Positions 1-64,000 of a stretch of 64,000 nucleotides of DNA are shown piece by piece. The position numbers and the translations under genes are program-made. The DNA is from Nitrososphaerales archaeon (lineage in GTDB: Archaea > Thermoproteota > Nitrososphaeria > Nitrososphaerales > CADDZS01): assembly GCA_030041295.1 (NCBI GenBank), contig JASHOD010000036.1, positions 1-64,000 of the forward strand, written 5' to 3'. The notes beneath the pieces are model-generated. The model saw only the letters and a program-made list of their open reading frames with translations. It was not told the origin of the DNA and did no database searches. Position 1 is the stretch's first letter, and each line of letters opens with the position of its first letter.

Positions 1-60
1 AGTCTGCCGCTTAACAGCTCCGCTAGTTTTTCACTCTTCGTTATACGTCATCGTGTTTTC

Positions 61-312
61 TCATCGTCCTTCATGCATATAGCCGGGCCTCTTCTTTCTG
101 CTGCTGATGGAGTAGGAGCGCCTTGCGGGCGGCAACGCCATCCCAGACCAAAAAGAAAAAGCCGAGCCAATTGGACTAGCCATGAAGAAGGAAAGCCAGC
201 CTCCGAGGAAATGGAAAGAGCCGTAGCATACGCGGGTAGGAGCTCCCTTGCGAGGAGGCAACCTTTTGTCCAGATACTTCAATCCGCTTCCGGAAAGGTT
301 CGGAAATTTTTT
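61..312. ncRNA. Candidate structured RNA with two related hairpins
   Basis: No convincing protein is encoded here. The motif GTAGGAG, a 4-bp hairpin and GCAAC occurs twice, at 112-136 and 236-262. In the first copy CGCC (119-122) pairs with GGCG (128-131). In the second, CTCC (243-246) pairs with GGAG (254-257). The second stem pair is G-C in one copy and T-A in the other, so pairing is kept while sequence changes, and both loops contain TTGCG. The copies differ by 2 nt in length, which would shift any reading frame. AACCTTT (260-266) can also pair with AAAGGTT (295-301), followed by a T-run near 306-311 that could end a plus-strand transcript. It lacks the conserved boxes I would expect of RNase P or SRP RNA. 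The strand is not settled. Confidence 0.35.
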
Positions 313-491
313 GGGTTTATTTTTGTAATGTGATGATACGAGGCGATGATCTAGTTAATCAACGTTACTGTTCTATAACAGTAATAGTGCAGTTCGAATA
401 TCAAGCATTTTGTTCTAAGACCACTCGCGCCTTCTAGGGTTGATTACCAAAGTGCTTTGACACTTGGGAAACCAGTCCGATATCGCGTCAA
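313..491. other. Non-coding stretch with two hairpins
   Basis: No gene is visible. TTACTGTT (365-372) and AACAGTAA (377-384) form a perfect 8-bp stem with a 4-nt loop. A second imperfect hairpin pairs CCAAAGTG (447-454) with CACTTGG (461-467), leaving one bulged A. They may be regulatory or transcript-end structures. No factor or transcript can be assigned. Confidence 0.3.
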
Positions 492-830
492 ATGTCATTA
501 GTTGAGAACTCTTTTTCCGTTGTTTCAGCTAAGAAAAGTTGCCAATCTAAAAGCAAGGCTGTCTATGTTATTTCGTCTATTATTCTGTCGTTTGAGGTTT
601 GTTTATCTTCCTTGTACTCGCCGCATGATTCTGGGATACTTTTTGTTGGAGTTGAGATCTACTTGTTAATCCACATGTTGATATTTTATCAAAAACATCA
701 GAGATCTTTGAGGCTCGATCATTTAGGAAAAGCTTCAATAGATAATACCGCACTAGCTCGTAACACTGGTCATAAATCTAAATGGCTAGAAATGTTGGCT
801 CAAGTAAAGGGAAAACAAACGATTGGTTAA
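492..830 (+). CDS. Doubtful small membrane protein
   Basis: An open frame of 112 residues with two hydrophobic segments (about residues 24-40 and 48-66) and a polar C-terminus. I recognise no family. Its end overlaps the start of the next gene by 49 bp in another frame, which is unusual for neighbouring archaeal genes. It may be a real fast-evolving gene, a fragment or chance. Confidence 0.22.
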   Translation: MSLVENSFSVVSAKKSCQSKSKAVYVISSIILSFEVCLSSLYSPHDSGILFVGVEIYLLIHMLIFYQKHQRSLRLDHLGKASIDNTALARNTGHKSKWLEMLAQVKGKQTIG

Positions 831-1339
831 TCAAGGGATTGCCCGCTAGCAAGGCAGATCAAAAGCTCGCAACTAAGCTTAAGCTCTTTGGGCAGTTCGT
901 GGGAGACTGGGAGATCAGAGATCAGCGATTTCCGGGAAGTGACAGAAGAAGGGAAGTGATTAGAGCCAGCGAAGCTCACTTCAACTGGATACTCGCTGGG
1001 AGAGCAATTCAGGATGTTTGGGGGCCTGTAGATTCCAAAAGTGGCAAACTCATTCCGGCGGGAACTACCATACGCTATTATGATACCAAACTAAACGCTT
1101 GGAGAAGCACTTGGATCTCTCCGCTTCAATCAGAGGTACGAAGATTCATTGGTCGAAAGATCAAAGAGAAAATAGTCCTTCAAGAAGAAAATCGCGGATT
1201 GCGAACTGAGCGTTGGATCTTTTCGGATATAACTCCTGATTCCTTCCGGTGGTACGCTGTCCGAAGAAGAAAGCAAGGTGGTCCATGGCAAACTGTAGAA
1301 GAGATGCATTTGGTAAGGAGGAAGAAAATAGAAGCGTGA
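782..1339 (+). CDS. DUF1579/lipocalin-like protein
   Basis: A 185-residue protein. The pattern FGQFVGDWEI near residue 36, followed by alternating beta-type segments rich in W, R and Y and ending in a TVEEMHLVRR strand, resembles the DUF1579/calycin-like single-domain beta-barrels, which hold small hydrophobic ligands. It has no signal peptide, so it is probably cytosolic. The start ATG at 782 gives MARNVGSSKG. No ligand or partner can be read from the context. The family assignment comes from pattern memory and is moderate. Confidence 0.6.
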   Translation: MARNVGSSKGKTNDWLIKGLPASKADQKLATKLKLFGQFVGDWEIRDQRFPGSDRRREVIRASEAHFNWILAGRAIQDVWGPVDSKSGKLIPAGTTIRYYDTKLNAWRSTWISPLQSEVRRFIGRKIKEKIVLQEENRGLRTERWIFSDITPDSFRWYAVRRRKQGGPWQTVEEMHLVRRKKIEA

Positions 1340-1402
1340 GAGGATCTGTCGGCCGAAAAAATAAAATTCAGATTCTCAATAACTTCCTAGGCAAGACGTT
1401 AA

Positions 1403-1804
1403 TCTAACAACGGAAATTCAAACTCGAATAACAATAACAACAACAATTGCCAGAATTGTTCTACCAACAATAACAACAGCAATAGTCAACAGTGCATTGG
1501 GGGCCCAACCGTAATAGTCAATGGATCAAATTCGGTTTCGTGCTACGGCGTCCTCTCTCCAAATCGAGTAGCCGTTCAACAGTTACAGTTCGGGTATTCG
1601 GGCGCTTTCACCGTTACAATAACTTCACCTAGCCCAGTCGAGCTTCAGATCGGAAGCTGTGCGATAAAGACTTTGAGCTGTTCTTCAAACGCCTGTTCGG
1701 TAACACTAAGCGGTTCCTTCACTTCTGGCTCTAATATGCAGGTCACATTAAAGAATATGGAAAACAACAACAATTCCTACTCGTTACAAGGACAGTTTAC
1801 GTAA
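1403..1804 (+). pseudogene. Remnant of an Asn-rich secreted protein
   Basis: The frame from 1403 to the TAA at 1802-1804 is open for 133 codons but has no ATG, GTG or TTG near its beginning, and a stop (TAA, 1400-1402) lies just before it. The translation starts with a low-complexity Asn/Ser segment containing a CxxC, then a beta-rich Ser/Thr domain with paired cysteines (IGSCAIKTLSC, SSNACSV). Such domains follow a signal peptide and linker in archaeal surface proteins, and no signal peptide is present here. I read it as a gene that has lost its 5' end, next to an AAC/AAT-rich tract that could have recombined. A very unusual start codon is the alternative. Confidence 0.5.
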
Positions 1805-1886
1805 AACTTGATGAAGCAATTTCTTCGTACGGAATCCCGGTTCAAAAAGGGACTCGTTTGAACTCTGTTGGAACATTTTGTTCTTG

Positions 1887-2858
1887 TCAACTCGCTCCTC
1901 TGCGCAGAAAAAATCCCTGACTGATAAGTATCCCTCCGAGTATGAGAACGATTCCGAATATGTCTGCCGCGTTTACTGTTAATCCAAGAAAAATGTACGA
2001 CAAAATCACCGCTACAGCTGGAAAAAGAAGCTGGTTTATTGCAGCTCTGCTCGCCCCGATTATCTTGAGGCCTGTGTTGAATAGCAGGAATGCGACCCCA
2101 GAAGTACCCACACCCAGATACAGTACAAGAAGGATTCCTTCTAGAGACCCTTGAAACAATTGGTGGTACGAGTTCGTTAGGGCGAGCGCAACGAATGTTG
2201 GCAAAATTGCTATCAGAAAAGTCATCAATGTTACAAACTCTGGCGAAATAATTTTGTCCGACGAAGATGCATTGTATTTTCTACCTATCAAGACTCTGCT
2301 AGTCAAGATGTAGCCTGCGAAAAAGAAGGAGGTACTCAGAGCAATCGCGACTCCAAGGAGAGGGTTAGCACCGCTCAGATTTGCTTTCTCGCCTAAAGCT
2401 ACGATGACGTATGCCCCAATTATGCCGGAAACCACTCCGATTGCTTGTGCCGAATGCATCTTTTCTTTCAGGAAAACCGATGCCAAAACAAAGACAATCA
2501 AGGGATACAGAGCTGCAAGAAATGAAGCCGTGTCAGCTTTGAGGTATAACACCGAGAGATTTAGCAGAATCCAAAATCCGCCAGCGCCGAAAACAGAAGC
2601 TACAACTAGAAGCGTCCAGGTACTTGCGCCTCGAGGCAGGCTTAGTGTTGTTCTCGGCCGAGTTTCTCCTCTAATCATCAATGCAAAATAGTAAACAAAA
2701 ATCGTCAAAGTACCAAAAACGGCTCTGAAAAATGAGATGGTAAAGGCATCATAATACCGAAGCGCGAGTTGAATGACTGGATAGGTGCTGCCCCAAAGTA
2801 CTGCGGATAAGAGTGTAAAAACTACGCCTATCCAGATTATTTTTCTATGTTTCTCCAA
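1887..2858 (-). CDS. EamA/DMT-family transporter
   Basis: A 323-residue membrane protein with about ten hydrophobic segments in two repeats, as in the drug/metabolite transporter superfamily. The first repeat holds AVLWGSTYPVIQLAL and the end of the second holds FLGLTVNAADIFGIVLIL, both characteristic of EamA domains. Relatives export or import small metabolites; the substrate cannot be told from sequence. It is transcribed alone, with 107 bp between it and the Cdc48-N gene upstream. A second unrelated EamA protein lies at 53326-54297. Confidence 0.88.
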   Translation of the reverse strand: MEKHRKIIWIGVVFTLLSAVLWGSTYPVIQLALRYYDAFTISFFRAVFGTLTIFVYYFALMIRGETRPRTTLSLPRGASTWTLLVVASVFGAGGFWILLNLSVLYLKADTASFLAALYPLIVFVLASVFLKEKMHSAQAIGVVSGIIGAYVIVALGEKANLSGANPLLGVAIALSTSFFFAGYILTSRVLIGRKYNASSSDKIISPEFVTLMTFLIAILPTFVALALTNSYHQLFQGSLEGILLVLYLGVGTSGVAFLLFNTGLKIIGASRAAINQLLFPAVAVILSYIFLGLTVNAADIFGIVLILGGILISQGFFLRRGAS

Positions 2859-2965
2859 AGCCCCTTTTCCAGTTTTTCACCATTACTACTGAAAAGGTTT
2901 GTCGAAGCAAATCGAGAGATTTCTGCAAAAAGTAGGTAGCAACACAAACGCTTTTGTCGACAAGT

Positions 2966-3481
2966 TCAGGTTATAGAAGGTACAACTTCTGAGATTGTCT
3001 TGTCATTGATCAAATACGCCTCTGCTCTTGGCTTTGCATCGAGAACAACAAATGGCATGGACTCCAATCCAAATTGAAGCATGAACTTATCTCCCAAAAC
3101 AAATGGAATACCGATGAGTGATTCCTTTACGAGTTGGTCATCGATATCTTCGACTCCCTTAAAATAAATAAGAGGCGCCAAAGAGATTTTCTCTGCAAAT
3201 ACTACCTCAATTCTTCTGATCGAAGCGTCATCCCCAACTTCTAGTCCAGAGTTTTCGCGCATGAGAACATCGAGTCGCACAATTTCTTTATTGAGGTCGC
3301 CTTTGAACAATGGCATGCATCTACAAACTGTGCGTCGTTCTCCTACAACTTCCACCACTGCCCCCAAGGAAACGCCAAGCAAATCCATTGTTTTAGGATC
3401 GATGCGTGCAATATTCTTCCCAACATCTCTTGTGTAAGAGCGCAGTGCCTTAACTCTTACTCTACTGATTTGCCCGCTCAA
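2966..3481 (-). CDS. Stand-alone Cdc48/VAT N-terminal domain protein
   Basis: A 171-residue protein that aligns with the substrate-recognition N-domain of archaeal Cdc48/VAT ATPases. Residues about 10-90 follow the double-psi barrel (ARIDPKTMDLLGVSLGAVVE, IVRLDVLMRENSGLEVGD, EKISLAP), and about 95-171 the Cdc48 domain 2 region. No AAA+ ATPase domain follows and the gene ends cleanly. In full-length Cdc48 this domain binds substrates and adaptors. A free copy could act as an adaptor or decoy, or regulate the ATPase; that is inference. It overlaps the upstream gene by 4 bp, so the two are translationally coupled. Confidence 0.78.
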   Translation of the reverse strand: MSGQISRVRVKALRSYTRDVGKNIARIDPKTMDLLGVSLGAVVEVVGERRTVCRCMPLFKGDLNKEIVRLDVLMRENSGLEVGDDASIRRIEVVFAEKISLAPLIYFKGVEDIDDQLVKESLIGIPFVLGDKFMLQFGLESMPFVVLDAKPRAEAYLINDKTISEVVPSIT

Positions 3482-3987
3482 GCTACTTCTTCTGCCTCCT
3501 GTGATAACCCCGTTTGACTATACTTTGTGGAATTTGAGATGACTCCAGTATGCTCTAATCCCGTTTCGGTGAGCCAATACCTTCGAGGCTCAGATTCATC
3601 ATTAGCTACCCATCCGTACTTGTTACCAAGTACAGCCGATGCAACCATGCTTACAGTTCTCGAAACCACCCCTTCACCTCTTTTTTCCAACATTTCTTGC
3701 CCTCCGCCTAAACCTCTCATATTCTCGATGATCTCTTCGATCGTTACTGATACTTTTTGGTTTGTAGCTCCCGCTCGAAAGAGGGACGCGAGAATCAATT
3801 CGTTGAAACGTCCAAAGGCGTTGGAAGAACGAGCCCACTCCGCATGTTGGCGAACCGAATTGTCATCTGAAGAAGACAATCTCTCCATCGACACATCCTC
3901 GTATCCGTTTTCCTCAAGGAGTTTCAAGAGCCTCGATGCATGGTCCAAAGAATCCACTTTTACTTTGACCGAATAACTTGGAATCAT
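3478..3987 (-). CDS. Unrecognised protein with possible winged-helix region
   Basis: 169 residues, no known family recognised. The N-terminal 60 residues look alpha/beta (VKVKVDSLDHASRLLKLLEE). Residues about 75-145 have helix-helix-helix-beta character ending in RRYWLTETGLEH, typical of the wing of archaeal winged-helix proteins. It is the first gene of a two-gene unit with the orphan Cdc48 N-domain (4-bp overlap). A TATA-like CTATAAATA on the minus strand at 4018-4026 lies about 35 bases before its start, so the mRNA is nearly leaderless. A role as partner or regulator of the Cdc48-like protein is inferred from coupling alone. Confidence 0.62.
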   Translation of the reverse strand: MIPSYSVKVKVDSLDHASRLLKLLEENGYEDVSMERLSSSDDNSVRQHAEWARSSNAFGRFNELILASLFRAGATNQKVSVTIEEIIENMRGLGGGQEMLEKRGEGVVSRTVSMVASAVLGNKYGWVANDESEPRRYWLTETGLEHTGVISNSTKYSQTGLSQEAEEVA

Positions 3988-4017
3988 AATGTAACGTTAA
4001 CGATGACGTAATGCTAT

Positions 4018-4026
4018 GTATTTATA
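4018..4026 (-). promoter_or_regulatory. TATA box for the 3987 start
   Basis: CTATAAATA on the minus strand, centred about 35 bases before the ATG at 3987, which places the expected transcription start about 8 bases before the start codon. Confidence 0.55.
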
Positions 4027-4160
4027 GCTTGTGGAACTTGACAAATTGGTCTTTCGGTTTTTCCATCTTGGCGAGATGTTTGATTTTGAAAAGTTGTTTG
4101 CGTGGCCTTTGCTCCCTCTGTCGGAACTTCGCTATCTATCTAAAGAATGGTAATAGCTTG

Positions 4161-4168
4161 TAAATATG
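4161..4168 (+). promoter_or_regulatory. TATA box for the 4197 start
   Basis: TAAATATG lies about 32 bases before the ATG at 4197. Archaeal initiation about 26 bases downstream would give an almost leaderless mRNA. Confidence 0.5.
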
Positions 4169-4196
4169 TAGACTGCAGGCCCATCTCATATCAGGA

Positions 4197-4592
4197 ATGA
4201 AAGTACCGGTAGGAGTGTCAATGCGGGCGTCATCTGCGAGAGCAAGAATGTTGATCGTTGCAATAATTGTAGCAGTCGCAATTGTTGGAGCCGTTACAGT
4301 TATCACTATTCATTCTCATTCTACGATTTCTTCAGCTTCATCTTCGGGCGAGAGCAACCTCTTGAGTTGTCTAGTAGAATACAATCGTGTGTATACCGGA
4401 TACTATGCTTCTGATAGTACAACATTTGGGACAGAGACAACTCAATCTTACAACAGCAGCTTCACTACAACAACTTCGGTATATCAATCGGTTAGCTATG
4501 TGACATCGACCGAGTACAACTACACGGGCACGATGACGGGAGCGATCGGAGAATGGACCATTTCAGCTTGTACTTACACAACAACAAAATAA
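4197..4592 (+). CDS. Membrane-anchored Ser/Thr-rich exported protein
   Basis: 131 residues. A short basic N-terminus is followed by a hydrophobic helix at about residues 18-40 (MLIVAIIVAVAIVGAVTVIT). The rest is an extracellular-type segment very rich in S, T and Y with N-x-S/T sequons and two cysteines. It looks like a type II anchored or signal-peptide surface protein that could be glycosylated. A TATA box at 4161-4168 supports this start. I recognise no family, and no neighbour hints at a function. Confidence 0.6.
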   Translation: MKVPVGVSMRASSARARMLIVAIIVAVAIVGAVTVITIHSHSTISSASSSGESNLLSCLVEYNRVYTGYYASDSTTFGTETTQSYNSSFTTTTSVYQSVSYVTSTEYNYTGTMTGAIGEWTISACTYTTTK

Positions 4593-4701
4593 GGGCAAGA
4601 GGATGTATATTGAGTTCAGAAAATTCTGAAGAAGAAGGATTGTAAGAAACTAAGCGCGGGACCTTGAACGGCTACTTTCGAAAAATCCATTCCGTAGCAG
4701 A

Positions 4702-6159
4702 TTATTCAGATTTTGCCGCTGCCGATTGTTTTTCCTGCGAAGAAGAGGCGTACACACTGACGGCCTTCCAATTTGTGAATTCCTTCAGCCCGTACTTCGA
4801 CAGCTCCCTTCCGAGACCGGATTTCTTTATTCCGCCGAAGGGCAGCCTCGGGTCTGATTTCACGAGCGCATTGATGAAGACCATTCCGCTTTCAATGTCT
4901 TTTGCGATGCGTTTCCCTCTATCGAGATCGCTTGTCCAAATGCTTGCGCCAAGCCCGAATTCGCTGTCGTTAGCCAAGTTAATCGCTTCATCCTCACTGT
5001 CAACAACGAGAATAGGGGCTACAGGGCCGAATACCTCTTCGCTCACCACTTTCATTGTTTTGTCCACATTGTCGAAAACCGTCGGCTGGTAGAACGCTCC
5101 CACACCAGGGATTGGGTTACCTCCGAGCAGAAGGCGGGCTTTCTTTGAGACAGCGTCTCGCACCTGTTCATCTAATGATCTAACCTGGTCTCTGTTTGCA
5201 AGGGGACCAACATCAGTATTTTTGTTCATAGGATCTCCGACCTTTTTCCTGGCCATTTCTGAGACAAATCCTTCGGTGAATTCCTTTGCTACTGACTTCT
5301 GAACGATGAATCTCTTTGCGCAGATGCAACTTTGTCCAGAATTTAGAAGACGAGCTTCTACTCCAACCTTTGCGGCCTTTTCCACGTCCGCATTTTCTAA
5401 GACGATGAAAGGATCGCTACCGCCTAATTCCAAGACGCATTTCTTCAGATTCCTGCTAGCGATTTCTGCGATTCGAATACCGGCTGCAACGCTTCCCGTA
5501 AGAGACACGCCGCTTATGTAATCGGATGCGATCAACTCTCCCACTAAATCGTGGTTTGTAATCACTGTGGTAAACACTCCTTCCGGAAATCCAGCATCCT
5601 CGAAAGCCTCTTGAATTGCGAGGGCACTTCCCGGGCATACGTTAGAGTGTCTTAGAATTGAGACGTTACCCGCTGACAAGGCTGGAATTGCAAAACGGAA
5701 TGCCTGCCAGAATGGGAAATTCCAAGGCATGACTGAAAGGATCACGCCCAGAGGGTCGTACTCGACGTAGCTTTCTTTGGAGTCGGTCGTTGCAAACTCC
5801 TTTTCAAGCCACTTTGCTGCATTCTGTGAATACACTTCAGCTCCCCAAGCGCACTTGTCTACCTCTGCTTCAGCTTGGGCAATCGGTTTTCCCATCTCCG
5901 AAGTCATGATTTCAGCATATTTTGTCTTCTTAGACCGTAGTGCCTTCGCTAGTTTTCGGAGATATTCCTCTCTTTCTTCAACAGTGGTTAATCGCCACTT
6001 TGTGCGAAAAGTTTCTCTTGCTTTCCTTGCGACCGAAGATACTTTATCATTGCCTTGTAGTTCATAAGTCGCGATCCTTTCGCCAGTCGCAGGATTTACA
6101 CTTTCGATCACAGATCTTGCAGAAGAGGAAGAAGAAACCGAGTCTGCTACCTGGGTCAT
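4702..6159 (-). CDS. NAD(P)-dependent aldehyde dehydrogenase, succinate-semialdehyde type
   Basis: 485 residues, full length for the ALDH superfamily. Visible are the PWNFP oxyanion-hole motif (N147), the TGS of the cofactor site (about 221-223), the general base in LELGG (E244) and the catalytic cysteine in NSGQSC (C278). The stretch ILRHSNVCPGSAL in place of the common KPSE segment is typical of the succinate-semialdehyde/YneI-like branch, which oxidises aldehydes to acids using NAD(P)+. The substrate is not proven. An AT-rich TATA-like element lies about 30 bases before the start. Confidence 0.9.
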   Translation of the reverse strand: MTQVADSVSSSSSARSVIESVNPATGERIATYELQGNDKVSSVARKARETFRTKWRLTTVEEREEYLRKLAKALRSKKTKYAEIMTSEMGKPIAQAEAEVDKCAWGAEVYSQNAAKWLEKEFATTDSKESYVEYDPLGVILSVMPWNFPFWQAFRFAIPALSAGNVSILRHSNVCPGSALAIQEAFEDAGFPEGVFTTVITNHDLVGELIASDYISGVSLTGSVAAGIRIAEIASRNLKKCVLELGGSDPFIVLENADVEKAAKVGVEARLLNSGQSCICAKRFIVQKSVAKEFTEGFVSEMARKKVGDPMNKNTDVGPLANRDQVRSLDEQVRDAVSKKARLLLGGNPIPGVGAFYQPTVFDNVDKTMKVVSEEVFGPVAPILVVDSEDEAINLANDSEFGLGASIWTSDLDRGKRIAKDIESGMVFINALVKSDPRLPFGGIKKSGLGRELSKYGLKEFTNWKAVSVYASSSQEKQSAAAKSE

Positions 6160-6299
6160 ACCAAGCTAAGAATCATGGCAGAGGTTCTATTTTATCTATA
6201 CTATCATAGTCCCAAAACTTCGTAGTGATTAGAGGAACGCAGTGGTCACGATCTGGGAACTTGAATAAGGCAATGGAAGAAAGCGAAATAGCTAAGGGT

Positions 6300-7409
6300 C
6301 TAAGTAGCCTTAGCTTCAGCTTCCAGCTCATGGAGCTTCGAAGGATCCCCTAGGACGAGCAGAGTGTCATTTTCCTGCAGCCTAAAATTCGGGTTGAAAA
6401 TATCTGAAAGAACCTGTTCGTTACGAATCACCCCAATCACTGTTGCAAGCTTTGAGATCTCGATCAAGCCCTTCCCAATCAAAGGAGAAGAACCAAATAT
6501 CGAAAACTGCGCGATCTCCTTCGTACCGATCTTTTCAGAAAAGACAACCCCAACAAGATCCTTTGTCGCGGCGGACAAGGCTAGTAGATGACCAACCGTT
6601 ACCGAAGATGGAACTACGACATCAGCGCCGGCATTTTTTGCTGTCTCGATCAGACCCTGATCATGAACTACGCTCACGATGCGAATATCCGGCCGAAGCT
6701 TTCTAGAGCTCAAGATAACAAGCATGTTCACAGAGTCTTCAGAGTGTGCGGCCACAATTATGGAAGCCTTTTCGATTCCAGCAGCTTTCAGTGCCGCAAT
6801 AGGCTGCGACTCATGTTCCAGAACGGCAAATATCTCCTTACTCACGAGTTCATGATAAAGCGCAGGATCTCTTGTAAGAACAACGTAATCGTAACCGAGC
6901 TCTTCAAATTTCTCAACAATATAGCGGCCAAGATGACTGTAACCAAAAACTATGGCATGGTCCTTCAATTTCGTAATTAATCTCTTTTCGGCTTCGCCTT
7001 TCCCAAGATCTCCACTCGCAACCGTACTTACGGTACTCTGCACTATCGAAGCACCAGCGCCCACTGAAACAATGATCATAATGATTAAAAGAAATCCCTC
7101 TGTTTCACCGCTTGCGGTCAACTTACTTACAGCGAAAACATTTGGTGGAACATAAAGCCCGATTGTTGTAATAGTGGAAACTGATGCGAGAAATGCGCTC
7201 AACCAATTTAATGAGTTGTATATTTTGAAAATGAATGTTCCCCAAACGAACATCGCACCGAGAATTAGTAGCTGTCGATAAGTAGCTTTCAGAAACACGA
7301 ACGGCCCATAGAACGCCTCGTAGAAGATAAAGCTGAATTTTCTGCTCTCTTTCTTTATTGTTCTTCGCTTAATCGGGCCAACGGAAAAGATGTCGTCCGT
7401 ACTTGTCAT
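6300..7409 (-). CDS. RCK-domain potassium channel-like protein with atypical filter
   Basis: 369 residues. Two membrane helices (about 47-65 and 105-125) flank a pore loop SVSTITTIGLYVPPN, followed by an RCK_N Rossmann domain (from about 151, VFGYSHLGR) and an RCK_C domain (about 285-365). The layout is that of MthK-type ligand-gated potassium channels. The selectivity filter reads TTIGLY where canonical channels have TVGYG, so ion selectivity may differ. It is on the same strand as kdpABC and 144 bp beyond kdpC, which suggests a shared role in potassium balance. RCK domains bind Ca2+, NAD(H) or nucleotides; which one applies here cannot be seen. Confidence 0.82.
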   Translation of the reverse strand: MTSTDDIFSVGPIKRRTIKKESRKFSFIFYEAFYGPFVFLKATYRQLLILGAMFVWGTFIFKIYNSLNWLSAFLASVSTITTIGLYVPPNVFAVSKLTASGETEGFLLIIMIIVSVGAGASIVQSTVSTVASGDLGKGEAEKRLITKLKDHAIVFGYSHLGRYIVEKFEELGYDYVVLTRDPALYHELVSKEIFAVLEHESQPIAALKAAGIEKASIIVAAHSEDSVNMLVILSSRKLRPDIRIVSVVHDQGLIETAKNAGADVVVPSSVTVGHLLALSAATKDLVGVVFSEKIGTKEIAQFSIFGSSPLIGKGLIEISKLATVIGVIRNEQVLSDIFNPNFRLQENDTLLVLGDPSKLHELEAEAKAT

Positions 7410-7553
7410 TGCTTAATGCTGAAGGAAGTTTCCCTCATGAAACGAGTTTTACACCTTTCGGATTGGAATCGGAGCGAGAGAAACAAGTATCAATTTCTTA
7501 GAATTTTCGCACCTATAGTAGATGAAACTTCATTGGAAATATTTTTTGCGTAC

Positions 7554-8063
7554 TTAGCTTTTCGGGTAAACCTGGTACACCGTCAAATTCTGGTAATGGT
7601 TTATCAGAAAAATATTCAACTGAAGTACATCCACGTACGGACTACCAAAGATCCAGAACGTTCCCTCCTCGTTTGATTTCACTATCTGGTTCAAATTCGC
7701 TTGAGGTATGTTAGTCCAATTACTAATCCTTGGTACTTGAGACAGCGCCTCTGGTACTGTTATGTCCGGATCAACTGTGGAAGCCGATTGATTCGCAGAG
7801 TTCGTCGCACTCTCCAACCTCGCATGGAAGAAGATTGGCTGCGTGAAATTGTTGTCAATGAGGTAGGATCCGACAACTTGTCCTTTCACTGTCGCCAATT
7901 CGCCGTTCGCCTGATAGGGCATGGTTGCTTGAGCAATTCCGGTTATGAGAAGGGGGAAGAACATCCCGCAGATCAGAAGGGAGATTATTGCCATTCCGAT
8001 TATTGGTCTTGCGTGACTGGACCATTTTCTCCGTTCCTTTCCTGCTCTATCTTGTTCACTCAA
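7554..8063 (-). CDS. kdpC: K+-transporting ATPase subunit KdpC
   Basis: 169 residues, close to the usual KdpC length. One N-terminal membrane helix (about 20-45) is followed by an extracellular domain. The conserved blocks QPIFFHARLES, SASTVDPDITVPEAL and a mid-C-terminal segment correspond to the KdpC pattern of F-x-x-R-P-S, S-x-x-DP and helix. KdpC stabilises the KdpFABC pump at the membrane. It follows kdpB by 22 bp, so the two are co-transcribed. Confidence 0.92.
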   Translation of the reverse strand: MSEQDRAGKERRKWSSHARPIIGMAIISLLICGMFFPLLITGIAQATMPYQANGELATVKGQVVGSYLIDNNFTQPIFFHARLESATNSANQSASTVDPDITVPEALSQVPRISNWTNIPQANLNQIVKSNEEGTFWIFGSPYVDVLQLNIFLINHYQNLTVYQVYPKS

Positions 8064-8085
8064 ATCTATCTTCGCAACCTCTTTA

Positions 8086-10326
8086 TCACAGATGCACCGC
8101 TAGGAAATTCAGGAGTAAATCAATCAACTTTATCCCGGCGAAAGGAACAACAACTCCGCCCAGTCCATAGATCAAAGTGTTCCTCAAAAACAAGTTCATA
8201 GTGCTCGTGGGTTTGAAAGATACGCCACGCATGGCGAGAGGTATGAGAAGTGGTATTATTATGGCGTTGAATATGAGCGCTGAGAGAACCGCCGTCTTTA
8301 ATCCAAGGCCCAAGATGTTCAGTGCCTCAAGCTGAGGTAACGTTGCTGCAAAAAGCACAGGAACAATGGCGAAATATTTTGCGACATCATTCGCGATGCT
8401 GAATGCAGTCACTGCTCCGCGGGTCATCAACAGCTGCTTCCCTAGCATGACGACGTCAATGATCTTTGCCGGGTTTGATTCCATGTCTACCAGGTTTGCA
8501 GCTTCTTTTGCCGCTTGTGTACCGGAGTCCATCGCAAGGCCGACGTCAGCCAAAGCTAGGGCAGGAGCATCGTTTGTTCCATCACCTATCATTGCGACTA
8601 TCCGAGTCTGGGCCTGCTCCTTTTGTACAATTCCGTACTTGTCTTCCGGCTTGGCTCTTGGAACAAACTCATCGATCCCGACTTCCTTTGCAATGCTGCT
8701 TGCAGTAAGGGGCTGGTCGCCTGTAATCATCACAGGACGGATTCCCATGGCTTTGACTGATTGAACCTTCTCCTTGATTTCCGGCTTCAGAAGGTCCTTG
8801 AGGCGAATGACTCCAAGTAGCTCACCATTTCTTTCAATGGCAATTGGTGTATCACCAGCCTGAGAGATTACTTGCAAAACGCTATCGAAATTCTCGGGGA
8901 CATGGCTTACCAAGTTTTTGATTGAATCGGGTGCGCCTTTCATTATTTCCGCTTGAAATTCCTCCGGGCGTGTGCTTTCCTCTTCGCCTTCGACATCGAG
9001 CAAAGGGACGTCGACGAATTTGCGGCGGAACCGACCGCGAGATCCCTTAGTGCCTGTCTTTGGAAGCATGAATCCGCTCCCTCTTGAAATCTTGACTCCG
9101 CTCGTCCTTGTTGAAGCGGAAAACTCGTACACTTCAGAAAGAGCTAGAGCATTGAGTTCCCTAGGGATGAATCCGTGTTCGTAAGCTAGTCTTATGATGC
9201 TTCTTCCTTCTGGAGTATCGTCGTGCCAAGATGCAATAAATGCCGCCTCGCCCACTCCTCTTTCTGTATGATTTTCGAACGGAATGAATTCTATTGCCTG
9301 CCGGTTTCCGACCGTTATTGTTCCAGTTTTGTCAAGCAAAATCGTGTCCGTGTCGCCGGCCGTTTCAATTGATCGACCCGATTTAGCAACAATTCTTCTT
9401 TCATAAAGCCTCGAGATGCCCGACAGTCCGATCGCAGGGAGAAGGGCCCCTATTGTGGTGGGTAGAAGGCAAACGTAGAGCGCGATCAAGATCGAAAGAT
9501 CTGCGGCGACTCCAAGAGCTACTGATAAGCCAAGCAGCCCCACAATTATGATTGTGAAAATTGCAGTCAGTCCGATCAATACAATCGTAACCGCTTGCTC
9601 GTTAGGAGTCTTTGGTCTCTTGCTCGATTCGACTAGTCGGATCATCTGATTTATGTAAGTCTCTTCAGGGTTAACATTCACTTTCGCGGTTAGTGTATCG
9701 CTGATTATAGTCGACCCACCGATCAATTGATCACCTGGAGCTTTTCGGACTGGCGTAGATTCTCCTGTCAGCAGTGACTCGTCAACCATCGCAATTCCTG
9801 CTATCACATCGCAGTCTATAGGAACGACATCGTTCTTCTCAAGATAGATCGTGTCTCCCTTCCTGAGCTTCTCTGAGGGAGTCGGAACGACATTGGAATT
9901 TCCGTTTGAATCTACGACAAGCTTCTTCGTTACTACCTCCGTCTCAATCTTGCGAAGACTGTTCGCTGTGCTTCTTGCTTGTTTTTCTGCCAAAGAATCA
10001 GAGAGTGTGCTGAACCAGACTGTGATAAGAAGGATTGCAGAAACTTCGATGTAAAACGTCCTCAATGAAATTGAAGCGACGGGAACAAAAGCTGAAGGAT
10101 CGATCGACATCGCGACTGTGATAAAAAAAGTTATCTCGACTATCAGCATGACGGGATTGGCAAGGAGAGAAGATGGACTCAGTCTCTTGAGCGAATCCAA
10201 AAGGACCTGCCCCGAAATCAATCGAAATAGATTAGGGCGTCTTACTCTGTTAGACCGTCGTGTCGCAGAAAGATCTCTATGTTGTTCGACTGCGACGGTT
10301 TGTGGTGGTGGTTGTTGCTGGCTCAT
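8086..10326 (-). CDS. kdpB: K+-transporting ATPase subunit KdpB
   Basis: 746 residues, a P-type ATPase that energises high-affinity potassium uptake. The actuator motif TGES is at 187-190, the phosphorylation motif DKTGT begins at D332, and the hinge motif GDGTNDAP is in the C-terminal half. The protein is about 60 residues longer than typical KdpB. Much of the excess is a charged insert at about 414-460, between SASTRTSG and MKGAPDSI in the nucleotide-binding domain, containing an Arg/Lys-rich then Glu-rich stretch. Gaps are 28 bp to kdpA and 22 bp to kdpC. No KdpD/KdpE pair lies nearby. Confidence 0.96.
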   Translation of the reverse strand: MSQQQPPPQTVAVEQHRDLSATRRSNRVRRPNLFRLISGQVLLDSLKRLSPSSLLANPVMLIVEITFFITVAMSIDPSAFVPVASISLRTFYIEVSAILLITVWFSTLSDSLAEKQARSTANSLRKIETEVVTKKLVVDSNGNSNVVPTPSEKLRKGDTIYLEKNDVVPIDCDVIAGIAMVDESLLTGESTPVRKAPGDQLIGGSTIISDTLTAKVNVNPEETYINQMIRLVESSKRPKTPNEQAVTIVLIGLTAIFTIIIVGLLGLSVALGVAADLSILIALYVCLLPTTIGALLPAIGLSGISRLYERRIVAKSGRSIETAGDTDTILLDKTGTITVGNRQAIEFIPFENHTERGVGEAAFIASWHDDTPEGRSIIRLAYEHGFIPRELNALALSEVYEFSASTRTSGVKISRGSGFMLPKTGTKGSRGRFRRKFVDVPLLDVEGEEESTRPEEFQAEIMKGAPDSIKNLVSHVPENFDSVLQVISQAGDTPIAIERNGELLGVIRLKDLLKPEIKEKVQSVKAMGIRPVMITGDQPLTASSIAKEVGIDEFVPRAKPEDKYGIVQKEQAQTRIVAMIGDGTNDAPALALADVGLAMDSGTQAAKEAANLVDMESNPAKIIDVVMLGKQLLMTRGAVTAFSIANDVAKYFAIVPVLFAATLPQLEALNILGLGLKTAVLSALIFNAIIIPLLIPLAMRGVSFKPTSTMNLFLRNTLIYGLGGVVVPFAGIKLIDLLLNFLAVHL

Positions 10327-10354
10327 TTTTTATTTGTCTCTCCCTCTAGTAATT

Positions 10355-12040
10355 TCATTTCAGCGAAATGACGAAGAAATTCGTGTAGTGTTGGAAATAC
10401 GCAAGTATAGGGCCTAACACGAGGAATGGAAAGAACGTAAGGACGATGAGAATCAAAATACTTGCGATGAGGACTAACGAGAATACCCACGTCGAGGTTT
10501 TCAGCGACGACTCGGTCGCCGTCATCCTCTTCCTACCAATTAAGGAGCCACCGAGGGCAAGGAGACAACATATCGGTCCATACCTTCCCACGAATATTAC
10601 GATAGCGGTTGCGACGTTGAAGAAGGGTGTGTTACCTGAGGTTCCAAGAAAATCAGATCCGTTATTTGCTGCCGAGCTGGTGAACTCGTACAATATAGTG
10701 GTAAAGCCAAGTGAGTTAGTACCTGCACCCACGGCAGCTGCCGCACCGCTGGCATATGCGACCACAGTTGGTATGATTATTATTAATGGGTGGATAAAGA
10801 AGGCGACCATGACGAGCTTCACGTCTCTTGCCGTGATTTTTATCCCGAGATACTCGGGTGTCCTGCCCGACATAAGGCCGACAATGAAAATAGTGATCAC
10901 AACGTACATGAGAAGGTACATGAGGCCTACGCCCTTCCCGCCGGGCGTGGACTGGATCAGCATCCCCATAAACGCCGCAAGGATTACCAAAGGATGATTT
11001 CCGTAAAGAGAGGAATTGACTGAACCCGTAGTGACCGCGGTAGTTACGACTGTCCAGAATGTAGACATGAAACCACCAAACCGAGTTTCGAGCCCGGGCG
11101 CGATGGTCACGGGGTTTGGGATGAATGCGATGCCTAGATCAATTGCGAAAAGACCGTAGGCACCGACAACGATGGGCAAACTTTCTTTCTTTTTTCCTAT
11201 GTAATCTCCGAACAGAAAACATAGAGCTGTCGGGATCAGAAGCATCAAAAATATCTGCACTAAATCGGTAACGGCACTAGGGTTTTGAAATGGATAGGCA
11301 GAATTTGCCCCGTAATAACCTCCTCCGTTTGTCCCCAATTGCATTATCGATACTAACGAAGCTACGGGTCCAACCAGAATAGTCTGCGTTGCCCCCTCAA
11401 CCGTAGTGACAGTCCTGTAACCGCTCAGTGTTTGAGGGGTACCTAAGGCTACCAGGATTATCGCGGCAACAAAACAAATCGGTATAAAGATACGAGTGAG
11501 TGCTCTAACAAAGTCAACGTAAAAATTGCCCAATGCCTTTGAGTGAGCGATAAAACAGCGAGTCATTGCGACTCCGCAACAGAGGCCCGTCGCCGCCGAC
11601 GTAAATTGCAGAAATTGAATTGCCGACATTTGGCTAAAATACGAAAGAGTTACTTCGCCAGCATAATGCTGCAAGTTCGTATTTGTCGCAATAGACACTA
11701 CGGTGTTGAATGCAAGATCCCAAGATAAGCCTGGGAAATGTTGAGGATTTCCAAGATATGATGGAATAAGCCCCTGCCCTGTCAGGATGACGTATGCTAT
11801 AGCCATCTGTGCAATGTTCAAGACCAAAGCCGAGAGAAAGTATTCCTTCCAGCCCATCGAATGCTCGGGGTCCACGCCAAGGATTCTGTAGATCGATTTC
11901 TCAATTGGGTTTAGGATCTTGTCTACTCGACTGGGAGTCCTCTTGAAAACATTTACAAGATATGGTGCTAGTGCCCATGCCGTCGCAATCAATACTGCGA
12001 AGAGAAGGACCAGTTCGCCGAATTCAGATAATGAAATCAA
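10355..12040 (-). CDS. kdpA: K+-transporting ATPase subunit KdpA
   Basis: 561 residues with about ten membrane helices. All four filter segments of the KdpA channel-like subunit are visible: TNTNLQHYAGE, GTNGGGYYGANSAYPF, TTAVTTGSVNSSLYGN and FTSSAANNGSDFLG. KdpA binds and admits K+ with high affinity. It is the first kdp structural gene, 81 bp after a small RAM-domain gene on the same strand. No KdpF was found; it is short and easily missed. Confidence 0.96.
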   Translation of the reverse strand: MISLSEFGELVLLFAVLIATAWALAPYLVNVFKRTPSRVDKILNPIEKSIYRILGVDPEHSMGWKEYFLSALVLNIAQMAIAYVILTGQGLIPSYLGNPQHFPGLSWDLAFNTVVSIATNTNLQHYAGEVTLSYFSQMSAIQFLQFTSAATGLCCGVAMTRCFIAHSKALGNFYVDFVRALTRIFIPICFVAAIILVALGTPQTLSGYRTVTTVEGATQTILVGPVASLVSIMQLGTNGGGYYGANSAYPFQNPSAVTDLVQIFLMLLIPTALCFLFGDYIGKKKESLPIVVGAYGLFAIDLGIAFIPNPVTIAPGLETRFGGFMSTFWTVVTTAVTTGSVNSSLYGNHPLVILAAFMGMLIQSTPGGKGVGLMYLLMYVVITIFIVGLMSGRTPEYLGIKITARDVKLVMVAFFIHPLIIIIPTVVAYASGAAAAVGAGTNSLGFTTILYEFTSSAANNGSDFLGTSGNTPFFNVATAIVIFVGRYGPICCLLALGGSLIGRKRMTATESSLKTSTWVFSLVLIASILILIVLTFFPFLVLGPILAYFQHYTNFFVISLK

Positions 12041-12121
12041 TCCATATTCAGCACCGAGAGAAGTTCAAAATGGTCAATCAGTCACTATGGCTACAAATGC
12101 TGAAAAATAGAGGGTTGGATA

Positions 12122-12433
12122 CTAGGCGGGAACTGCGGATTCTTGAGTGCGTTTATGGTTTCCGTTTTCCCCGCAACGCGGGCCTTTGTGGGTATGCAGA
12201 ACGACAGAGCTAACGGTGCTTTTGACACCTTTTATCTTCATGATTTTGTTCTTTAGAATATCCCTAAATTCTTCAATGTCAGCCGCGGAGACTAGCGATA
12301 CAATGTCAAATTCCCCGGTGACTTCGTACAATTCTTCCATGTTTGGCACCTGAGATAATGCGTGGACCACATCGTCCATGTATGGAGAATCGACGAATAT
12401 GTCCACGAAGGCAAGTAGACGGGCCAAAACCAT
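12122..12433 (-). CDS. Stand-alone Lrp/AsnC effector (RAM) domain protein
   Basis: 103 residues. The first 80 follow the alpha-beta RAM fold of Lrp/AsnC regulators (VLARLLAFVDIFVD, VPNMEELYEVTGEFDIVSL, LKNKIMKIKGVKSTVSS), with no DNA-binding helix-turn-helix. The C-terminus is a charged tail with His and Cys. Such proteins bind small effectors and assemble as dimers or octamers. It leads the kdpABC genes on the same strand, so it may sense a metabolite or act on a partner regulator of potassium uptake; that link is inferred from position. An inverted repeat lies just upstream of its start. Confidence 0.8.
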   Translation of the reverse strand: MVLARLLAFVDIFVDSPYMDDVVHALSQVPNMEELYEVTGEFDIVSLVSAADIEEFRDILKNKIMKIKGVKSTVSSVVLHTHKGPRCGENGNHKRTQESAVPA

Positions 12434-12456
12434 TCATCAAGGTAAGTGACTAAAAT

Positions 12457-12488
12457 CACGATATACGGCTTGCGGTTAAGCTATCGTG
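12457..12488. promoter_or_regulatory. Inverted repeat upstream of the kdp unit (candidate operator)
   Basis: CACGATA (12457-12463) and TATCGTG (12482-12488) form a perfect 7-bp inverted repeat with an 18-bp spacer. It lies 24-55 bases before the start of the RAM-domain gene that heads kdpABC, where a dimeric regulator could bind over the promoter. No bound factor is known. Confidence 0.4.
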
Positions 12489-12610
12489 GTTTACCATTAC
12501 AGCTCACAAGTACTAATCTCCTGATAACAATGTGATGATCAAATGAAAAGCGAAAAACTGATAAAAAGATCCAATAAAAAATGACGAAATTCCTTTCTAT
12601 CTGAAACTCT

Positions 12611-12745
12611 TCACGTATGCATTTTTCTGTGGTACATAACTCGCTGCCTAAAGCTTGCGCTGTCGGGATCTTTTATCTCTAATCCACAAACTTCGCATCT
12701 CCACTTTGACGCAGAGTTATTGTCTTGTTGCGGCGTTTTTGTCAT
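12611..12745 (-). CDS. C2H2 zinc-finger miniprotein
   Basis: A 44-residue open frame from ATG at 12745 to TGA at 12611-12613. After a short polar start it reads WRCEVCGLEIKDPD and later YHRKMH. The cysteines are spaced C-x2-C and the histidines H-x3-H, as in classical C2H2 fingers but with a long inter-pair segment. Such miniproteins are frequent in archaea and may bind DNA, RNA or protein. It fills the gap between the kdp unit and the next membrane protein. Confidence 0.6.
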   Translation of the reverse strand: MTKTPQQDNNSASKWRCEVCGLEIKDPDSASFRQRVMYHRKMHT

Positions 12746-12818
12746 AGCGAATGTTGCGCTTGTCTGAGAGGTCAGTCTAAGGAGCCTTTAATATTTTTTG
12801 AAATTTTTGCGCTATTTC

Positions 12819-13415
12819 CTAAGAGTTTGAACTCGTTGTGTTAAGGGCTTTTACCTTATTGTACAGAGATTCAAATGAGCTATAACTAGCTTCGTCGCCG
12901 AATATTTCTCTTACCTTTTTCGCAAAACCTTCTAGTTTTTGCCACGCAAGTTCAGTTTGAAACATGTCGTCGATTACGTCTGCTTGAACAAACCCTCGTT
13001 GTACAAGTACTCCAAGGGACTCGAATAAAGCTGCAATCTGGTAAAACGCGACTTGTTCTCTGTCCGAAAGTTTGTACCAGTCATCAAGATTTGTGGGATT
13101 CGAATGGATTACCGTGAGCCAAGAAGCTTGGACCTCTGCTGAATTTGCGAATTCATATAATCTCATGATAAGATCCATATCGGAAATTGCATTATTTTGC
13201 TTCATCTGCTCGGTCGTGAGTTTGGACTGAGTGACCGCGGCTTCCGCCTGTACACTTGAAGCTTGTATCAGCTTATTATTCTGCCTAAGCTGAAAGAATA
13301 CAAAGATCGCTCCGATCATCACTGCGATTGAGCTCAGAACCTGAGCATCGTAACCAAGACTGCTTATTCCGGATGATGAAGCCTGAAGATGGATTGAATT
13401 TAAGAAGATTATCAA
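12819..13415 (-). CDS. DUF4760-like membrane-anchored protein
   Basis: 198 residues. One N-terminal transmembrane helix at about 23-42 is followed by a coiled-coil-like Gln-rich segment (QNNKLIQASSVQAEAAVTQS) and a helical domain containing FYQIAALFESLGVLVQRGFV. This order is characteristic of DUF4760-type proteins, whose function is unknown to me. It stands alone, with the zinc miniprotein gene 73 bp downstream and 115 bp to the next gene upstream. Confidence 0.55.
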   Translation of the reverse strand: MIIFLNSIHLQASSSGISSLGYDAQVLSSIAVMIGAIFVFFQLRQNNKLIQASSVQAEAAVTQSKLTTEQMKQNNAISDMDLIMRLYEFANSAEVQASWLTVIHSNPTNLDDWYKLSDREQVAFYQIAALFESLGVLVQRGFVQADVIDDMFQTELAWQKLEGFAKKVREIFGDEASYSSFESLYNKVKALNTTSSNS

Positions 13416-13530
13416 TTGTGATCTTGAACCGATTTTGAGTTACAATGGTTGGCCATCAGAAATACTTTTTCATAACACAGGTTTCTCGATGGAAATCTAG
13501 CGTAACTTTTGGAGACTACGCGCATACGTC

Positions 13531-13812
13531 TCAAGAAGAGAAAATTATGAATTTCTTTCTGAGCCCGCGTGACGTGATTCTGCTTGACCTTAGGTTAGCT
13601 TTGAAAGGAGAGATGGAAAAGTCCGATATCAGGCTATCAATCAAGCGAAGGCTCTGTGCACAGATGCAGTGGTAGTATGCAGTACCTCTCGTCTTCGTTC
13701 TAGCGATGTATTCAACGTCCAAAATAGGCTTCTTGCAATGCCAACACGGGTCTCCATAACCCTTCAATTTCCGAACTGAATCTATTCTGATAACACTGAC
13801 GGGCATGGACAA
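13531..13812 (-). CDS. Small zinc-binding protein
   Basis: 93 residues with a likely zinc knuckle: CWHC at about residues 23-26 and HCIC near 48-51, separated by an alpha-beta segment (KPILDVEYIARTKTRGTAYY). The tail is basic. No named family is recognised; the pattern suits a small nucleic-acid or protein-binding module. An open frame on the other strand here lacks any recognisable pattern and is treated as a shadow. Confidence 0.55.
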   Translation of the reverse strand: MSMPVSVIRIDSVRKLKGYGDPCWHCKKPILDVEYIARTKTRGTAYYHCICAQSLRLIDSLISDFSISPFKANLRSSRITSRGLRKKFIIFSS

Positions 13813-13891
13813 ATGTCACGGCGGTTATTCCCAAGAGCAAGTTTCGGTCAGAATATAGAGCTTGCCGTTCAGGTGCGCGTATCGGCAATCG

Positions 13892-14605
13892 CTAGTGAAA
13901 CATGCTAAGAAAAGTGACTATGAGGACTGCTATTATTCCAGTCAGGAAAACACCATCAAAAGTCCCAGCGCCGCCTATACTTGCAACAGACTCACCCATG
14001 CCGCCCATTCCGCGAAGATTTGTTAAATCGGCCCCGATTAGAGCGCCCATCGACCCCGAAACATATGCGACAACTGCGGGGTCGCTTGTTGAAAAAAGAA
14101 GGGCAAAAATCGCTGCAACGATAGGGGGGATGAACGCTGGAGTTACGATTCCGACACCTTCAACTTTGCGAGCAACCAAGTGAACAATAAGGGAAGTCAG
14201 TATGACAGACACAAGTATTTCTGGGAGTAGGGCTACGTGTGATACTATAAGATAAGCTGACACAAAAGTAGGGATAACAGCCCCGCCAAGGTTGACTGCG
14301 ATTATAGTCGATACCTGTCTCATCCCGATACGCGGAATTCGATATGTAACCCAAAATGCTCTAACTTCCTCTATCTCCACTACTCTTTTTGTTTTCTTCG
14401 ACCTGTATACAGGGATATTTACAAAACTTCCGAACAAAGTGCCTAGCAGAATCAGGAGGAACTCCGCTCTCGTAAATCCTATCGCCTCAAACGCGGTTTC
14501 GCTAACTGCGACGAAAAGCACGACAAAAATAAAAAATAGAATCACAATCAGCACAGTATAGAAAATCATGTGGTGATGTCGGTAGATGGGGACTGGTTGC
14601 GACAA
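13892..14605 (-). CDS. DUF1614 integral membrane protein
   Basis: 237 residues with about seven hydrophobic segments. The C-terminal GADLTNLRGMGGMGESVAS and IGGAGTFDGVFLTGIIAVLI are characteristic of the DUF1614 family, and VNIPVY in the N-terminal half matches too. The function is unknown. The conserved acidic residues in the last helices would suit ion or small-molecule movement, which is inference. Only 29 bp separate it from the gene upstream on the same strand. Confidence 0.75.
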   Translation of the reverse strand: MSQPVPIYRHHHMIFYTVLIVILFFIFVVLFVAVSETAFEAIGFTRAEFLLILLGTLFGSFVNIPVYRSKKTKRVVEIEEVRAFWVTYRIPRIGMRQVSTIIAVNLGGAVIPTFVSAYLIVSHVALLPEILVSVILTSLIVHLVARKVEGVGIVTPAFIPPIVAAIFALLFSTSDPAVVAYVSGSMGALIGADLTNLRGMGGMGESVASIGGAGTFDGVFLTGIIAVLIVTFLSMFH

Positions 14606-14634
14606 CTATGTAGAGCTCCTCTTTACCCGATTAT

Positions 14635-15210
14635 CTATTGTGGCCCAACTTTGAAACCAGCGGATTCGAGAATATCTTCATGGGATCTTGCTAATTCCGA
14701 GCGCTTGGTGGTGCTCGGATTTATGAACCGAAGATCCTTCCAAGCGCACGAATTACTCACCCAACCTTTCTCCAAGGTTCCGAGAAAAATAAACTCGACA
14801 TCCCAGTGTTTCGGTAGGTCGGGAAACCGTTTAGGGGTAGAAACTTCCGAAACAACCAGTGGTTGACCGAGTCTGAGATTCTCGAGCCCGAGCTGCTCTT
14901 TCGCGATCCTCACCGCGGCATCTTGCGGGGATTCTCTGATTATCAAGTGCGAAGAAGGTAGCATCCAGCCTTTGCTGTGAATCTCTACCCTCTTTTCATC
15001 CAAGGCTCCAATATGATCCCATGGAGCAGACGGATTGAGATGCCCCATTAGAACACTATTAGGATTAGAAGACTCTGACAAGACCAGAAACGAAGAAAGG
15101 CACAGCCCCCCTTCTGGAACTTCCGGACTAGAAAGCGAAGATTGATCTTGTCTACCCGTCGTCGTTGAATCTCCTTTGTTAAATCTGCAGAACCTACGAT
15201 CAGTAGCCAT
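14635..15210 (-). CDS. Nudix-like hydrolase, GDP-mannose hydrolase type
   Basis: An ATG at 15208-15210 gives about 191 residues. The frame runs back to 15279, but a TATA-like element at 15281-15289 would place transcription start near 15258, so the shorter form is preferred. The core reads GWMLPSSHLIIRESPQDAAV then AKEQLGLENLRLGQPLVVSE, a Nudix-fold layout. The Nudix box is degenerate, with RIAKEQLGL replacing the REUXEEXGU signature. GDP-mannose mannosyl hydrolases have a similarly altered box. Nucleotide-sugar or related substrates are possible. Confidence 0.55.
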   Translation of the reverse strand: MATDRRFCRFNKGDSTTTGRQDQSSLSSPEVPEGGLCLSSFLVLSESSNPNSVLMGHLNPSAPWDHIGALDEKRVEIHSKGWMLPSSHLIIRESPQDAAVRIAKEQLGLENLRLGQPLVVSEVSTPKRFPDLPKHWDVEFIFLGTLEKGWVSNSCAWKDLRFINPSTTKRSELARSHEDILESAGFKVGPQ

Positions 15211-15280
15211 GGAAATCACACATCTAGACGAAATCCTTCTTGTATTCAGACGACCTCTCTCTGAGAGTCCAAGCCCCACA

Positions 15281-15289
15281 TAAATATTG
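15281..15289. promoter_or_regulatory. TATA element between divergent genes
   Basis: TAAATATTG can be read as an AT-rich box in either direction. On the plus strand it would start transcription near 15311, ahead of the TTG at 15331. On the minus strand it would start near 15258, ahead of the ATG at 15210. Confidence 0.4.
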
Positions 15290-15330
15290 ACCTAATAGTA
15301 AGATACACAATTTGTGCAAGTTTAGTCGAG

Positions 15331-15774
15331 TTGAATTTGAAGTATTTGGCTCTAGAAATAACCGTTCTAACAGGCTTGCCGGGGAGCGGAAAATCTTCGC
15401 TGGCAAGGCAACTCTTTCCTCAATACAAGAGGATTAATTTGGACACGCTGAAAACTCGAGCCCGAGAATACAAGGAAATTTCCTCGGCCTTGGAAAAGAA
15501 AGAGCCCATCATAATTGACAACACTAATTTGACGATGAAGGGAAGGAAGCGATATATTGACATCGCGAAAGCCCACAATGTGCCCATCAGATCGATCTAC
15601 CTCAAGTGTCCGGTCGAAGTTGCACTCGAACGAAACAGATCACGGATCGGAAAGGAGCATGTCCCAGACTTTGTCATAAAGATGTATCACAAGAAACTCG
15701 AACCACCAACAGAATCAGAAGGGTTTGATTTTTGCGAGGTCATCGAGATTGATAAATCTGATTCGAAAAAATGA
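15331..15774 (+). CDS. P-loop polynucleotide-kinase-like (AAA_33) protein
   Basis: 147 residues from a TTG start. The Walker A motif GLPGSGKSS is near residue 16, a RINLDTLKTR segment follows, and the Walker B-like stretch IIIDNTNLT is near 65, with a lid YLKCPVEVALERNRSR. This is the kinase domain seen in T4 polynucleotide kinase and related AAA_33 proteins, which phosphorylate nucleic-acid ends or small molecules. No phosphatase or ligase domain is attached. The substrate is unknown. Confidence 0.78.
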   Translation: MNLKYLALEITVLTGLPGSGKSSLARQLFPQYKRINLDTLKTRAREYKEISSALEKKEPIIIDNTNLTMKGRKRYIDIAKAHNVPIRSIYLKCPVEVALERNRSRIGKEHVPDFVIKMYHKKLEPPTESEGFDFCEVIEIDKSDSKK

Positions 15775-15793
15775 CCCAAAAGCGGGCCAGGCC

Positions 15794-15824
15794 CTAATAG
15801 CCTTTTAGAGAACGTCTCTATTAG
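15794..15824 (+). promoter_or_regulatory. Bulged hairpin between 15774 and 15857
   Basis: CTAAT (15794-15798) pairs with ATTAG (15820-15824) and AGAGA (15807-15811) with TCTCT (15815-15819) around an ACG loop, leaving an 8-nt bulge on one side. It lies just after the kinase gene and 33 bases before a small open frame. It could be a transcript end for the first or a leader structure for the second. Confidence 0.35.
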
Positions 15825-15856
15825 TTAGAAACAACAGAGGATGCAGGTTATGAATT

Positions 15857-15997
15857 ATGAGCAGTCAAGACAGTCCTTCCAGACGTAAACAATCCGCGAA
15901 TGAAACGAAAAGGGAGACAAAACAGATAGATCCCATGGACGTCGAGCAAAGTAAGAAAAACGTCAAGTCAAACGAAGAAGAACGCAAGAGCTCCTAG
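15857..15997 (+). CDS. Possible 46-residue highly charged protein
   Basis: An ATG at 15857 opens a frame of 46 codons to TAG at 15995-15997, rich in Lys, Glu, Ser and Gln and probably disordered. No family or motif is recognised. It occupies the gap between two real genes, has ordinary codon content and follows a hairpin. Chance cannot be excluded at this length. Confidence 0.3.
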   Translation: MSSQDSPSRRKQSANETKRETKQIDPMDVEQSKKNVKSNEEERKSS

Positions 15998-16071
15998 CCC
16001 TAATTCGTCCCCCGCGTTTGAATATTCTTGATAACAAAGAATAGCTTTTTGAACTTGAATGGGAGATTTCC

Positions 16072-16476
16072 TTGGCGACAAGGATGCCAATTCTGGGAAA
16101 GAAAGAACTGCTTTTTCTTAAAGCAAACGAGCTCTGCAGACTAGCCACTGTTTCGGCAAATTGCATTCCTCACGTCACACCTGTAATATACGCTACGGAC
16201 GGAAACAATGTCGTTATCGCTACCGACTATGGAACTAAGAAGCTCAAGCACTTGAGGGCAAATCCCAAAGTCTCACTCGTTGTTGACGAATACCATCCGA
16301 ATAAGGGCGTCGTGATTCAAGGACACTGCGAGATATACGAAAAAGGAGAGGAATACCTCCGCTTGCTCAAGATTCTCTTCTCCAAGTTTGAATATTATAG
16401 AAAAAATCCTTGGAACGAAGGCGAGGCACCGATTTTGGAAATAATTCCTCAAAAAGTCACCAGCTGGGGCCTATGA
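16072..16476 (+). CDS. PNPOx-like FMN/F420-binding family protein
   Basis: 134 residues from a TTG start. The split-barrel pattern is clear: FLKANELCRLATVSANCIPH, then VVIATDYGTKKLKHLRANPK, VSLVVDE and VVIQGHCEIYE. These match the pyridoxamine-phosphate-oxidase-like family, whose archaeal members bind FMN, heme or F420 and reduce small substrates. The exact cofactor and substrate are not visible. It is apparently transcribed alone. Confidence 0.8.
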   Translation: MATRMPILGKKELLFLKANELCRLATVSANCIPHVTPVIYATDGNNVVIATDYGTKKLKHLRANPKVSLVVDEYHPNKGVVIQGHCEIYEKGEEYLRLLKILFSKFEYYRKNPWNEGEAPILEIIPQKVTSWGL

Positions 16477-16524
16477 ACCCGAGATAAAATTCAAAATAAG
16501 TCTATATTTGGAGATATTGATAGA

Positions 16525-16734
16525 GTGCCTAATAGAACCAAACGGCCTTCGTCTTCTACAGGGAGCAGGGTTGTTGTCACAAAAGCAGACGCTCACATGA
16601 AGTGCGAGTCATGCGGAATAGATCTTTCAAAGGATCACTGTAAAAGTGATTGCGTTTGCAAGGAGTGCACAAAGTGGGACACTTATATTGGCCATTTAGA
16701 TTCAATGGTTCAAGCGAGAATCAGAAGCGAGTGA
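16525..16734 (+). CDS. Small cysteine-rich zinc protein
   Basis: 69 residues from a GTG start. A basic N-terminus is followed by CESCGIDLSKDHCKSDCVCKEC, written here as its cysteine pairs CESC, DHC, SDC and CKEC between residues about 27 and 49. Seven cysteines and a histidine suggest one or two zinc knuckles. The tail is helical (HLDSMVQARIRSE). No named family is recognised. Confidence 0.55.
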   Translation: MPNRTKRPSSSTGSRVVVTKADAHMKCESCGIDLSKDHCKSDCVCKECTKWDTYIGHLDSMVQARIRSE

Positions 16735-16844
16735 AGAAATTTGTTTGTCTGATCTCCACTGCTATCTGTACGAATTTCAGTATTTTTTTGTCTGCAAGCA
16801 ATAAGTGCGATTGTTCCCAAAGAATTGGTCTATAGGTCGCGCTG

Positions 16845-16964
16845 TTGGAAACTACCGTAAAGTATCGAAAAGGCAGATTGTTTGGCATTGCTCTGATACT
16901 AGTAGCACTTTTGGCACTCGGCGGTCACATGATATCTTGGGACTCGGGAACTTCGCTTTCATGA
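16845..16964 (+). CDS. Small single-helix membrane protein
   Basis: A frame of 39 residues from TTG (16845) to TGA (16962-16964). A basic start (ETTVKYRKGR) precedes one strong hydrophobic helix LFGIALILVALLALGG, then a short polar tail. The positive-inside pattern and clean helix argue for a real membrane miniprotein in what is otherwise a 300-bp gap. A transcript-end-like hairpin lies 23 bases after it. Confidence 0.42.
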   Translation: METTVKYRKGRLFGIALILVALLALGGHMISWDSGTSLS

Positions 16965-16987
16965 TCATCGCCTGCGGCCCCGCCGCG

Positions 16988-17011
16988 ATGAGCAGCGGAT
17001 AAGCTACTCAT
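16988..17011. terminator. Hairpin between convergent genes
   Basis: ATGAG (16988-16992) pairs with CTCAT (17007-17011), and after one mismatch AGC pairs with GCT around a GGATA-type loop. GCGGC/GCCGC with a CCC loop lies directly before it. The pair sits between convergent genes, as expected for a transcription end, though a strong T-run is missing. Confidence 0.4.
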
Positions 17012-17030
17012 CGTATCCGAACTAGGAAAT

Positions 17031-17321
17031 TTATAATCTGATGGGAATACGAGGGGTTATTCTGAGAAAGAGATTTGCGAATCTATAGAATTGGAGTTTC
17101 AAAAGGAGAAAACCAATGAAGATTAGAAGCCCGGCTTGGGCAAATGCGAAATTGATCGAAGCTCCCACGATGAAAAGAGAGATAACCGCACTCGAGGGCT
17201 TTGCGAATTCTAGAGCTGTTACGAGAAGCGAAAGCATTCCAAGGTACTTGTGACGCCCGTGATCAACCCTATCTTTCCAAGAGTCGATCGCTCGCAATGT
17301 TCTAGAAAGCTTGATTCGCAC
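17031..17321 (-). CDS. Small integral membrane protein
   Basis: 96 residues. A basic N-terminus (about 1-27) is followed by three hydrophobic segments (about 28-42, 45-60, 63-75) and a basic C-terminus. No family is recognised. It is 87 bp downstream of the SDR gene on the same strand and could share its transcript. Confidence 0.5.
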   Translation of the reverse strand: MRIKLSRTLRAIDSWKDRVDHGRHKYLGMLSLLVTALEFAKPSSAVISLFIVGASINFAFAQAGLLIFIGFLLLKLQFYRFANLFLRITPRIPIRL

Positions 17322-17408
17322 GACTTATACTCCTTCATCTACAGCTTGTATTTTACTCTTGAGTCTTGTTTTAGAAAGACTCTGCTATAATCTTTGCAGA
17401 TTAGAGAT

Positions 17409-18203
17409 TCAAAGTACCGACCTTATCACGCCGCCATCGACATTCAGGCTCGCTCCGTTGACGTAATCGGCTACCTCGCTTGCGAGGAATGCGACAGCAT
17501 AACCTATTTCCTCGGGTGTTCCAAACCTTCCAGCAGGTATTTCTCGTAATCTGCTCTTTTCAGCCTCTTCAAAACTGACCCCTGTTCTCTTTGCGAGATT
17601 CTCGATCACCGCCCTCTGCCGATCGGTTCCAATGTGGCCCTGAATAATAATGTTCGAAGTGATTCCATAGGGTCCAAATTCTTCTGACAACGTCTTCGAC
17701 AGCCCAGCAACGCTCAATCTTGCGACATTTGAGAGTACAAGGTTCCGTATAGATTGCTTTAGTGTCAGGGAGGTGATGAAAATGAGACGCCCCCACTTCC
17801 TTTGCATCATAGAGGGTATCACTCCTCTAGCGAGCCAAACCGCGCTTTTCAAAAGGAGCTTTATACCTTCGTCCCAATCCTCGTCGGTGAGATCTAGAAA
17901 AGCAGATTGTTTGGGAGAACCGGTGTTGTACGCTAGAATGTCGATTCCTCCGAATTTCATGGAAGCCTCGCGCAGTAGATTTTCGACACTGTTTCTATCC
18001 GCAAGATCGCATGAGATTGCAAGAATATTCTTGTTTCCACTCGAACTTGAAATTGCGTCTCGCGCCTTTTCTATGCTCTCCTTGTATCTTGATGAAATTA
18101 CAAGCTTACACCCTTGTCCTGCAAGAACTTTGGCAGTGCCGTAACCTATTCCCTTACTTGCCGCGGTCACCAACGCGACCTTGCCTTCTAGACCGAAGTT
18201 CAT
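17409..18203 (-). CDS. SDR-family oxidoreductase with altered active site
   Basis: 264 residues, classical short-chain dehydrogenase size. The cofactor motif TAASKGIG is at 13-20, and a C-terminal PEEIGYAVAFLASE and NVDGG are typical. At the usual S-Y-K site the sequence reads TSLTLKQ then LVLSNVARLSVAGL, so the expected YxxxK is SxxxR. A recognisable subgroup of 3-oxoacyl-reductase-like SDRs shares this LxxSN pattern, so the change is inherited, but standard catalysis may not apply. Confidence 0.85.
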   Translation of the reverse strand: MNFGLEGKVALVTAASKGIGYGTAKVLAGQGCKLVISSRYKESIEKARDAISSSSGNKNILAISCDLADRNSVENLLREASMKFGGIDILAYNTGSPKQSAFLDLTDEDWDEGIKLLLKSAVWLARGVIPSMMQRKWGRLIFITSLTLKQSIRNLVLSNVARLSVAGLSKTLSEEFGPYGITSNIIIQGHIGTDRQRAVIENLAKRTGVSFEEAEKSRLREIPAGRFGTPEEIGYAVAFLASEVADYVNGASLNVDGGVIRSVL

Positions 18204-18336
18204 AATCTACGAAAACAGCGAGGTCCTATCTTAAAGTAGCTTTTATGAAAATTGAAATTTCTAAAGCCAGGGATATCTAGAGCTCAAGAATAATTCGGGC
18301 ACAGAGCGGTTCCTGAAATAACGGCTGTCGAAGAGT

Positions 18337-18792
18337 CTAAATTCGGATTATGAAGAGGGGCGCAAACATAAAGATGTATGCTGGTATTATCGAATAAATC
18401 CACTCATGGTGCAAAATGACGTTCTTGCGTATTTCGGGCCAAAACTTGTCCCCAATTACATCGACAGCCATACAAGCGCTCGTGATCAGCGCTATATAGG
18501 CTAGGTTAATCCAAAGGACGTTCCAATGAATTCCTAGGTAGCCGAGGAAGTAAAGCGCCGAAATCGCACCGTAACTTAACGGTACGATTGAATAGATTAT
18601 GCTGTGATGAATTCTGTGCCCCTTGATGTAAAATGGCTTTGCAAATCCCTTGTGGAACAATGCCGTGCCGAGCTTGTCAACAAAGACGGTCACCCCAAGC
18701 AGGATTACAAAACCGATCAACATTTCAACAATGAACATTGCCGGATCCCTCAAGTGCGGAGGATGAGGAGACCCGAAATCAATCGTTGACAT
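18337..18792 (-). CDS. Histidine-rich four-helix membrane protein
   Basis: 151 residues with about four hydrophobic segments. Two loops carry nearly the same motif: GHRIHHSIIYSIVP near residue 60 and LHHEWIYSIIP near residue 128. Paired HH motifs on one membrane face recall di-iron or other metal sites of membrane desaturase- or hydroxylase-like proteins, but the full three-box His pattern is absent. No family is recognised. The gene is transcribed alone. Confidence 0.55.
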   Translation of the reverse strand: MSTIDFGSPHPPHLRDPAMFIVEMLIGFVILLGVTVFVDKLGTALFHKGFAKPFYIKGHRIHHSIIYSIVPLSYGAISALYFLGYLGIHWNVLWINLAYIALITSACMAVDVIGDKFWPEIRKNVILHHEWIYSIIPAYIFMFAPLFIIRI

Positions 18793-18929
18793 TGTCCACG
18801 CTCTTTCTGTTTTCGGGTTATATTAACCTCTCCGCTGAATCTTATTGTTTATTACCTAGTTGTTGAGAGAGTTGAGATTGTCCGCAGGTTTAGAATTTGG
18901 CAAATAATCTCTTTCTCATTTGCGAGCTC

Positions 18930-19424
18930 TTACTGTGATTTCGCATATACATTTGTGAGAGATCTGAAACCGAGCTTGTTGTAAAACTTTGACGCGATTT
19001 CATTTTGACTGGGAAACTCGGCCGTTATCAACTCGGCCCCCCTTTTTCGCAATGCGGATACCATCGAATCGAACAATTGCTTTCCAAGTTTGCCGCGTCT
19101 GAATTCAGGCATTATGTAAAACTCAACAATTGCGCCTTCTTTTCTAGGTTCGTAGTAAACCCTGTCACGAATCGCAGCTTTTATCACTCCTACAACTTTG
19201 GATTGGGAGACTGCCACCAAGATTATGTAATCTTTGTTGGAAATCCTTGTTTTCAATGCGCTTAGTGAATCCTGATCGACTCTTTCAGAAGGTCTGAAAA
19301 GTGGATCGAATTCCCCATTTAATCTCTTGAGACGAGCTATCAGGTCAGCAGCGTCCTCAACATCTCTCGAAGATATCTCGCGAATCTCATAGCGGAGATC
19401 CATTTTCCTTTCTTTCGTGCTCAT
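18930..19424 (-). CDS. GNAT-family N-acetyltransferase
   Basis: 164 residues covering a full GNAT fold. The acetyl-CoA-binding motif A is VEFYIMPEFRRGKLGKQLFD (RxxGxxG/A type), followed by NEIASKFYNKLGFRSL, the usual C-terminal motif B. It transfers an acetyl group from acetyl-CoA to an amine, which cannot be identified. The start at 19424 gives MSTKERK before MDLRYEIRE; the second Met is an equally good start. Confidence 0.82.
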   Translation of the reverse strand: MSTKERKMDLRYEIREISSRDVEDAADLIARLKRLNGEFDPLFRPSERVDQDSLSALKTRISNKDYIILVAVSQSKVVGVIKAAIRDRVYYEPRKEGAIVEFYIMPEFRRGKLGKQLFDSMVSALRKRGAELITAEFPSQNEIASKFYNKLGFRSLTNVYAKSQ

Positions 19425-19503
19425 TTTATTGTTCTACACCTTTTCTCCTTTTGTTACCACACTTTCATTTATTCCATCTATCGTTCATTCCAAGAATCTC
19501 AAA

Positions 19504-20922
19504 TCATCTTGCAGGCAGAGGTTGAATCAGATGACTCGCTTGGAGCGACGACGTCATCTTTCTTGAGTGCTCAATGATTGATCTGGCTCGATCTTCAATC
19601 TCAGTCCTGTTGAGTCTTTTCCTCGAAATGCCCATCTTTACGCATTTTTCACCTACAGCTCCTGCGACCAGAGGATAGATATCAAAGTCCATCATAGTTG
19701 GGAGGATGTGGTCTGCATTCAAGTTTCCTTGATTATTCGTGTATTGAGCTAGTTCTTGAGCGGCAACAATGATGACATCGTCGGGAATCGATTTCGAACG
19801 CACATCAAGAACGCCCCTAATTATGGAAGGAAACAGGAGGCTGTTGTTTACCTGATTTGAAAAATCGCTCCGACCTGTTGCTATGATTTTTACTCCGGCT
19901 TTTCTTGCCGAGTCGGGCCATATTTCGGGTACAGGGTTTGAAAGAGCAAACAAGATAGCATTCTCGTTCATCCCTCTAAGAGTAGCGGGCGATATTATAT
20001 TGGGGCCGGGTGTCGAAGCAGCAATTAGAACGTCTGCTCCCTTCGCTGCCGCGGTCACGTCTCCTGAAATTTTGCTCTTGTTAGTAGTTAGGGCTAGATC
20101 ATATTTCCATCTGTTATGTAACATCATGTGATCCATATCATCTCTTTCAGGATACAATATTCCCTTCGAATCTACCACTATCAAGTTCCCGGCAGGTGCC
20201 CCAGCGGCGATTAGCAGTCTTGCCGCGGCAATATTCGCGGCACCAGCTCCGAATAGGACGATCTTAGTATCGAAAAGGGTTCGATTCGTCAGAATCAACG
20301 AATTCAAAAGTGCCGCAAGGATTACACCCGCTGTTCCTTGCTGGTCGTCGTGCCATACAGGAACAGATAGCTTCTTCCTCAGAGAATCGAGGATCTCAAA
20401 ACATTTTGGAGAGGCGATGTCCTCGAGATGGATCGCTCCGAACGCGGGCTGTATGTATGTTGCGAATTCTATTATTTTCTCTGTTTCGTGTGCGTCAATG
20501 GGGATAGGAATCGCATCCACGCCTCCTAGATACTTGTAGATGAGCGCTTTTCCCTCCATCACCGGAAGACTCCCTTCCGGACCGATGTCGCCGAGGCCGA
20601 GAACTCTAGAACCGTCAGTAAGGATGCAAAGATTGTTCCATCTGTTCGTATATTCAAAGGAAAGATCCTTATTCTTCGCGACGGCCAGACTGACCGCTGC
20701 AACCCCCGGTGTATACCAAACTGAAAAGTCATTCAGACTGGAAATGGGAACCTTCGGGACAACCTGGATCTTGCCTTCGTAGCTTTTGGAGTATCTCAAA
20801 GCTAGGACCGAGGCATCCTTGCTTCCGTGGCCTGAGGAAGATTTAGCGTTGCTATTGTCTCCAGAGCGCCGATCTTTACGAATGTTATTCCCCTTCGCTT
20901 TGTTTGATAATCTCGAGGACAT
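19504..20922 (-). CDS. NAD(P)-dependent malic enzyme
   Basis: 472 residues. It carries the N-terminal malic domain (YSKSYEGKIQVVPKVPISSL, WYTPGVAAVSLAV) with the catalytic Tyr, the metal-site HLEDI and WHDDQQGTAGVILAALLNSL, and a Rossmann domain (VLFGAGAANIAAARLL). It decarboxylates malate to pyruvate with NAD(P)H formation. The first 35 residues are polar, charged and look disordered, an extension beyond the family core. Upstream is the MFS gene on the same strand, 129 bp away. Confidence 0.92.
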   Translation of the reverse strand: MSSRLSNKAKGNNIRKDRRSGDNSNAKSSSGHGSKDASVLALRYSKSYEGKIQVVPKVPISSLNDFSVWYTPGVAAVSLAVAKNKDLSFEYTNRWNNLCILTDGSRVLGLGDIGPEGSLPVMEGKALIYKYLGGVDAIPIPIDAHETEKIIEFATYIQPAFGAIHLEDIASPKCFEILDSLRKKLSVPVWHDDQQGTAGVILAALLNSLILTNRTLFDTKIVLFGAGAANIAAARLLIAAGAPAGNLIVVDSKGILYPERDDMDHMMLHNRWKYDLALTTNKSKISGDVTAAAKGADVLIAASTPGPNIISPATLRGMNENAILFALSNPVPEIWPDSARKAGVKIIATGRSDFSNQVNNSLLFPSIIRGVLDVRSKSIPDDVIIVAAQELAQYTNNQGNLNADHILPTMMDFDIYPLVAGAVGEKCVKMGISRKRLNRTEIEDRARSIIEHSRKMTSSLQASHLIQPLPAR

Positions 20923-21051
20923 TTATTTCGAAAACCCGGTGTATAGTTCTAATGCTCTTTCTGAGATACGTGCTTAGCTTAGAATTCGAACGTACAAGCT
21001 ATACTTTGGTGCCGATTTATTTTTGTCGCATTAAAGAGGATCAAGGGGGCC

Positions 21052-22326
21052 CTATCCCGGGGTTGCTAAAGTGGCTTCATACTCCTTTTGAATCAACGGA
21101 GATAATGCGATCAATCCTAATCCGGTCACTAGTGCAAGTCCAGCAATCAAAAACCACGAGTAACGAGGATCAAAAGAGAAAATCGCGAAGGTCAAAGGTC
21201 CCCAAAAAGAAGCAAGAGACCTTCCAGCGTTTGAAACCGCAGAATAATATCCCTGATATGTCCCTCGGTTCCCAGCTCTCGAGAAGTAGGCAATTACACT
21301 TTGCGAGGGAACTGTCAGGGTTATCTCTCCAAACGTAATCACAGCCATGAATACCTCCCATTGTAGAAATGTTTGCGAGAAACCTGCAATAAGAAAGCTA
21401 GCCAAAGCAAAGCACGTTGAGATAACCAGCGGGAGAAGGATTCTCCTTGACTTCTCGATGAGACGAGTGACTGGGAGTTGAAAGATCACTATAAGCAGTC
21501 CGTTTGTCGCAAAGAGGTAGCCGATCTGCGCGTCGGAAAATGAAAAGAAATTTGCAACGTAAAGGGACATCGGTGTGATTTCATAGCCTATGCACAAGAA
21601 CATGCAGAATATGAGCAGAAGTAATAGGATGAGACTCTTATCCTTGGTCCAGCTTAGCCAACGATTAATCGCAAGCTCCCTACCTGAGCTTGCCGCAGTC
21701 TTACCCCCTTCGATCCAAATGACAGTAATTAGAGCAGCGACCGTAGTCGAAGCGGCGCTGAGCAGAAAGACTGTAGAATAGTTTGTCGCCTGTATAATGA
21801 CGCCAGCTAGAGCAGGGCCAATTGCAAAACCAAGGTTTCCACCAATATTCAAAAAGGAAAATCCTGTTCTTACCTCTGTCCTATTCTGCGAAGCCACTAT
21901 CGCGGATATTGCGGGTTGGGATATTCCTCTGAACAGTGAGAAAACGGGGTATAAGACAAAGAATGCAAGAACGGTCGCATTTGAGAATACCAAGTACCCG
22001 AGAAGCAATGAAGAAGCCAATGAAGACATGTACCCAAGAAGCATTACCTTCTTAGAGCCCAATGAGTCGCTGACTCTGCCGCTTAGAATTTGGCTAGCTA
22101 TGCTAAGAATTCCCGTCGCCAGGTAAACAATCCCTATCTCGCCGAGCGGAACATCGCGCACGTCTAGAAGATACACACCAAGAAATGGCAATGTTGCAGA
22201 GAATCCAAATGAGTTGATCGTGTAAATAGTGAACACTAGCCAAGTTTGCTTTGAGACCCCAAAGAAAGTGGAATCGCGACCTTCAGAATCTCTGGTGCTC
22301 GAGTAACTGCCGCGCGTGTCTACCAA
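21052..22326 (-). CDS. Major facilitator superfamily transporter
   Basis: The frame extends to 22395, but a minus-strand TATA element (CTATATTCG, 22353-22361) predicts transcription start near 22331, so the in-frame TTG at 22324-22326 is preferred (424 residues). Twelve hydrophobic segments are seen. The loop between helices 2 and 3 carries LSGRVSDSLGSKKVMLLGY, the MFS signature. Sugar, drug or metabolite transport is possible; there is no specific clue. It diverges from a small plus-strand gene. Confidence 0.87.
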   Translation of the reverse strand: MVDTRGSYSSTRDSEGRDSTFFGVSKQTWLVFTIYTINSFGFSATLPFLGVYLLDVRDVPLGEIGIVYLATGILSIASQILSGRVSDSLGSKKVMLLGYMSSLASSLLLGYLVFSNATVLAFFVLYPVFSLFRGISQPAISAIVASQNRTEVRTGFSFLNIGGNLGFAIGPALAGVIIQATNYSTVFLLSAASTTVAALITVIWIEGGKTAASSGRELAINRWLSWTKDKSLILLLLLIFCMFLCIGYEITPMSLYVANFFSFSDAQIGYLFATNGLLIVIFQLPVTRLIEKSRRILLPLVISTCFALASFLIAGFSQTFLQWEVFMAVITFGEITLTVPSQSVIAYFSRAGNRGTYQGYYSAVSNAGRSLASFWGPLTFAIFSFDPRYSWFLIAGLALVTGLGLIALSPLIQKEYEATLATPG

Positions 22327-22499
22327 GTCTATAATCAGATAGACCCATTTTGCGAATATAGTAGTCTTTCTGATACAAAGTGGTAATGTCCGCACGTCGA
22401 CAAATCTGCCCTAATAGACCCGATGGAGTCGCATCTACCTTGTACCTCAGATATCGTCGATTGTAAACTGGTACTATCTTGCGACGAAGGAGAATATCA

Positions 22500-22506
22500 T
22501 TATATG
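22500..22506 (+). promoter_or_regulatory. TATA box for the 22548 start
   Basis: TTATATG lies inside the longer frame that begins at 22479. Initiation about 26 bases on would be near 22530, so translation should start downstream, at the TTG of 22548. Confidence 0.45.
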
Positions 22507-22547
22507 AAAGCCAGCCGGACTTGTCGTTTAGGAGATTGTACTTACAA

Positions 22548-22817
22548 TTGGCGACATCTAAATTCAAAAAGGGCGACCTTGTTATGGTGGACGAACAAGG
22601 CAAGGAGATACAGTACGAAATACTTTCCGCCGTTTCTACCGAAAAGCGGTTCAAAGACGTTGGAGAGCAGCTCTTCGAAGCAAGAAATGTTAGAACGGGA
22701 GTCATGAAGACAATAGCCGAGGACGAAATCTTGCGACGAGCAACTCCTATCGATAGTTCGTCCGACCTCTTTGTTGAGCGCGCTGATAATAAGAAGAGTA
22801 ACAACGACAACCGATAA
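22548..22817 (+). CDS. Small beta-barrel-like hypothetical protein
   Basis: 89 residues from TTG at 22548 (the frame is open from 22479, but a TATA box at 22500-22506 makes that start unlikely). It begins SKFKKGDLVMVDEQGKEIQY, a pattern seen in small SH3/KOW-like barrels, with a charged, probably disordered tail of Ser, Asp, Lys and Asn. No family is firmly recognised. It diverges from the MFS gene and converges on the wHTH gene. Confidence 0.5.
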   Translation: MATSKFKKGDLVMVDEQGKEIQYEILSAVSTEKRFKDVGEQLFEARNVRTGVMKTIAEDEILRRATPIDSSSDLFVERADNKKSNNDNR

Positions 22818-22847
22818 ATTCAGTCGTCGTCGCTGTATTGGCTCGTA

Positions 22848-23072
22848 TTAGGCGAGCTCTGCAGCTCTTTCCGGAGCGGCCAATTTATTTAACAAATTCA
22901 CTCCAGCCTCAGTAATGGAATAAAGAGTGTGCTTGCCGTCGTTAGAGGATTTGAGCATATCCAAGTCCATCAAGCACCTCATGTGTGTCCAAAATGTTTC
23001 GTACCCAAGTCTCGCCCGAATCATTATCCAGTGCTGCTGCGAAGGCGTGCGGCAGGCTTCTAAAATTGCCAT
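22848..23072 (-). CDS. Stand-alone winged-helix transcription regulator
   Basis: 74 residues forming a compact wHTH: helix 1 MAILEACRTP, recognition region LGYETFWTHMRCLMDLDML, then a wing HTLYSITEAGVNLL. Such single-domain regulators are abundant in Thaumarchaeota. It starts 2 bp after the end of the roadblock-like gene, so the two form one unit, suggesting that the regulator and the roadblock-like protein act together. No effector domain is present. Confidence 0.75.
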   Translation of the reverse strand: MAILEACRTPSQQHWIMIRARLGYETFWTHMRCLMDLDMLKSSNDGKHTLYSITEAGVNLLNKLAAPERAAELA

Positions 23073-23074
23073 AA

Positions 23075-23629
23075 TTATTTTGTTCCGTGAACGGACGATT
23101 CTATTTCTTTTGCGTTGAATCTTCGTTCCGCTTTCAGAGGCAGTGGGCTTTTATCTTGATTACTGTATTGTGCAGCTAATGCGCCATTACCATCAGATCT
23201 CGAAATGGGTTTCGATTGATGTCTTAGCTCTGATAAAATTGTGGTGAGGATTTCATTATCCTCAATCGGGCTGTCCATATCGATTGATTTGAGAAGTTCA
23301 GATATCTTCGGTATTCGTGCGTGAAGCATGGATTTTCCGTTCACGACGAGTACGAGGATTCTACGATTCGCGAAGGGAAACGCGAAAGCGCCTACGCGCT
23401 CGAAACTTATTCCCACAAACCGAAGTTTCCCTCCAACGTCCGAGAGATCCATCATAAACCTAGCTTGCATTGCAACGATCTTTAGAAGATCATTCAGTCT
23501 GCCGCTATCCGCCCTAACGCATTCCTTTGGGAATGCCAAGTCTTGAACGCCTCCATAGTCGTCCACAATCATAACAGCATGAATGCTGGTGTCAGACTGA
23601 AGGATTTGAGATGCGATGAGCGTGCGCAC
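23075..23629 (-). CDS. Roadblock/LC7-like protein
   Basis: 184 residues. The first 110 alternate beta and alpha in the order of roadblock/LC7 modules (SIHAVMIVDDYGGVQDLAF, long central helix, VGISFERVGAFAF, RRILVLVVNGKSML). The remainder is polar and probably disordered. Roadblock proteins dimerise and regulate small GTPases or signalling scaffolds. It is coupled to a wHTH gene (2-bp gap). A second protein of the same general type is at 27744-28127. The assignment is by pattern only. Confidence 0.5.
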   Translation of the reverse strand: MRTLIASQILQSDTSIHAVMIVDDYGGVQDLAFPKECVRADSGRLNDLLKIVAMQARFMMDLSDVGGKLRFVGISFERVGAFAFPFANRRILVLVVNGKSMLHARIPKISELLKSIDMDSPIEDNEILTTILSELRHQSKPISRSDGNGALAAQYSNQDKSPLPLKAERRFNAKEIESSVHGTK

Positions 23630-23817
23630 AAAAAGGATTTCTTTTCTATAAGAAGATACTTATTGCGCATTAGCTTTTTTTATAGCATAAGCAACTCAGG
23701 TATCTTTTGAAATTATGAGCAATCACATTCTCGAATCAAAGAAAGCAATTAGGAAGATGCAGATGGATATGATAACTGTTTAAGCTAACAATTTATGATT
23801 AGGGTAGAAACGAAAAG

Positions 23818-24261
23818 CTATCCATAAGGTGCCTGAGTCTGACCTGACTTTGTTTCAGGAAGTAGCCGACGCAGAACTATCTCAACAGAGTATCTTTCTT
23901 CGAGACCCTGCTCCTCCTGGATTGTTGAAATCTTTTCCTCTTTTTCTCTGTCGACTTTTGTAGTTTTTCTTTCAGGATCTCTTTGTGCTTTGTAGCCTTC
24001 GAGCTCAGTTCGAACTCCTATAAACGCACTAGGCACTTTGAGCTCGATATACTGTGAAGATCCTCCTAAGAATCGCTGGAGGTCTGTGACCAACCTCCTA
24101 TCGGACGTGTCCACCTTTATCCAGTATATCATCTCTTTACCCTTCATATCAGGAGTGGGCATTGTTCTAGTTTCGAACTCTGATGCTTCGAACTTGATTT
24201 CGTTCAGAATTATAAGTACCACTTGCAAATTCCCTTTTGTAATGTAAATCCTAATTTTCAC
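23818..24261 (-). CDS. Unrecognised alpha/beta protein
   Basis: 147 residues. The first 95 look like a mixed alpha/beta domain (LQVVLIILNEIKFEASEFET, IYWIKVDTSDRRLVTDLQRF). Residues about 96-130 are strongly charged and probably coiled or disordered (KTTKVDREKEEKISTIQEEQ). No family is recognised. It lies 45 bp before the PMT-like gene's end on the same strand's upstream side and may not be linked to it. Confidence 0.45.
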   Translation of the reverse strand: MKIRIYITKGNLQVVLIILNEIKFEASEFETRTMPTPDMKGKEMIYWIKVDTSDRRLVTDLQRFLGGSSQYIELKVPSAFIGVRTELEGYKAQRDPERKTTKVDREKEEKISTIQEEQGLEERYSVEIVLRRLLPETKSGQTQAPYG

Positions 24262-24306
24262 TTATGATAGGTCGAGAGGCTTCAAAAGAGTTTACAGCTC
24301 ACCCAA

Positions 24307-25746
24307 TCACAGCCCGGGCACCGGGTGAACCGGGAAAAATAGAATGAAGAATACGATAGCCGCCCCAAGCCAAAGTGCCATGAGTGCTCTTTGTGTAGTC
24401 AAACTGTCAGGTGCGATGAAATTGATTAGGAGAGGAATCCCAAGGCATAAGGCCGGATCAACATTGATGAAATAAAACGCATATACAACACGATGGAATA
24501 TCCCCGAAAGTGCGAGTGAAGGTCCATAGGTCGCAAGTATCCAGGTCCCTACGAAGGCCTCCAGCTGGGTAAATTTCCTTGTAATAATGGGCTTCAAAAT
24601 TACGTATGGAACGATAGCCCAGAATGCGTACCATATTACCAAGTTTCCAATTCCTACCCAGTCAATTGGCGTCGTTACTAGCGTGACCTTGTTGTTGACG
24701 GAGAAAGAAACAGTTACGGCATAGTATGTATCGGGCGAAACTGTGAACGGATCTAGCCAATACCACGCATAGTGCCAAGGATCGCACTCGTTAGCCGTGC
24801 TGTTCGTGTGGCATGTAGGACCGTTGGGGTTGTATGGCCCAATCGTCAAACTGGTATGATAGTTATAGTAGTACTCGAAATTTGCGATGGGATTCGTGAA
24901 ATTCACGCCGAATGCGGGCGTGGGATGATACAAAGCATCGTACGTGTACAGAGGGATCATCACAACGAGAAGTACTATCGCCACAAATAACAGCAACTTC
25001 ATGAGACTTTTGGAAGTAGCATGCAAGGGGCTAGTCGCAAGTTTTGGTTTGAAGATTAGATAGAATTCGTAAAGCGCTAAAGCAACAAGAAAGTATACTC
25101 CCCACTCTTTGCTTATTACGGAAAGACCGAAAGCTACCGCTGAGAGGTAGTACCGCTTTTTGAAATAGAGCACAAACCCGAGTAAACCGAACAAGAGCGG
25201 AGGCCCTTCCAAAAGGGCGACCGAAGTGTGAATGAAAAAGAGTGTCTCGAATCCCAGAAGAGATGCAGCGAAAAGGGCCTTCTCTTTTGAAAAGAAAATT
25301 AGAGCAAGCTCGTAAAATACCCAAACCGTCAAGACCCCTATCAAAACGTAGAGTATTCTCCATCCAAAGAAATTATCCCCGAACAGGTAGATACCAAGAG
25401 CCCCCCATATCTTTCCGAAAAAGGGATGTTCCAAATTAGACGGAATCAGATTCAGAAGGTCTTGATCGAAGTGTGAGCTTCCTACGTAGTAGGATTCGTC
25501 AAACACATACGCGCCACTGTTGTTTGGGAATGACATTGCAAATAGATGTAGCCCCAAAAGCAGTAGCAAGAGATGCCCGATGTTGAAGGATACAAACTTG
25601 GGCCGAAAGTAGTTCCATAACCTCGAGAGCCAATCGTTACTTCCCACTGAAGTTACTGCGAGCTCGCTCGTTTGTCTTTCTTCGATGCTAGTACCTGACT
25701 CTGGGGAATGTTTTTCGGCGCTCTCGCTAGCCTTCTCGTCGCTCAT
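24307..25746 (-). CDS. PMT/ArnT-type membrane glycosyltransferase
   Basis: 479 residues. A disordered polar N-terminus (about 1-45) precedes about ten hydrophobic segments. The first luminal loop has YVFDESYYV, with the Asp-Glu pair needed by GT-C enzymes of the PMT (GT39) family, and LEHPFFGKIWGALGIYLFG, the usual second element. These enzymes move mannose or a related sugar from a dolichol-phosphate carrier to proteins at the outer face of the membrane. A long loop with Cys and Asn near residue 300 faces outward. A role in S-layer or pilin glycosylation is inferred. Confidence 0.8.
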   Translation of the reverse strand: MSDEKASESAEKHSPESGTSIEERQTSELAVTSVGSNDWLSRLWNYFRPKFVSFNIGHLLLLLLGLHLFAMSFPNNSGAYVFDESYYVGSSHFDQDLLNLIPSNLEHPFFGKIWGALGIYLFGDNFFGWRILYVLIGVLTVWVFYELALIFFSKEKALFAASLLGFETLFFIHTSVALLEGPPLLFGLLGFVLYFKKRYYLSAVAFGLSVISKEWGVYFLVALALYEFYLIFKPKLATSPLHATSKSLMKLLLFVAIVLLVVMIPLYTYDALYHPTPAFGVNFTNPIANFEYYYNYHTSLTIGPYNPNGPTCHTNSTANECDPWHYAWYWLDPFTVSPDTYYAVTVSFSVNNKVTLVTTPIDWVGIGNLVIWYAFWAIVPYVILKPIITRKFTQLEAFVGTWILATYGPSLALSGIFHRVVYAFYFINVDPALCLGIPLLINFIAPDSLTTQRALMALWLGAAIVFFILFFPVHPVPGL

Positions 25747-26172
25747 AACTTGGAATCGATTGTCTCCCTTTCTCTTTCGAGGCTATGTTGCTATTCTAAA
25801 TCCAATTTTTTTCGTAGTGTTAACTTTTGTCCTATGTCAAGGGCGCTTGCGGTCCAAAATATGAACGGGATGAAGAAGAGATACACTTGCCTCGGAAGAG
25901 CGAAACGAGGAGGATGATAGCATGATCATCTTACACTCTCTGGATCCCGCACAAGCTTGCTCAACGATTGATTCTCCAAGAGTGATTGTAACATACCACT
26001 ATCTTGCCTCTCAGCAACAGAAGGCGATAGGACAAAGGGAGCCATCGAGTCTTTTTTGTGACCGAAGACTCGATCTGACCACATTATTTTCTTGATCGAG
26101 TAGCTACATAACGACTCTTGTCAAGTGTGAAGAAAAAGCCATCTAGAATTAGGGAAAGTAAATCACGTTCTC
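25747..26172. other. Intergenic region with a 10-bp hairpin
   Basis: No supported gene. A frame of 57 residues runs from ATG at 25922 to TGA at 26093-26095 on the plus strand but has no recognisable pattern. ATCGAGTCTT (26044-26053) and AAGACTCGAT (26065-26074) make a perfect 10-bp stem with an 11-nt loop, about 100 bases beyond the rhomboid gene's end. It could be a late transcript end or a regulatory element. Confidence 0.35.
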
Positions 26173-26953
26173 TCATACTGTTACGAGGAAAATAAGGAAC
26201 TGAATAATCGACCCTATCACCATTAGCGCGATGATCAGTCCTAGTACAATCTGATTGACTGTCGTGGACCTGGAACTTAATCCAATACCGGTATCGCTGT
26301 TTTTCAACGAATAATACAGAAGAGGGCCGGCAATGAACCCGGCGATCGATCCGCCTAAATGTGCAATCCAATCTATGCCTTGAACTCCAAATGGAGAGAT
26401 AAAACTGCTTCCTATGAATAATATCAAAAAAAGGGCCAAGGTCGCTCCAACAATTCGTTTCTGTTCCGCCCAATTGTATGCGAATGCGGCAGCGAAAATG
26501 CCGAATATTCCTCCCGAGGCTCCGGCACTTGCGTAGTAAGGTCCTTCGAATAGTGTGAAGATGTTTCCTAGAATTGCGGCGAAGAAGAAAATGGCAAAGT
26601 ATCTAGTCTTGTTGAACGTCTCAGGAAGAAAGAGTTCGAGCACTATTACTGCGAGCGCGTTGAAAAGTGCGTCCTCGAATGAGTCTGTCACAAATATTGA
26701 AGTGAACAGCTGCCAATATGCATGCCCGAATACCATCCCGTTCTGCTGAGCCAGTAAATCTGTTACATTCGGACAAGACGAGGCGAGATAGCAAAGAGTT
26801 ATCGAATCTCCAATTTCTCCGATGATAAACCCGATTATGATAGCGCTTGCCAGAATATACCCTGGCCTAATTTTGCTCAGAATTCTTTGGAACTGAAATT
26901 TAGAGTCTTCGAAATCAAAGGATAGGCGCGTTTATCTCACCGACATTCTCCAT
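26173..26953 (-). CDS. Rhomboid-family intramembrane protease, needs a +1 frameshift
   Basis: The rhomboid core is clear: WQLFTSIFVTD, the Ser site in ASAGASGGIFG and the His site in DWIAHLGGSIAGFIAG. Starting at the ATG of 26736 would remove the first membrane helix. The frame stays open upstream, encoding QRILSKIRPGYILASAIIIG and a Cys-containing loop, but has no start codon. An ATG at 26953, about 40 bases after a TATA-like AAAATTTATG, opens MENVGEINAPIL and then meets TGA. Skipping one base at CTT TGA (26915-26920) joins the two frames. CTT TGA is the known +1 slip site of bacterial RF2. A mutation or sequencing error would look the same. Confidence 0.68.
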
Positions 26954-27027
26954 ATTGCTAAACAAGTTAGAACCCCAGATGTACTCCATAAATTTTCCAT
27001 TGTAGTTGACTTATGATTATCTAGTCG

Positions 27028-27068
27028 ATGAGTTTGCTCCGCTCTCTTGGAGTTTTGCAAAAACTCAT
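27028..27068. promoter_or_regulatory. Mutually exclusive hairpins before the zinc-ribbon pseudogene
   Basis: AAAACTC (27060-27066) can pair with GAGTTTT (27050-27056) across a 3-nt loop, or its near-identical segment AAACTCAT (27061-27068) can pair with ATGAGTTT (27028-27035). Only one can form. This is the geometry of an attenuator, and it lies 18 bases before the open frame. No leader peptide or ligand site is seen. Confidence 0.3.
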
Positions 27069-27085
27069 TAGCTAGCATTCTTTAG

Positions 27086-27742
27086 CTGTCGCCCAAGTCG
27101 AAATGCTCAAATTGCGGACAGACCCTGGGAGCAGTTGGTCACATTTGGAATGATCAACTGCTCTGTGAAAAGTGCTATTCTAAACTATCCGCTAACTCTT
27201 CGCAGAGCCCGTCGTCACCATCCTCAACAGTTTTTATCGCAAAACACGACGACCAAGAGCGCGCTCAAGCTTCTGCCAGTATCGAAGAAAATCCGCCCGC
27301 CAATATTGCGCAGGCACCAAGTTCGTCAAATCAAGAGCTCAACGCGCAACCCAATAATACCGTATTGCTTTATCCAGCCGAACATGTGCTTTGGAAAAGA
27401 ACTTTCTCAAAGCGGATAATTCATCGGAATCCGACGTTTAAAGATGTAATCACAAATGAAATGGCTCTCGTGCTGGATGACACAATACGCTCGATAGTCC
27501 GAGCATGTCCCTTGCGAAATGCTGTCATCGTCGTAACAAATACGAGAAGGGATTCAAATCAAACTAGAAAGGGATAAGGATCCGAGGGACATTATGCAAG
27601 TGCAGGGTTAGGAACTAGTCACATGGTAGGAGACATTCAGTTTCTACTGAGTGGTAATATCATAATGACACTTCACAACGTTACAGACCCCCACGGCCTA
27701 AAACAGCTGATCGAAGGTACTATCAAAAGCATGCGGCAGTAA
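27086..27742 (+). pseudogene. Zinc-ribbon/PH-domain protein with internal stop
   Basis: One frame is open from 27086 to 27742 except for a TAA at 27575-27577. It starts with a zinc ribbon (KCSNCGQTLG ... LLCEKCYSK), then a disordered Ser/Gln/Asn linker and a domain like bacterial PH domains (VLLYPAEHVLWKRTFSK, RNAVIVVTNTRR; after the stop VGDIQFLLSGNIIMTLHNV, TDPHGLKQLIEGTI). Both halves belong to the same domain in the same frame, so the stop is a nonsense change or is read through. No ATG, GTG or TTG begins the zinc ribbon; a CTG stands at 27086. The gene is probably inactive, ending 1 bp before a convergent gene. Confidence 0.55.
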
Positions 27743-27743
27743 A

Positions 27744-28127
27744 CTACTTCCGTTTGTTTTGAGAAGATGCCACTGGTATTTTCTCACCTTTCGCGAGCAT
27801 CTCCAGTATTTGGTCTCCAAGAGTATTAGTGTTCATTGGATCTGTTGAGACTAGTAAAATATGATCACCGTCGACATTGAAAGTGTAGATATTCACGCGC
27901 TCTCTTTTATCCAAAAGGAAACTGCGCCTGCCAAGATACTTGTTCCAATCGTGTCCCATTCTATGCATAGTCGTCCATTGCAGATATAGCTGCTCAGCTT
28001 TTGAAGCAGGCTCGAGCGATTCCGTGTTAGCACGCATACCTCCTTTCAGTACCTTTCCCCCGGGCCCGATTACCGCGGCAAAACGGACGTTAGGGTTTTG
28101 CTTTAACACCTCTTCGATACTGGCCAA
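27744..28127 (-). CDS. Roadblock-like protein (DUF6659 type)
   Basis: 127 residues. It begins with a helix (MASIEEVLKQNPN), then a strand with FAAVIGPGGKVLKGGM, a long helix with LYLQWTTMHRMGHDWNKYLG, a strand LDKRERVNIYTFNVDGDHIL and a final helix. This is the usual shape of a thaumarchaeal roadblock-like family, which I associate with DUF6659. Such proteins may sense or relay signals by dimerising; no direct evidence here. It is the third gene of a possible unit with the two genes at 28193 and 28427. Confidence 0.58.
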   Translation of the reverse strand: MASIEEVLKQNPNVRFAAVIGPGGKVLKGGMRANTESLEPASKAEQLYLQWTTMHRMGHDWNKYLGRRSFLLDKRERVNIYTFNVDGDHILLVSTDPMNTNTLGDQILEMLAKGEKIPVASSQNKRK

Positions 28128-28192
28128 GGAAGTGATCGAAAAACAGCCATGGAATTTCGAGTATAAAAGAAAAGCCTTTCCAAGCTAGTCAA

Positions 28193-28420
28193 CTACTTTT
28201 TCTTATCTGTAAATTGATGCCGTTGATATATCAGCGAAGATTCCTTTGGGTGGTAGCAACGATAACAAATTGGAAAATTATCCTTGACGGTGAAGCTGGG
28301 AACAGTATAGTTAGCGCCTTTTTTAAATGTAAAAGGAATAATTAATTTGCATTTTGAACATTTCAGCTGATTTGTTTCGAGTTTGTTCAAGAGCTCTGGA
28401 TCCAATTGTTTCTTGATCAC
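28193..28420 (-). CDS. Small CxxC zinc protein
   Basis: 75 residues. CSKC is at about residues 21-24 and CYRC at about 52-55, forming one zinc site around a beta-rich centre (IIPFTFKKGANYTVPSFTVK). The tail is basic. No named family is recognised. It starts 6 bp after the end of the upstream gene, so the two are probably co-transcribed. Confidence 0.55.
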   Translation of the reverse strand: MIKKQLDPELLNKLETNQLKCSKCKLIIPFTFKKGANYTVPSFTVKDNFPICYRCYHPKESSLIYQRHQFTDKKK

Positions 28421-28426
28421 CCGTGA

Positions 28427-28879
28427 TCAGTCTAATACCATCCTTACTTCGTCGCTTGTCGGCTGTTGATTTCGGCTGCCTCCCCTTTCTACACGCTTGT
28501 CTTCTATGGACCTGATCTTGGAAGGTGTTCGGATGACAAGCTCATTCGTTTTTCGGTTGAATGTGGCCGTGATGCTCTTTCCCAAAAATAAAGAGAAAGA
28601 AAGACGTTCCGAAGCATTAGAAAAGTAAGTAACCGTACCATCGTTATCCACTTCCAGTCTTCCCATCTTTGTTCGTGCCTCAAACACCTCGCCGGAAATT
28701 GGAGCGTAAAGTTCCAATCTTAATGTCTGTTTCTCAACCTTGTTGATCTCAGCTATTCCATCCGGAGCCTTTCTCCCTCCTGAGGTCAATTCAAAATTCA
28801 ACACGGGCATTGTCCCGTCAACAAGAAAATTATATTGTTTTGATTCTAGCCTTTCGTAGGCTCCAGTCTGATCTGCCAT
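28427..28879 (-). CDS. Unrecognised beta-rich protein
   Basis: 150 residues from the ATG at 28877-28879 (the frame extends to 28942, but the shorter start gives MADQTGAYERL and a more usual N-terminus). It is beta-rich (LRLELYAPISGEVFEART, LEVDNDGTVTYFSN, SITATFNRKTNELVIRT) with a polar C-terminus. No family is recognised. It heads a unit with the CxxC protein downstream. Inverted repeats lie upstream at 29015-29071. Confidence 0.5.
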   Translation of the reverse strand: MADQTGAYERLESKQYNFLVDGTMPVLNFELTSGGRKAPDGIAEINKVEKQTLRLELYAPISGEVFEARTKMGRLEVDNDGTVTYFSNASERLSFSLFLGKSITATFNRKTNELVIRTPSKIRSIEDKRVERGGSRNQQPTSDEVRMVLD

Positions 28880-29014
28880 TTTTTCATAATCTCCTAGAGA
28901 GGAATGAAAATACTTCTTGGTGGTAAAGAGAAAGTATCTCAAGATATAAATGAAGATGAAAACGGTTTTGTAAAGTTCTCAGGACTTTGCCCTTTATAGG
29001 AGTAAAATCAATTA

Positions 29015-29071
29015 TTTTCACCCAAAGAGCATCCATTCTGCACTTAAAAGAAACATGCACTTGGGTGAAAA
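29015..29071. repeat. 11-bp inverted repeat
   Basis: TTTTCACCCAA (29015-29025) and TTGGGTGAAAA (29061-29071) are perfect reverse complements, 35 bases apart. They lie between divergent genes, 136 bases before the 28879 start. They could be a regulator site, a large hairpin in RNA or the trace of a mobile element. Confidence 0.5.
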
Positions 29072-29144
29072 ACGAGAGCGGGTCCCTCAAATATGATCGT
29101 AGTTATTGACATGCAAAAGGCAGGGTCCGTAAACAGCTCATTAA

Positions 29145-29206
29145 GGGGCTGCGCGCCGACGTCAGCGGGCCCCGGGTAGAGGGTATATGAAGGACTGATG
29201 TACCCT
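29145..29206. ncRNA. GC-rich double hairpin, possible small RNA or leader
   Basis: In an AT-rich gap, 29145-29176 is strikingly GC-rich. GCTG (29148-29151) pairs with CAGC (29163-29166), and GGG before it can pair with CCC at 29170-29172 after a GGG bulge. AGGGTA (29180-29185) pairs with TACCCT (29201-29206). No coding frame explains this. It sits about 110 bases before the methyltransferase start but upstream of that gene's TATA box, so it is more likely a separate RNA than a leader. Confidence 0.33.
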
Positions 29207-29264
29207 TAGTTACAAATCTTCTATTATAAAGAGCGCCCGCCAGCGAAATCAAGCGACTATTGAG

Positions 29265-29273
29265 AATATAAAA
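29265..29273 (+). promoter_or_regulatory. TATA box for the methyltransferase gene
   Basis: AATATAAAA, with initiation expected near 29296, 17 bases before the TTG start at 29313. Confidence 0.55.
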
Positions 29274-29312
29274 AGGAGAGAAGTCAACAATTACAATCGA
29301 GGGTATGAATCC

Positions 29313-29897
29313 TTGGAAGAGGAACAATTTGCGAGAGCTCTCTTAGCTCATGAAAGAAGAGAATGGCAAAATCCAGATCAGATTGTTGATGAAATCGGTG
29401 TTGAACGTGGAATGTCGGTCGCCGATCTAGCATGTGGTCCCGGTTTCTTTGTTGTCCCACTTGCTAAGAAAGTCGGCGACTTCGGGCGAGTTTATGCTGT
29501 TGATAAAAGTAAAGTTATGTTAAGCTATCTCAGATCCACGCTTGATCGAGCCAAGATAGATCGCGACACTGTTGATGTCATCGAAGCTGACGTGTCTAAC
29601 ACTCGAATACCTTCCTCGAAATGCGATGTTGTTTTATTTGCAAACGTGTTGCATGACTTGGAAATTCCCAGTGAGTTTCTTTCCGAGGTGAAGAGAATTT
29701 CAAAGACGGGCGCAAAGATCGTGGATATCGACTGGCGAGATACTGACCAAGAAATCGGTCCTCCTCTTGATATTAGGCTGAGCGAAACCATATCTCTCGA
29801 AATTCTCAGGAGCAACGGTTTTGAACTCGACGAAAAAATAAACGCGGGCCCATATCACTATGGTTTAGTCCTTCATTACACGAAGGCAAAAGTCTGA
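29313..29897 (+). CDS. Class I SAM-dependent methyltransferase
   Basis: 194 residues from a TTG start. Motif I reads VADLACGPGFFVVPLAK (about 39-55), motif II VYAVDKS (about 65), motif III VIEADVS (about 90) and motif IV DVVLFANVLHDLE (about 103-115). The spacing matches UbiE/Coq5-like small-molecule methyltransferases. The methyl acceptor is unknown. A TATA box at 29265-29273 supports the start, since the nearby ATG at 29304 is out of frame. Confidence 0.88.
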   Translation: MEEEQFARALLAHERREWQNPDQIVDEIGVERGMSVADLACGPGFFVVPLAKKVGDFGRVYAVDKSKVMLSYLRSTLDRAKIDRDTVDVIEADVSNTRIPSSKCDVVLFANVLHDLEIPSEFLSEVKRISKTGAKIVDIDWRDTDQEIGPPLDIRLSETISLEILRSNGFELDEKINAGPYHYGLVLHYTKAKV

Positions 29898-29939
29898 AGA
29901 ATTCAACTAAGAAATCCGGCACTCTCAACCCTAGAACGC

Positions 29940-31184
29940 CTAGCTCGGGCTTGATTCATGTTTTGGACTGTCCATTTTCGACTTTGTCAGGACTAGAAGG
30001 AGAACAAGCGCGCTCACTCCAATTAGAGAATTCACATAAAATGGGAACTTGGCGTCCGCATAGTATAGGAAGCCTGCCAAAGATGCGAAGGGTACCGCGA
30101 CTAGGAAGGAGGCAGAATAAAAGGAACCCATCGATATTCCCCGAGCTTTCGCGTCAGTGGCATTGGCAAGCCAAGCGTTAACTGCGGGACCGTCCATTAC
30201 GCCGAAAACAGACCAAACTGCGATACCGAGAAGCGCCACAGGAAGATCTCCTCTCGGTGCAAAAACGAAAATGAAGATGGTCGAGCTCTCGCCAATCCAG
30301 CTTATGATTATAGTCGTTCTCATTCCGATTTCATCAGATAATTTTCCGAATGGGAGTCTTGTCAGCGCGCTAATTAGCGCAATGATTCCAAACATATAGC
30401 CTAGCAATTCGTAATTCAGACCAAGCTGGTTTTGTCCGTAAAGCGGCAAGATGTACGAACCTTGATCAATTATCAGATTGTAAAAACTGTAGACAAGCAT
30501 CAACGTCAATAGAACTCGGTTATTGAAGACTCTCGCAATGTTACGGAAATAAGACGACGGTTTCTTGAACTCAGCTTCCCTTTTTTCGTCTTTTTCTGAA
30601 GTACGTAGTGTCTCTCGAGCGAAAACTGCCCTAATTAATGTCGCGACAAGGACCAGCGATCCTCCGAGTAAGAAAAGTGGAAAATAATTAGATGAACTGT
30701 TGAAAAGTGCGATTCCCCCTATTATAGGCGAAAGACTTGGAAGAATATAGGTCAGCATCTGAAATTTTCCGAAAGCCGAACCTCTCTTTTTCGGATTAAC
30801 AGATTCAGCCACCATAGCATTTGATATAGAAAGAAACGATGTTCCTACACCGGTAATTGGAAATGCTATTGCGGCTAGAATGAAAATGTGTGAAAATGCA
30901 AGTATAAAGACTCCTACAGAAGAGATTATTCCGGCCATCGTCACTACGATCTTGCGACCGTAAATGTCTGCGAGAGCTCCTGCAGGAGCTGCTCCCAAGC
31001 CGATGGCGAGAAGCCAAGCAGTGTAAATGAGACCAACGACTGGAGCCGATGCATTAAAGTTTCGAGAATAGTACAAAGGGAGAAAGGATACCCAAGTATA
31101 AGCCCCGAAAGTCGCAACCATCGAACTCATTCCAAGTACGACTACGTTACGCTCGAGACCTTTTTCGTAAGTAGCTTGGACCAA
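29940..31184 (-). CDS. Major facilitator superfamily transporter
   Basis: 414 residues with about twelve membrane helices. The signature loops are present: GALADIYGRKIVVTMAG between helices 2 and 3, and a second-half equivalent LPFGKLSDEIGMRTTIIISW. The middle loop is cytosolic and charged (TLRTSEKDEKREAEFKKPSS). Pattern suits drug/metabolite exporters. It converges on the methyltransferase gene and diverges from the FAH-family gene. Confidence 0.9.
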   Translation of the reverse strand: MVQATYEKGLERNVVVLGMSSMVATFGAYTWVSFLPLYYSRNFNASAPVVGLIYTAWLLAIGLGAAPAGALADIYGRKIVVTMAGIISSVGVFILAFSHIFILAAIAFPITGVGTSFLSISNAMVAESVNPKKRGSAFGKFQMLTYILPSLSPIIGGIALFNSSSNYFPLFLLGGSLVLVATLIRAVFARETLRTSEKDEKREAEFKKPSSYFRNIARVFNNRVLLTLMLVYSFYNLIIDQGSYILPLYGQNQLGLNYELLGYMFGIIALISALTRLPFGKLSDEIGMRTTIIISWIGESSTIFIFVFAPRGDLPVALLGIAVWSVFGVMDGPAVNAWLANATDAKARGISMGSFYSASFLVAVPFASLAGFLYYADAKFPFYVNSLIGVSALVLLLVLTKSKMDSPKHESSPS

Positions 31185-31356
31185 TCTGTGTTGCTGGAAA
31201 GGCCATCTTGACAGCCGTATTTGAATCTAGCAGAATCTGGCATCTGTTTTCGTGTGATCTCATGGCAATTTCCAATCTTCGTTTTTGTTATGAGCCGAAC
31301 TTTTTATCTATCGTGTAACTAATTTTTGCAACAAAAAGGGAGCGAATGCAACTACA

Positions 31357-32343
31357 ATGAAGATCGTTACTTTTGAAGAACCTCATTATCACAATGAAAG
31401 ACTAGGACTTTGGATTGAGGCGGATAATGTCGTGGATGCCAATTACGCATATGCGAGAATGTTACAAGACCAGGGCGAGGATTATCCTTCGAGATTTGCT
31501 GCCGCCTTTGTCCCTCCAAATATGATCGAATTTCTTGAAGGTGGGGAAAAATCCATGAAGGCGATGCGTGAGACTGAAAAATTCGCGAAAGAAATTGGTG
31601 TTTCGAAATTAAAGGGTTCTAATGATGGAGAAGCAGTGTTTGAATTCTCAAAAGTGAAAATCAAAGCACCGATACCAAAGCCAGGAAAGATCATTCACAC
31701 GGCAGGAAATTTTAGAGAGCATGCTAACGAGGGGTCAAGCTCTGGATGGGAATTTCCAATGCCTCATTGGATATCTTTCCTAAAGAGTCCATCTGCCATC
31801 GTAGGGCATGAAGCTCAAGTTATCTGTCCAAAGTTCACTAAAATGCTCGATCATGAAATAGAACTAGCAATTGTAATTGGACGCAAGTCGAAAAGGCTTA
31901 CTAAAGAGAAAGCATGGGATGCAATAGCTGGATTTACCATTTTCAATGACATAACTGCCCGAGACCTTCAAAAGGAGGAAATGAAATCGGGCCTATTGAA
32001 TTTTGGAAAGAATATGGACACATTTGCTCTTTTCGGGCCTTGCTTTGTCCCAAGAGATGATATCGGGAATGTTCAAAAGTTGAAGATTGAATGTAGAGTG
32101 AACGGCGATCCACGCCAGGTGAGTAACACGAATCATCTCTCTGTTTCTGTTCCCGAAATAGTCGAGCACTATTCTTGGGTCACACTTTTTCCGGGCGACA
32201 TCGTTACTACCGGGACAGTCTCTGGGGTCGCCGCGTTCAGAAAAGAACCCGAAAAGTTTTTTCTCAAGCCAGGGGATGTCCTCGAATCCGAGATTGAGAA
32301 TATAGGAACACTACGAAATTATATTGTAGCGGAAAAGGAATAA
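31357..32343 (+). CDS. Fumarylacetoacetate hydrolase family protein
   Basis: 328 residues. The C-terminal FAH domain begins near residue 108 (GKIIHTAGNFREHANE) and shows the metal ligands in DHEIELAIVIG and FTIFNDITARDLQ, then LFPGDIVTTGTVSGVA. The N-terminal 100 residues form the smaller family domain. Relatives hydrolyse C-C bonds in aromatic degradation products or decarboxylate oxaloacetate. The substrate is unknown, and no aromatic pathway is seen nearby. A T-rich TATA element (TTTTTATC, about 31303-31311) precedes the start. Confidence 0.9.
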   Translation: MKIVTFEEPHYHNERLGLWIEADNVVDANYAYARMLQDQGEDYPSRFAAAFVPPNMIEFLEGGEKSMKAMRETEKFAKEIGVSKLKGSNDGEAVFEFSKVKIKAPIPKPGKIIHTAGNFREHANEGSSSGWEFPMPHWISFLKSPSAIVGHEAQVICPKFTKMLDHEIELAIVIGRKSKRLTKEKAWDAIAGFTIFNDITARDLQKEEMKSGLLNFGKNMDTFALFGPCFVPRDDIGNVQKLKIECRVNGDPRQVSNTNHLSVSVPEIVEHYSWVTLFPGDIVTTGTVSGVAAFRKEPEKFFLKPGDVLESEIENIGTLRNYIVAEKE

Positions 32344-32433
32344 TCTTCGGATTAGGAGTACAATTGCTGATTATTCAAAATACAGAATATTCAAATTGAG
32401 AGACGCTAACATTCCTACAATAGTGGGAGATTA

Positions 32434-34316
32434 TTGCAGACCGAGATGTCAGCGACGAATATCTTGAGCCCGCAGCTCCCGATAAAGGGTATAAAATTTC
32501 GACAGAACTCGGGCTGGAAAACTCTCAGCCTCAGCAAGGTCTCGAATGACTACAAACCCATATCTGACTACGGAGTGGTAGGAGACCAGAAAACTTGCGC
32601 TCTAGTCGGACTCGACAGTTCGATCGACTGGTTTTGTGTTCCTCGATTTGATTCTCCGAGCGTATTCGGAGCAATCCTAGACATAAGGAGAGGCGGCAGG
32701 GTTAGGATACTGCCTGATGGTAAACAGGATGAATTTGAAGTGATTCAGTACTATGAAGAGCAAACCAACATCCTCGTAACAGAATTCAAAAATGAAGCTG
32801 GGCATTTGAAGGTAACCGATTTCATGCCTTGTTTCGAAGTGGACAAGGTAACAGTCGCTCATGGTGAAATCCAAAGGCGTGTTGCGTCATTCCTGGAGTC
32901 AGGCGACTTGGCGATATGGGATACAGATTCACCTCAAACGACAATGAGGTTCGACAAGATCTAGCTCTTCTAACCAAAGATGAGTTCGAGTCCGGGGGTC
33001 GTGGGGGTCTAGAATTTCATTCTCAACTCTCGAAAGACCGCAGCCCCAAAGATTTCGTTCTGAGAATAGGCGGCGTCGAACTCCACGATGGCCAAAACGC
33101 TTACACAGGTGCCAAGCTTGAATACACGAGGAACTATTGGAAAAACTGGATATCGAGCGCGAAAGTAACTGGTAAATGGAAGAATTACATCCTTCGCTCA
33201 GCACTCTTGTTAAAGCTCCTCGTGTACTTTCCAACCTGCGCCATAATTGTAGCTCCGACTACTTCGCTTCCCGAGGCGATAAGAGGCGAACAAAACTGGG
33301 ATTATCGATATTCATGGATCAGAGATTCGTCGTTTGTTCTTTGGGCGGCACACTCGATTGGTCTAGAGGATCTTGAATCGGGTTACTACAAATGGATCAC
33401 AAGTCTTTACTTCATGTTGGCTAACAATCTGCAGGTGATGCTAGGCGTTGCGGGAGAACGAGACTTCGGAGAAAGACTACTAGACGGTCTGACAGGCTAT
33501 AGAGGTTCTTCACCGGTGCGAACAGGAAACGGGGCTTGGAAACGGTTACAGCTCGATGTATATGCAATCTTGCTTGATGCAGTGTATTTTTCCACAAACA
33601 TGGGAGAGGAATTTCTCGAGACGCGTACGACTATATCGTAAAATTGGTGTTAAGGCAGTGGAGGACAATTGGACGAAACCCGAATGCGGGATATGGGAAG
33701 TTCGCAAACAGAGACTGCACTTTGTCTATTCAAAGATGTGGTGTTGGGTCGCAATGGATAGAGCCTTGCGAATCGCAAATTCATTGGGAGAAGAAGAGGA
33801 CGCTCATAGATTTGCAATGCTGCGCGACAAGATAAAGGAGACGATAATCGAGAAAGGGCACGACAAACAAAGCGATCCTTTGTGGAATCTTTCGGATCAA
33901 AAGAGCTAGATGCGGCGAATTTACTCATGCCTCAAATGAGGTTCATTGACCCAAAGGATCCAAAAATGGTTTCCACGTAGAATCAAACCATGAAAGAACT
34001 ATCCGAGAATGCCTTTCTTCGGCGTTATAACGCAAACGACGGCCTAAAGAGTGAAGAAGGCGCATTTCTGATTTGTAGTTTCTGTCTTGTCAATTGTTTA
34101 ACTCTCGCCGGAAGGCTCGAAGACGCAGAGAAGCTTTTCGACGCTTTACTTAGTTATTCGAACCATCTGGGGCTATTTTCTGAAGAAATTGAACCCAAGT
34201 CTGGCGAAATGCTTGGAAATTTTCCGCAAGCGTTTACGCATATGGGACTAATAGCTGCGGCAGTCCAGCTAACGAAGGCTATGGACGAGAGAGATAAACA
34301 GGAGATGCCCCTGTAA
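32434..34316 (+). pseudogene. Decayed GH15 glucoamylase/trehalase-like gene
   Basis: Pieces of a GH15 enzyme appear in order but in different frames: SDYGVVGDQKTCALVGLDSS then SIDWFCVPRFDSPSVFG (N-terminal part), GEQNWDYRYSWIRDSSFVLW (catalytic barrel), TKPECGIWEVR (general acid) and GEMLGNFPQAFTHMGLI (C-terminal end). Frame changes are needed near 32930, 33622, 33642 and 33866, and an in-frame TAG stands at 33978-33980. At the first break about 30 residues after EIQRRV also seem missing. So many lesions mark a pseudogene. The intact enzyme would have hydrolysed alpha-glucans or trehalose in the cytosol. Confidence 0.85.
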
Positions 34317-34545
34317 ACGGGGTAATGCAAGGTTCCGAAGAGTAAGAATTGTATTGGATCCTTGGTTTTTTCTCTGCTAGGAATATCATCATGTCAAACC
34401 AAAGACGGTTGAACGTCAGCTTTTGGCCAAAGTAGATATGGACGACAAAAGTCATCATGTAAAGAGAATCCGCCTGAGAGGCAAGGATTCCCATTAGGCA
34501 AACTCAGATCATCTTAGAAAATTGCGAGCAAAAGGAGAAGACGCA

Positions 34546-36165
34546 ATGGTTCGACAAGGCAAGCAGAGAAGCTATTTCCAACCTAGGAAGGAATCAGTTG
34601 TACTAATCGTCTTGGACGGATGGGGCATTGCGCCAAAGTCAAAGTACAACGCAATTAGCCTTGCGAAAACTCCGAACCTGGATTTAATCTTCAAGAGATT
34701 TGGATCAATCTCTATCTGTGCTTCAGGAACTTGCGTCGGTCTGAATAAAGGCCAAATGGGAAATTCGGAAGTTGGACACCTCACGATAGGCGCCGGCAGA
34801 GTAATTTTTCAGGACTTAATGAGAGTAACGCGCGAAGTAGAGTCAGGTGACCTTGAGAATAACAAAAATCTCGTAAATGCCTTCGAAAAAGTTGCGTCGC
34901 GGGGCTCGACCTTGCACCTACTTGGACTCTTGTCGGATGGTGGAGTGCATAGCCACATTAACCATCTGTATGGAATCTTGAAAATTGCCAAAAAGAAGAA
35001 GATCAGGAAAGTCGCCGTCCATGCTTTCTTGGATGGCAGGGATACGCCGCCGCGTAGCGGAGCTAACTTCGTTTCGATACTGAGTAACTTTATGAAAGGT
35101 GAGGGGTTCGGCATAATTGCTACGCTTTCAGGGAGATACTTCGCCATGGATCGCGATAATCGGTGGGAGAGGACCAAACTTGCATACGACGCGATCGTTC
35201 ACGCGATAGGTGAGCGTTACGATAATTCTAGAGATGCGATACAAAGGTCTTACTCGAAAGGAATAACCGACGAATTTCTCGTCCCTTGCGTGATCGATGA
35301 TTACAACGGAGTACAAGATTCCGACTCTATCTTCTTTTTCAATTTTAGACCTGATAGGGCTAGACAGCTCACTAAGTCTTTGGTCCAAAGTGAAACCGAG
35401 TTTCAAGAAAAATTTGACCGTAGGAAACAACCAAAGAACGTAAACGTCCTAACAATGACAATTTACGATCCCGACCTGAAAAACGTAAAAGCCATCTTGG
35501 GACGTGAGCGTGTCCTTGACACATTAAGCGACGTGCTGGAGCGACATAACGTCCACCAGCTTCGAATCGCGGAGACTGAAAAGTACGCCCATGTAACATA
35601 TTTCTTCAATGGCTTAAACGAAGACCCGAGAAAATTCGAGGAAAGGATTCTAATTCCCTCCGCGAAGGAAATCGGGACATACGACAAGAAACCTGAGATG
35701 AGTGCAATTGAGATTACGGACAGAGCCATCGATTCTTTAAACTCGAATAAGTACGGCTTCGTCTTGATCAACTACGCAAATTCGGACATGGTTGGCCACT
35801 CTGGAAATATTAGGGCGACGGTGAAGGCTGTCGAGACGGTCGACGGATGTTTGGGCAAAATCTACGATCTCTGGAGGAAAAAACTAAATGACTTTGAAGG
35901 TTGCGAGCTGAATATTTTCGTCACCGCTGACCACGGCAATGCGGAAAAGATGTTTGATCCGAAAACCGGCCAACCCCACACAGCTCACACCTCTAACCCA
36001 GTTCCGCTGACTTTATTGTCCGAAAAGTGGAAGATACGCCTCCCTCGTCGAGGATACAAAGCTGGTCTAATCGACATCGCCCCTTCCGTACTTGATATTA
36101 TGGATATCAAGAAACCCTCGGCAATGAGTGGAATTTCTATTGTCAAAGAGGTAAAAAAAATCTAA
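34546..36165 (+). CDS. gpmI: 2,3-bisphosphoglycerate-independent phosphoglycerate mutase
   Basis: 539 residues from the ATG at 34546, which follows AAAGGAGAAG as a ribosome-binding site; the frame also opens earlier at TTG 34522. It has the alkaline-phosphatase-superfamily metal site (VLIVLDGWG), the phosphoserine site in GQMGNSEVGH, and the second metal cluster in NYANSDMVGHSGN and VTADHGNAEKM. The length and order fit bacterial-type iPGM rather than the shorter archaeal ApgM. It interconverts 3- and 2-phosphoglycerate in glycolysis and gluconeogenesis. Confidence 0.95.
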   Translation: MVRQGKQRSYFQPRKESVVLIVLDGWGIAPKSKYNAISLAKTPNLDLIFKRFGSISICASGTCVGLNKGQMGNSEVGHLTIGAGRVIFQDLMRVTREVESGDLENNKNLVNAFEKVASRGSTLHLLGLLSDGGVHSHINHLYGILKIAKKKKIRKVAVHAFLDGRDTPPRSGANFVSILSNFMKGEGFGIIATLSGRYFAMDRDNRWERTKLAYDAIVHAIGERYDNSRDAIQRSYSKGITDEFLVPCVIDDYNGVQDSDSIFFFNFRPDRARQLTKSLVQSETEFQEKFDRRKQPKNVNVLTMTIYDPDLKNVKAILGRERVLDTLSDVLERHNVHQLRIAETEKYAHVTYFFNGLNEDPRKFEERILIPSAKEIGTYDKKPEMSAIEITDRAIDSLNSNKYGFVLINYANSDMVGHSGNIRATVKAVETVDGCLGKIYDLWRKKLNDFEGCELNIFVTADHGNAEKMFDPKTGQPHTAHTSNPVPLTLLSEKWKIRLPRRGYKAGLIDIAPSVLDIMDIKKPSAMSGISIVKEVKKI

Positions 36166-36268
36166 CCGTTTAATGAACAGTGGAGAGCAAAAAAAATCAA
36201 CCTGTTTGGATTCTTTCGGCCAATTTAAACCTGGAGAAGCACGATCTTTCGTTCTCATGCGGCACAAG

Positions 36269-36279
36269 ATTAAATAGTA
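36269..36279 (+). promoter_or_regulatory. TATA box for the IDPDW-repeat protein
   Basis: GATTAAATAGT is centred about 30 bases before the ATG at 36304, so a leaderless transcript is expected. Confidence 0.5.
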
Positions 36280-36303
36280 ATTGAACCCGCCAACAGATCT
36301 GCC

Positions 36304-36465
36304 ATGTCAGCCGGACGTATGTCTAGTCTAGAGCGTCGAGCACCGAGGATTGATCCTGATTGGCGGAGTGCCCCAAGGATTGATCCTGACTGGAACTCGG
36401 GTTTCGGACGAGTTATTGTAGCAGACTTTGGCTCCCACGGACCTGCCATCTCAACATTATGGTAG
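36304..36465 (+). CDS. Small protein with tandem APRIDPDW repeats
   Basis: 53 residues from ATG at 36304 to TAG at 36463-36465. After MSAGRMSSLERR come two copies of APRIDPDW, separated by RS, then NSGFGRVIVADFGSHGPAIS. The DNA repeat AGGATTGATCCTGAYTGG underlies the protein repeat. It is preceded by a well-placed TATA box. No family is recognised. A protein-interaction peptide or metal/acid motif is possible, without evidence. The minus-strand frame across it lacks such a promoter. Confidence 0.5.
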   Translation: MSAGRMSSLERRAPRIDPDWRSAPRIDPDWNSGFGRVIVADFGSHGPAISTLW

Positions 36466-36722
36466 GCCATTTGTTGCGTCGAGAGCTAACTGAGTACATG
36501 AAATCGTCCATCGCTAGCGACTAAAAGAAACAGTAAACCGGGACGAGAAAGTACAGGAGCATAGGGCCCTTGAAAGACCCTTTGCCTCTGTTTCCCTCTT
36601 TTTTCTTTTCAGTTTTTTCTGTGAGTTTGCTGGAAGTTGTCTGTATGGAAAGCAAGAAAAACAAGATTAGGGCGGGAGCTAGTTTCCTAGTCCACGCAGC
36701 CTAATTCGTGTTTTTTAGTCGC

Positions 36723-37754
36723 TTATTGTCCTGCTCTAACGAGTCTTCCGAGTCGGCTTGGTTGTTGTGCCAGGAATGTGCTTTCGATTCCAGTGAGTAC
36801 AACCATCACTCTGACTCTTCCTTGCAGAGATGGATCTACTCTAGCTCCCCAGACGACTCGCGCCTTTGGAGGTAGAGACCTTGTGATCATTTCTCCTGCT
36901 TGAGTTACCTCATCCAAGGTGATGTCTTCGCCACCAGCTACGTGAATTAGGACACCGAATGCTTTTGTCGAATCTTTGATATCTAAAAGCTGTGCATCGA
37001 GTGCAGTTTGTACTGCTCTTTCTATTCTGTCTTCACCCGAAGATTCACCGACACCGATTGCTGCAATTCCCCTCTTCTCCATGATTGCCCTCAAGTCTGC
37101 AAAGTCGATGTTGATGAGCGAAGCGGTCGTGATTGTTTCGGTGATACCCTTTACGAATTCTCCGACGAGCTCGTTCGCAACGCCTAACGCTTCCTTGAGA
37201 GGAAGGTCACCAGCAACCTTTGCCAGGCGATTGTTGTCAATTACAACTACAGTATCGCACTCCGATTTCAGCTTCGAGAGTCCTTCTTTCGCGGCGTTGT
37301 ACCTGAATCGCTCAACTGCGAAAGGTAATGTCACTACTCCAATCATCAACGCACCAGATGGTTTCAAAGCGTTGGCGATAACTGTTGAAGCCCCGGTTCC
37401 AGTTCCTCCACCGAGGCCAGTCGCAACGTAGACGATGTTTGATCCGACAACATCTTTCTTGACCTGCTCGATAGATTCCCTCGCGGCCTGCTCACCTTTC
37501 TGCGGATAACCACCTGCTCCCATTCCTCGGCAAGTTTTCTCTCCAAGCAGAATTCTGCGGTCTGCTTTGATTATGCTGAGGTGTGTGGCGTCGGTGTTAG
37601 CAGCGATGAGTTTCGCGCCAGAGACTCCACCCTTCTTCTCCTTGACCCAAGAGACAATGTTGCAACCTGCACCACCGACTCCAATAACAGAGACTTGTGG
37701 TCGAGCTTGCCGCATGATTGCCTCGATTTTCTCGCTTTCCATCATTTCGTCCAT
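36723..37754 (-). CDS. ftsZ: Cell-division GTPase FtsZ
   Basis: 343 residues from the ATG at 37752-37754. The frame runs to 37799, but a strong TATA box at 37814-37822 predicts transcription start near 37791, so the later Met (MDEMMESEK) is preferred. The nucleotide-binding segments are VIGVGGAGCNIVSW, the tubulin signature GLGGGTGTGAS, and NIDFADLRAIM as the T7 synergy loop. It polymerises with GTP; in Thaumarchaeota division is mainly by ESCRT-like Cdv proteins, so its role may differ. No Cdv gene is in the window. Confidence 0.93.
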   Translation of the reverse strand: MDEMMESEKIEAIMRQARPQVSVIGVGGAGCNIVSWVKEKKGGVSGAKLIAANTDATHLSIIKADRRILLGEKTCRGMGAGGYPQKGEQAARESIEQVKKDVVGSNIVYVATGLGGGTGTGASTVIANALKPSGALMIGVVTLPFAVERFRYNAAKEGLSKLKSECDTVVVIDNNRLAKVAGDLPLKEALGVANELVGEFVKGITETITTASLINIDFADLRAIMEKRGIAAIGVGESSGEDRIERAVQTALDAQLLDIKDSTKAFGVLIHVAGGEDITLDEVTQAGEMITRSLPPKARVVWGARVDPSLQGRVRVMVVLTGIESTFLAQQPSRLGRLVRAGQ

Positions 37755-37813
37755 TTTTGCTTGCGTGTCTGTATCGTAGCTCAAACTTTTGATCAGCACA
37801 ATCCATGCTCAGC

Positions 37814-37822
37814 TATATTATA
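37814..37822 (-). promoter_or_regulatory. TATA box of ftsZ
   Basis: TATAATATA on the minus strand, an excellent archaeal TATA box. Its position, 60 bases before the chosen ATG and only 15-23 bases before the first Met of the open frame, decides the ftsZ start. Confidence 0.6.
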
Positions 37823-37964
37823 CCGTTTGTGAAGCGCGGACTGCGAGGCGGCGCACGAATCGAAGGCGCGTCATACCGATTAGTATTCCAAATCCATTTC
37901 GCGATGAAATTTTTGTAAAGAGTTGTTCACATTCAAAAAGAAATTGGTAAACGAAAGCTAATCT

Positions 37965-38576
37965 ATGGCGGATTTAGTCCCATGTCTGATGATCAAACCC
38001 AGCAATAAAGGTACTACTCCCCCCTCGCTCACAGCCGAAACTGCTTCAAACTCGTTAGCAATGTTGAAGGCGAAACTACGCGTCATACCAGGATTTCCGA
38101 AGAAGGGGGTTAACTTCATTGACATTACTACGGTCCTCAAGGATGCTACGGCGTTTAAAACTAGCCTAGATCTTTTGACCCGAGAGTTCGCACAAAAAGA
38201 GATTGACCTAATTGTGGGAATTGAAGCCCGCGGCTTTATGATTGGAGGAGCTATAGCGTACAATCTTGGCCTCGGCTTTGTCCCCGCGAGAAAGAAAGGC
38301 AAGCTTCCCGCGGAGAAGATATTTGAGGAATACAGTTTGGAATACAGTTCGGAATTTCTCGAAATGCATTCGGACGCAATATCTCGCGGCCAGAGAGTCG
38401 GAATCGTCGATGACCTCCTTGCCACCGGCGGTACAGCTCAGGCGACTGCCAAGCTTGTCGAAAAGATCGGCGGCGTCGTTTCTTCCATTGGATTCATGGT
38501 TGAGCTAGACTTTCTTCACGGTCGGGAGAAATTGTCGAAGTACGATGTGTTCTCTCTCGTTCACTATGACGAATGA
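37965..38576 (+). CDS. apt: Adenine phosphoribosyltransferase
   Basis: 203 residues; the family core of about 171 starts at MLKAKLRVIPGFPKKGVNF. The PRPP-binding motif reads VGIVDDLLATGGTA, and VGIEARGFMIGGAIA is the conserved substrate segment. It recycles adenine and PRPP to AMP. The 32 residues before the core are not typical of Apt; an ATG at the core (38061) may be the true start. It is divergent from ftsZ. Confidence 0.92.
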   Translation: MADLVPCLMIKPSNKGTTPPSLTAETASNSLAMLKAKLRVIPGFPKKGVNFIDITTVLKDATAFKTSLDLLTREFAQKEIDLIVGIEARGFMIGGAIAYNLGLGFVPARKKGKLPAEKIFEEYSLEYSSEFLEMHSDAISRGQRVGIVDDLLATGGTAQATAKLVEKIGGVVSSIGFMVELDFLHGREKLSKYDVFSLVHYDE

Positions 38577-38652
38577 CTAATGCTTCAGAAGAAGAAATTG
38601 AACTTCTTCTTGCGTTAGCGGTTAGTGCTTTGAATAAGACAAGGAGTTCCTT

Positions 38653-39612
38653 CTAACCGGAAACAAGCAAATAGTCGGAAAGTTTCTTTTCCTCAAGATC
38701 CACGATTGCCCCCCTGAGTATTCCTTGGCCATATTCGCTTCCAGGGTTTATGCACACAGTGGGTCCAAGTTTGTAAATTCCCTTCGATTCGTGAATGTGT
38801 CCATGCAAACCGACTAGAGGCTTGTACTTTACAATCTCTTCTCGGACAGAGGTGCTTCCGGCAGAAATCATGACCTGCTGTCCACCCCGCAGCACGGGTT
38901 TAAAGTCCTTATCGATCATGGGAGCCTGATCAATTCCCGAATCAATGGGCGGAACATGAACGCTGAAGATCGAATTTTCCGGATGCTTGAGTTTCGACGC
39001 CATACCTTCGAGTTTTGTCTTCAATGTGTCCTCATCGGCTTCTCTAGGACTATTCCAGGGAGTGCGGTTGCTCGTGCCTAATGAGATCATCTCGTGTCCG
39101 TCAATCGTCATTACTTCTTCTTCGCAGTACACAATATTCGGAGAGGAGTGTGCCTTCAAAACCTCGTCGACGATGAAGTCGTCGTCATTTCCAACCGAGA
39201 TGTAACATTTCGTTTCTCCACCCTTCAAGCGCTCGTCTGCGAGTTTTAGCCACCGTTCGATCGATTCTTTCATTGCCCGATTGAATTCCTCGTCGACCCT
39301 TTGTTTGTTGTTCTGCAGCTCTTCGTATTCAGCTCGTGTGACACGCAAAGGGTATAGGCCAGAGTCTCCGAGAGCCTTTTCCAGCTCCTCAACCTCGCTC
39401 ATCTTTGTCATATTCCGTTTTTCCCCCAAGTAGTCGGCGAACCATTTGCCGTTTGCCATATCAACAATAGGAATCATGACCTTCCCGGTGATATCGCCGC
39501 CGAGGATCAAGTATTGAGCCTTGTAGAACTTGGCTGCGTTGATGAATTTCCTAAAACATCTGTCTGATCCGTGGATGTCTGTTACGAAGAAAATCCGACT
39601 TTTCTTGGCCAA
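38653..39612 (-). CDS. Calcineurin-like metallophosphoesterase
   Basis: 319 residues from a TTG start. The binuclear metal motifs are in order: VTDIHGS (D-x-H), LGGDITG (GD), ISVGNDDDF (GN-type) and LHGHIHES (GHxH). A long helical charged insert (about 60-125) separates the second and third motifs and could bind a partner or substrate. The phosphoester substrate is unknown. It shares an upstream AT-rich element with the divergent permease gene. Confidence 0.88.
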   Translation of the reverse strand: MAKKSRIFFVTDIHGSDRCFRKFINAAKFYKAQYLILGGDITGKVMIPIVDMANGKWFADYLGEKRNMTKMSEVEELEKALGDSGLYPLRVTRAEYEELQNNKQRVDEEFNRAMKESIERWLKLADERLKGGETKCYISVGNDDDFIVDEVLKAHSSPNIVYCEEEVMTIDGHEMISLGTSNRTPWNSPREADEDTLKTKLEGMASKLKHPENSIFSVHVPPIDSGIDQAPMIDKDFKPVLRGGQQVMISAGSTSVREEIVKYKPLVGLHGHIHESKGIYKLGPTVCINPGSEYGQGILRGAIVDLEEKKLSDYLLVSG

Positions 39613-39662
39613 TAGTGTTTCATTCCTTGAAGGAGATCTTATGACTCGTAGACTTCCCTTAA

Positions 39663-39671
39663 GTATTTATA
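39663..39671. promoter_or_regulatory. TATA element between divergent genes
   Basis: GTATTTATA on the plus strand lies about 30 bases before the ATG at 39698, giving a leaderless permease mRNA. Its complement TATAAATA could serve the metallophosphoesterase gene, starting near 39641. It decides the permease start at 39698 instead of the open-frame start at 39530. Confidence 0.5.
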
Positions 39672-39697
39672 GGGAACGACTCACGCCGAAAAAACAA

Positions 39698-41335
39698 ATG
39701 GCTGATCAAGGAAAGAAAACAGTCTTCACTCGTCAAAGTACGGGTCTCGTAAAAAATGTCTCTTTCCTTGATGCAATTACACTCAACCTCGGCAATATGT
39801 CCATCGGAGCGGGTCTCGGAACCATAGGCCTCACTACAAGTGCTCTGGCAGCCTTCGCCCCTTCAGTAGTGAGTTCTGGCTTCAATTTGGTTCTAACTTC
39901 TATTATCGCATTCGTCATTTCGATTCCACAAATCATCGTATACACAATGATGACTAGGAGATTTCCTAGAACTGGTGGGGATTATGTGTGGACCTCCAGA
40001 ACCTTTGGAGGATTTGTAGGAAGTTCTTTTTCGTTCATGGGTTACACCCTTGAAACACTTGCATATCTTGCGCTGATCGCTCTTTCCGCAGTCTTCGCAG
40101 TCGGAGGTGTACTAGTTGGTCTCGGCGACTCTAGTGCTGCTGGTTTGTCAGTGCCTGGCAATGTTCTATCTTCAATTGGATATACAGGGATTCAGGCTAA
40201 TAACGCCTTAATTGAACAGTTTGCGATAGGGGCCATTATCTTTGCCGTCCTGATCGCGATTAACATATTCACTCCGAAGACCGGATACAAACTTGTCTCA
40301 GCTTTGATAGTAATCGGCGTGGTTTGTTTGGTGGTTGCGATTGTCACTTTGTTAGCGTCGGGCCCCTCAGGAGTGACCAACTATATCTCGTTTGCAAATT
40401 CCAAGTTTGTGGCAGGAGTATCTAATGCCAGCGCAGTGGAAGCAGGGACCCCTTCGACGGCTAGCGCCTTTAACTGGAACGGAGTCTTCTTTATGATCCC
40501 ATTCTTTGCGATCTTTGTCTATCCCTGGTTGAACGCTGCCCCAGCGGTCGGTTCAGAGATCAAGGGCAAGAGTGCTGTTCGCTGGAATGTGCCAATTTCA
40601 GCAGTAATCTCGTTGATTTTAATCACTTCCGCTTTTGGAGCGATGTACTACGTTGGTGGTTTCAAATTCACAAGTGGAGCCTTGACAGGAAACTTGGCAG
40701 CTTTCTCAGATTTCAATTTCTGGACAATGGCCATGGGGGCAACTACGAGTTATGCTTTGCAAGTTATCATTGGACTAGGATGGATAGTCTGGAACATCGG
40801 TGTCCTCGCTTACGGAGTCATCGTCTTTTCGAGATACCTATTCGCTCAAGCTTTCGACAGGTTTCTGCCTGAGAAACTGTCGTATGTCAGCCCTAGATTT
40901 TCTTCCCCAGTAATTGCGCACATAATTGACCTCGTCATAACTGTCGCGCTAATCGGTGTCGCTACAGTTGTTTACGGAACATTGTCCTTACTCTTCGGTA
41001 ATGTCATTGCCGCGATGATTTATTTCCTCGTTGTCGGGCTAGGTGCAGCCACGTATGCGATAAAAAGAGAGAGGGGGTCGGCGAAATGGATACTTGCCAT
41101 TGCTGGAGTTGCCATGGCGATAGTTTTTGCCTTCATAACGTATCAATTCCTTGAGACCCCTTCGATATGGGGAACATCTGTCATCGTAGCAGGGATTAAG
41201 GGCTACTATCTCGCTTACATATACGTCGCAGTTTCATTTATCGCAGGTGCAATAATCTTCCTCGTTTCACGCAGCGTTCATAAATCTAAAGGAGTAGACA
41301 TAACTCTAGCATACAAGGAAATTCCGCCGGAATAG
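39698..41335 (+). CDS. APC-family amino acid permease
   Basis: 545 residues from the ATG at 39698. The frame is open from 39530, but the earlier part overlaps the divergent gene and lies upstream of the TATA element. About twelve to thirteen hydrophobic segments are seen. Helix 1 has the APC pattern ITLNLGNMSIGAGLGTIGLT, and FPRTGGDYVWTSRTFGGFVG follows, as in amino-acid/polyamine transporters. The substrate is likely an amino acid or amine. It is not clearly linked to the following operon, which runs on the other strand. Confidence 0.88.
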   Translation: MADQGKKTVFTRQSTGLVKNVSFLDAITLNLGNMSIGAGLGTIGLTTSALAAFAPSVVSSGFNLVLTSIIAFVISIPQIIVYTMMTRRFPRTGGDYVWTSRTFGGFVGSSFSFMGYTLETLAYLALIALSAVFAVGGVLVGLGDSSAAGLSVPGNVLSSIGYTGIQANNALIEQFAIGAIIFAVLIAINIFTPKTGYKLVSALIVIGVVCLVVAIVTLLASGPSGVTNYISFANSKFVAGVSNASAVEAGTPSTASAFNWNGVFFMIPFFAIFVYPWLNAAPAVGSEIKGKSAVRWNVPISAVISLILITSAFGAMYYVGGFKFTSGALTGNLAAFSDFNFWTMAMGATTSYALQVIIGLGWIVWNIGVLAYGVIVFSRYLFAQAFDRFLPEKLSYVSPRFSSPVIAHIIDLVITVALIGVATVVYGTLSLLFGNVIAAMIYFLVVGLGAATYAIKRERGSAKWILAIAGVAMAIVFAFITYQFLETPSIWGTSVIVAGIKGYYLAYIYVAVSFIAGAIIFLVSRSVHKSKGVDITLAYKEIPPE

Positions 41336-41417
41336 ACGCTTGCAAGTGCCTAACTAATTAGGCACTGGCCACTGCTTTCAATCACCAAATGATGAGGAAT
41401 TTTTGAGCGCGGGGCAT

Positions 41418-42305
41418 CTAGGCGTCTTGCCAAGTGTTCGCTAGTTCGAGCATCGTGCAGAACCACACGTCTTCCTTCTGTTTCATGTACTCGATCGTTT
41501 GATCCAGAAGCATGACTCGATGCGCTCGTCCCGTGCTTTCAGGGTGCAATACAAGAGTGTAGAATCCCCCCGGCTCATGTTCGTAAGCGTAGTCAAAGTC
41601 CATCTTCCAAATTTCATAGACCTTCGACGGGTTGTCGAGCTTTGGGTAGAACGAATTCACCCCGAGGAAGTATGCCAGATCATCCTCTATCAGCTCGTTC
41701 ACAGGGATGTTCAGCAAGTCGACTTCCTTTCCAAATTTCGGAGGCCGGTCGTAGTAGTATTTGTCCCCGTCTCTTACCTTGCTTACTCGAAAGTCGTACG
41801 GCCCCATGTGCTGAGATATGTACTTGAAACCAAGGTCCATCATCAATTTGACCGTATTTGGAGATAGTTCACTGGCGTTCGGGATTTCAAAGGGAACCCT
41901 GTATCCTTGCGGCTTCTTCCCGGTTACTTTTTCGATTGCCTTTATTCCCTTCACAAAAGAGGCTCTTTCCTGTGCCCTGGTCAGCGAGGCCGGGCACTCG
42001 TGAAAGTATCCATGGTGAGCGATCTCATTTCCCTTGTCGGAAAGCTCCTTGATCAATTCAGGATAGGTCTCCACGATCACTCCTGGAGTGAACCATGTTC
42101 CCTTTACGTTGTGTTTGTCCAAGACTTCCATGATTCTAGGGATACCTACTCTTGCTCCAAATTCTCCTCTCGCAAAATTGATTGGTCCATAAGTCCCCTT
42201 GCTTACCAGTCCTATCGCTCGCATCCGTAGCATGATTGACCAGCAGTCAGTATCAAAAGAAACGCATATTGCTAGTCGCTTACCGTCAGGAAGATGAGTT
42301 GTCAT
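41418..42305 (-). CDS. Polysaccharide-deacetylase-fold enzyme (PuuE/imidase/PgdA type)
   Basis: 296 residues from the ATG at 42303-42305 (frame open to 42323). It has the NodB-fold metal site: Asp in ICVSFDTDCW and the histidines in IAHHGYFHECP. GEFGARVGIPRIMEVLDKHN and YRVPFEIPNASELS match the branch that holds PuuE allantoinase, cyclic imidase and HpPgdA, all acting on amide bonds. It is the last gene of the seven-gene run beginning with pyrB. A cyclic-amide substrate is favoured by context. Confidence 0.8.
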   Translation of the reverse strand: MTTHLPDGKRLAICVSFDTDCWSIMLRMRAIGLVSKGTYGPINFARGEFGARVGIPRIMEVLDKHNVKGTWFTPGVIVETYPELIKELSDKGNEIAHHGYFHECPASLTRAQERASFVKGIKAIEKVTGKKPQGYRVPFEIPNASELSPNTVKLMMDLGFKYISQHMGPYDFRVSKVRDGDKYYYDRPPKFGKEVDLLNIPVNELIEDDLAYFLGVNSFYPKLDNPSKVYEIWKMDFDYAYEHEPGGFYTLVLHPESTGRAHRVMLLDQTIEYMKQKEDVWFCTMLELANTWQDA

Positions 42306-42359
42306 AACGAGAAAAAACTCCACGAGAAGTATTTAACCTTAGTCTAACTTGCCGAGAAA

Positions 42360-43769
42360 CTAGTTAGTGCGCAACGTTTTCGACAATGTTAATTTGTCTA
42401 GCCCCAGATCCTTGATCAGTCTTTCTGAAACTCTGGCTCCTTCCTTCACCACTCTTTCTTCATCCATCGTAAGCAGCTTTCTGTCATCAACGACTACTTT
42501 GCCATCCACCAAGACTGTTTCGACATTTTGTGGACCTGCATAATACACGATTGAAGTTGCTAGGTCGTAATAGGGCGTTGTGTACAACCGATCGAGATCT
42601 AGAATGCTCAAGTCCGCCTTCTTCCCAACTTCGATTGATCCTAAATCGTGAAGCCCGAGTGCATTTGCACCCATGCTCGTTGCAAGCTCGAGCGATGTGA
42701 GGCACGTCGCTTGAGTAGGATCCAGGGTAGAAACTTTCTGGAGCAACGACGCGGCCTTCATCACGGAGAACATTTCATGCGTGTTTGCCACAGTCCCGCC
42801 GTCAGACCCCAACGCGACATGAACTCCCTTTGAGAGTAGCTTTTCAAGGGGCAGAACTCCCGACGCGAGATACATGTTGCTTATGGGGTTATGGACTATG
42901 CAAGTCTTCGTTCTTGCCACCATTTCGATCTCTTCATCCGAGAGCCAAATCCCATGAGCTATCACGGTCCTAGGCCCCAAGATTTCTAAATCATCAAGAA
43001 ATTCTACCTCGCGCTTCCCATAGTCTTCAATAGTTGTTTCCACCTCTCTTCTAGATTCTGCTATGTGGCTGTGCAAGTAGACTTCGTATTTGTCAGATAG
43101 TTTCTTTGCCTCGATGAAAGGCTCCGGGCCGCAGCTATTGATCGCAACGGGACAAGGAGATATTGAAACACGTCCTGCGCCTTTTGAATTCCATTTTCTT
43201 ATGAGACGATCTGTTATCTCGACGTCTTCCCTGACGTTATATGGAAAGTACTTTGGCGTTGTTCCCCAAATTTCGTGACGCTTTGTCCGCTTTGTAAAGC
43301 CCCGCGCGACGACAGCGCGTATTCCAGAATCCAAAAAGACTTGGGCTACAGAATCTACTGCCTCTTCGCTAGTGTTCAGGTACAGGTTGTCCATCAAAAA
43401 TGAAGATCCTGACTTTAGCGCTTCGGCACAACTCAACATTGCGGCGACTCTAACCTGCTCCACCGTTAAATTACCTGCGAGCGGATGTATGATTGCATTG
43501 AGCCAATCAAGTAAAACCAGCCCGTCCCCAAGAGTCTTTAGCAGGGTCTGGTACGTGTGCGTGTGCGCATTGATGAAATTTGGAACGACGATCCTGCCAC
43601 CTGCCTCGATTATTATGTCTGGGGAGCCAAACTTCCTCTTTAGTTCGCTTTCATCATCGCTTATCCCGACTATACGACTCTCGTTAATTGCGATGCTCGC
43701 CTTACTAACTAAATCACTCCTGTCGGGCCGCATGCTCAGAATTGTAGGCTGTTGGATTAGGGTATCCAA
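42360..43769 (-). CDS. Amidohydrolase/deaminase of the TrzN/guanine-deaminase group
   Basis: 469 residues. The metal ligands of a TIM-barrel amidohydrolase are visible: [11 protein letters not shown] (HxH), [26 protein letters not shown] and ALGSDGG. The family deaminates or dechlorinates N-heterocycles (guanine, 8-oxoguanine, S-adenosylhomocysteine or triazines). It lies 33 bp from carbamate kinase and 54 bp from the deacetylase-fold enzyme, in one transcription direction. A purine-ring deaminase role is inferred. Confidence 0.88.
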
Positions 43770-43802
43770 TTGTTTTCTCCTTCCAACATCTAACTGGGCA
43801 AG

Positions 43803-44795
43803 TTAAGAATCGGGGATGATTGTTGTCCCGCTGCGCCCGCCTAGCGCGTTCATCATCTTCGTGAGCTCGGAGATCACTGCCGACTTGCCTCCATTTTGCA
43901 CGAATCTGATTCCGGCAAGAACCTTAGGCCCCATGCTGCCTGACGCGAATTGTCCCTCTTTGAGAAATCTCTCAGCATCGCTTGCCCTAATTAATCCCAA
44001 CTTCCTCTGCGAAGGTTTTCCATAATCGACGTATGCAGCCTCCACGTCAGTCAAAATGACTAACCTGTCAGCTCTGATCAGAGTGGCAAGTCTCTCTCCG
44101 GCAAGATCTTTGTCAATGACAGCTTCTATTCCAATTGCGTGCCATCCTTTTTCCTCGATTACCGGAATTCCGCCACCGCCGCACGCAATGACTATACAAC
44201 CGGAATCGACGAGGAGCTTTATCGCGGACTGTTCCGCAATCCCTATCCTCATGGGATTCGGAGAAAGTACAAGCCTACGCCACCCTCCTCTTGCCTTGTC
44301 GTATGCGAATGTATAGTCGGGATGCTCTTTTCGAACCTTTTGGATTTGGTTGTGGTTATAGAAAGGACCAATTGGCTTTTTGGGCGTGCGCATTTCTTCG
44401 TCATTCGTATCGACTAACACCCTTGTCAGTGTGGAGAGCACAACCTGATCGAGCCCGCGACGCTTGAGCTCGCTGCGTAGTGCGAGCTGAATCATGTATC
44501 CTAACGCTCCCTGGGTTTCTGCAACGCATACGTCCATTGGAAAGGGGGGAATGCCATACATTTTTTGACCAGCATCGTGGCGAAGTAAAGTGTCTCCAAT
44601 CTGCGGCCCATTACCATGCGTAATTACAACTCGGTATCCGCTTTCGACTAGATCCGCCAGATGTCTAGAAGCGTTGCGGATCTGCCTATTCTGATTCTCG
44701 AAGGTACCTTTCTCCCCGTGTCTATGAAACGCGTTACCTCCGAGAGCGATCACAAGAAGTTCTCCTTTGCGACTTGTTCGCTTTCTTTGACTCAA
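43803..44795 (-). CDS. arcC: Carbamate kinase
   Basis: 330 residues. LLVIALGGNAFHRHGEKGTFENQ at the start, VITHGNGPQIGDTLLRH, the VAETQGALGYMIQLAL segment and IACGGGGIPVI are typical of carbamate kinase. It reversibly makes ATP and carbamate from carbamoyl phosphate and ADP; some archaeal homologues run the other way to supply carbamoyl phosphate. It overlaps the end of the molybdenum hydroxylase gene by 4 bp, so the two are coupled. It ties the pathway to carbamoyl phosphate. Confidence 0.95.
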   Translation of the reverse strand: MSQRKRTSRKGELLVIALGGNAFHRHGEKGTFENQNRQIRNASRHLADLVESGYRVVITHGNGPQIGDTLLRHDAGQKMYGIPPFPMDVCVAETQGALGYMIQLALRSELKRRGLDQVVLSTLTRVLVDTNDEEMRTPKKPIGPFYNHNQIQKVRKEHPDYTFAYDKARGGWRRLVLSPNPMRIGIAEQSAIKLLVDSGCIVIACGGGGIPVIEEKGWHAIGIEAVIDKDLAGERLATLIRADRLVILTDVEAAYVDYGKPSQRKLGLIRASDAERFLKEGQFASGSMGPKVLAGIRFVQNGGKSAVISELTKMMNALGGRSGTTIIPDS

Positions 44796-47173
44796 AGTAA
44801 CTGATCGGATCCTCGAATTTTAATCAGTTCGCTGATTTTTTCCGGTGTAATGGGAGTCTCCGTAATCTTCACTCCCAGATAAGAAAGAGCATTTTCTATC
44901 GCGCTTGCAATCGCAGCGGGCGGAGCTATTGCCCCTCCTTCACCAACACCTTTTACCCCAAACGGATTGATCTTGGACGGGGTCTCGGTATGCTCTATTT
45001 CTACGTTCAGGACGTCGTTTGAGGTTGGCAACAAGTAATCCAAGAAGTTAGGGGACATGAGCTGTCCCTCCGAATTATACTTTAACTCTTCAAGCAGAGC
45101 CCCACCGATACCCTGCGCGATTCCGCCGTAAAGCTGACCCTCGACAATTGAGGGATTAATCATTGTTCCACAATCGTGAACAACGTAATAACTTTGGATT
45201 TTGATTTTGCCGGTTTCAGGTTCGATTTCAACTATCGGAATATGGACGCCGAATGCGTAGGATGGCGAGGGAGGGTCGTAGAAAGATGTAGCTTCTAATC
45301 CTGGTTCGACCCCCGACGGAAGGTCTTTCGCTGCGTAAGCAATTTCCGCCACTTCCTTAAGAGTCAGGCATTTGCTCGGCTCATTTCTTGAGTAGAACTT
45401 TCCGTCGCTGAATGCGATATCATTCGTTCTTGATTCTAGTACCGTCGCAGCTATCATCTTTGATTTTTCGACTACTTTGTCAATGCTCAATTTCATAACT
45501 GTACTTCCCGTTATGGCGCTTCGACTCCCCCAAGTGCCAAACCCATATGGAGAAGATTGGGTATCTCCAGAGTATACATTAACTTCTTGGAGCCCAATCC
45601 CAAATTCTTCTGCGCAAATTTGAGCCAATGTCGTTTCGAGGCCTTGGCCGTGTGGTGACAAGCCCGTAAACACGGAAACGCCTCCGGACCGCTCTACTCT
45701 GACAGTGGCGTTGTCATACCCTGCGTAGACCTTGAATCCGTCTGCTGCCATTACCTTAGAAGACCCAATCCCTGTAGGTTCGACTACGAAGGAAAGCCCT
45801 AGGCCGACCAGTCTGCCGCGATTTCGCAACTCTCGTTGAGTTTCTTTGAACTTTTCGTAGCCTGCTAGTTCCAAGCCTCTCTTGAGGCAATCAGAGTAAT
45901 TCCCGCTGTCGTATGTGGAACCGATAGCTGTCACGTACGGAAAATCACTTCTCTCTATGAAATTCCTCAAGCGGATTCCCGCTGGATCGAGCTTCAATGC
46001 TCTTGCGATCAAATCAATAGATCGCTCTAAAACGAAATTAGACTCGCTTGCCCCGAAACCTCGATAGGCTCCTACAGGTGTCTTGTTTGTAACGATGCAG
46101 TGAAGCTTGATCTGCCAGTTTCTTATCTTGTATGCTCCGGGCAAAGTGTTTATCGTGACAAGTTGAGGGCCGATGCTCATGATATGAAAAGCGCCTAAGT
46201 CTGCCAGAATTTCGTCTTTAAACGCCAGAAGAGTCCCGTCTCTAGACACCGCAACTTCTACGTTGTGGATCTGGTCTCTTGCGTGGACTGTCGAAAGCGC
46301 ATCCTCGCTTCTGGTGGCAATCCACTTTACAGGTCTTCTAATTTTTCTCGCGACATAGACTGCGAGAATTTCCTCTGGGTAAACATCCTGCTTGTTTCCG
46401 AATCCTCCTCCAACGTCAGGAGCGATCACTCTAATATTGTGCTCTCCGATCCCGAGCATTTGTGAGATCACGGTCCGAACTATGTGGGGCCATTGTGTGC
46501 TCGAGTAAAGGGTAACGTTGTCAGTGGCAGGATCATACGACGCGACGACGCCTCGTGGTTCCATCGGTGAACCGTATTGTCTTTGAATTTTGAACTTCTC
46601 CCTTAGGACATAGTCTGCTCTATCAAAAGCATCGCGGACATCTCCAGCTTTGATCTCTGTGAAATAAGCATCATTCGTACCCCATTCGTCGATAACGAGG
46701 GAAGAACTATCTCGGAGTGCATTTTCCAAGTCAAGGACAGGGTCATCTGGTTCGTATTCGACCTCGACTGAGTCAGCTGCGTCTTCTGCTACGGCTCTTG
46801 AGGTCCCTACAATCGCTGCGACGATTTCCCCTACATATCGAACCTTCTTTTCAGCAATTGGAAACCTCGAGAAAGGCCGAAGACCATCAGGGGCGGCAAA
46901 AATTGGGAATGGCTTGACATTTTCGTGAAGGTCCTTCTCAGTCAAAACTGCAAGGACTCCGTTATCGGATTTTGATCTGCTCGCGTCGACTTTTAGCAAT
47001 CGAGCATGCGGAACAGCGCTTCTAACGAAAGAGAGATAGACCATGCCAGGCAGTTTGATGTCGTCTACGTAGGATGTGTTTCCCAAAAGTACTTTGAGCG
47101 CCGTGACACTCTTTATTCGCCTTCCAAGAAATTTGCCTCTGGAAGTTGAGACGGTCTCCTGCATGGATGTCAA
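44792..47173 (-). CDS. Molybdenum hydroxylase large subunit (xanthine dehydrogenase/CoxL family)
   Basis: 793 residues. The N-terminal hammerhead domain holds GNTSYVDDIKLPGMVYLSFV, the cofactor-binding part VGGGFGNKQDVYPEE and the substrate-side loop GAYRGFGASES; the catalytic Glu lies in GVGEGGAI near the end. AYRGFG differs from the AYXCSFR of form I CO dehydrogenase, so a hydroxylase of purines, aldehydes or similar is more likely. The [2Fe-2S] and FAD partners are not adjacent and must be encoded elsewhere. Molybdopterin genes moaC, moaB and moaE lie at 60-62 kb. Confidence 0.9.
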   Translation of the reverse strand: MTSMQETVSTSRGKFLGRRIKSVTALKVLLGNTSYVDDIKLPGMVYLSFVRSAVPHARLLKVDASRSKSDNGVLAVLTEKDLHENVKPFPIFAAPDGLRPFSRFPIAEKKVRYVGEIVAAIVGTSRAVAEDAADSVEVEYEPDDPVLDLENALRDSSSLVIDEWGTNDAYFTEIKAGDVRDAFDRADYVLREKFKIQRQYGSPMEPRGVVASYDPATDNVTLYSSTQWPHIVRTVISQMLGIGEHNIRVIAPDVGGGFGNKQDVYPEEILAVYVARKIRRPVKWIATRSEDALSTVHARDQIHNVEVAVSRDGTLLAFKDEILADLGAFHIMSIGPQLVTINTLPGAYKIRNWQIKLHCIVTNKTPVGAYRGFGASESNFVLERSIDLIARALKLDPAGIRLRNFIERSDFPYVTAIGSTYDSGNYSDCLKRGLELAGYEKFKETQRELRNRGRLVGLGLSFVVEPTGIGSSKVMAADGFKVYAGYDNATVRVERSGGVSVFTGLSPHGQGLETTLAQICAEEFGIGLQEVNVYSGDTQSSPYGFGTWGSRSAITGSTVMKLSIDKVVEKSKMIAATVLESRTNDIAFSDGKFYSRNEPSKCLTLKEVAEIAYAAKDLPSGVEPGLEATSFYDPPSPSYAFGVHIPIVEIEPETGKIKIQSYYVVHDCGTMINPSIVEGQLYGGIAQGIGGALLEELKYNSEGQLMSPNFLDYLLPTSNDVLNVEIEHTETPSKINPFGVKGVGEGGAIAPPAAIASAIENALSYLGVKITETPITPEKISELIKIRGSDQLL

Positions 47174-47189
47174 ATCACTGCACTGCCCT

Positions 47190-48365
47190 TCAATTTGCCA
47201 AGGTAAACTGGAGTCTTCTGTATCTCGTTATAAGACTTCGAACCATTTCCCTTATAGTACGACTTTTTGGATGTGATATTGACTCTGAAATTAGAGACGC
47301 TACTTCGGTCATCTCCTTTTCCTTCATGCCCCGTCGGGTCACTTCGTTTGTTCCTAGCCGGACTCTCGAGTCTGAAATAATATTGTTTGTTTCCAGATTA
47401 TCTCTAATTTCCGTGCCTTTGTCTTCGTAATTTAGGAACACTTGATGCGATTCGGTAAACCCATTCTTTTTGCATGAAACTCTTACTCCTTCTTTGTCAA
47501 GCCTTGTGGCGAGTGCTTTCGAATTCCTTACCACGTTCTTTGCATAGGATGTTCCGTGAATTTTGATCTCCTCGAAAGCTATACCAAGGGCCACAACCCT
47601 GTTCAAGTGAAAATTGTCTACGTACGAATAGAGAAATTTATCCCTAATATTTGACCCAATTCGTTCATCATTTGTAACAATTAGCCCGCCTTGGGGTCCA
47701 AAGAAGGTCTTGTGCGTCGATCCGAGCAGAACATCCGCCCCTTCTTTTAATGGATCCTGAAAAATTCCTCCAGCGATCAGCCCTAAAACATGAGAACCGT
47801 CATAAACCACTTTTCCTCCGTATGAATGAACAATTTCGGAAATCTCTCGAATCGGTTGCGGAAATAAGAAAACTGTGGCTCCGAGTATCACAATCGAAGG
47901 CTTGTTTGACTCTAAAAAGTATCGGACCTTTGTCGAATCAATATTCCAGGTATCCCGATTAAATGGCAAATAGGTTACTTCTAGCCCGAGAATACGTGGA
48001 ATGAACCCATCGTTGTATCCCTTGTACCCGCCGCAGTCAGCCGAAATAGTTGCTATCTTATCTCCGCGTTTGCTGATTGAATCAAGCACTGCGATTCCAG
48101 CAATGTGGCCAGAAATCGGTATGACATTCGCAAAGCTTACCTTGAAGACCTTCCTCGCAAGTTCCTCGGTTTCGTTCCAAATTTCATGAAACATTCTACT
48201 CCCGCCATATGATTCTGGTCTTCCCGCATAACTTCCAGCAATCGGAGAAGCTAGGGCGCTCAGGACATCTGGGCTCAGGATAGTCTCGCTTGGGATTAGA
48301 TTGAGTGTAGAACCCCGGTAGGATTCATATTGAGAAAGTAGTCTCTTTACATGACTCTTTGACAA
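47190..48365 (-). CDS. Serine hydroxymethyltransferase-like PLP enzyme
   Basis: 391 residues, somewhat shorter than typical GlyA. The PLP-binding Lys is in GSTHKTFFGPQGG, NLIPSETILSPDV replaces the usual NLIASEN, and SYAGRPESYGG is the substrate loop. It may interconvert serine and glycine with a folate carrier, or act as a related aldolase. The altered substrate motif and its place between pyrI and the Mo hydroxylase leave room for another role. Gaps are 28 and 16 bp. Confidence 0.82.
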   Translation of the reverse strand: MSKSHVKRLLSQYESYRGSTLNLIPSETILSPDVLSALASPIAGSYAGRPESYGGSRMFHEIWNETEELARKVFKVSFANVIPISGHIAGIAVLDSISKRGDKIATISADCGGYKGYNDGFIPRILGLEVTYLPFNRDTWNIDSTKVRYFLESNKPSIVILGATVFLFPQPIREISEIVHSYGGKVVYDGSHVLGLIAGGIFQDPLKEGADVLLGSTHKTFFGPQGGLIVTNDERIGSNIRDKFLYSYVDNFHLNRVVALGIAFEEIKIHGTSYAKNVVRNSKALATRLDKEGVRVSCKKNGFTESHQVFLNYEDKGTEIRDNLETNNIISDSRVRLGTNEVTRRGMKEKEMTEVASLISESISHPKSRTIREMVRSLITRYRRLQFTLAN

Positions 48366-48393
48366 GGAGGCAGAGGATCACTTTTTTCTTTCT

Positions 48394-48813
48394 TTACTTT
48401 GCAAGTTGCGCTTCTAGAGAAGATTGATCAATATACCTGCCGCAGTAATAGCATTGTATTTTTGGAGGGCTGATCGAGACAACTCTGAATTTAGGCGTTG
48501 TTGGTTCTTTCGGCTGAGCGGTTATGCAATTCTTATTCGGGCACGAAAGCATATCTTCGATCCATTCAAAAATTTTGTCTGGAATGTCCATCTCCATTCC
48601 ATTTTTCCTCTCTCTTAGTACCGAGCTCGGACTCAAGATCTTGATTTTGAACATCGCGTATGCAGGAGATGCAGAGGTGAATTCCATGAAATCGTCCTTT
48701 TCAAGCGTAATAGCTACCTGATTTTCATTGCTGAGAGAGTTGAGCGCCCGTCGAATCGTCGGCATCTTGTTATGGGGAGCTTTGAGTACAAAGGTTCTCT
48801 GTTGCTCTGACAT
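48394..48813 (-). CDS. PyrI-like regulatory subunit with divergent N-domain
   Basis: 139 residues. The C-terminal zinc domain is as in the aspartate carbamoyltransferase regulatory chain: CPNKNC (C-x4-C), a 24-residue beta segment and CYYC (C-x2-C). The N-terminal 85 residues (VLKAPHNKMPTIRRALNSLS, KNGMEMDIPDKIFEW) do not show the usual PyrI nucleotide-binding pattern, including the SRPxLP region. It lies 19 bp after pyrB. It probably binds PyrB through the zinc domain, and the effector may be different or absent. Confidence 0.72.
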   Translation of the reverse strand: MSEQQRTFVLKAPHNKMPTIRRALNSLSNENQVAITLEKDDFMEFTSASPAYAMFKIKILSPSSVLRERKNGMEMDIPDKIFEWIEDMLSCPNKNCITAQPKEPTTPKFRVVSISPPKIQCYYCGRYIDQSSLEAQLAK

Positions 48814-48832
48814 GATTGTCCATACCCCAATG

Positions 48833-49744
48833 TCAGCTTACGACTTCGGACAAAAGAGCCATCCTGATCGGAAGGCCGTTTGCCGCCTGCTCAAAATATC
48901 TCGCGTTAGGCGTGATATCAATTTCGATGGGAATCTCGTCAATCCTTGGCAAATGATGCATCACGATCATTCCCTTTTTTGCCTTATTCAACATGGCTCT
49001 TGTCACGACGTAGCTTCCACGAAATTTCTCGTATTCGGCTGGATCTGGGAACCTCTCTTTCTGCAGCCTCGTTACATACAGAACGTCGAGTTCCGGGAGA
49101 TACTGTTCTAGATCGGTCGATTCCAAATATTCCATCTTCCTCGAATTCATCTGATCCTTGACCTCCTCCCGCATCTTCAAACCCTCGGGGCTTATCAGAA
49201 ACAGCTTCAAGTCACTATAATGAGAAAGACCAAAGCATAATGAAGAGGCTGATCGGGTCTGCTTCAGGTCGCCCAGTATCGCGACCCTTAGCCCGTCGAT
49301 GTGGCCGAACTCTCGTTTCATCGTATATACGTCAGTCAATGTTTGAGTAGGATGATGTTGCGAACCGTCACCGGCGTTCAAGACAGGGACCTCTGCGACT
49401 TCGGCTGCCAATCTCGCAGACCCCTCTATCCTGTGGCGCATCACGATAACATTGGAATAAGAATCGAGCATGCGTATAGTGTCGGCTAGAGTCTCCCCCG
49501 TGGTTATTCTAGACGTCGATGGATCCGCGAAACCAACGACGTTCCCTCCCAGTCTGATCATCGCAGTTTCAAAACTCAGCCTTGTCCTAGTGCTAGGCTC
49601 AAAAAACAGAGTTGCTAGCACTCTATTAGCGAGAATATCTGTTCCAGACTTGGCATACCTCCTCATTTGGTCAGCGATCTCGAATATCTTTTCGATCTCG
49701 CTCCTGTTGAGATCCAGCATTGAGACTAGATCCCGCCCCTTCAT
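48833..49744 (-). CDS. pyrB: Aspartate carbamoyltransferase catalytic subunit
   Basis: 303 residues from the ATG at 49742-49744 (MKGRDLVSML); the frame extends to 49786. The carbamoyl-phosphate site FFEPSTRTRLSFETA, HPTQTLTDVYT and the aspartate-binding RLQKERF are canonical. GDLKQTRSASSL replaces the usual GDLKYGRTVHSL, keeping the Arg. It makes carbamoyl aspartate in pyrimidine synthesis. It heads the seven-gene run and diverges from the dihydroorotase-like gene 153 bp away. Confidence 0.93.
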   Translation of the reverse strand: MKGRDLVSMLDLNRSEIEKIFEIADQMRRYAKSGTDILANRVLATLFFEPSTRTRLSFETAMIRLGGNVVGFADPSTSRITTGETLADTIRMLDSYSNVIVMRHRIEGSARLAAEVAEVPVLNAGDGSQHHPTQTLTDVYTMKREFGHIDGLRVAILGDLKQTRSASSLCFGLSHYSDLKLFLISPEGLKMREEVKDQMNSRKMEYLESTDLEQYLPELDVLYVTRLQKERFPDPAEYEKFRGSYVVTRAMLNKAKKGMIVMHHLPRIDEIPIEIDITPNARYFEQAANGLPIRMALLSEVVS

Positions 49745-49896
49745 GTTGCCATTCAAAATTAAATGCCGAATTACTTTCAAAAACAATATTCGGTTAAAGT
49801 TTTCTGGGGCATAGCTTAAACATAGGTCTCCATGAGCTAAAATTTCAAATCTCGATATCTCTTGGGGAAAAAAGAGGGGGAGGTTCGAAACTACAA

Positions 49897-51285
49897 TTGG
49901 CTGTATTTGACCTAATTATAAGAAACGCGAAACTTCTACAAGGAAACAAAGAATTCGTGGAATCTGATTTCTGCATAAGCGAAGGGAAAATATCTAAAAT
50001 TCAAAAGGATACAAGGGGATTTCAGGCTGGAAGGGCAATCGACGCGAAAGGTAACATCGTGCTCCCGGGGTTAATCGACCCGCACGTTCATTTTCGAGAT
50101 CCCGGGTTAACTCATAAGGAGGATTTCCTTTCGGGAACCAGGGGGGCAGCAGCGGGAGGTGTTACAACTGTATTCGACATGCCAACTACCCAGCCTGTCG
50201 TGACCACGGGAGTCCAGTTCAAAGAGAAGATCATGGTGGTGAGGAATAAAGCCCTAGTGAACTACGGACTACTCGGTGCGGCCGGGGTTGAGAATCTCGG
50301 AGACATCGAAGGGTTGGCTGAGGCTGGTGCTATTGCCTTCAAGACGTATATGGTATCGCCTCCTCCAGAGAGGATAAAGGAATACGCTGGATCCTACGTC
50401 GTAAACCCTGGGCAACTGTATAGGATCATGAAAAAAACGGCAGCCACGGGTCTTGTTCATTGCATTCACGCAGAGTCAGACTCCACTGTGAATTGCCTCA
50501 CTGAGCAAATGCACTCGGAAGGGAGAAAAGATCCAATGGCTCACTATGATTCTAGACCCAATTTTACGGAGGCGGAAGCAGTCTACGACGTCCTGCTTCT
50601 ATCGGAAGCCCTTGGGGCGAAAACACATCTGGTTCATGTTAGCACTGGGGAAGCGGCAGACCTAGTAGCCAGCGCAAAACAAAAAGGGGTAAATGTCTCG
50701 GCTGAAACGTGCCCTCATTACATTTTGTTTACAAAGGAAATTCTGAACGAGAAGGGTCCATACGCGAAGTATAATCCCCCAGCTAGAAATAGCGATGATC
50801 CAGCTAAATTGCTCAACGCCCTAAGTAATGGTGTAATTTCAATGATCTCGACAGACCATGCGCCACACACAAAAGAGGAAAAAGAGAAGGGGCTTGAGGA
50901 CATCTTCAAGGCTCCGCCCGGTACACCGGGCGTAGAAACGAGACTCCCTCTCGCACTCAAAATGGCGAGGGATGGAAGACTGAAACTGGAGGATATACCC
51001 AAACTCACCTCTGAAGCGGCGGCGAGAAGATTCGGTTTGTACCCAAGAAAGGGCTGCATCGCTGAAGGTTCAGACGCAGACGTAACTATCGTCGACTATA
51101 ATGAAGAATGGCAGATCAAAGCTTCCGAGCTTCAAACGAAAGCGTGGGAAACTGTCCTTTACGATGGAATGACTGTGAGGGGAAGGGTAAAGTACGTCAT
51201 TGTGGGTGGCGAAGTCGCATTTGAGCAAGGAGTGGGGTTTGGCAGGCCAGGAATGGGTAGTCTTATCCGGGGGATAAATTCCTAG
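49897..51285 (+). CDS. Dihydroorotase/allantoinase-family amidohydrolase
   Basis: 462 residues from a TTG start. PGLIDPHVHFRDPGLTHKED gives the HxH motif, IAFKTYMVSP the probable carbamylated Lys, CIHAESDSTVN and THLVHVSTGEA the metal His residues, and MISTDHAPHT the Asp. The SAETCPHYILFT and GPYAKYNPPAR segments are closer to allantoinase and hydantoinase than to most PyrC, so either dihydroorotate or allantoin/hydantoin may be the substrate. It faces pyrB and shares the intergenic control region. The next gene converges with a 4-bp overlap. Confidence 0.85.
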   Translation: MAVFDLIIRNAKLLQGNKEFVESDFCISEGKISKIQKDTRGFQAGRAIDAKGNIVLPGLIDPHVHFRDPGLTHKEDFLSGTRGAAAGGVTTVFDMPTTQPVVTTGVQFKEKIMVVRNKALVNYGLLGAAGVENLGDIEGLAEAGAIAFKTYMVSPPPERIKEYAGSYVVNPGQLYRIMKKTAATGLVHCIHAESDSTVNCLTEQMHSEGRKDPMAHYDSRPNFTEAEAVYDVLLLSEALGAKTHLVHVSTGEAADLVASAKQKGVNVSAETCPHYILFTKEILNEKGPYAKYNPPARNSDDPAKLLNALSNGVISMISTDHAPHTKEEKEKGLEDIFKAPPGTPGVETRLPLALKMARDGRLKLEDIPKLTSEAAARRFGLYPRKGCIAEGSDADVTIVDYNEEWQIKASELQTKAWETVLYDGMTVRGRVKYVIVGGEVAFEQGVGFGRPGMGSLIRGINS

Positions 51286-52505
51286 TAGCTACGAGTCGTC
51301 CTCGTTTCGTTTTGTACTAAAACTCCGCCTCTTTTGATCACGTATCTTGGTTTGCTATGAAATCGCAATAGGTCGCGCGGCTTTGATACATTAAATACGT
51401 TTAGGTCTGCGTCGCAACCAACGTCCAGACCGTAGTTTCGAAGACCAAGAATCTTGGCAGAGGAAAATGTCGGCATTCGAATGACTCTTTCAATGTCTGA
51501 AAGGGAGCTCATCTGAGCTCCATATGCAAGAAGGAAAGCGTTCGAAAGCGGGTTAAAATCACCAAAGGGGTTGTAAGGATCTACTATGTTATCAGAGCCA
51601 AAGGCGACGTTCACCCCTGCGTTTACTAATTCCTTTACTCTTGTGATTCCACGTCCGTTCGGAGGCCGTTCGGTTTTACCGCTTGACATCATGGTACAGG
51701 GATTTGAGATCACATTTATCGAGGCCGACCGTATCATTTCTATTACTATTTTTGCAAATTCTTCCTCGTAGTACGAGAGGGCGATGAGGTGGTCCACGGT
51801 CGTCCTTGCTTCATAATGATTCTTGAGAACTAGAGTGGCGAGATATTCAATGTTTTTCAAGTTAGGCAAGACATCGCAGTGAACGTCTAGGTCAAGGTCT
51901 CTTTCTTTCGCGAGTGAAAATAGTATTTCCAAGTGTTTCTTCGAATTCTCTTCATTTGTCTCCGCTTCAGGTAGGCCACCAACGATTCTAGCTCCCATGT
52001 CAAGAGCTCTTTGAAGAAAACCAAGGACCTCTGAATTCTTGATTAACCCTTCCTGGGGAAAGGCAACGAATTGAAAATCGACGATGCCCGAGTATTTTCT
52101 TTGAACTTCTAAAGCCGCCTCTAGCGACGCTGTTCTCGCGTAGGGGTCTACATCGATATGCGAGCGGATTACAGTGACTCCTCTATCAATTGCCAAGGGG
52201 ACAACCCGTTCGATTCGCTCTCGCACATCCCCTACCGTGAAATGTGATTTTGCTTCTCTGACCATCTGGCGCGCTTCTGATACAGAAGACGCTTCACTTA
52301 GTTTTTCAGACAGTAGGACCTTATCAAGATGAATATGGGGTTCGATAAATGTGGGAAGTACAAGGTTGCCCTTCGCATCGATTGCTGTATTTCCAACACC
52401 TTGTACCGCTTGTTTTCCGATTGAAGAGATTTTTCCATCGGTTATAGAAATTTGATAAGGGCCTTCAAGTCCTAGAAGTCGGGCGTTTTCTATGAGTAGA
52501 TCCAA
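51282..52505 (-). CDS. Cytosine-deaminase-like amidohydrolase
   Basis: 407 residues. PTFIEPHIHLDKVLLSEKLS carries the HxH of the CodA branch, IRSHIDVDPYARTASLEAA is its next element, then DLDVHCDVLPN and NVAFGSDNIVDPYNPFG with the active Asp. CodA-type enzymes deaminate cytosine, isoguanine or related rings. It converges on the dihydroorotase/allantoinase-like gene (4-bp overlap), and the pyroglutamyl peptidase gene is 70 bp upstream of it on the same strand. Confidence 0.87.
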   Translation of the reverse strand: MDLLIENARLLGLEGPYQISITDGKISSIGKQAVQGVGNTAIDAKGNLVLPTFIEPHIHLDKVLLSEKLSEASSVSEARQMVREAKSHFTVGDVRERIERVVPLAIDRGVTVIRSHIDVDPYARTASLEAALEVQRKYSGIVDFQFVAFPQEGLIKNSEVLGFLQRALDMGARIVGGLPEAETNEENSKKHLEILFSLAKERDLDLDVHCDVLPNLKNIEYLATLVLKNHYEARTTVDHLIALSYYEEEFAKIVIEMIRSASINVISNPCTMMSSGKTERPPNGRGITRVKELVNAGVNVAFGSDNIVDPYNPFGDFNPLSNAFLLAYGAQMSSLSDIERVIRMPTFSSAKILGLRNYGLDVGCDADLNVFNVSKPRDLLRFHSKPRYVIKRGGVLVQNETRTTRSY

Positions 52506-52575
52506 AGGAGGAATTCCTTTTCCCTTGTTCCTAGATATTCAAATGTTATAGTTTGTACGATCTTTTAATTTGCAA

Positions 52576-53208
52576 TTAGGATTTTTCCATCAAATAGTCC
52601 TTGCATGTCTGAAGAGCAATTTCGATTGCCTTTCTCTCTTCCCCGAGCTTCATCGGCAATACCCCGGCTTTCTTTATTTTCATTTCCGAGACTGGCGGAA
52701 TATGCATGAAACCTGCAATTGCATTCCGTTTTCTCTTCGTAGCATAATAGATCGCACTGTACATCACAGTATTGCAGCAATGAGTCCCGGCATGATAGGA
52801 AACAAAAGCGTGGATTTTCTTCTTTCTTAGATTAGAAATAATTTCGTCCGCGGGCAGCGTTGAGCGAAGGGCCAGTTCACGATGATGAATCACTTCCCTA
52901 TCACTAGGTTCATGGTTATAGTTGTCCGGAACCCTAGCTTCGCCGAATTGAGTGTTCTGAATATTGAGCGCAACGCGCTCAACCTTTATCTTTGAAATGT
53001 AATCCCAACCAGTGCCTATAACGATATCGGGTGTCACCCTGTCTATCAATCGCTTTACGACTCGAGGCAGTTTGTAGAAGTCTTCGGGGATTTCGTATCC
53101 GCTAACATGTAACCCATCAATGGAATTCTCATTTAGGGATCTCGCAACAAGTCCGGATGGATTCATTTTTCCCGCAAAACCCTCAAAGCCCATAACAAGA
53201 GCTCGCAT
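52576..53208 (-). CDS. pcp: Pyroglutamyl-peptidase I family cysteine peptidase
   Basis: 210 residues from the ATG at 53206-53208, giving MRALVMGFEGFAGKMNPSG, the family start. A minus-strand TATA (AGTATTTATT, 53241-53250) predicts initiation near 53219, which rules out the earlier Met at 53235. The catalytic triad is seen: Glu in ERVALN, Cys in AGTHCCNTVMYS and His in GFMHIPP. It removes N-terminal pyroglutamate, or hydrolyses a related lactam. It joins the cyclic-amide genes around it. Confidence 0.85.
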   Translation of the reverse strand: MRALVMGFEGFAGKMNPSGLVARSLNENSIDGLHVSGYEIPEDFYKLPRVVKRLIDRVTPDIVIGTGWDYISKIKVERVALNIQNTQFGEARVPDNYNHEPSDREVIHHRELALRSTLPADEIISNLRKKKIHAFVSYHAGTHCCNTVMYSAIYYATKRKRNAIAGFMHIPPVSEMKIKKAGVLPMKLGEERKAIEIALQTCKDYLMEKS

Positions 53209-53325
53209 TAATGTTCTCGAACCAAACATTTTCAATTTAGAATAAATACTTTGGTTTCAAGTTGTTTCAATTCTCTTCGTTGGAGCAAATTGCACATTGT
53301 AACCTGAGATGGATCTGGAAGACTA

Positions 53326-54297
53326 TTGAAATATAACAGCGCGGTATTATCGATAGCTTCTTCGGGAATCCTCTATGGGCTTGTGACGGTTGGTGGAAGC
53401 TTACTTTCCAGGTACGGTTTCTCCGTCCTTGACATCTCTTTCTTCTTCATGTTCTATTCGATTATTTTCCTTGCCCCTTTTGCGATAAAGAAGGATCCAA
53501 AAATATTTTCGAAAATTAGGTCTGCTTGGAAATATTTGCTAGCTTATGGCATTGTTAATCTCGTGATACTGTTAATGCAGTTCGAAAGTCTCGCTCTTGG
53601 GCTATCACCGCCCACTGTAGCCCTCCTTCTCTACACGCAGCCTGTTTGGACGATAATTTTCGGAAGGATGATTTTTAATGAGAAGATAACTCCGACAAGA
53701 TTGGGGATTATTGCCCTAGCTTTATTCGGCGTCTTGCTCGTAACAAATCCTTTCTCGCTTCACAGCCAGATAGGGTCGAACTACAGTATCGGATCAGTTT
53801 CCTCAAGGAACGTTATCTCCGCTGAGGTACTTGCTTTAGGCGGTGGAGTCTTTCTTGCACTGTGGGTAATCTTGGGAAAGAAAGGAAGAGCTGATCAACT
53901 TAGAGAACCTATCTCTCTTACTTTTGCGGTACGAACATTTTCCATAATTCCGATAGGGATAGTTTCAGTTTTGGCATACGTATTGAGAACCGGTCTTTTC
54001 TTGTCATCGCGAGAGAATTTCAGTTTTGGAGTAGTGTACTTGGTGCTCTTCGCGATATTTGCCGGAGCGATTCCTGACTTTCTCTTCTACCTCGGAGTAG
54101 AGAGACTAATGGCGATTCAGGCAGGGGTGATCCTCCTAATCGAGCCTATTTCAGCCGCAATTTTGAGTGCCCTGTTCAAAATTTCCTATCTCTCATGGGT
54201 CCAAGTCGCTGGCGGCGCGTTAATATTACTCTCTAACTACTTTGTACTTTTGGAGTCTCGTTCGGGCGCATCTGCTTTGAGAGGGGCGCAAAAATAG
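53326..54297 (+). CDS. EamA/DMT-family transporter
   Basis: 323 residues from a TTG start. Ten hydrophobic segments in two repeats include ILYGLVTVGGSLLSRYGFSV and LALGLSPPTVALLLYTQPVW (first repeat) and MAIQAGVILLIEPISAAILS (second repeat), typical of EamA transporters. The substrate is unknown. It diverges from the pcp gene and may carry a metabolite of the neighbouring cluster, a guess from position only. Confidence 0.88.
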   Translation: MKYNSAVLSIASSGILYGLVTVGGSLLSRYGFSVLDISFFFMFYSIIFLAPFAIKKDPKIFSKIRSAWKYLLAYGIVNLVILLMQFESLALGLSPPTVALLLYTQPVWTIIFGRMIFNEKITPTRLGIIALALFGVLLVTNPFSLHSQIGSNYSIGSVSSRNVISAEVLALGGGVFLALWVILGKKGRADQLREPISLTFAVRTFSIIPIGIVSVLAYVLRTGLFLSSRENFSFGVVYLVLFAIFAGAIPDFLFYLGVERLMAIQAGVILLIEPISAAILSALFKISYLSWVQVAGGALILLSNYFVLLESRSGASALRGAQK

Positions 54298-54421
54298 GAC
54301 AATTCAGAGTTTTTGTGAGATCGATGCTACCTTAAGAAATTGGCCTGTAATGAGATCGTATCGAATATCGATACCCGCCTGCTAGTACGACACAGTCGAT
54401 GCCAAATTTTCTTTACAATGA

Positions 54422-54540
54422 CTGGCCCGTGAGATAATCCACAGGTATGTCAAAAACGGGCCAGCAAGGGCCAATCCTGATTTTCCTTCCAAGTCAAAGA
54501 ATATTGACGGATAGCTACGAATAAATGACAAGCGGGCCAG
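54422..54540. promoter_or_regulatory. CTGGCCCGT inverted repeat plus third half-site
   Basis: CTGGCCCGT (54422-54430) and ACGGGCCAG (54456-54464) are perfect 9-bp reverse complements, 25 bases apart. A third GGGCCAG is at 54534-54540. They lie in the 267-bp gap before the 54565 gene, the last copy just ahead of its start. They look like sites for a dimeric DNA-binding protein, possibly the gene product itself. Confidence 0.45.
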
Positions 54541-54564
54541 CCTTTTTGTTCGATAATTTCGAAA

Positions 54565-54975
54565 ATGAGCATCGATAATTCAGAATACGCAAGCGCTATG
54601 GAGGACGCGCCCACCCAGAGAAGCGAGCCAGGTCTGCAGCAACAAGTAATGTCGGTCGAGTTCGAGGTCACCGTCAAGGATTGGTGGATCGAAGGCGGAA
54701 GGCTAGTTGTGCCTAAAGAGTTCAGGCAGAGTTTTCCAAAGCCGGGAGAACCGATCGTCCTAATTGATTACGAGGGTCGCATGTATCGATCGAAGATGCA
54801 CAATTTGTGGCAGGGCGTCGACGTCGGGCGCATTGACGGCATCAAGCCATTCTATAGGAATCACCCGATAATAGTTCCCGACACCAAACTCCGGATTAAA
54901 GCAACGGGAAAAAATACCGCAATCGTCCTCATGGGCGACAGGCCGGCTCGACAAATTACTTCGCTAAGCCGCTAG
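54565..54975 (+). CDS. Possible B3-like pseudobarrel protein
   Basis: 136 residues. A polar N-terminus (about 1-30) precedes a beta-rich domain: WIEGGRLVVPKEFRQSF, EPIVLIDYEGRMYRSKM, GIKPFYRNHPIIVPDTKLRI and a last strand NTAIVLMGD. The RLVVPKEF and GxKPFxRxxPxxxxD order recalls the B3/EcoRII-N DNA-binding fold, but this comes from visual pattern only, not a search. If right, it is a DNA-binding protein that could act on the inverted repeats upstream. AbrB-like or unrelated barrels are alternatives. Confidence 0.4.
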   Translation: MSIDNSEYASAMEDAPTQRSEPGLQQQVMSVEFEVTVKDWWIEGGRLVVPKEFRQSFPKPGEPIVLIDYEGRMYRSKMHNLWQGVDVGRIDGIKPFYRNHPIIVPDTKLRIKATGKNTAIVLMGDRPARQITSLSR

Positions 54976-55059
54976 GTTTGCCCGGAGTTTCAACGAGGGC
55001 AAGAAATCGACTTCTGCCCTCTCCCCCTACTTCCTTTCTTTTGATCTACCGATATCGTC

Positions 55060-55239
55060 TTACTCAGATTCGTTTTTCTCTTCATGGTATCTCTCCGCAA
55101 TCCGATAGCGAAGATACTTGTCTTCTGGAGAAAACCTAGGCGGATGAGGGGAAACAGTGGGTTCAAAACCACATTTCGGGCATTTAGATTGTAGGGTATA
55201 ATTTCCGCAGTTTTTGCATTTATGCAGGAGCCGATTCAA
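55060..55239 (-). CDS. nop10: H/ACA ribonucleoprotein subunit Nop10
   Basis: 59 residues from a TTG start at 55237-55239 to TAA at 55060-55062. It reads MNRLLHKCKNCGNYTLQSKC, then PKCG and HPPRFSPEDKYLRYR, exactly the zinc ribbon and basic tail of Nop10. It binds Cbf5 and guides rRNA pseudouridylation in H/ACA RNPs. It overlaps the end of the aIF2-alpha gene by 20 bp, the usual archaeal neighbour, so translation is coupled. The ATG at 55219 is out of frame. Confidence 0.92.
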   Translation of the reverse strand: MNRLLHKCKNCGNYTLQSKCPKCGFEPTVSPHPPRFSPEDKYLRYRIAERYHEEKNESE

Positions 55240-56047
55240 CTTGCTTTCTCGAACCTTCTCTTGTGAAATTGAACTTGCCGTGGCTCTTTTCTACTGCCGT
55301 TTGAATCTTTTCTCTTGCGTTTTGTAACGCTCTTTCGGCTACTTTGTAGTTCTCTGCCTTCACGGTGAGCCTATACTTGGGCGTACCGAGATAAGTTGTT
55401 TTCACCTGGACGCCGGACGAACTCTTCGAATCTTCGACGGATCGCAATGCGCCTCGTATGACCTCTATTCCATCGGATGCTTTCACCCGGATATCCATGA
55501 TCCCTCGGACTTCGACTATTGGTATTGTGATCTTCTCAACCGAGATTGTTTCAAGCGCTTGGGCTTGATTTTCAGGAAGGCCCTCTATTCTTTGGATTGC
55601 TTTCCTACCTCGTCTTGCAATGTCGTCGAAAGCGTCGTAGAGAGAATCATAATGATCTAAGAGCATAGATTCTATTTTTGACATCGATTGCTCGTCGAGG
55701 TTGAGGGTCTTCTTCATGGCTTCAGTGATCGACTTTGCCTTCTCGGTCTTTTTGACCTCGATTATTTTCTCCTTTCGCTCTTCACCGCTTACTTGGCGAA
55801 GCGAGAGGTCGATTTCCTTCCTCGACTTGTTTATTCGGATGACCTTGAGTACGATCTTCTGACCGGGTTTTGCGTAGCGTTCAATGTCTCTGACCCAACC
55901 AGTCGCAATTTCGCTGATGTGAAGGAAGGCTGGAAACCTTCCGTACTCGTCGAGGGTTACATACACGCCGTGAGGGCTAATCTCCGTGACGGTCGCCAAC
56001 ACGAGTTCGCCCTCATCGGGCATCGGGAGCTGTTGCTGAGTACTCAT
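55220..56047 (-). CDS. Translation initiation factor aIF2 alpha subunit
   Basis: 275 residues. The N-terminal S1 domain holds ELVLATVTEISPHGVYVTLD and GQKIVLKVIRINKSRKEIDL; a helical domain and the C-terminal alpha-beta domain follow (VRGIMDIRVKASDGIEVIRG). With beta and gamma subunits it brings initiator Met-tRNA to the ribosome. The S27e gene is 72 bp upstream and nop10 overlaps its end, giving the conserved archaeal order L44e, S27e, aIF2-alpha, Nop10. Confidence 0.95.
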   Translation of the reverse strand: MSTQQQLPMPDEGELVLATVTEISPHGVYVTLDEYGRFPAFLHISEIATGWVRDIERYAKPGQKIVLKVIRINKSRKEIDLSLRQVSGEERKEKIIEVKKTEKAKSITEAMKKTLNLDEQSMSKIESMLLDHYDSLYDAFDDIARRGRKAIQRIEGLPENQAQALETISVEKITIPIVEVRGIMDIRVKASDGIEVIRGALRSVEDSKSSSGVQVKTTYLGTPKYRLTVKAENYKVAERALQNAREKIQTAVEKSHGKFNFTREGSRKQVESAPA

Positions 56048-56119
56048 GAAAAAATCAGTCCCTCACTAATTCTTCGAACGACGATTTATTGTAAAACAAG
56101 TAAATGTGATGTCTTCGAC

Positions 56120-56335
56120 TCAGGCAAAATCCAACCGTTTTATTTCTTGACTCAAACTGTCTGTTAGTTCTACTCGGCCGCCAGTATTAGTCGCCAAGAT
56201 TTCTCCGCATTGTTTACACTTTACTTCCCGCGCGGAATTCGAGTAAAATACATTCTCCGTTCCGCATTTCACGCACGTTCCAGACAGAAATGCGCTCTTT
56301 GGTTTTGGTATGAAAACTCTCTCTTTCTTTACCAA
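56120..56335 (-). CDS. 30S ribosomal protein S27e
   Basis: 71 residues. CVKCGTENVFYSNS and VKCKQCGEILATNTGGR give the four zinc cysteines of S27e (CxxC and CxxC). The length and tail fit the archaeal family. It stabilises the small ribosomal subunit and follows L44e by 43 bp, in the usual archaeal operon. Confidence 0.95.
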   Translation of the reverse strand: MVKKERVFIPKPKSAFLSGTCVKCGTENVFYSNSAREVKCKQCGEILATNTGGRVELTDSLSQEIKRLDFA

Positions 56336-56378
56336 TTATGGTTCTAACTCTCTTATCTCTTCTATTCTAATGCGAAGT

Positions 56379-56657
56379 CTATTGCTCTATCTCTAGCTTT
56401 CGCAGCCTTATTCCTAGCCTTTGGACGAACTTGCCGCAAACCTTGCATTTTAGTCTGATTATTTGCTTCTTTGTTGTTTTGGCGGTTCTAACCAGTTTTG
56501 GAAACTTCTGACCCCCGTAGCCGTGAATATCTTCTTCGTGCCTTCTCGCACCAATCGCACTAGCTCTTTGCTTTCCGGCCTTGTAAATCGAAGCGGTATG
56601 AGCGGTGTGTTTACCGCATTTCGGACAGTAGGTGTTCATTTCCTTTACAAACTTCAA
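56379..56657 (-). CDS. 50S ribosomal protein L44e
   Basis: 92 residues from the TTG at 56655-56657, giving MKFVKEMNTYCPKCGKHTAH, which matches the family length (92-94). The frame runs back to 56711, but the extra residues have no family counterpart. TYCPKCGKHT and LKCKVCGKF are the zinc cysteine pairs, and GYGGQKFPK is the central family motif. It lies in the large subunit near the E site. It is the first gene of the group with S27e, aIF2-alpha and Nop10. Confidence 0.93.
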   Translation of the reverse strand: MKFVKEMNTYCPKCGKHTAHTASIYKAGKQRASAIGARRHEEDIHGYGGQKFPKLVRTAKTTKKQIIRLKCKVCGKFVQRLGIRLRKLEIEQ

Positions 56658-57183
56658 GGGGTCATCATCACGTAGGAGCTGTACTATTGTGTTTCGTCCC
56701 TTTATTAACACATCGTGTACAGCGTTATGAAATCATTTCCTGTGTAGACTCGGTAAAGTATCACAGCTTTGTCCATGGAGAGTGATCGAAGGTATCTATC
56801 GAAAAGAGAGAAAATTAGCTTCGATGCAATTTGCCTAACAAAAAACAATTTCGTTCCGAAGCATCCAAAATTTCTGGAGATTGGATTGCTTGTTACCTTA
56901 TCTTTGGGAGCGAACTTGATCGATTCATTTAGGACGGACGGAAATACTCAATTTGAACTTCGTTCTTGATTTTGACTATATGCAGTTGTTTGTAGCTGTG
57001 GTTGATTCGTTCGAGATGGAAGAATTTGTAGCGCCATCGAGTCGCTACGCACCGTATTCCCGCCACCACCGCCGTTAGTCGCCAAACGGTCACGTATATT
57101 TTGACTTACGGTGTTCTTTCAAGCAGTCTTGTTGCCAGGGTTCTCTGTCGAGAAACGGCCAGCGCCATTCGAAATGAGAAAAT
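56658..57183. other. Intergenic region with doubtful small frames
   Basis: A plus-strand frame of about 66 residues (ATG at 56775, TTG at 56769, end 56969) has no recognisable pattern. On the minus strand a TATA-like AAAATATAC (57093-57102) precedes a GC-rich stretch with a perfect 6-bp hairpin (GTAGCG 57028-57033 with CGCTAC 57043-57048). A 29-codon frame begins in its loop with ATG at 57037. This could be a small RNA, the long leader of the ribosomal group or nothing; none is secure. Confidence 0.3.
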
Positions 57184-57753
57184 CTAGCGCTGCTCCTCCG
57201 CCTCTATCCACTTGCCGCCTATGATTCCGTTCTTCAAAAGAATCTTGGCATTTTCCAATGGCAAAATGGCTACGTCTTCAGGTTCAAAAGGCCCGTATGA
57301 GGCGAGATCGGTCCCGGATATGGCTGAATACGGCTGGAGAAATCGTGCATATACATACTTTTGTCTAACAGATTCGGAAGCGTGCGAAAGCTCCCCGACC
57401 TGTCCGTTGAATATTCCTTCTGCAATCCTTTCGAGCCGCTTTCTCGACTGTATCATCGGTTCTATTACGTACCTCTCTTCGAGTGTTAGATTCGTCACGT
57501 CGGCGTCCGGATCAGTCGAGAATTTTTGGATCCGGACTTCGATCAGCCTACGGGCAATCTTTGAGAGAATACGTCGCTCGCCGACAGAAAGTTCGGAAGC
57601 AAGCGATCTTTCCTTGTCCGAACCTTCCGCTCTTATTGTCTTTACGTGGGCTGCGATTTCTTGATAAGTATCCTGTGAAATCTTGAGTAGCTCTTTCGAG
57701 TTGTTTTCATCCTCAAGAAGTCTGTAAAGTTTGTCGGCTCTCGTATCTATCAA
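57184..57753 (-). CDS. GINS complex subunit, Gins51-like
   Basis: 189 residues. An all-helical A domain (SVGERRILSKIARRLIEVRI, LERIAEGIFNG) is followed by the small B domain YGPFEPEDVAILPLENAKIL at the C-terminus, the domain order of Gins51/Sld5. GINS links the MCM helicase to other replisome parts. It follows priS by 44 bp, and the GINS-primase pairing is well known in archaea. Confidence 0.85.
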   Translation of the reverse strand: MIDTRADKLYRLLEDENNSKELLKISQDTYQEIAAHVKTIRAEGSDKERSLASELSVGERRILSKIARRLIEVRIQKFSTDPDADVTNLTLEERYVIEPMIQSRKRLERIAEGIFNGQVGELSHASESVRQKYVYARFLQPYSAISGTDLASYGPFEPEDVAILPLENAKILLKNGIIGGKWIEAEEQR

Positions 57754-57797
57754 TTTAAACCATCACAATAACAATATCATCAAAACTAACGTTATTC

Positions 57798-58997
57798 TTA
57801 GGGCGACTTAGAAGGCTCCCTTGCAAGTGGCAGTTTTTCGTTAGAGTTTCCAAGCAACTTCGCCGCTCCCTTCGTTATTAGGTATACCGCGACAAATAGG
57901 GGCAGATTCTTTGCTTCGGATTTGTACGGTCCGTACGAGTCACCGCCGAGTTCAATCTTTGGCGAAAGATCGACGAAGACTTCGGCATTTCGATCATCCT
58001 CTTTCAGCGCAACTGCTTCAATTAACGGATCGAAACCGCTCAAATCCTTTTCGCACTCTCGTTTGACGAGGCCAGTCTTGTTGTTCAGCGTTTCCGGCAT
58101 CCTAAATATTCTGTGAATGTCGGTAGTTACCATTGAGTCTATGTGGACACAGTTGTCGGATATTACTCTGCCCATGAAGGAATCAATCTGTTTCGTTGAA
58201 AACTCGTTTGCTATCTCAAACAGCCTCTTCTCATAAGAGAAGGCTTGAGACTTGGCGAATGCTGGATCGTCTTCGGGAAGATCTCGGATATATCTTGCAA
58301 CTCGTCCCCGCCAACCCGGATCGCCGGCCGCTGGTCTTCTAGATGTCAATACGCCAGCTGAGAGTCCTCTTCCCGACAAATAATCGGCAAGATCCGCCCT
58401 GGCATGGGTGTCCAGATTCTCGAATGCGCTTTTCTCCACGCTGATATGATAGCCTGCATTTCCGGAAAAGTATATCTTTGCACCGGAAGAGGTGATCCCA
58501 AAATCAAATTCTAAAAAGTCAAGCAGTTTGAATGTCTCCTTTTTTGCAGCCTCAACGCATTGACGGCAGGCCCAAGGAAGTTCGAGTAATCTGTTGCTCT
58601 TGCATGAAGGGCAAGTTTCGGGCCGCAGTCCAAATTCCTTTCTTCCACATCCTTTGCAGAGCCACACATCATGCACTTTCTTGCACGGCTGGTTTAGGGC
58701 ATCTGCATCTATATCGAAGATAAGTTCTGCCTTCTTCCAGCCCTTGAGGTGCATTTCGGCGGAGGGGTCTTCGTAAGTGGAGTTCGAGCAGTAAAAACCC
58801 GCAGGCGCCTCCTTCACCAAAAGCGCGCGTAGGTCGCCCAAGTCCTTGAACGCGAGATGCCTCGTCATCATCCCACCGAACGGAAGGTACCCGAATTCTC
58901 TATGTTCGATCTCGCTCGGCGCCTTGATTCTCGAGCCGAATCGAAAATAGTATTCCTTGAAATATCGTTGAATCATCTGCGTTGAGTGTTCGTCCAT
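57798..58997 (-). CDS. priS: DNA primase small (catalytic) subunit PriS
   Basis: 399 residues. The catalytic Asp pair is in IFDIDAD (D95, D97); SGNAGYHISVE and a downstream basic SRRPAAGDP supply the other family motifs. A zinc-knuckle domain holds C114, C117, C129 and C132, with a second CRQC pair near 144-147. It makes RNA/DNA primers on unwound DNA. It overlaps priL by 25 bp, so the two subunits are made together. Confidence 0.95.
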   Translation of the reverse strand: MDEHSTQMIQRYFKEYYFRFGSRIKAPSEIEHREFGYLPFGGMMTRHLAFKDLGDLRALLVKEAPAGFYCSNSTYEDPSAEMHLKGWKKAELIFDIDADALNQPCKKVHDVWLCKGCGRKEFGLRPETCPSCKSNRLLELPWACRQCVEAAKKETFKLLDFLEFDFGITSSGAKIYFSGNAGYHISVEKSAFENLDTHARADLADYLSGRGLSAGVLTSRRPAAGDPGWRGRVARYIRDLPEDDPAFAKSQAFSYEKRLFEIANEFSTKQIDSFMGRVISDNCVHIDSMVTTDIHRIFRMPETLNNKTGLVKRECEKDLSGFDPLIEAVALKEDDRNAEVFVDLSPKIELGGDSYGPYKSEAKNLPLFVAVYLITKGAAKLLGNSNEKLPLAREPSKSP

Positions 58998-60121
58998 TCT
59001 CTTCTATTCCTCCCTTTCGTCGTAGACTCCGATAGTTCAGATTTAGAATTGGTTCTATTTCTCTTCTTGCCTTGCTGACCTCCTGCTTTATCTTCTGAAG
59101 CCCTGACGAGCTCAGGACTCTTTCTTGACGGGTACTGAAGCGGAGACGAAATCTCGTAGCATTTTACCGAGTCTTTGAAACAGAATTGATGCGTTTGAAG
59201 CGTCTTGCATAAAGGTACTCTATATCTCGTGCGTCCACCTTTTAATCCCGCAAGGTGTTCGACCTGATATCGGGTTATGTTCTGCCTGAAATCGGGCGCC
59301 TTTGGGAACATTGCGACTATTTCGTCAACGGACTTGCCGACGCTTAGAAGATATGTCGCCATGAGGAACCTGCCGTAGTGCGGAACGTTTTCGCCCTTAT
59401 CCAGCATGTTTAAGGCGGTGCGAACGCACGGGGGATAGTTTTCGGGGGCGATGTGGATTATCGTGTATGGGCTCTGTGGGGGCGGGGGCGCAATATCAAC
59501 TATCTTCTTTACTATTTCTTGTAGATTGTCTGGCAACTTTGAGATTTTGATTGAGTTGAGTCTTTCCATGATCATGAAGCGAATCTCCTCACGTATCAAA
59601 CGGATGAGATCGTCCCGATCCAGGTAAACCTTACCGTTGCCCACGATTTTATTGACAAGTTTCCATTCTGTCTTGTGGAATTGTGTAGCTCTCTTTAGAT
59701 ACTCTTCTAGTGGAATTCTAAACTCCGGTAGTGAAGGGTTCTGCGTATTATGCTCTAATTCAATACTGAGGGAAGTTTTGAATAGTTCTTCGATTATCTT
59801 GCGGTTCTTTTCTTTCTTCAGGAATTGTTCGATTCGAATAGCCTCTGCAAGCGCGAAACGCGACATTAAATGCTCCAAGTTCGTGGATTTGACGAGCATC
59901 AGCGACACTGGAAACGACATTATTTCGACCTCACGGTCGCTTATCTCCTGCGGGACCTTGGTGCTCTTGATTGATTGCAGTACTCGCTGCTCTGCTCTTT
60001 CCACTACTTTTTGGTAGTCCGGGCTTGTGAGATCTTGTATTGAGATTCCTTGTGCTCTGATGAATTCGCCTGCTTGCGGGAGGAAGGTGTATTTTGCAAG
60101 ATCATCATAGCCAAACTGCAA
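58973..60121 (-). CDS. priL: DNA primase large subunit PriL
   Basis: 382 residues. A helical N-terminal domain interacts with PriS; the C-terminal iron-sulfur domain has NYPPCVRTALNML, VPLCKTLQTHQFC and a last Cys in SVKC, four Cys ligands for a [4Fe-4S] cluster. A charged disordered tail follows (about 345-382). It helps start and measure the primer. It heads the priL-priS-gins51 unit, 107 bp after moaE. Confidence 0.93.
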   Translation of the reverse strand: MQFGYDDLAKYTFLPQAGEFIRAQGISIQDLTSPDYQKVVERAEQRVLQSIKSTKVPQEISDREVEIMSFPVSLMLVKSTNLEHLMSRFALAEAIRIEQFLKKEKNRKIIEELFKTSLSIELEHNTQNPSLPEFRIPLEEYLKRATQFHKTEWKLVNKIVGNGKVYLDRDDLIRLIREEIRFMIMERLNSIKISKLPDNLQEIVKKIVDIAPPPPQSPYTIIHIAPENYPPCVRTALNMLDKGENVPHYGRFLMATYLLSVGKSVDEIVAMFPKAPDFRQNITRYQVEHLAGLKGGRTRYRVPLCKTLQTHQFCFKDSVKCYEISSPLQYPSRKSPELVRASEDKAGGQQGKKRNRTNSKSELSESTTKGRNRREWTNTQRR

Positions 60122-60228
60122 TGGCTCTAGTCGCCTGTCTTATGTATTAAAATGTCAGCCGAGCTTCTTATGGCTTGATCTCAGATATTCTGAATCCGTA
60201 AAATATTGCCTGACCTGGAAATGTACAG

Positions 60229-60681
60229 TTACTCCATCCAAGATGAAGTACCATCCGTATAGATTTCCTGCTTGAAAAGAGCTGGCTCTTTCTTGTATCG
60301 CTCAACCGCTTCGCGTAGAGCTTTGAATCCAGCATCTCTTCTTGGTGAAGAAATCGCAACCAAAACTATAGGCTCGCCCGGCTTGAATCTTCCGAGAGCG
60401 TGTACTATAATGATGTCATTGAGGTGAAATTTTCTTTTGGTTTCGCGGCAAATTTTGAGCAAAACCTTGTCCGCATGAGTTTTGTAAGACTCCATAACCA
60501 AAGTTCTTGTTTGTCTTCTCGAATCGGCGGATTCTTTTCTTGCCACTCCAAGAAAGCTCAAGACACTACCAGTGCTTACTGATAACTTGGAAAGGAAGTT
60601 AGAATAGATAATTCCGAAATCGACCATCGACTTTGGGTAAACTCCTGTTGATAGTGGCCGTTTCGTCTTTGATTTTTCCAA
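60229..60681 (-). CDS. moaE: Molybdopterin synthase large subunit MoaE
   Basis: 150 residues. ALGRFKPGEPIVLVAISSPR, the ALREAVERYKKEPALFKQEI helix with the Lys that contacts MoaD, and TDGTSSWME at the end are the family motifs. With thiocarboxylated MoaD it inserts sulfur to make molybdopterin. FKQE replaces WKKE. No MoaD gene is seen in the window. It follows moaB by 39 bp. Confidence 0.9.
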   Translation of the reverse strand: MEKSKTKRPLSTGVYPKSMVDFGIIYSNFLSKLSVSTGSVLSFLGVARKESADSRRQTRTLVMESYKTHADKVLLKICRETKRKFHLNDIIIVHALGRFKPGEPIVLVAISSPRRDAGFKALREAVERYKKEPALFKQEIYTDGTSSWME

Positions 60682-60720
60682 AGTTATGTTCTTCTTTCCT
60701 GTTTGATGATATCCGAAATC

Positions 60721-61245
60721 TCAAGGCTTACTACGAGCGATAAAGACGGCATGGGGGAGCTCCTTCAAGATCAGTTCAACACCCAGTTCCACAGCTTGAG
60801 GAGAACCGGGCAGACAGAATACGGGTTTATTTCCTATTACACCCGCAAGGGTTCGACTCATAATTGCAGGAGAGCCTATCGAATCATAACTTAGTCTTCT
60901 GAAAACCTCTGAAAAACCGTCTAGTTTCTTTTCCAAAAGTGGAGATATCGCTTCGATGGTGACGTCTCGTGGGGCAAGACCCGTCCCTCCACTCGTGATT
61001 ACGGCCTCGCTCCCTCCCTCGAAAAGTGTCCTCAGGACATGGAGCCTGATCATCTGCTTGTCGTCGTCGACTAGTTCCAGAAAAGCGTCATGCCCGGCTT
61101 TTCTGCATAGTTCAAGTGCCACTTCTCCTGAATCATCCCTTATCGATTGATCGCGAAAGCGGCTTGAGCTAATCGTTATTATGGAGATCTTGAGCTTCTT
61201 TGAAGCTCCGTGTTTGTGACTTTCAGCTGCGTGAGACTTTGACAA
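60721..61245 (-). CDS. moaB: Molybdenum cofactor protein MoaB/MogA
   Basis: 174 residues. AVITSGGTGLAPRDVTIEAI is the hallmark of the MoaB/MogA fold, with LDGFSEVFRRLS and GNKPVFCLPGSP following. It adenylates molybdopterin before molybdenum insertion. It starts 6 bp after moaC ends and is part of the moaC-moaB-moaE unit. Confidence 0.93.
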   Translation of the reverse strand: MSKSHAAESHKHGASKKLKISIITISSSRFRDQSIRDDSGEVALELCRKAGHDAFLELVDDDKQMIRLHVLRTLFEGGSEAVITSGGTGLAPRDVTIEAISPLLEKKLDGFSEVFRRLSYDSIGSPAIMSRTLAGVIGNKPVFCLPGSPQAVELGVELILKELPHAVFIARSKP

Positions 61246-61251
61246 GATATC

Positions 61252-61749
61252 TCAATACGATCCTGCTTTCTTTTTAGTAACGACGTGTATATCTGTAATC
61301 GATGTCGACGGGTACTGACCTTTCGTATCTTTTTCGTATTTCTTCACGACATCCCACACATTTAACAGAGCATTCGCAACAGCATTTAGGGCTTCCATCT
61401 CGACTCCTGTTTTTGCAAATGCTACCACCGTAGCCCTCGCCGTGATCGAGTCCTCCGTCTTGAAGAACTCTACGGAACTGCTTTCAACCGAGATTGGATG
61501 GCACATCATAAGATTACGTGATGTCGATTTAACCGCCTGAATGGCGCCTATCAAAGCTATCTGAAGCGGATCCCCCTTTTCTATTTGCCCTTTATTGATC
61601 AACTGCATCGTGCTTGGCTGAAGATTTATTTTGCCTTCCGCCACCGCTTCTCGACGGACGATGGGTTTCTCCGAAATATCGATCATCCTTCCAAGATTCT
61701 TGGGAGAAGAAGTATCATCATAAGCTGCTTTCAAATTAACTCTCACCAT
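61252..61749 (-). CDS. moaC: Cyclic pyranopterin monophosphate synthase MoaC
   Basis: 165 residues from the ATG at 61747-61749; the frame is open to 61884, but the first 45 residues are unlike MoaC. MVRVNLKAAYDDTSSPKNLG is close to the family start, with GAIQAVKSTSRNLMMCHPIS, FFKTEDSITARATVVAFAKT and MEALNAVANALLNVWDVVKK. It forms cyclic pyranopterin, an early step of molybdopterin synthesis. It heads the moaCBE unit; MoaA, the partner radical-SAM enzyme, is not here. Confidence 0.93.
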   Translation of the reverse strand: MVRVNLKAAYDDTSSPKNLGRMIDISEKPIVRREAVAEGKINLQPSTMQLINKGQIEKGDPLQIALIGAIQAVKSTSRNLMMCHPISVESSSVEFFKTEDSITARATVVAFAKTGVEMEALNAVANALLNVWDVVKKYEKDTKGQYPSTSITDIHVVTKKKAGSY

Positions 61750-61854
61750 GTCCTGTGATTCTGGTTTATTCACTTTACTGACTGGGAATTTGATTATTGA
61801 GCGAATAATTGTCTTTCGGAATGACAGCTGGCTAGGAATTATCGCAAACTTAAA

Positions 61855-62205
61855 TTGAAGTATGTTTATGCGAAGAATGATCAAATTTTGGCCGAGGGCG
61901 CGATTCTAGTCGTTTCCGCGGAAGTAATTCCTGGAAAGGACGTGGAATTCAACAAATGGTACAACGAACACCACATTCCCGAATATTCCAGCAAGATGCC
62001 CTACCTTAAATCCGTCAAGCGATATTATGCAAAGAGATCTAGTCCTCAATACATCGCGATTTACGAGTACGATTCTTATGATAACTTGAAAAAATCCTTG
62101 GCGAGCGAGGAATCAAACCTTGCCGGAAATGATGCCGATAACCAGATTGGTGTGTTAGTCAAGGCTTTCACTTTCAACACGTATTCGATGATTTTGTCTC
62201 AATAG
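61855..62205 (+). CDS. Dimeric alpha-beta barrel (EthD-like) protein
   Basis: 116 residues from a TTG start. The ferredoxin-like pattern includes ILVVSAEVIPGKDVEFNKWY, NEHHIPEYSSK and YIAIYEYDSYDNLKKSL, as in EthD/DUF4286-type barrels, which form dimers and act on or bind small aromatic or lactone molecules. No partner is visible. It is divergent from moaC. Confidence 0.62.
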   Translation: MKYVYAKNDQILAEGAILVVSAEVIPGKDVEFNKWYNEHHIPEYSSKMPYLKSVKRYYAKRSSPQYIAIYEYDSYDNLKKSLASEESNLAGNDADNQIGVLVKAFTFNTYSMILSQ

Positions 62206-62327
62206 AGAAACACCGCTTGTAAAGAGTTGTTATTTAGATCTTGCACAGAAAACGATCCAGACTTATTACTATGCGCAAGAGCTGATCATTGCATATATCG
62301 TAGGCTTGCACAAAGTTTTTCCGAAAA

Positions 62328-62871
62328 TTATAGTTCCTTTTGCATGATGAAGATGACCTCATTAGGTTTTAGTTCTCGTCTCAAGCGTTCTCGTTTTACG
62401 ATACCGTCAGAATAGTCACGAACTCTTTCTTTAGCGAGTACAATACTATCTGCTGATTTGGCTTTAATTTCTAATGGTTTGTAGCCATTCTTCAAGTAAA
62501 ACTGTTCCGCAAAACCTTCTCCGCTTCCAAGACTAATGATGGATTTCTCCAATTTTCTCACCTGTTCCTCAAAGAAGCGCAGTAATCTGCTTCCAATCCC
62601 TCGCCTCCAATGAGCGCATTCCACGGCGATGCCCTGCAAAATTACAGAGTTTTCTTTTTCTTCCGCCGCAACTTCTTCATCCTCCTTTCGAATGAGCGCC
62701 CGTAAGCAATCGCTTCGACCTTTTTACATTCGAGAAACGCACCTGTGTAAAGACTGGGATATTTTGAGAATTGTTCCTTCAAAAAGTCAAATGCCAATGA
62801 TTAAGGTATTCTGTTTGAATTGCCCAAAAGGCCTCTAGCTCGCCTGAAGTTATCAGCCTGCACCTTAGCAT
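62328..62871 (-). pseudogene. GNAT acetyltransferase broken by two frameshifts
   Basis: A GNAT gene can be rebuilt from three frames. ATG at 62869-62871 opens MLRCRLITSGELEAFWAIQT. The next part, DFLKEQFSKYPSLYTGAFLE, follows after a shift at an A5/T5 run near 62782-62786. The last part, from ALIRKEDEEV, follows a second shift near 62698-62703 and has the acetyl-CoA site HWRRGIGSRLLRFFEEQV and AEQFYLKNGYKP. Both shifts are single-base. The protein would be about 175-180 residues. A homopolymer indel could be natural or a sequencing error. Confidence 0.72.
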
Positions 62872-63019
62872 ATTGCTAGGATCTTGACGATTGTTTGTTG
62901 ATTTTTCTGCCAAGGTAATCTTCTTTTTGTCGATGGTGAGCGATTAAATACGAGAACTTTTTATTGGTCGCCGGAAGATTCACGGCAACAAAAATCATTA
63001 GAAGGGTAACGAGAAAAAT

Positions 63020-63604
63020 ATGTCATTACAGAGTCAGCTGAATAAATCGGAAGCTTTCAAAGAACGTATTATGCGCGCTATCGTCGAGATGAGAACTCAT
63101 AGCGCCACGTTTGACCATGCATATGAAACTTATACCCAACAATACGGAGAGGAAGTCCTCGCAATCAACGATCCGATTAACTTGGTGGGAACTGTCGACC
63201 ATGCCACTCTCATCTTCGGCAGAATCACTGGCATTGGATATTATGACTCCAGCAAGACCTTGCGTGGCTCTCTTGCCTCGATTCAGCTAAAGCATAGCGC
63301 AGTGTATATCATCGGACGCAGACAACCTCAAGATTCGACTTTGGTGATTTGGGGTCCGAACGGTAGCGAAGTCGATTTAGAAAGGTACAACCCAGAAGCT
63401 GGAGTTATTCCTTCGAGAGTTCATGGCGCATTCGTCTTTCAAGACGACGAGAACGTGCTGTTTACGGATCTTTGCAGCTCTTCGGGAACAATAGTCGTGG
63501 GGGAAACAAAGCGCCGCGGTTCGTTCATTTGCGTGTATGACCCGGGTTCGATTGAGTTCCCATCAATCAAGTTAGATTGGATCAGTACGAACCGAAAAAG
63601 TTGA
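63020..63604 (+). CDS. FHA-domain protein
   Basis: 194 residues. A helical and alpha/beta N-terminus (about 1-85) precedes a C-terminal FHA domain at about 95-180: VYIIGRRQ (Gly-Arg), IPSRVHGAFVFQ (S-R-x-H) and TDLCSSSGTIVVG (Ser with Gly-Thr). FHA domains bind phosphothreonine, so it should read a Ser/Thr kinase signal. No kinase or phosphatase lies nearby. The N-terminal domain is unrecognised. A TATA-like TAAATACG lies at about 62945-62952. Confidence 0.75.
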   Translation: MSLQSQLNKSEAFKERIMRAIVEMRTHSATFDHAYETYTQQYGEEVLAINDPINLVGTVDHATLIFGRITGIGYYDSSKTLRGSLASIQLKHSAVYIIGRRQPQDSTLVIWGPNGSEVDLERYNPEAGVIPSRVHGAFVFQDDENVLFTDLCSSSGTIVVGETKRRGSFICVYDPGSIEFPSIKLDWISTNRKS

Positions 63605-63722
63605 GCTTCTAGGAATTTCTTTTTTCTTCGAAGAATTCCATCTCAAACTACAATAAATTTATCATCTGAAAAGAAAAAGTCCAATATGGGCTACTGAAGT
63701 CTCAGGCTGGGTTGCGTTCCTC

Positions 63723-63872
63723 TTGCATTTGGTTATTTGCCCAAAGTGTGGAGAAGCCTACGATATCGACGAGATAGTAAATCATGTGAAGGATTGCCAA
63801 GGTCGCCATCGAGAAATTTCAAACTCGAACTTGATCGATGAATCTTCTGAGCACAAGGAAGCCGGAGCATAG
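63723..63872 (+). CDS. C2HC-type zinc-finger miniprotein
   Basis: 49 residues from TTG at 63723 to TAG at 63870-63872. CPKCGEAYDIDEIVNHVKDC gives C-x2-C and H-x3-C, a one-finger C2HC module, followed by a charged tail. A TATA-like AATAAATTTA (63652-63661) precedes it. It may bind nucleic acid or a protein; no family name is assigned. Confidence 0.55.
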   Translation: MHLVICPKCGEAYDIDEIVNHVKDCQGRHREISNSNLIDESSEHKEAGA

Positions 63873-64000
63873 GATTTCTTCACAACCTTTTCGGATCTTT
63901 AGGATCAATCCGTGCCTTTTTTAAAATCGTGAATTACAACTGTTGATGCCCAGCTAGTTGCAAAACATTGATCCAGTTTATTTCTTAATTCCGATTATTA

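Follow-up and report, generated by a model that had tools for sequence, protein, structure and literature searches.

What a Cdc48 N-domain might do when it is encoded apart from its motor is the question raised by a two-gene operon at positions 2966-3987 of a 64,000-nucleotide stretch of a Nitrososphaerales genome (contig JASHOD010000036.1; the whole stretch is referred to here as the window, and the genome that carries the pair as G000). Framed for this operon, the question is which partners the free N-domain has, and how Cdc48 responds when the free N-domain is made. The physiological function of the VAT N-domain is stated to remain unclear in the accessible part of PMC5423775, and an N-domain-only operon with its own putative switch puts that question into one testable gene. 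Literature searches returned no paper on a stand-alone or free Cdc48 N-domain, and the terms 'standalone' and 'thaumarchae' were not found in the accessible text of PMC5070193.

Both open frames and their coordinates are those given by an earlier, sequence-only reading of this DNA, with the strand corrected to minus, so that the gene of unknown function comes first. This first gene, the partner gene, occupies 3478..3987 on the minus strand (3987 to 3478 in reading direction), begins with ATG and encodes 169 amino acids with no family match. The second occupies 2966..3481 on the same strand (3481 to 2966), begins with TTG and encodes a free Cdc48/VAT N-domain of 171 amino acids that is matched by CDC48_N, TIGR01243 and VAT-N. 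The claimed 4-bp overlap was confirmed: the stop codon of the partner gene and the start codon of the N-domain gene share the TTGA at 3478..3481 (minus strand). Directly 5' of the partner start codon lies an operator-like 26-bp element (3988..4013, minus strand), and 31 nt upstream of that codon a TATA-like box, TATAAATA (4019..4026, minus strand), reads as a putative promoter. Beside the pair, the window also encodes a small Ser/Thr-rich protein (4197-4592, plus strand) with a hydrophobic N-terminal stretch and no family match over cut-off.

The second gene product is, as had been claimed, a Cdc48/VAT N-domain without ATPase modules. It matches Pfam CDC48_N (PF02359) over residues 12-92 with 72.5 bits (3.3e-20), passing the gathering cut-off of 35.1, and among the profile matches to 2966-3481 this Cdc48-N profile was the best, with no unrelated double-psi barrel family scoring better. 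CDC48_2 (PF02933) is alignable but diverged (19.9 bits, under its cut-off of 22.4). TIGR01243 aligns to residues 9-166 (9.8e-26) with only positions 3-159 of its 733 and scores 90.3 bits against the 802.65 of a full-length, tandem-AAA Cdc48; the PDB structure of VAT-N, 1cz4, matches at 6.7e-14. Compared with the N-domains of Cdc48, VAT and p97, the double-psi-barrel half is clearly homologous and the alignment spans both halves as far as the N-D1 linker, whereas the second half falls below the Pfam cut-off, the AAA modules are missing and the gene is part of a two-gene operon. An AlphaFold2 model of the protein (mean pLDDT 30.4) was set aside, and no conclusion is drawn from it. The D1-contact loop FGGRL is missing from all six distinct free N-domains described below; its loss was considered as a sign of release from the motor and rejected, because full-length type-B Cdc48s in the same alignment also lack FGGRL, which makes the absence uninformative on this point.

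No AAA module follows the N-domain in the window, the frame stopping where Cdc48 goes on with YEDIGG. Its C-terminus, ..VVPSIT, corresponds to VPQVTYEDIGG in Cdc48, and the protein therefore ends where the first AAA module would be joined on. An ending that resembles the Cdc48 linker cut at YEDIGG might be expected of a decaying, functionless fragment of a Cdc48 gene, an origin that we consider scarcely credible: dN/dS for the N-domain is 0.08-0.27 where dS is unsaturated and the ratio measurable (values at very high dS being rough), a sign of purifying selection, and the free N-domains form one clade over two families, each with a partner gene and the 4-bp overlap.

Conservation of the pair was followed with two profiles in a class sample of 400 genomes, apparently the same 400 for both, since each sample gives 220 high-quality genomes and 82 genera. 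The partner profile (A2) matched strongly in 8 of the 400 genomes; at E ≤ 0.01 the count is 10, the weak matches in G056 (E 3.6e-4) and G290 (E 0.0037) lying in 520-aa frames and being dropped as chance. A 398-genome sample of the phylum returned G000 plus three weak rows (E 0.003-0.01) with the same profile. Profile A7, made from six free N-domains, placed exactly seven free N-domains on top (273.3-285.5 bits), followed by a full-length Cdc48 at 185.6 bits. Thus the pair proved to be conserved: an N-domain of the pair clade is present in seven of the eight partner genomes and in no other genome of the class sample, and all seven pairs show the 4-bp start/stop overlap, as ATGA five times, GTGA once and TTGA once. 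Because neither gene differs between G031 and G228, the seven comprise six distinct pairs, the N-domains of which form a single clade (support 98/97) on the type-A Cdc48 N-domain side of a tree of 57 N-domains. The clade spans two families. As assembled, two of the pairs have a damaged partner gene beside an intact N-domain frame, with an in-frame stop near the partner start in G003 and with roughly the first 90 residues of the partner missing in G402. The eighth partner genome, G027, belongs to a third family and has no free N-domain; in its place, the partner gene is followed by an ABC ATPase and a permease. No relative of the partner or of the N-domain was found in viral contigs, and none of the partner in plasmids and phages.

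That the other protein of the pair, the partner, is without a known family, as had been supposed, held up for the window protein in Pfam, NCBIfam, PHROGs, PADLOC and PDB sequences, none of which gave a credible match. No known HTH family was found for this protein in Pfam and NCBIfam, nor for the six A3 members in Pfam at E ≤ 5, and an hmmsearch of the partner profile against the PDB gave three chance-level rows only. An AlphaFold2 model built from two sequences, of low confidence (mean pLDDT 52.4), places a beta-alpha-beta unit at residues 6-36 and then helix-helix-helix-strand-strand, the order of a winged helix. Foldseek returned no match to this model at E ≤ 0.001. The top VIA-align rows for residues 58-149 include Mur, Fur, PerR, linker histones, forkhead and Rio2, at Z ≤ 5.2, and such model-based likenesses to winged-helix proteins are suggestive only. 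The topology is probably beta-alpha-beta plus winged helix. Conservation is highest at residues 105-143, the presumed recognition helix and wing, with a mean column identity of 0.80 against 0.35-0.60 elsewhere, and dN/dS for the partner is 0.16-0.37 where dS is unsaturated, values at very high dS again being rough.

A DNA-binding role for the partner is also suggested by the region directly before its gene. The minus strand of the window at 3988-4013 reads CATTACGTCATCGTTAACGTTACATT, and between G000 and G001 25 of these 26 positions are identical (-1 to -26). Identity drops to 15/34 at -27 to -60 and to 16/60 at -61 to -120, and the first 60 coding bases of the partner genes, aligned without gaps, agree at 20/60. 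The upstream regions of G001 and G027 have an exact 17-mer in common, a length reached by none of 1000 shuffles (largest 14), while the longest word common to G000 and G027 is 13, which 1 of 1000 shuffles reached. The core of the element, TAACGTTAACGATGACG in plus-strand reading (3992-4008), is found exactly in 3 of 400 genomes of the order (G000, G001 and G027), always before the partner gene, compared with seven exact sites in seven other genomes for the reversed control. With up to two mismatches allowed, the core TAACGTTAACGATRACG has a single site in each of G000, G001 and G027, located at the partner promoter, and none in G002, G003, G004 and G006; G037 has one site with two mismatches, and the reversed control has 0-7 sites per genome. 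Three other pair genomes (G031, G228 and G334) carry instead a palindrome, GCATTAC-N5-GTAATGC, as a single copy at the partner promoter. The palindrome is absent from G402, G017, G048 and G000, and G001 has one site with one mismatch, elsewhere than at the partner promoter. By eye, the two element types have only the CATTACG half in common. G003 and G402, in which the 5' part of the partner gene is broken or missing, have no element. A candidate operator, conserved and confined to the promoter, is present in five of the seven pairs as well as in G027. When judged against archaeal promoter spacing, its location in the window, between the TATA-like TATAAATA and the start codon, fits repression, and the single-site pattern makes the partner a candidate regulator that one short DNA duplex would suffice to test.

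Winged-helix autoregulators of small operons are a known class in archaea, with examples upstream of ABC transporters, and the position of the partner gene in G027, upstream of an ABC ATPase and permease, is a usual place for a local regulator. The operon resembles members of this class in its probable winged helix, in a dedicated promoter element near a TATA-like box and in a payload directly downstream; it differs in that the regulator matches no named family and that the payload in all but one of the 8 genomes is a Cdc48 N-domain. If the predicted fold is right, the arrangement of regulator plus payload would be ordinary, and the Cdc48 N-domain as payload out of the ordinary. On this evidence we regard it as probable that the partner has a winged helix, binds DNA and represses its own synthesis. 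The same evidence bears on the proposal that the two proteins are an adaptor pair redirecting Cdc48. A conserved, overlapping pair with a free N-domain does exist, but an adaptor role for the partner is not supported, since G027 has the partner and no N-domain; the same element and regulator before an ABC transporter point to a cassette regulator rather than an unfoldase adaptor, and a winged-helix, DNA-binding autoregulator is the likelier function.

Such a regulator could also be pictured with the N-domain as its sensory or structural co-subunit, the barrel binding the partner or a ligand and thereby tuning DNA binding, with Cdc48 uninvolved. A likeness is offered by archaeal RbkR, in which a winged helix is joined to a riboflavin kinase of barrel type; in both, a winged helix would work together with a barrel from the broad cradle-loop class, but here the two domains are encoded by separate genes and the barrel is that of Cdc48-N instead of riboflavin kinase. 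The tight genetic coupling of the two genes and the finding of strong sites only at the operon's own promoter are in keeping with a co-subunit, as is the better retention of type-A-conserved residues in the double-psi-barrel half of the free N-domains (0.68) than in the second half (0.38). This uneven retention is unspecific, however, since full-length type-B Cdc48 shows it too (0.58 against 0.34), and G027 has both the partner and the element without an N-domain, from which it follows that the N-domain is dispensable for the regulator. We consider the co-subunit unlikely, if worth keeping in view.

The flanking genes vary from locus to locus, G031 and G228 excepted, and some of them are of an accessory type. 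Adjoining the pair in G031 is an AbiEi/AbiEii-type system (L043:3792-4577 and 4812-5726, plus strand), and a DUF4258 gene lies at L043:1876-2154 (minus strand); against Pfam these neighbours score 25.9 bits for AbiEi_4 (cut-off 25), 30 for AbiEii (22.5) and 45.5 for DUF4258 (25). A possible CHAT-like protease adjoins the pair in G334 (L060:1374-1928, plus strand; 17.9 bits against a Pfam cut-off of 24), near transposases. A toxin-antitoxin-like module, in which the partner would be antitoxin and autorepressor and the free N-domain would poison Cdc48 by competing with its N-domains, would be in keeping with the accessory-type neighbours in G031 (AbiEi_4, AbiEii, DUF4258), G334 (DDE transposase) and G402 (AAA_10). 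The operon shares with type II modules its gene order, with the inferred DNA-binding regulator first, the small size of its genes, their co-directional 4-bp overlap, the element at its own promoter only and a patchy distribution. Yet there is no credible match to a toxin or antitoxin family in Pfam, NCBIfam or PADLOC, the neighbours looked at in G001 and G003 belong to ordinary metabolism, and G003 and G402 keep an intact N-domain frame even though their partner gene is damaged. These differences make a toxin-antitoxin-like module improbable.

G000 also carries two full-length Cdc48 genes (C70 and C46), each with an N-domain of its own. The free N-domain might nevertheless serve, in trans, an AAA ATPase that has no N-domain, and single-AAA frames of about 307-328 aa do occur in G000, G001, G003 and G006. 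Against this, across the ten genomes searched the top AAA matches fall in frames with an N-domain match of their own, the short AAA frame occurs in G006 in the absence of the pair, and no strongly AAA-matching frame of this short kind is listed for G031. The idea of an N-less Cdc48 assisted in trans was rejected, as the occurrence of AAA matches does not follow that of the pair, and service to any N-less AAA ATPase appears very improbable.

The reading we place first, at about an even chance, is that of an operon with its own regulator plus a Cdc48-directed payload. The partner, as a winged-helix protein, would bind the 26-bp element that lies downstream of the TATA-like box and before the start codon of its own gene, and would thereby repress its own operon; upon release of the repressor, the free Cdc48 N-domain would be made as payload, coupled to the partner through the 4-bp overlap. 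In the accessible part of PMC5423775, VAT without its N-domain is reported to have raised ATPase and unfoldase activity, which suggests that N-domains can restrain the motor; a free N-domain could compete for whatever docks on them or add restraint. The likeliest use of the payload would be an action in trans, either in competition with the N-domains built into Cdc48, over substrates or adaptors, or as an extra brake; the net effect would be that Cdc48 is throttled or redirected once the repressor lets go. Taken singly, an action of the free N-domain on Cdc48 is something we hold with considerable reserve. More doubtful still is the full form of the proposal, in which a switchable, motor-less N-domain acts on the Cdc48-proteasome pathway as brake, decoy or poison, and a dedicated winged-helix repressor with a single site, exchangeable between payloads, controls it. 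We know of no native archaeal regulator that acts via the Cdc48 N-domain interface; if the proposal is true, the pair would be the first of which we are aware.

Cdc48-N-like sequences without a motor were also seen outside the pair clade. Comparison of the N-domain with plasmids gave 47 records, all below 60% identity, and of the best 8 of these 47 two coincide with annotated Cdc48 ATPases and six with no listed gene; among the matches listed, Natrinema and Halobacterium plasmids carry Cdc48-N-like stretches of 28-29% identity where no gene is listed. G029 encodes a 332-aa protein (L087:1005-2003, minus strand) in which the N-terminal half is Cdc48-N-like and the C-terminal half without assignment, with no AAA module seen. 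G059 encodes two further free Cdc48-N proteins of 173 and 188 aa (L045:4222-4743 and L046:4172-4738, both plus strand), which fall on long branches elsewhere in the tree of 57 N-domains, where the program warns of long branches; the second sits among genes that by eye are phage-tail-like. The same genome contains a Cdc48-like gene that is split over separate frames (L047:4210-4461 and 4521-6113, plus strand) and is apparently disrupted.
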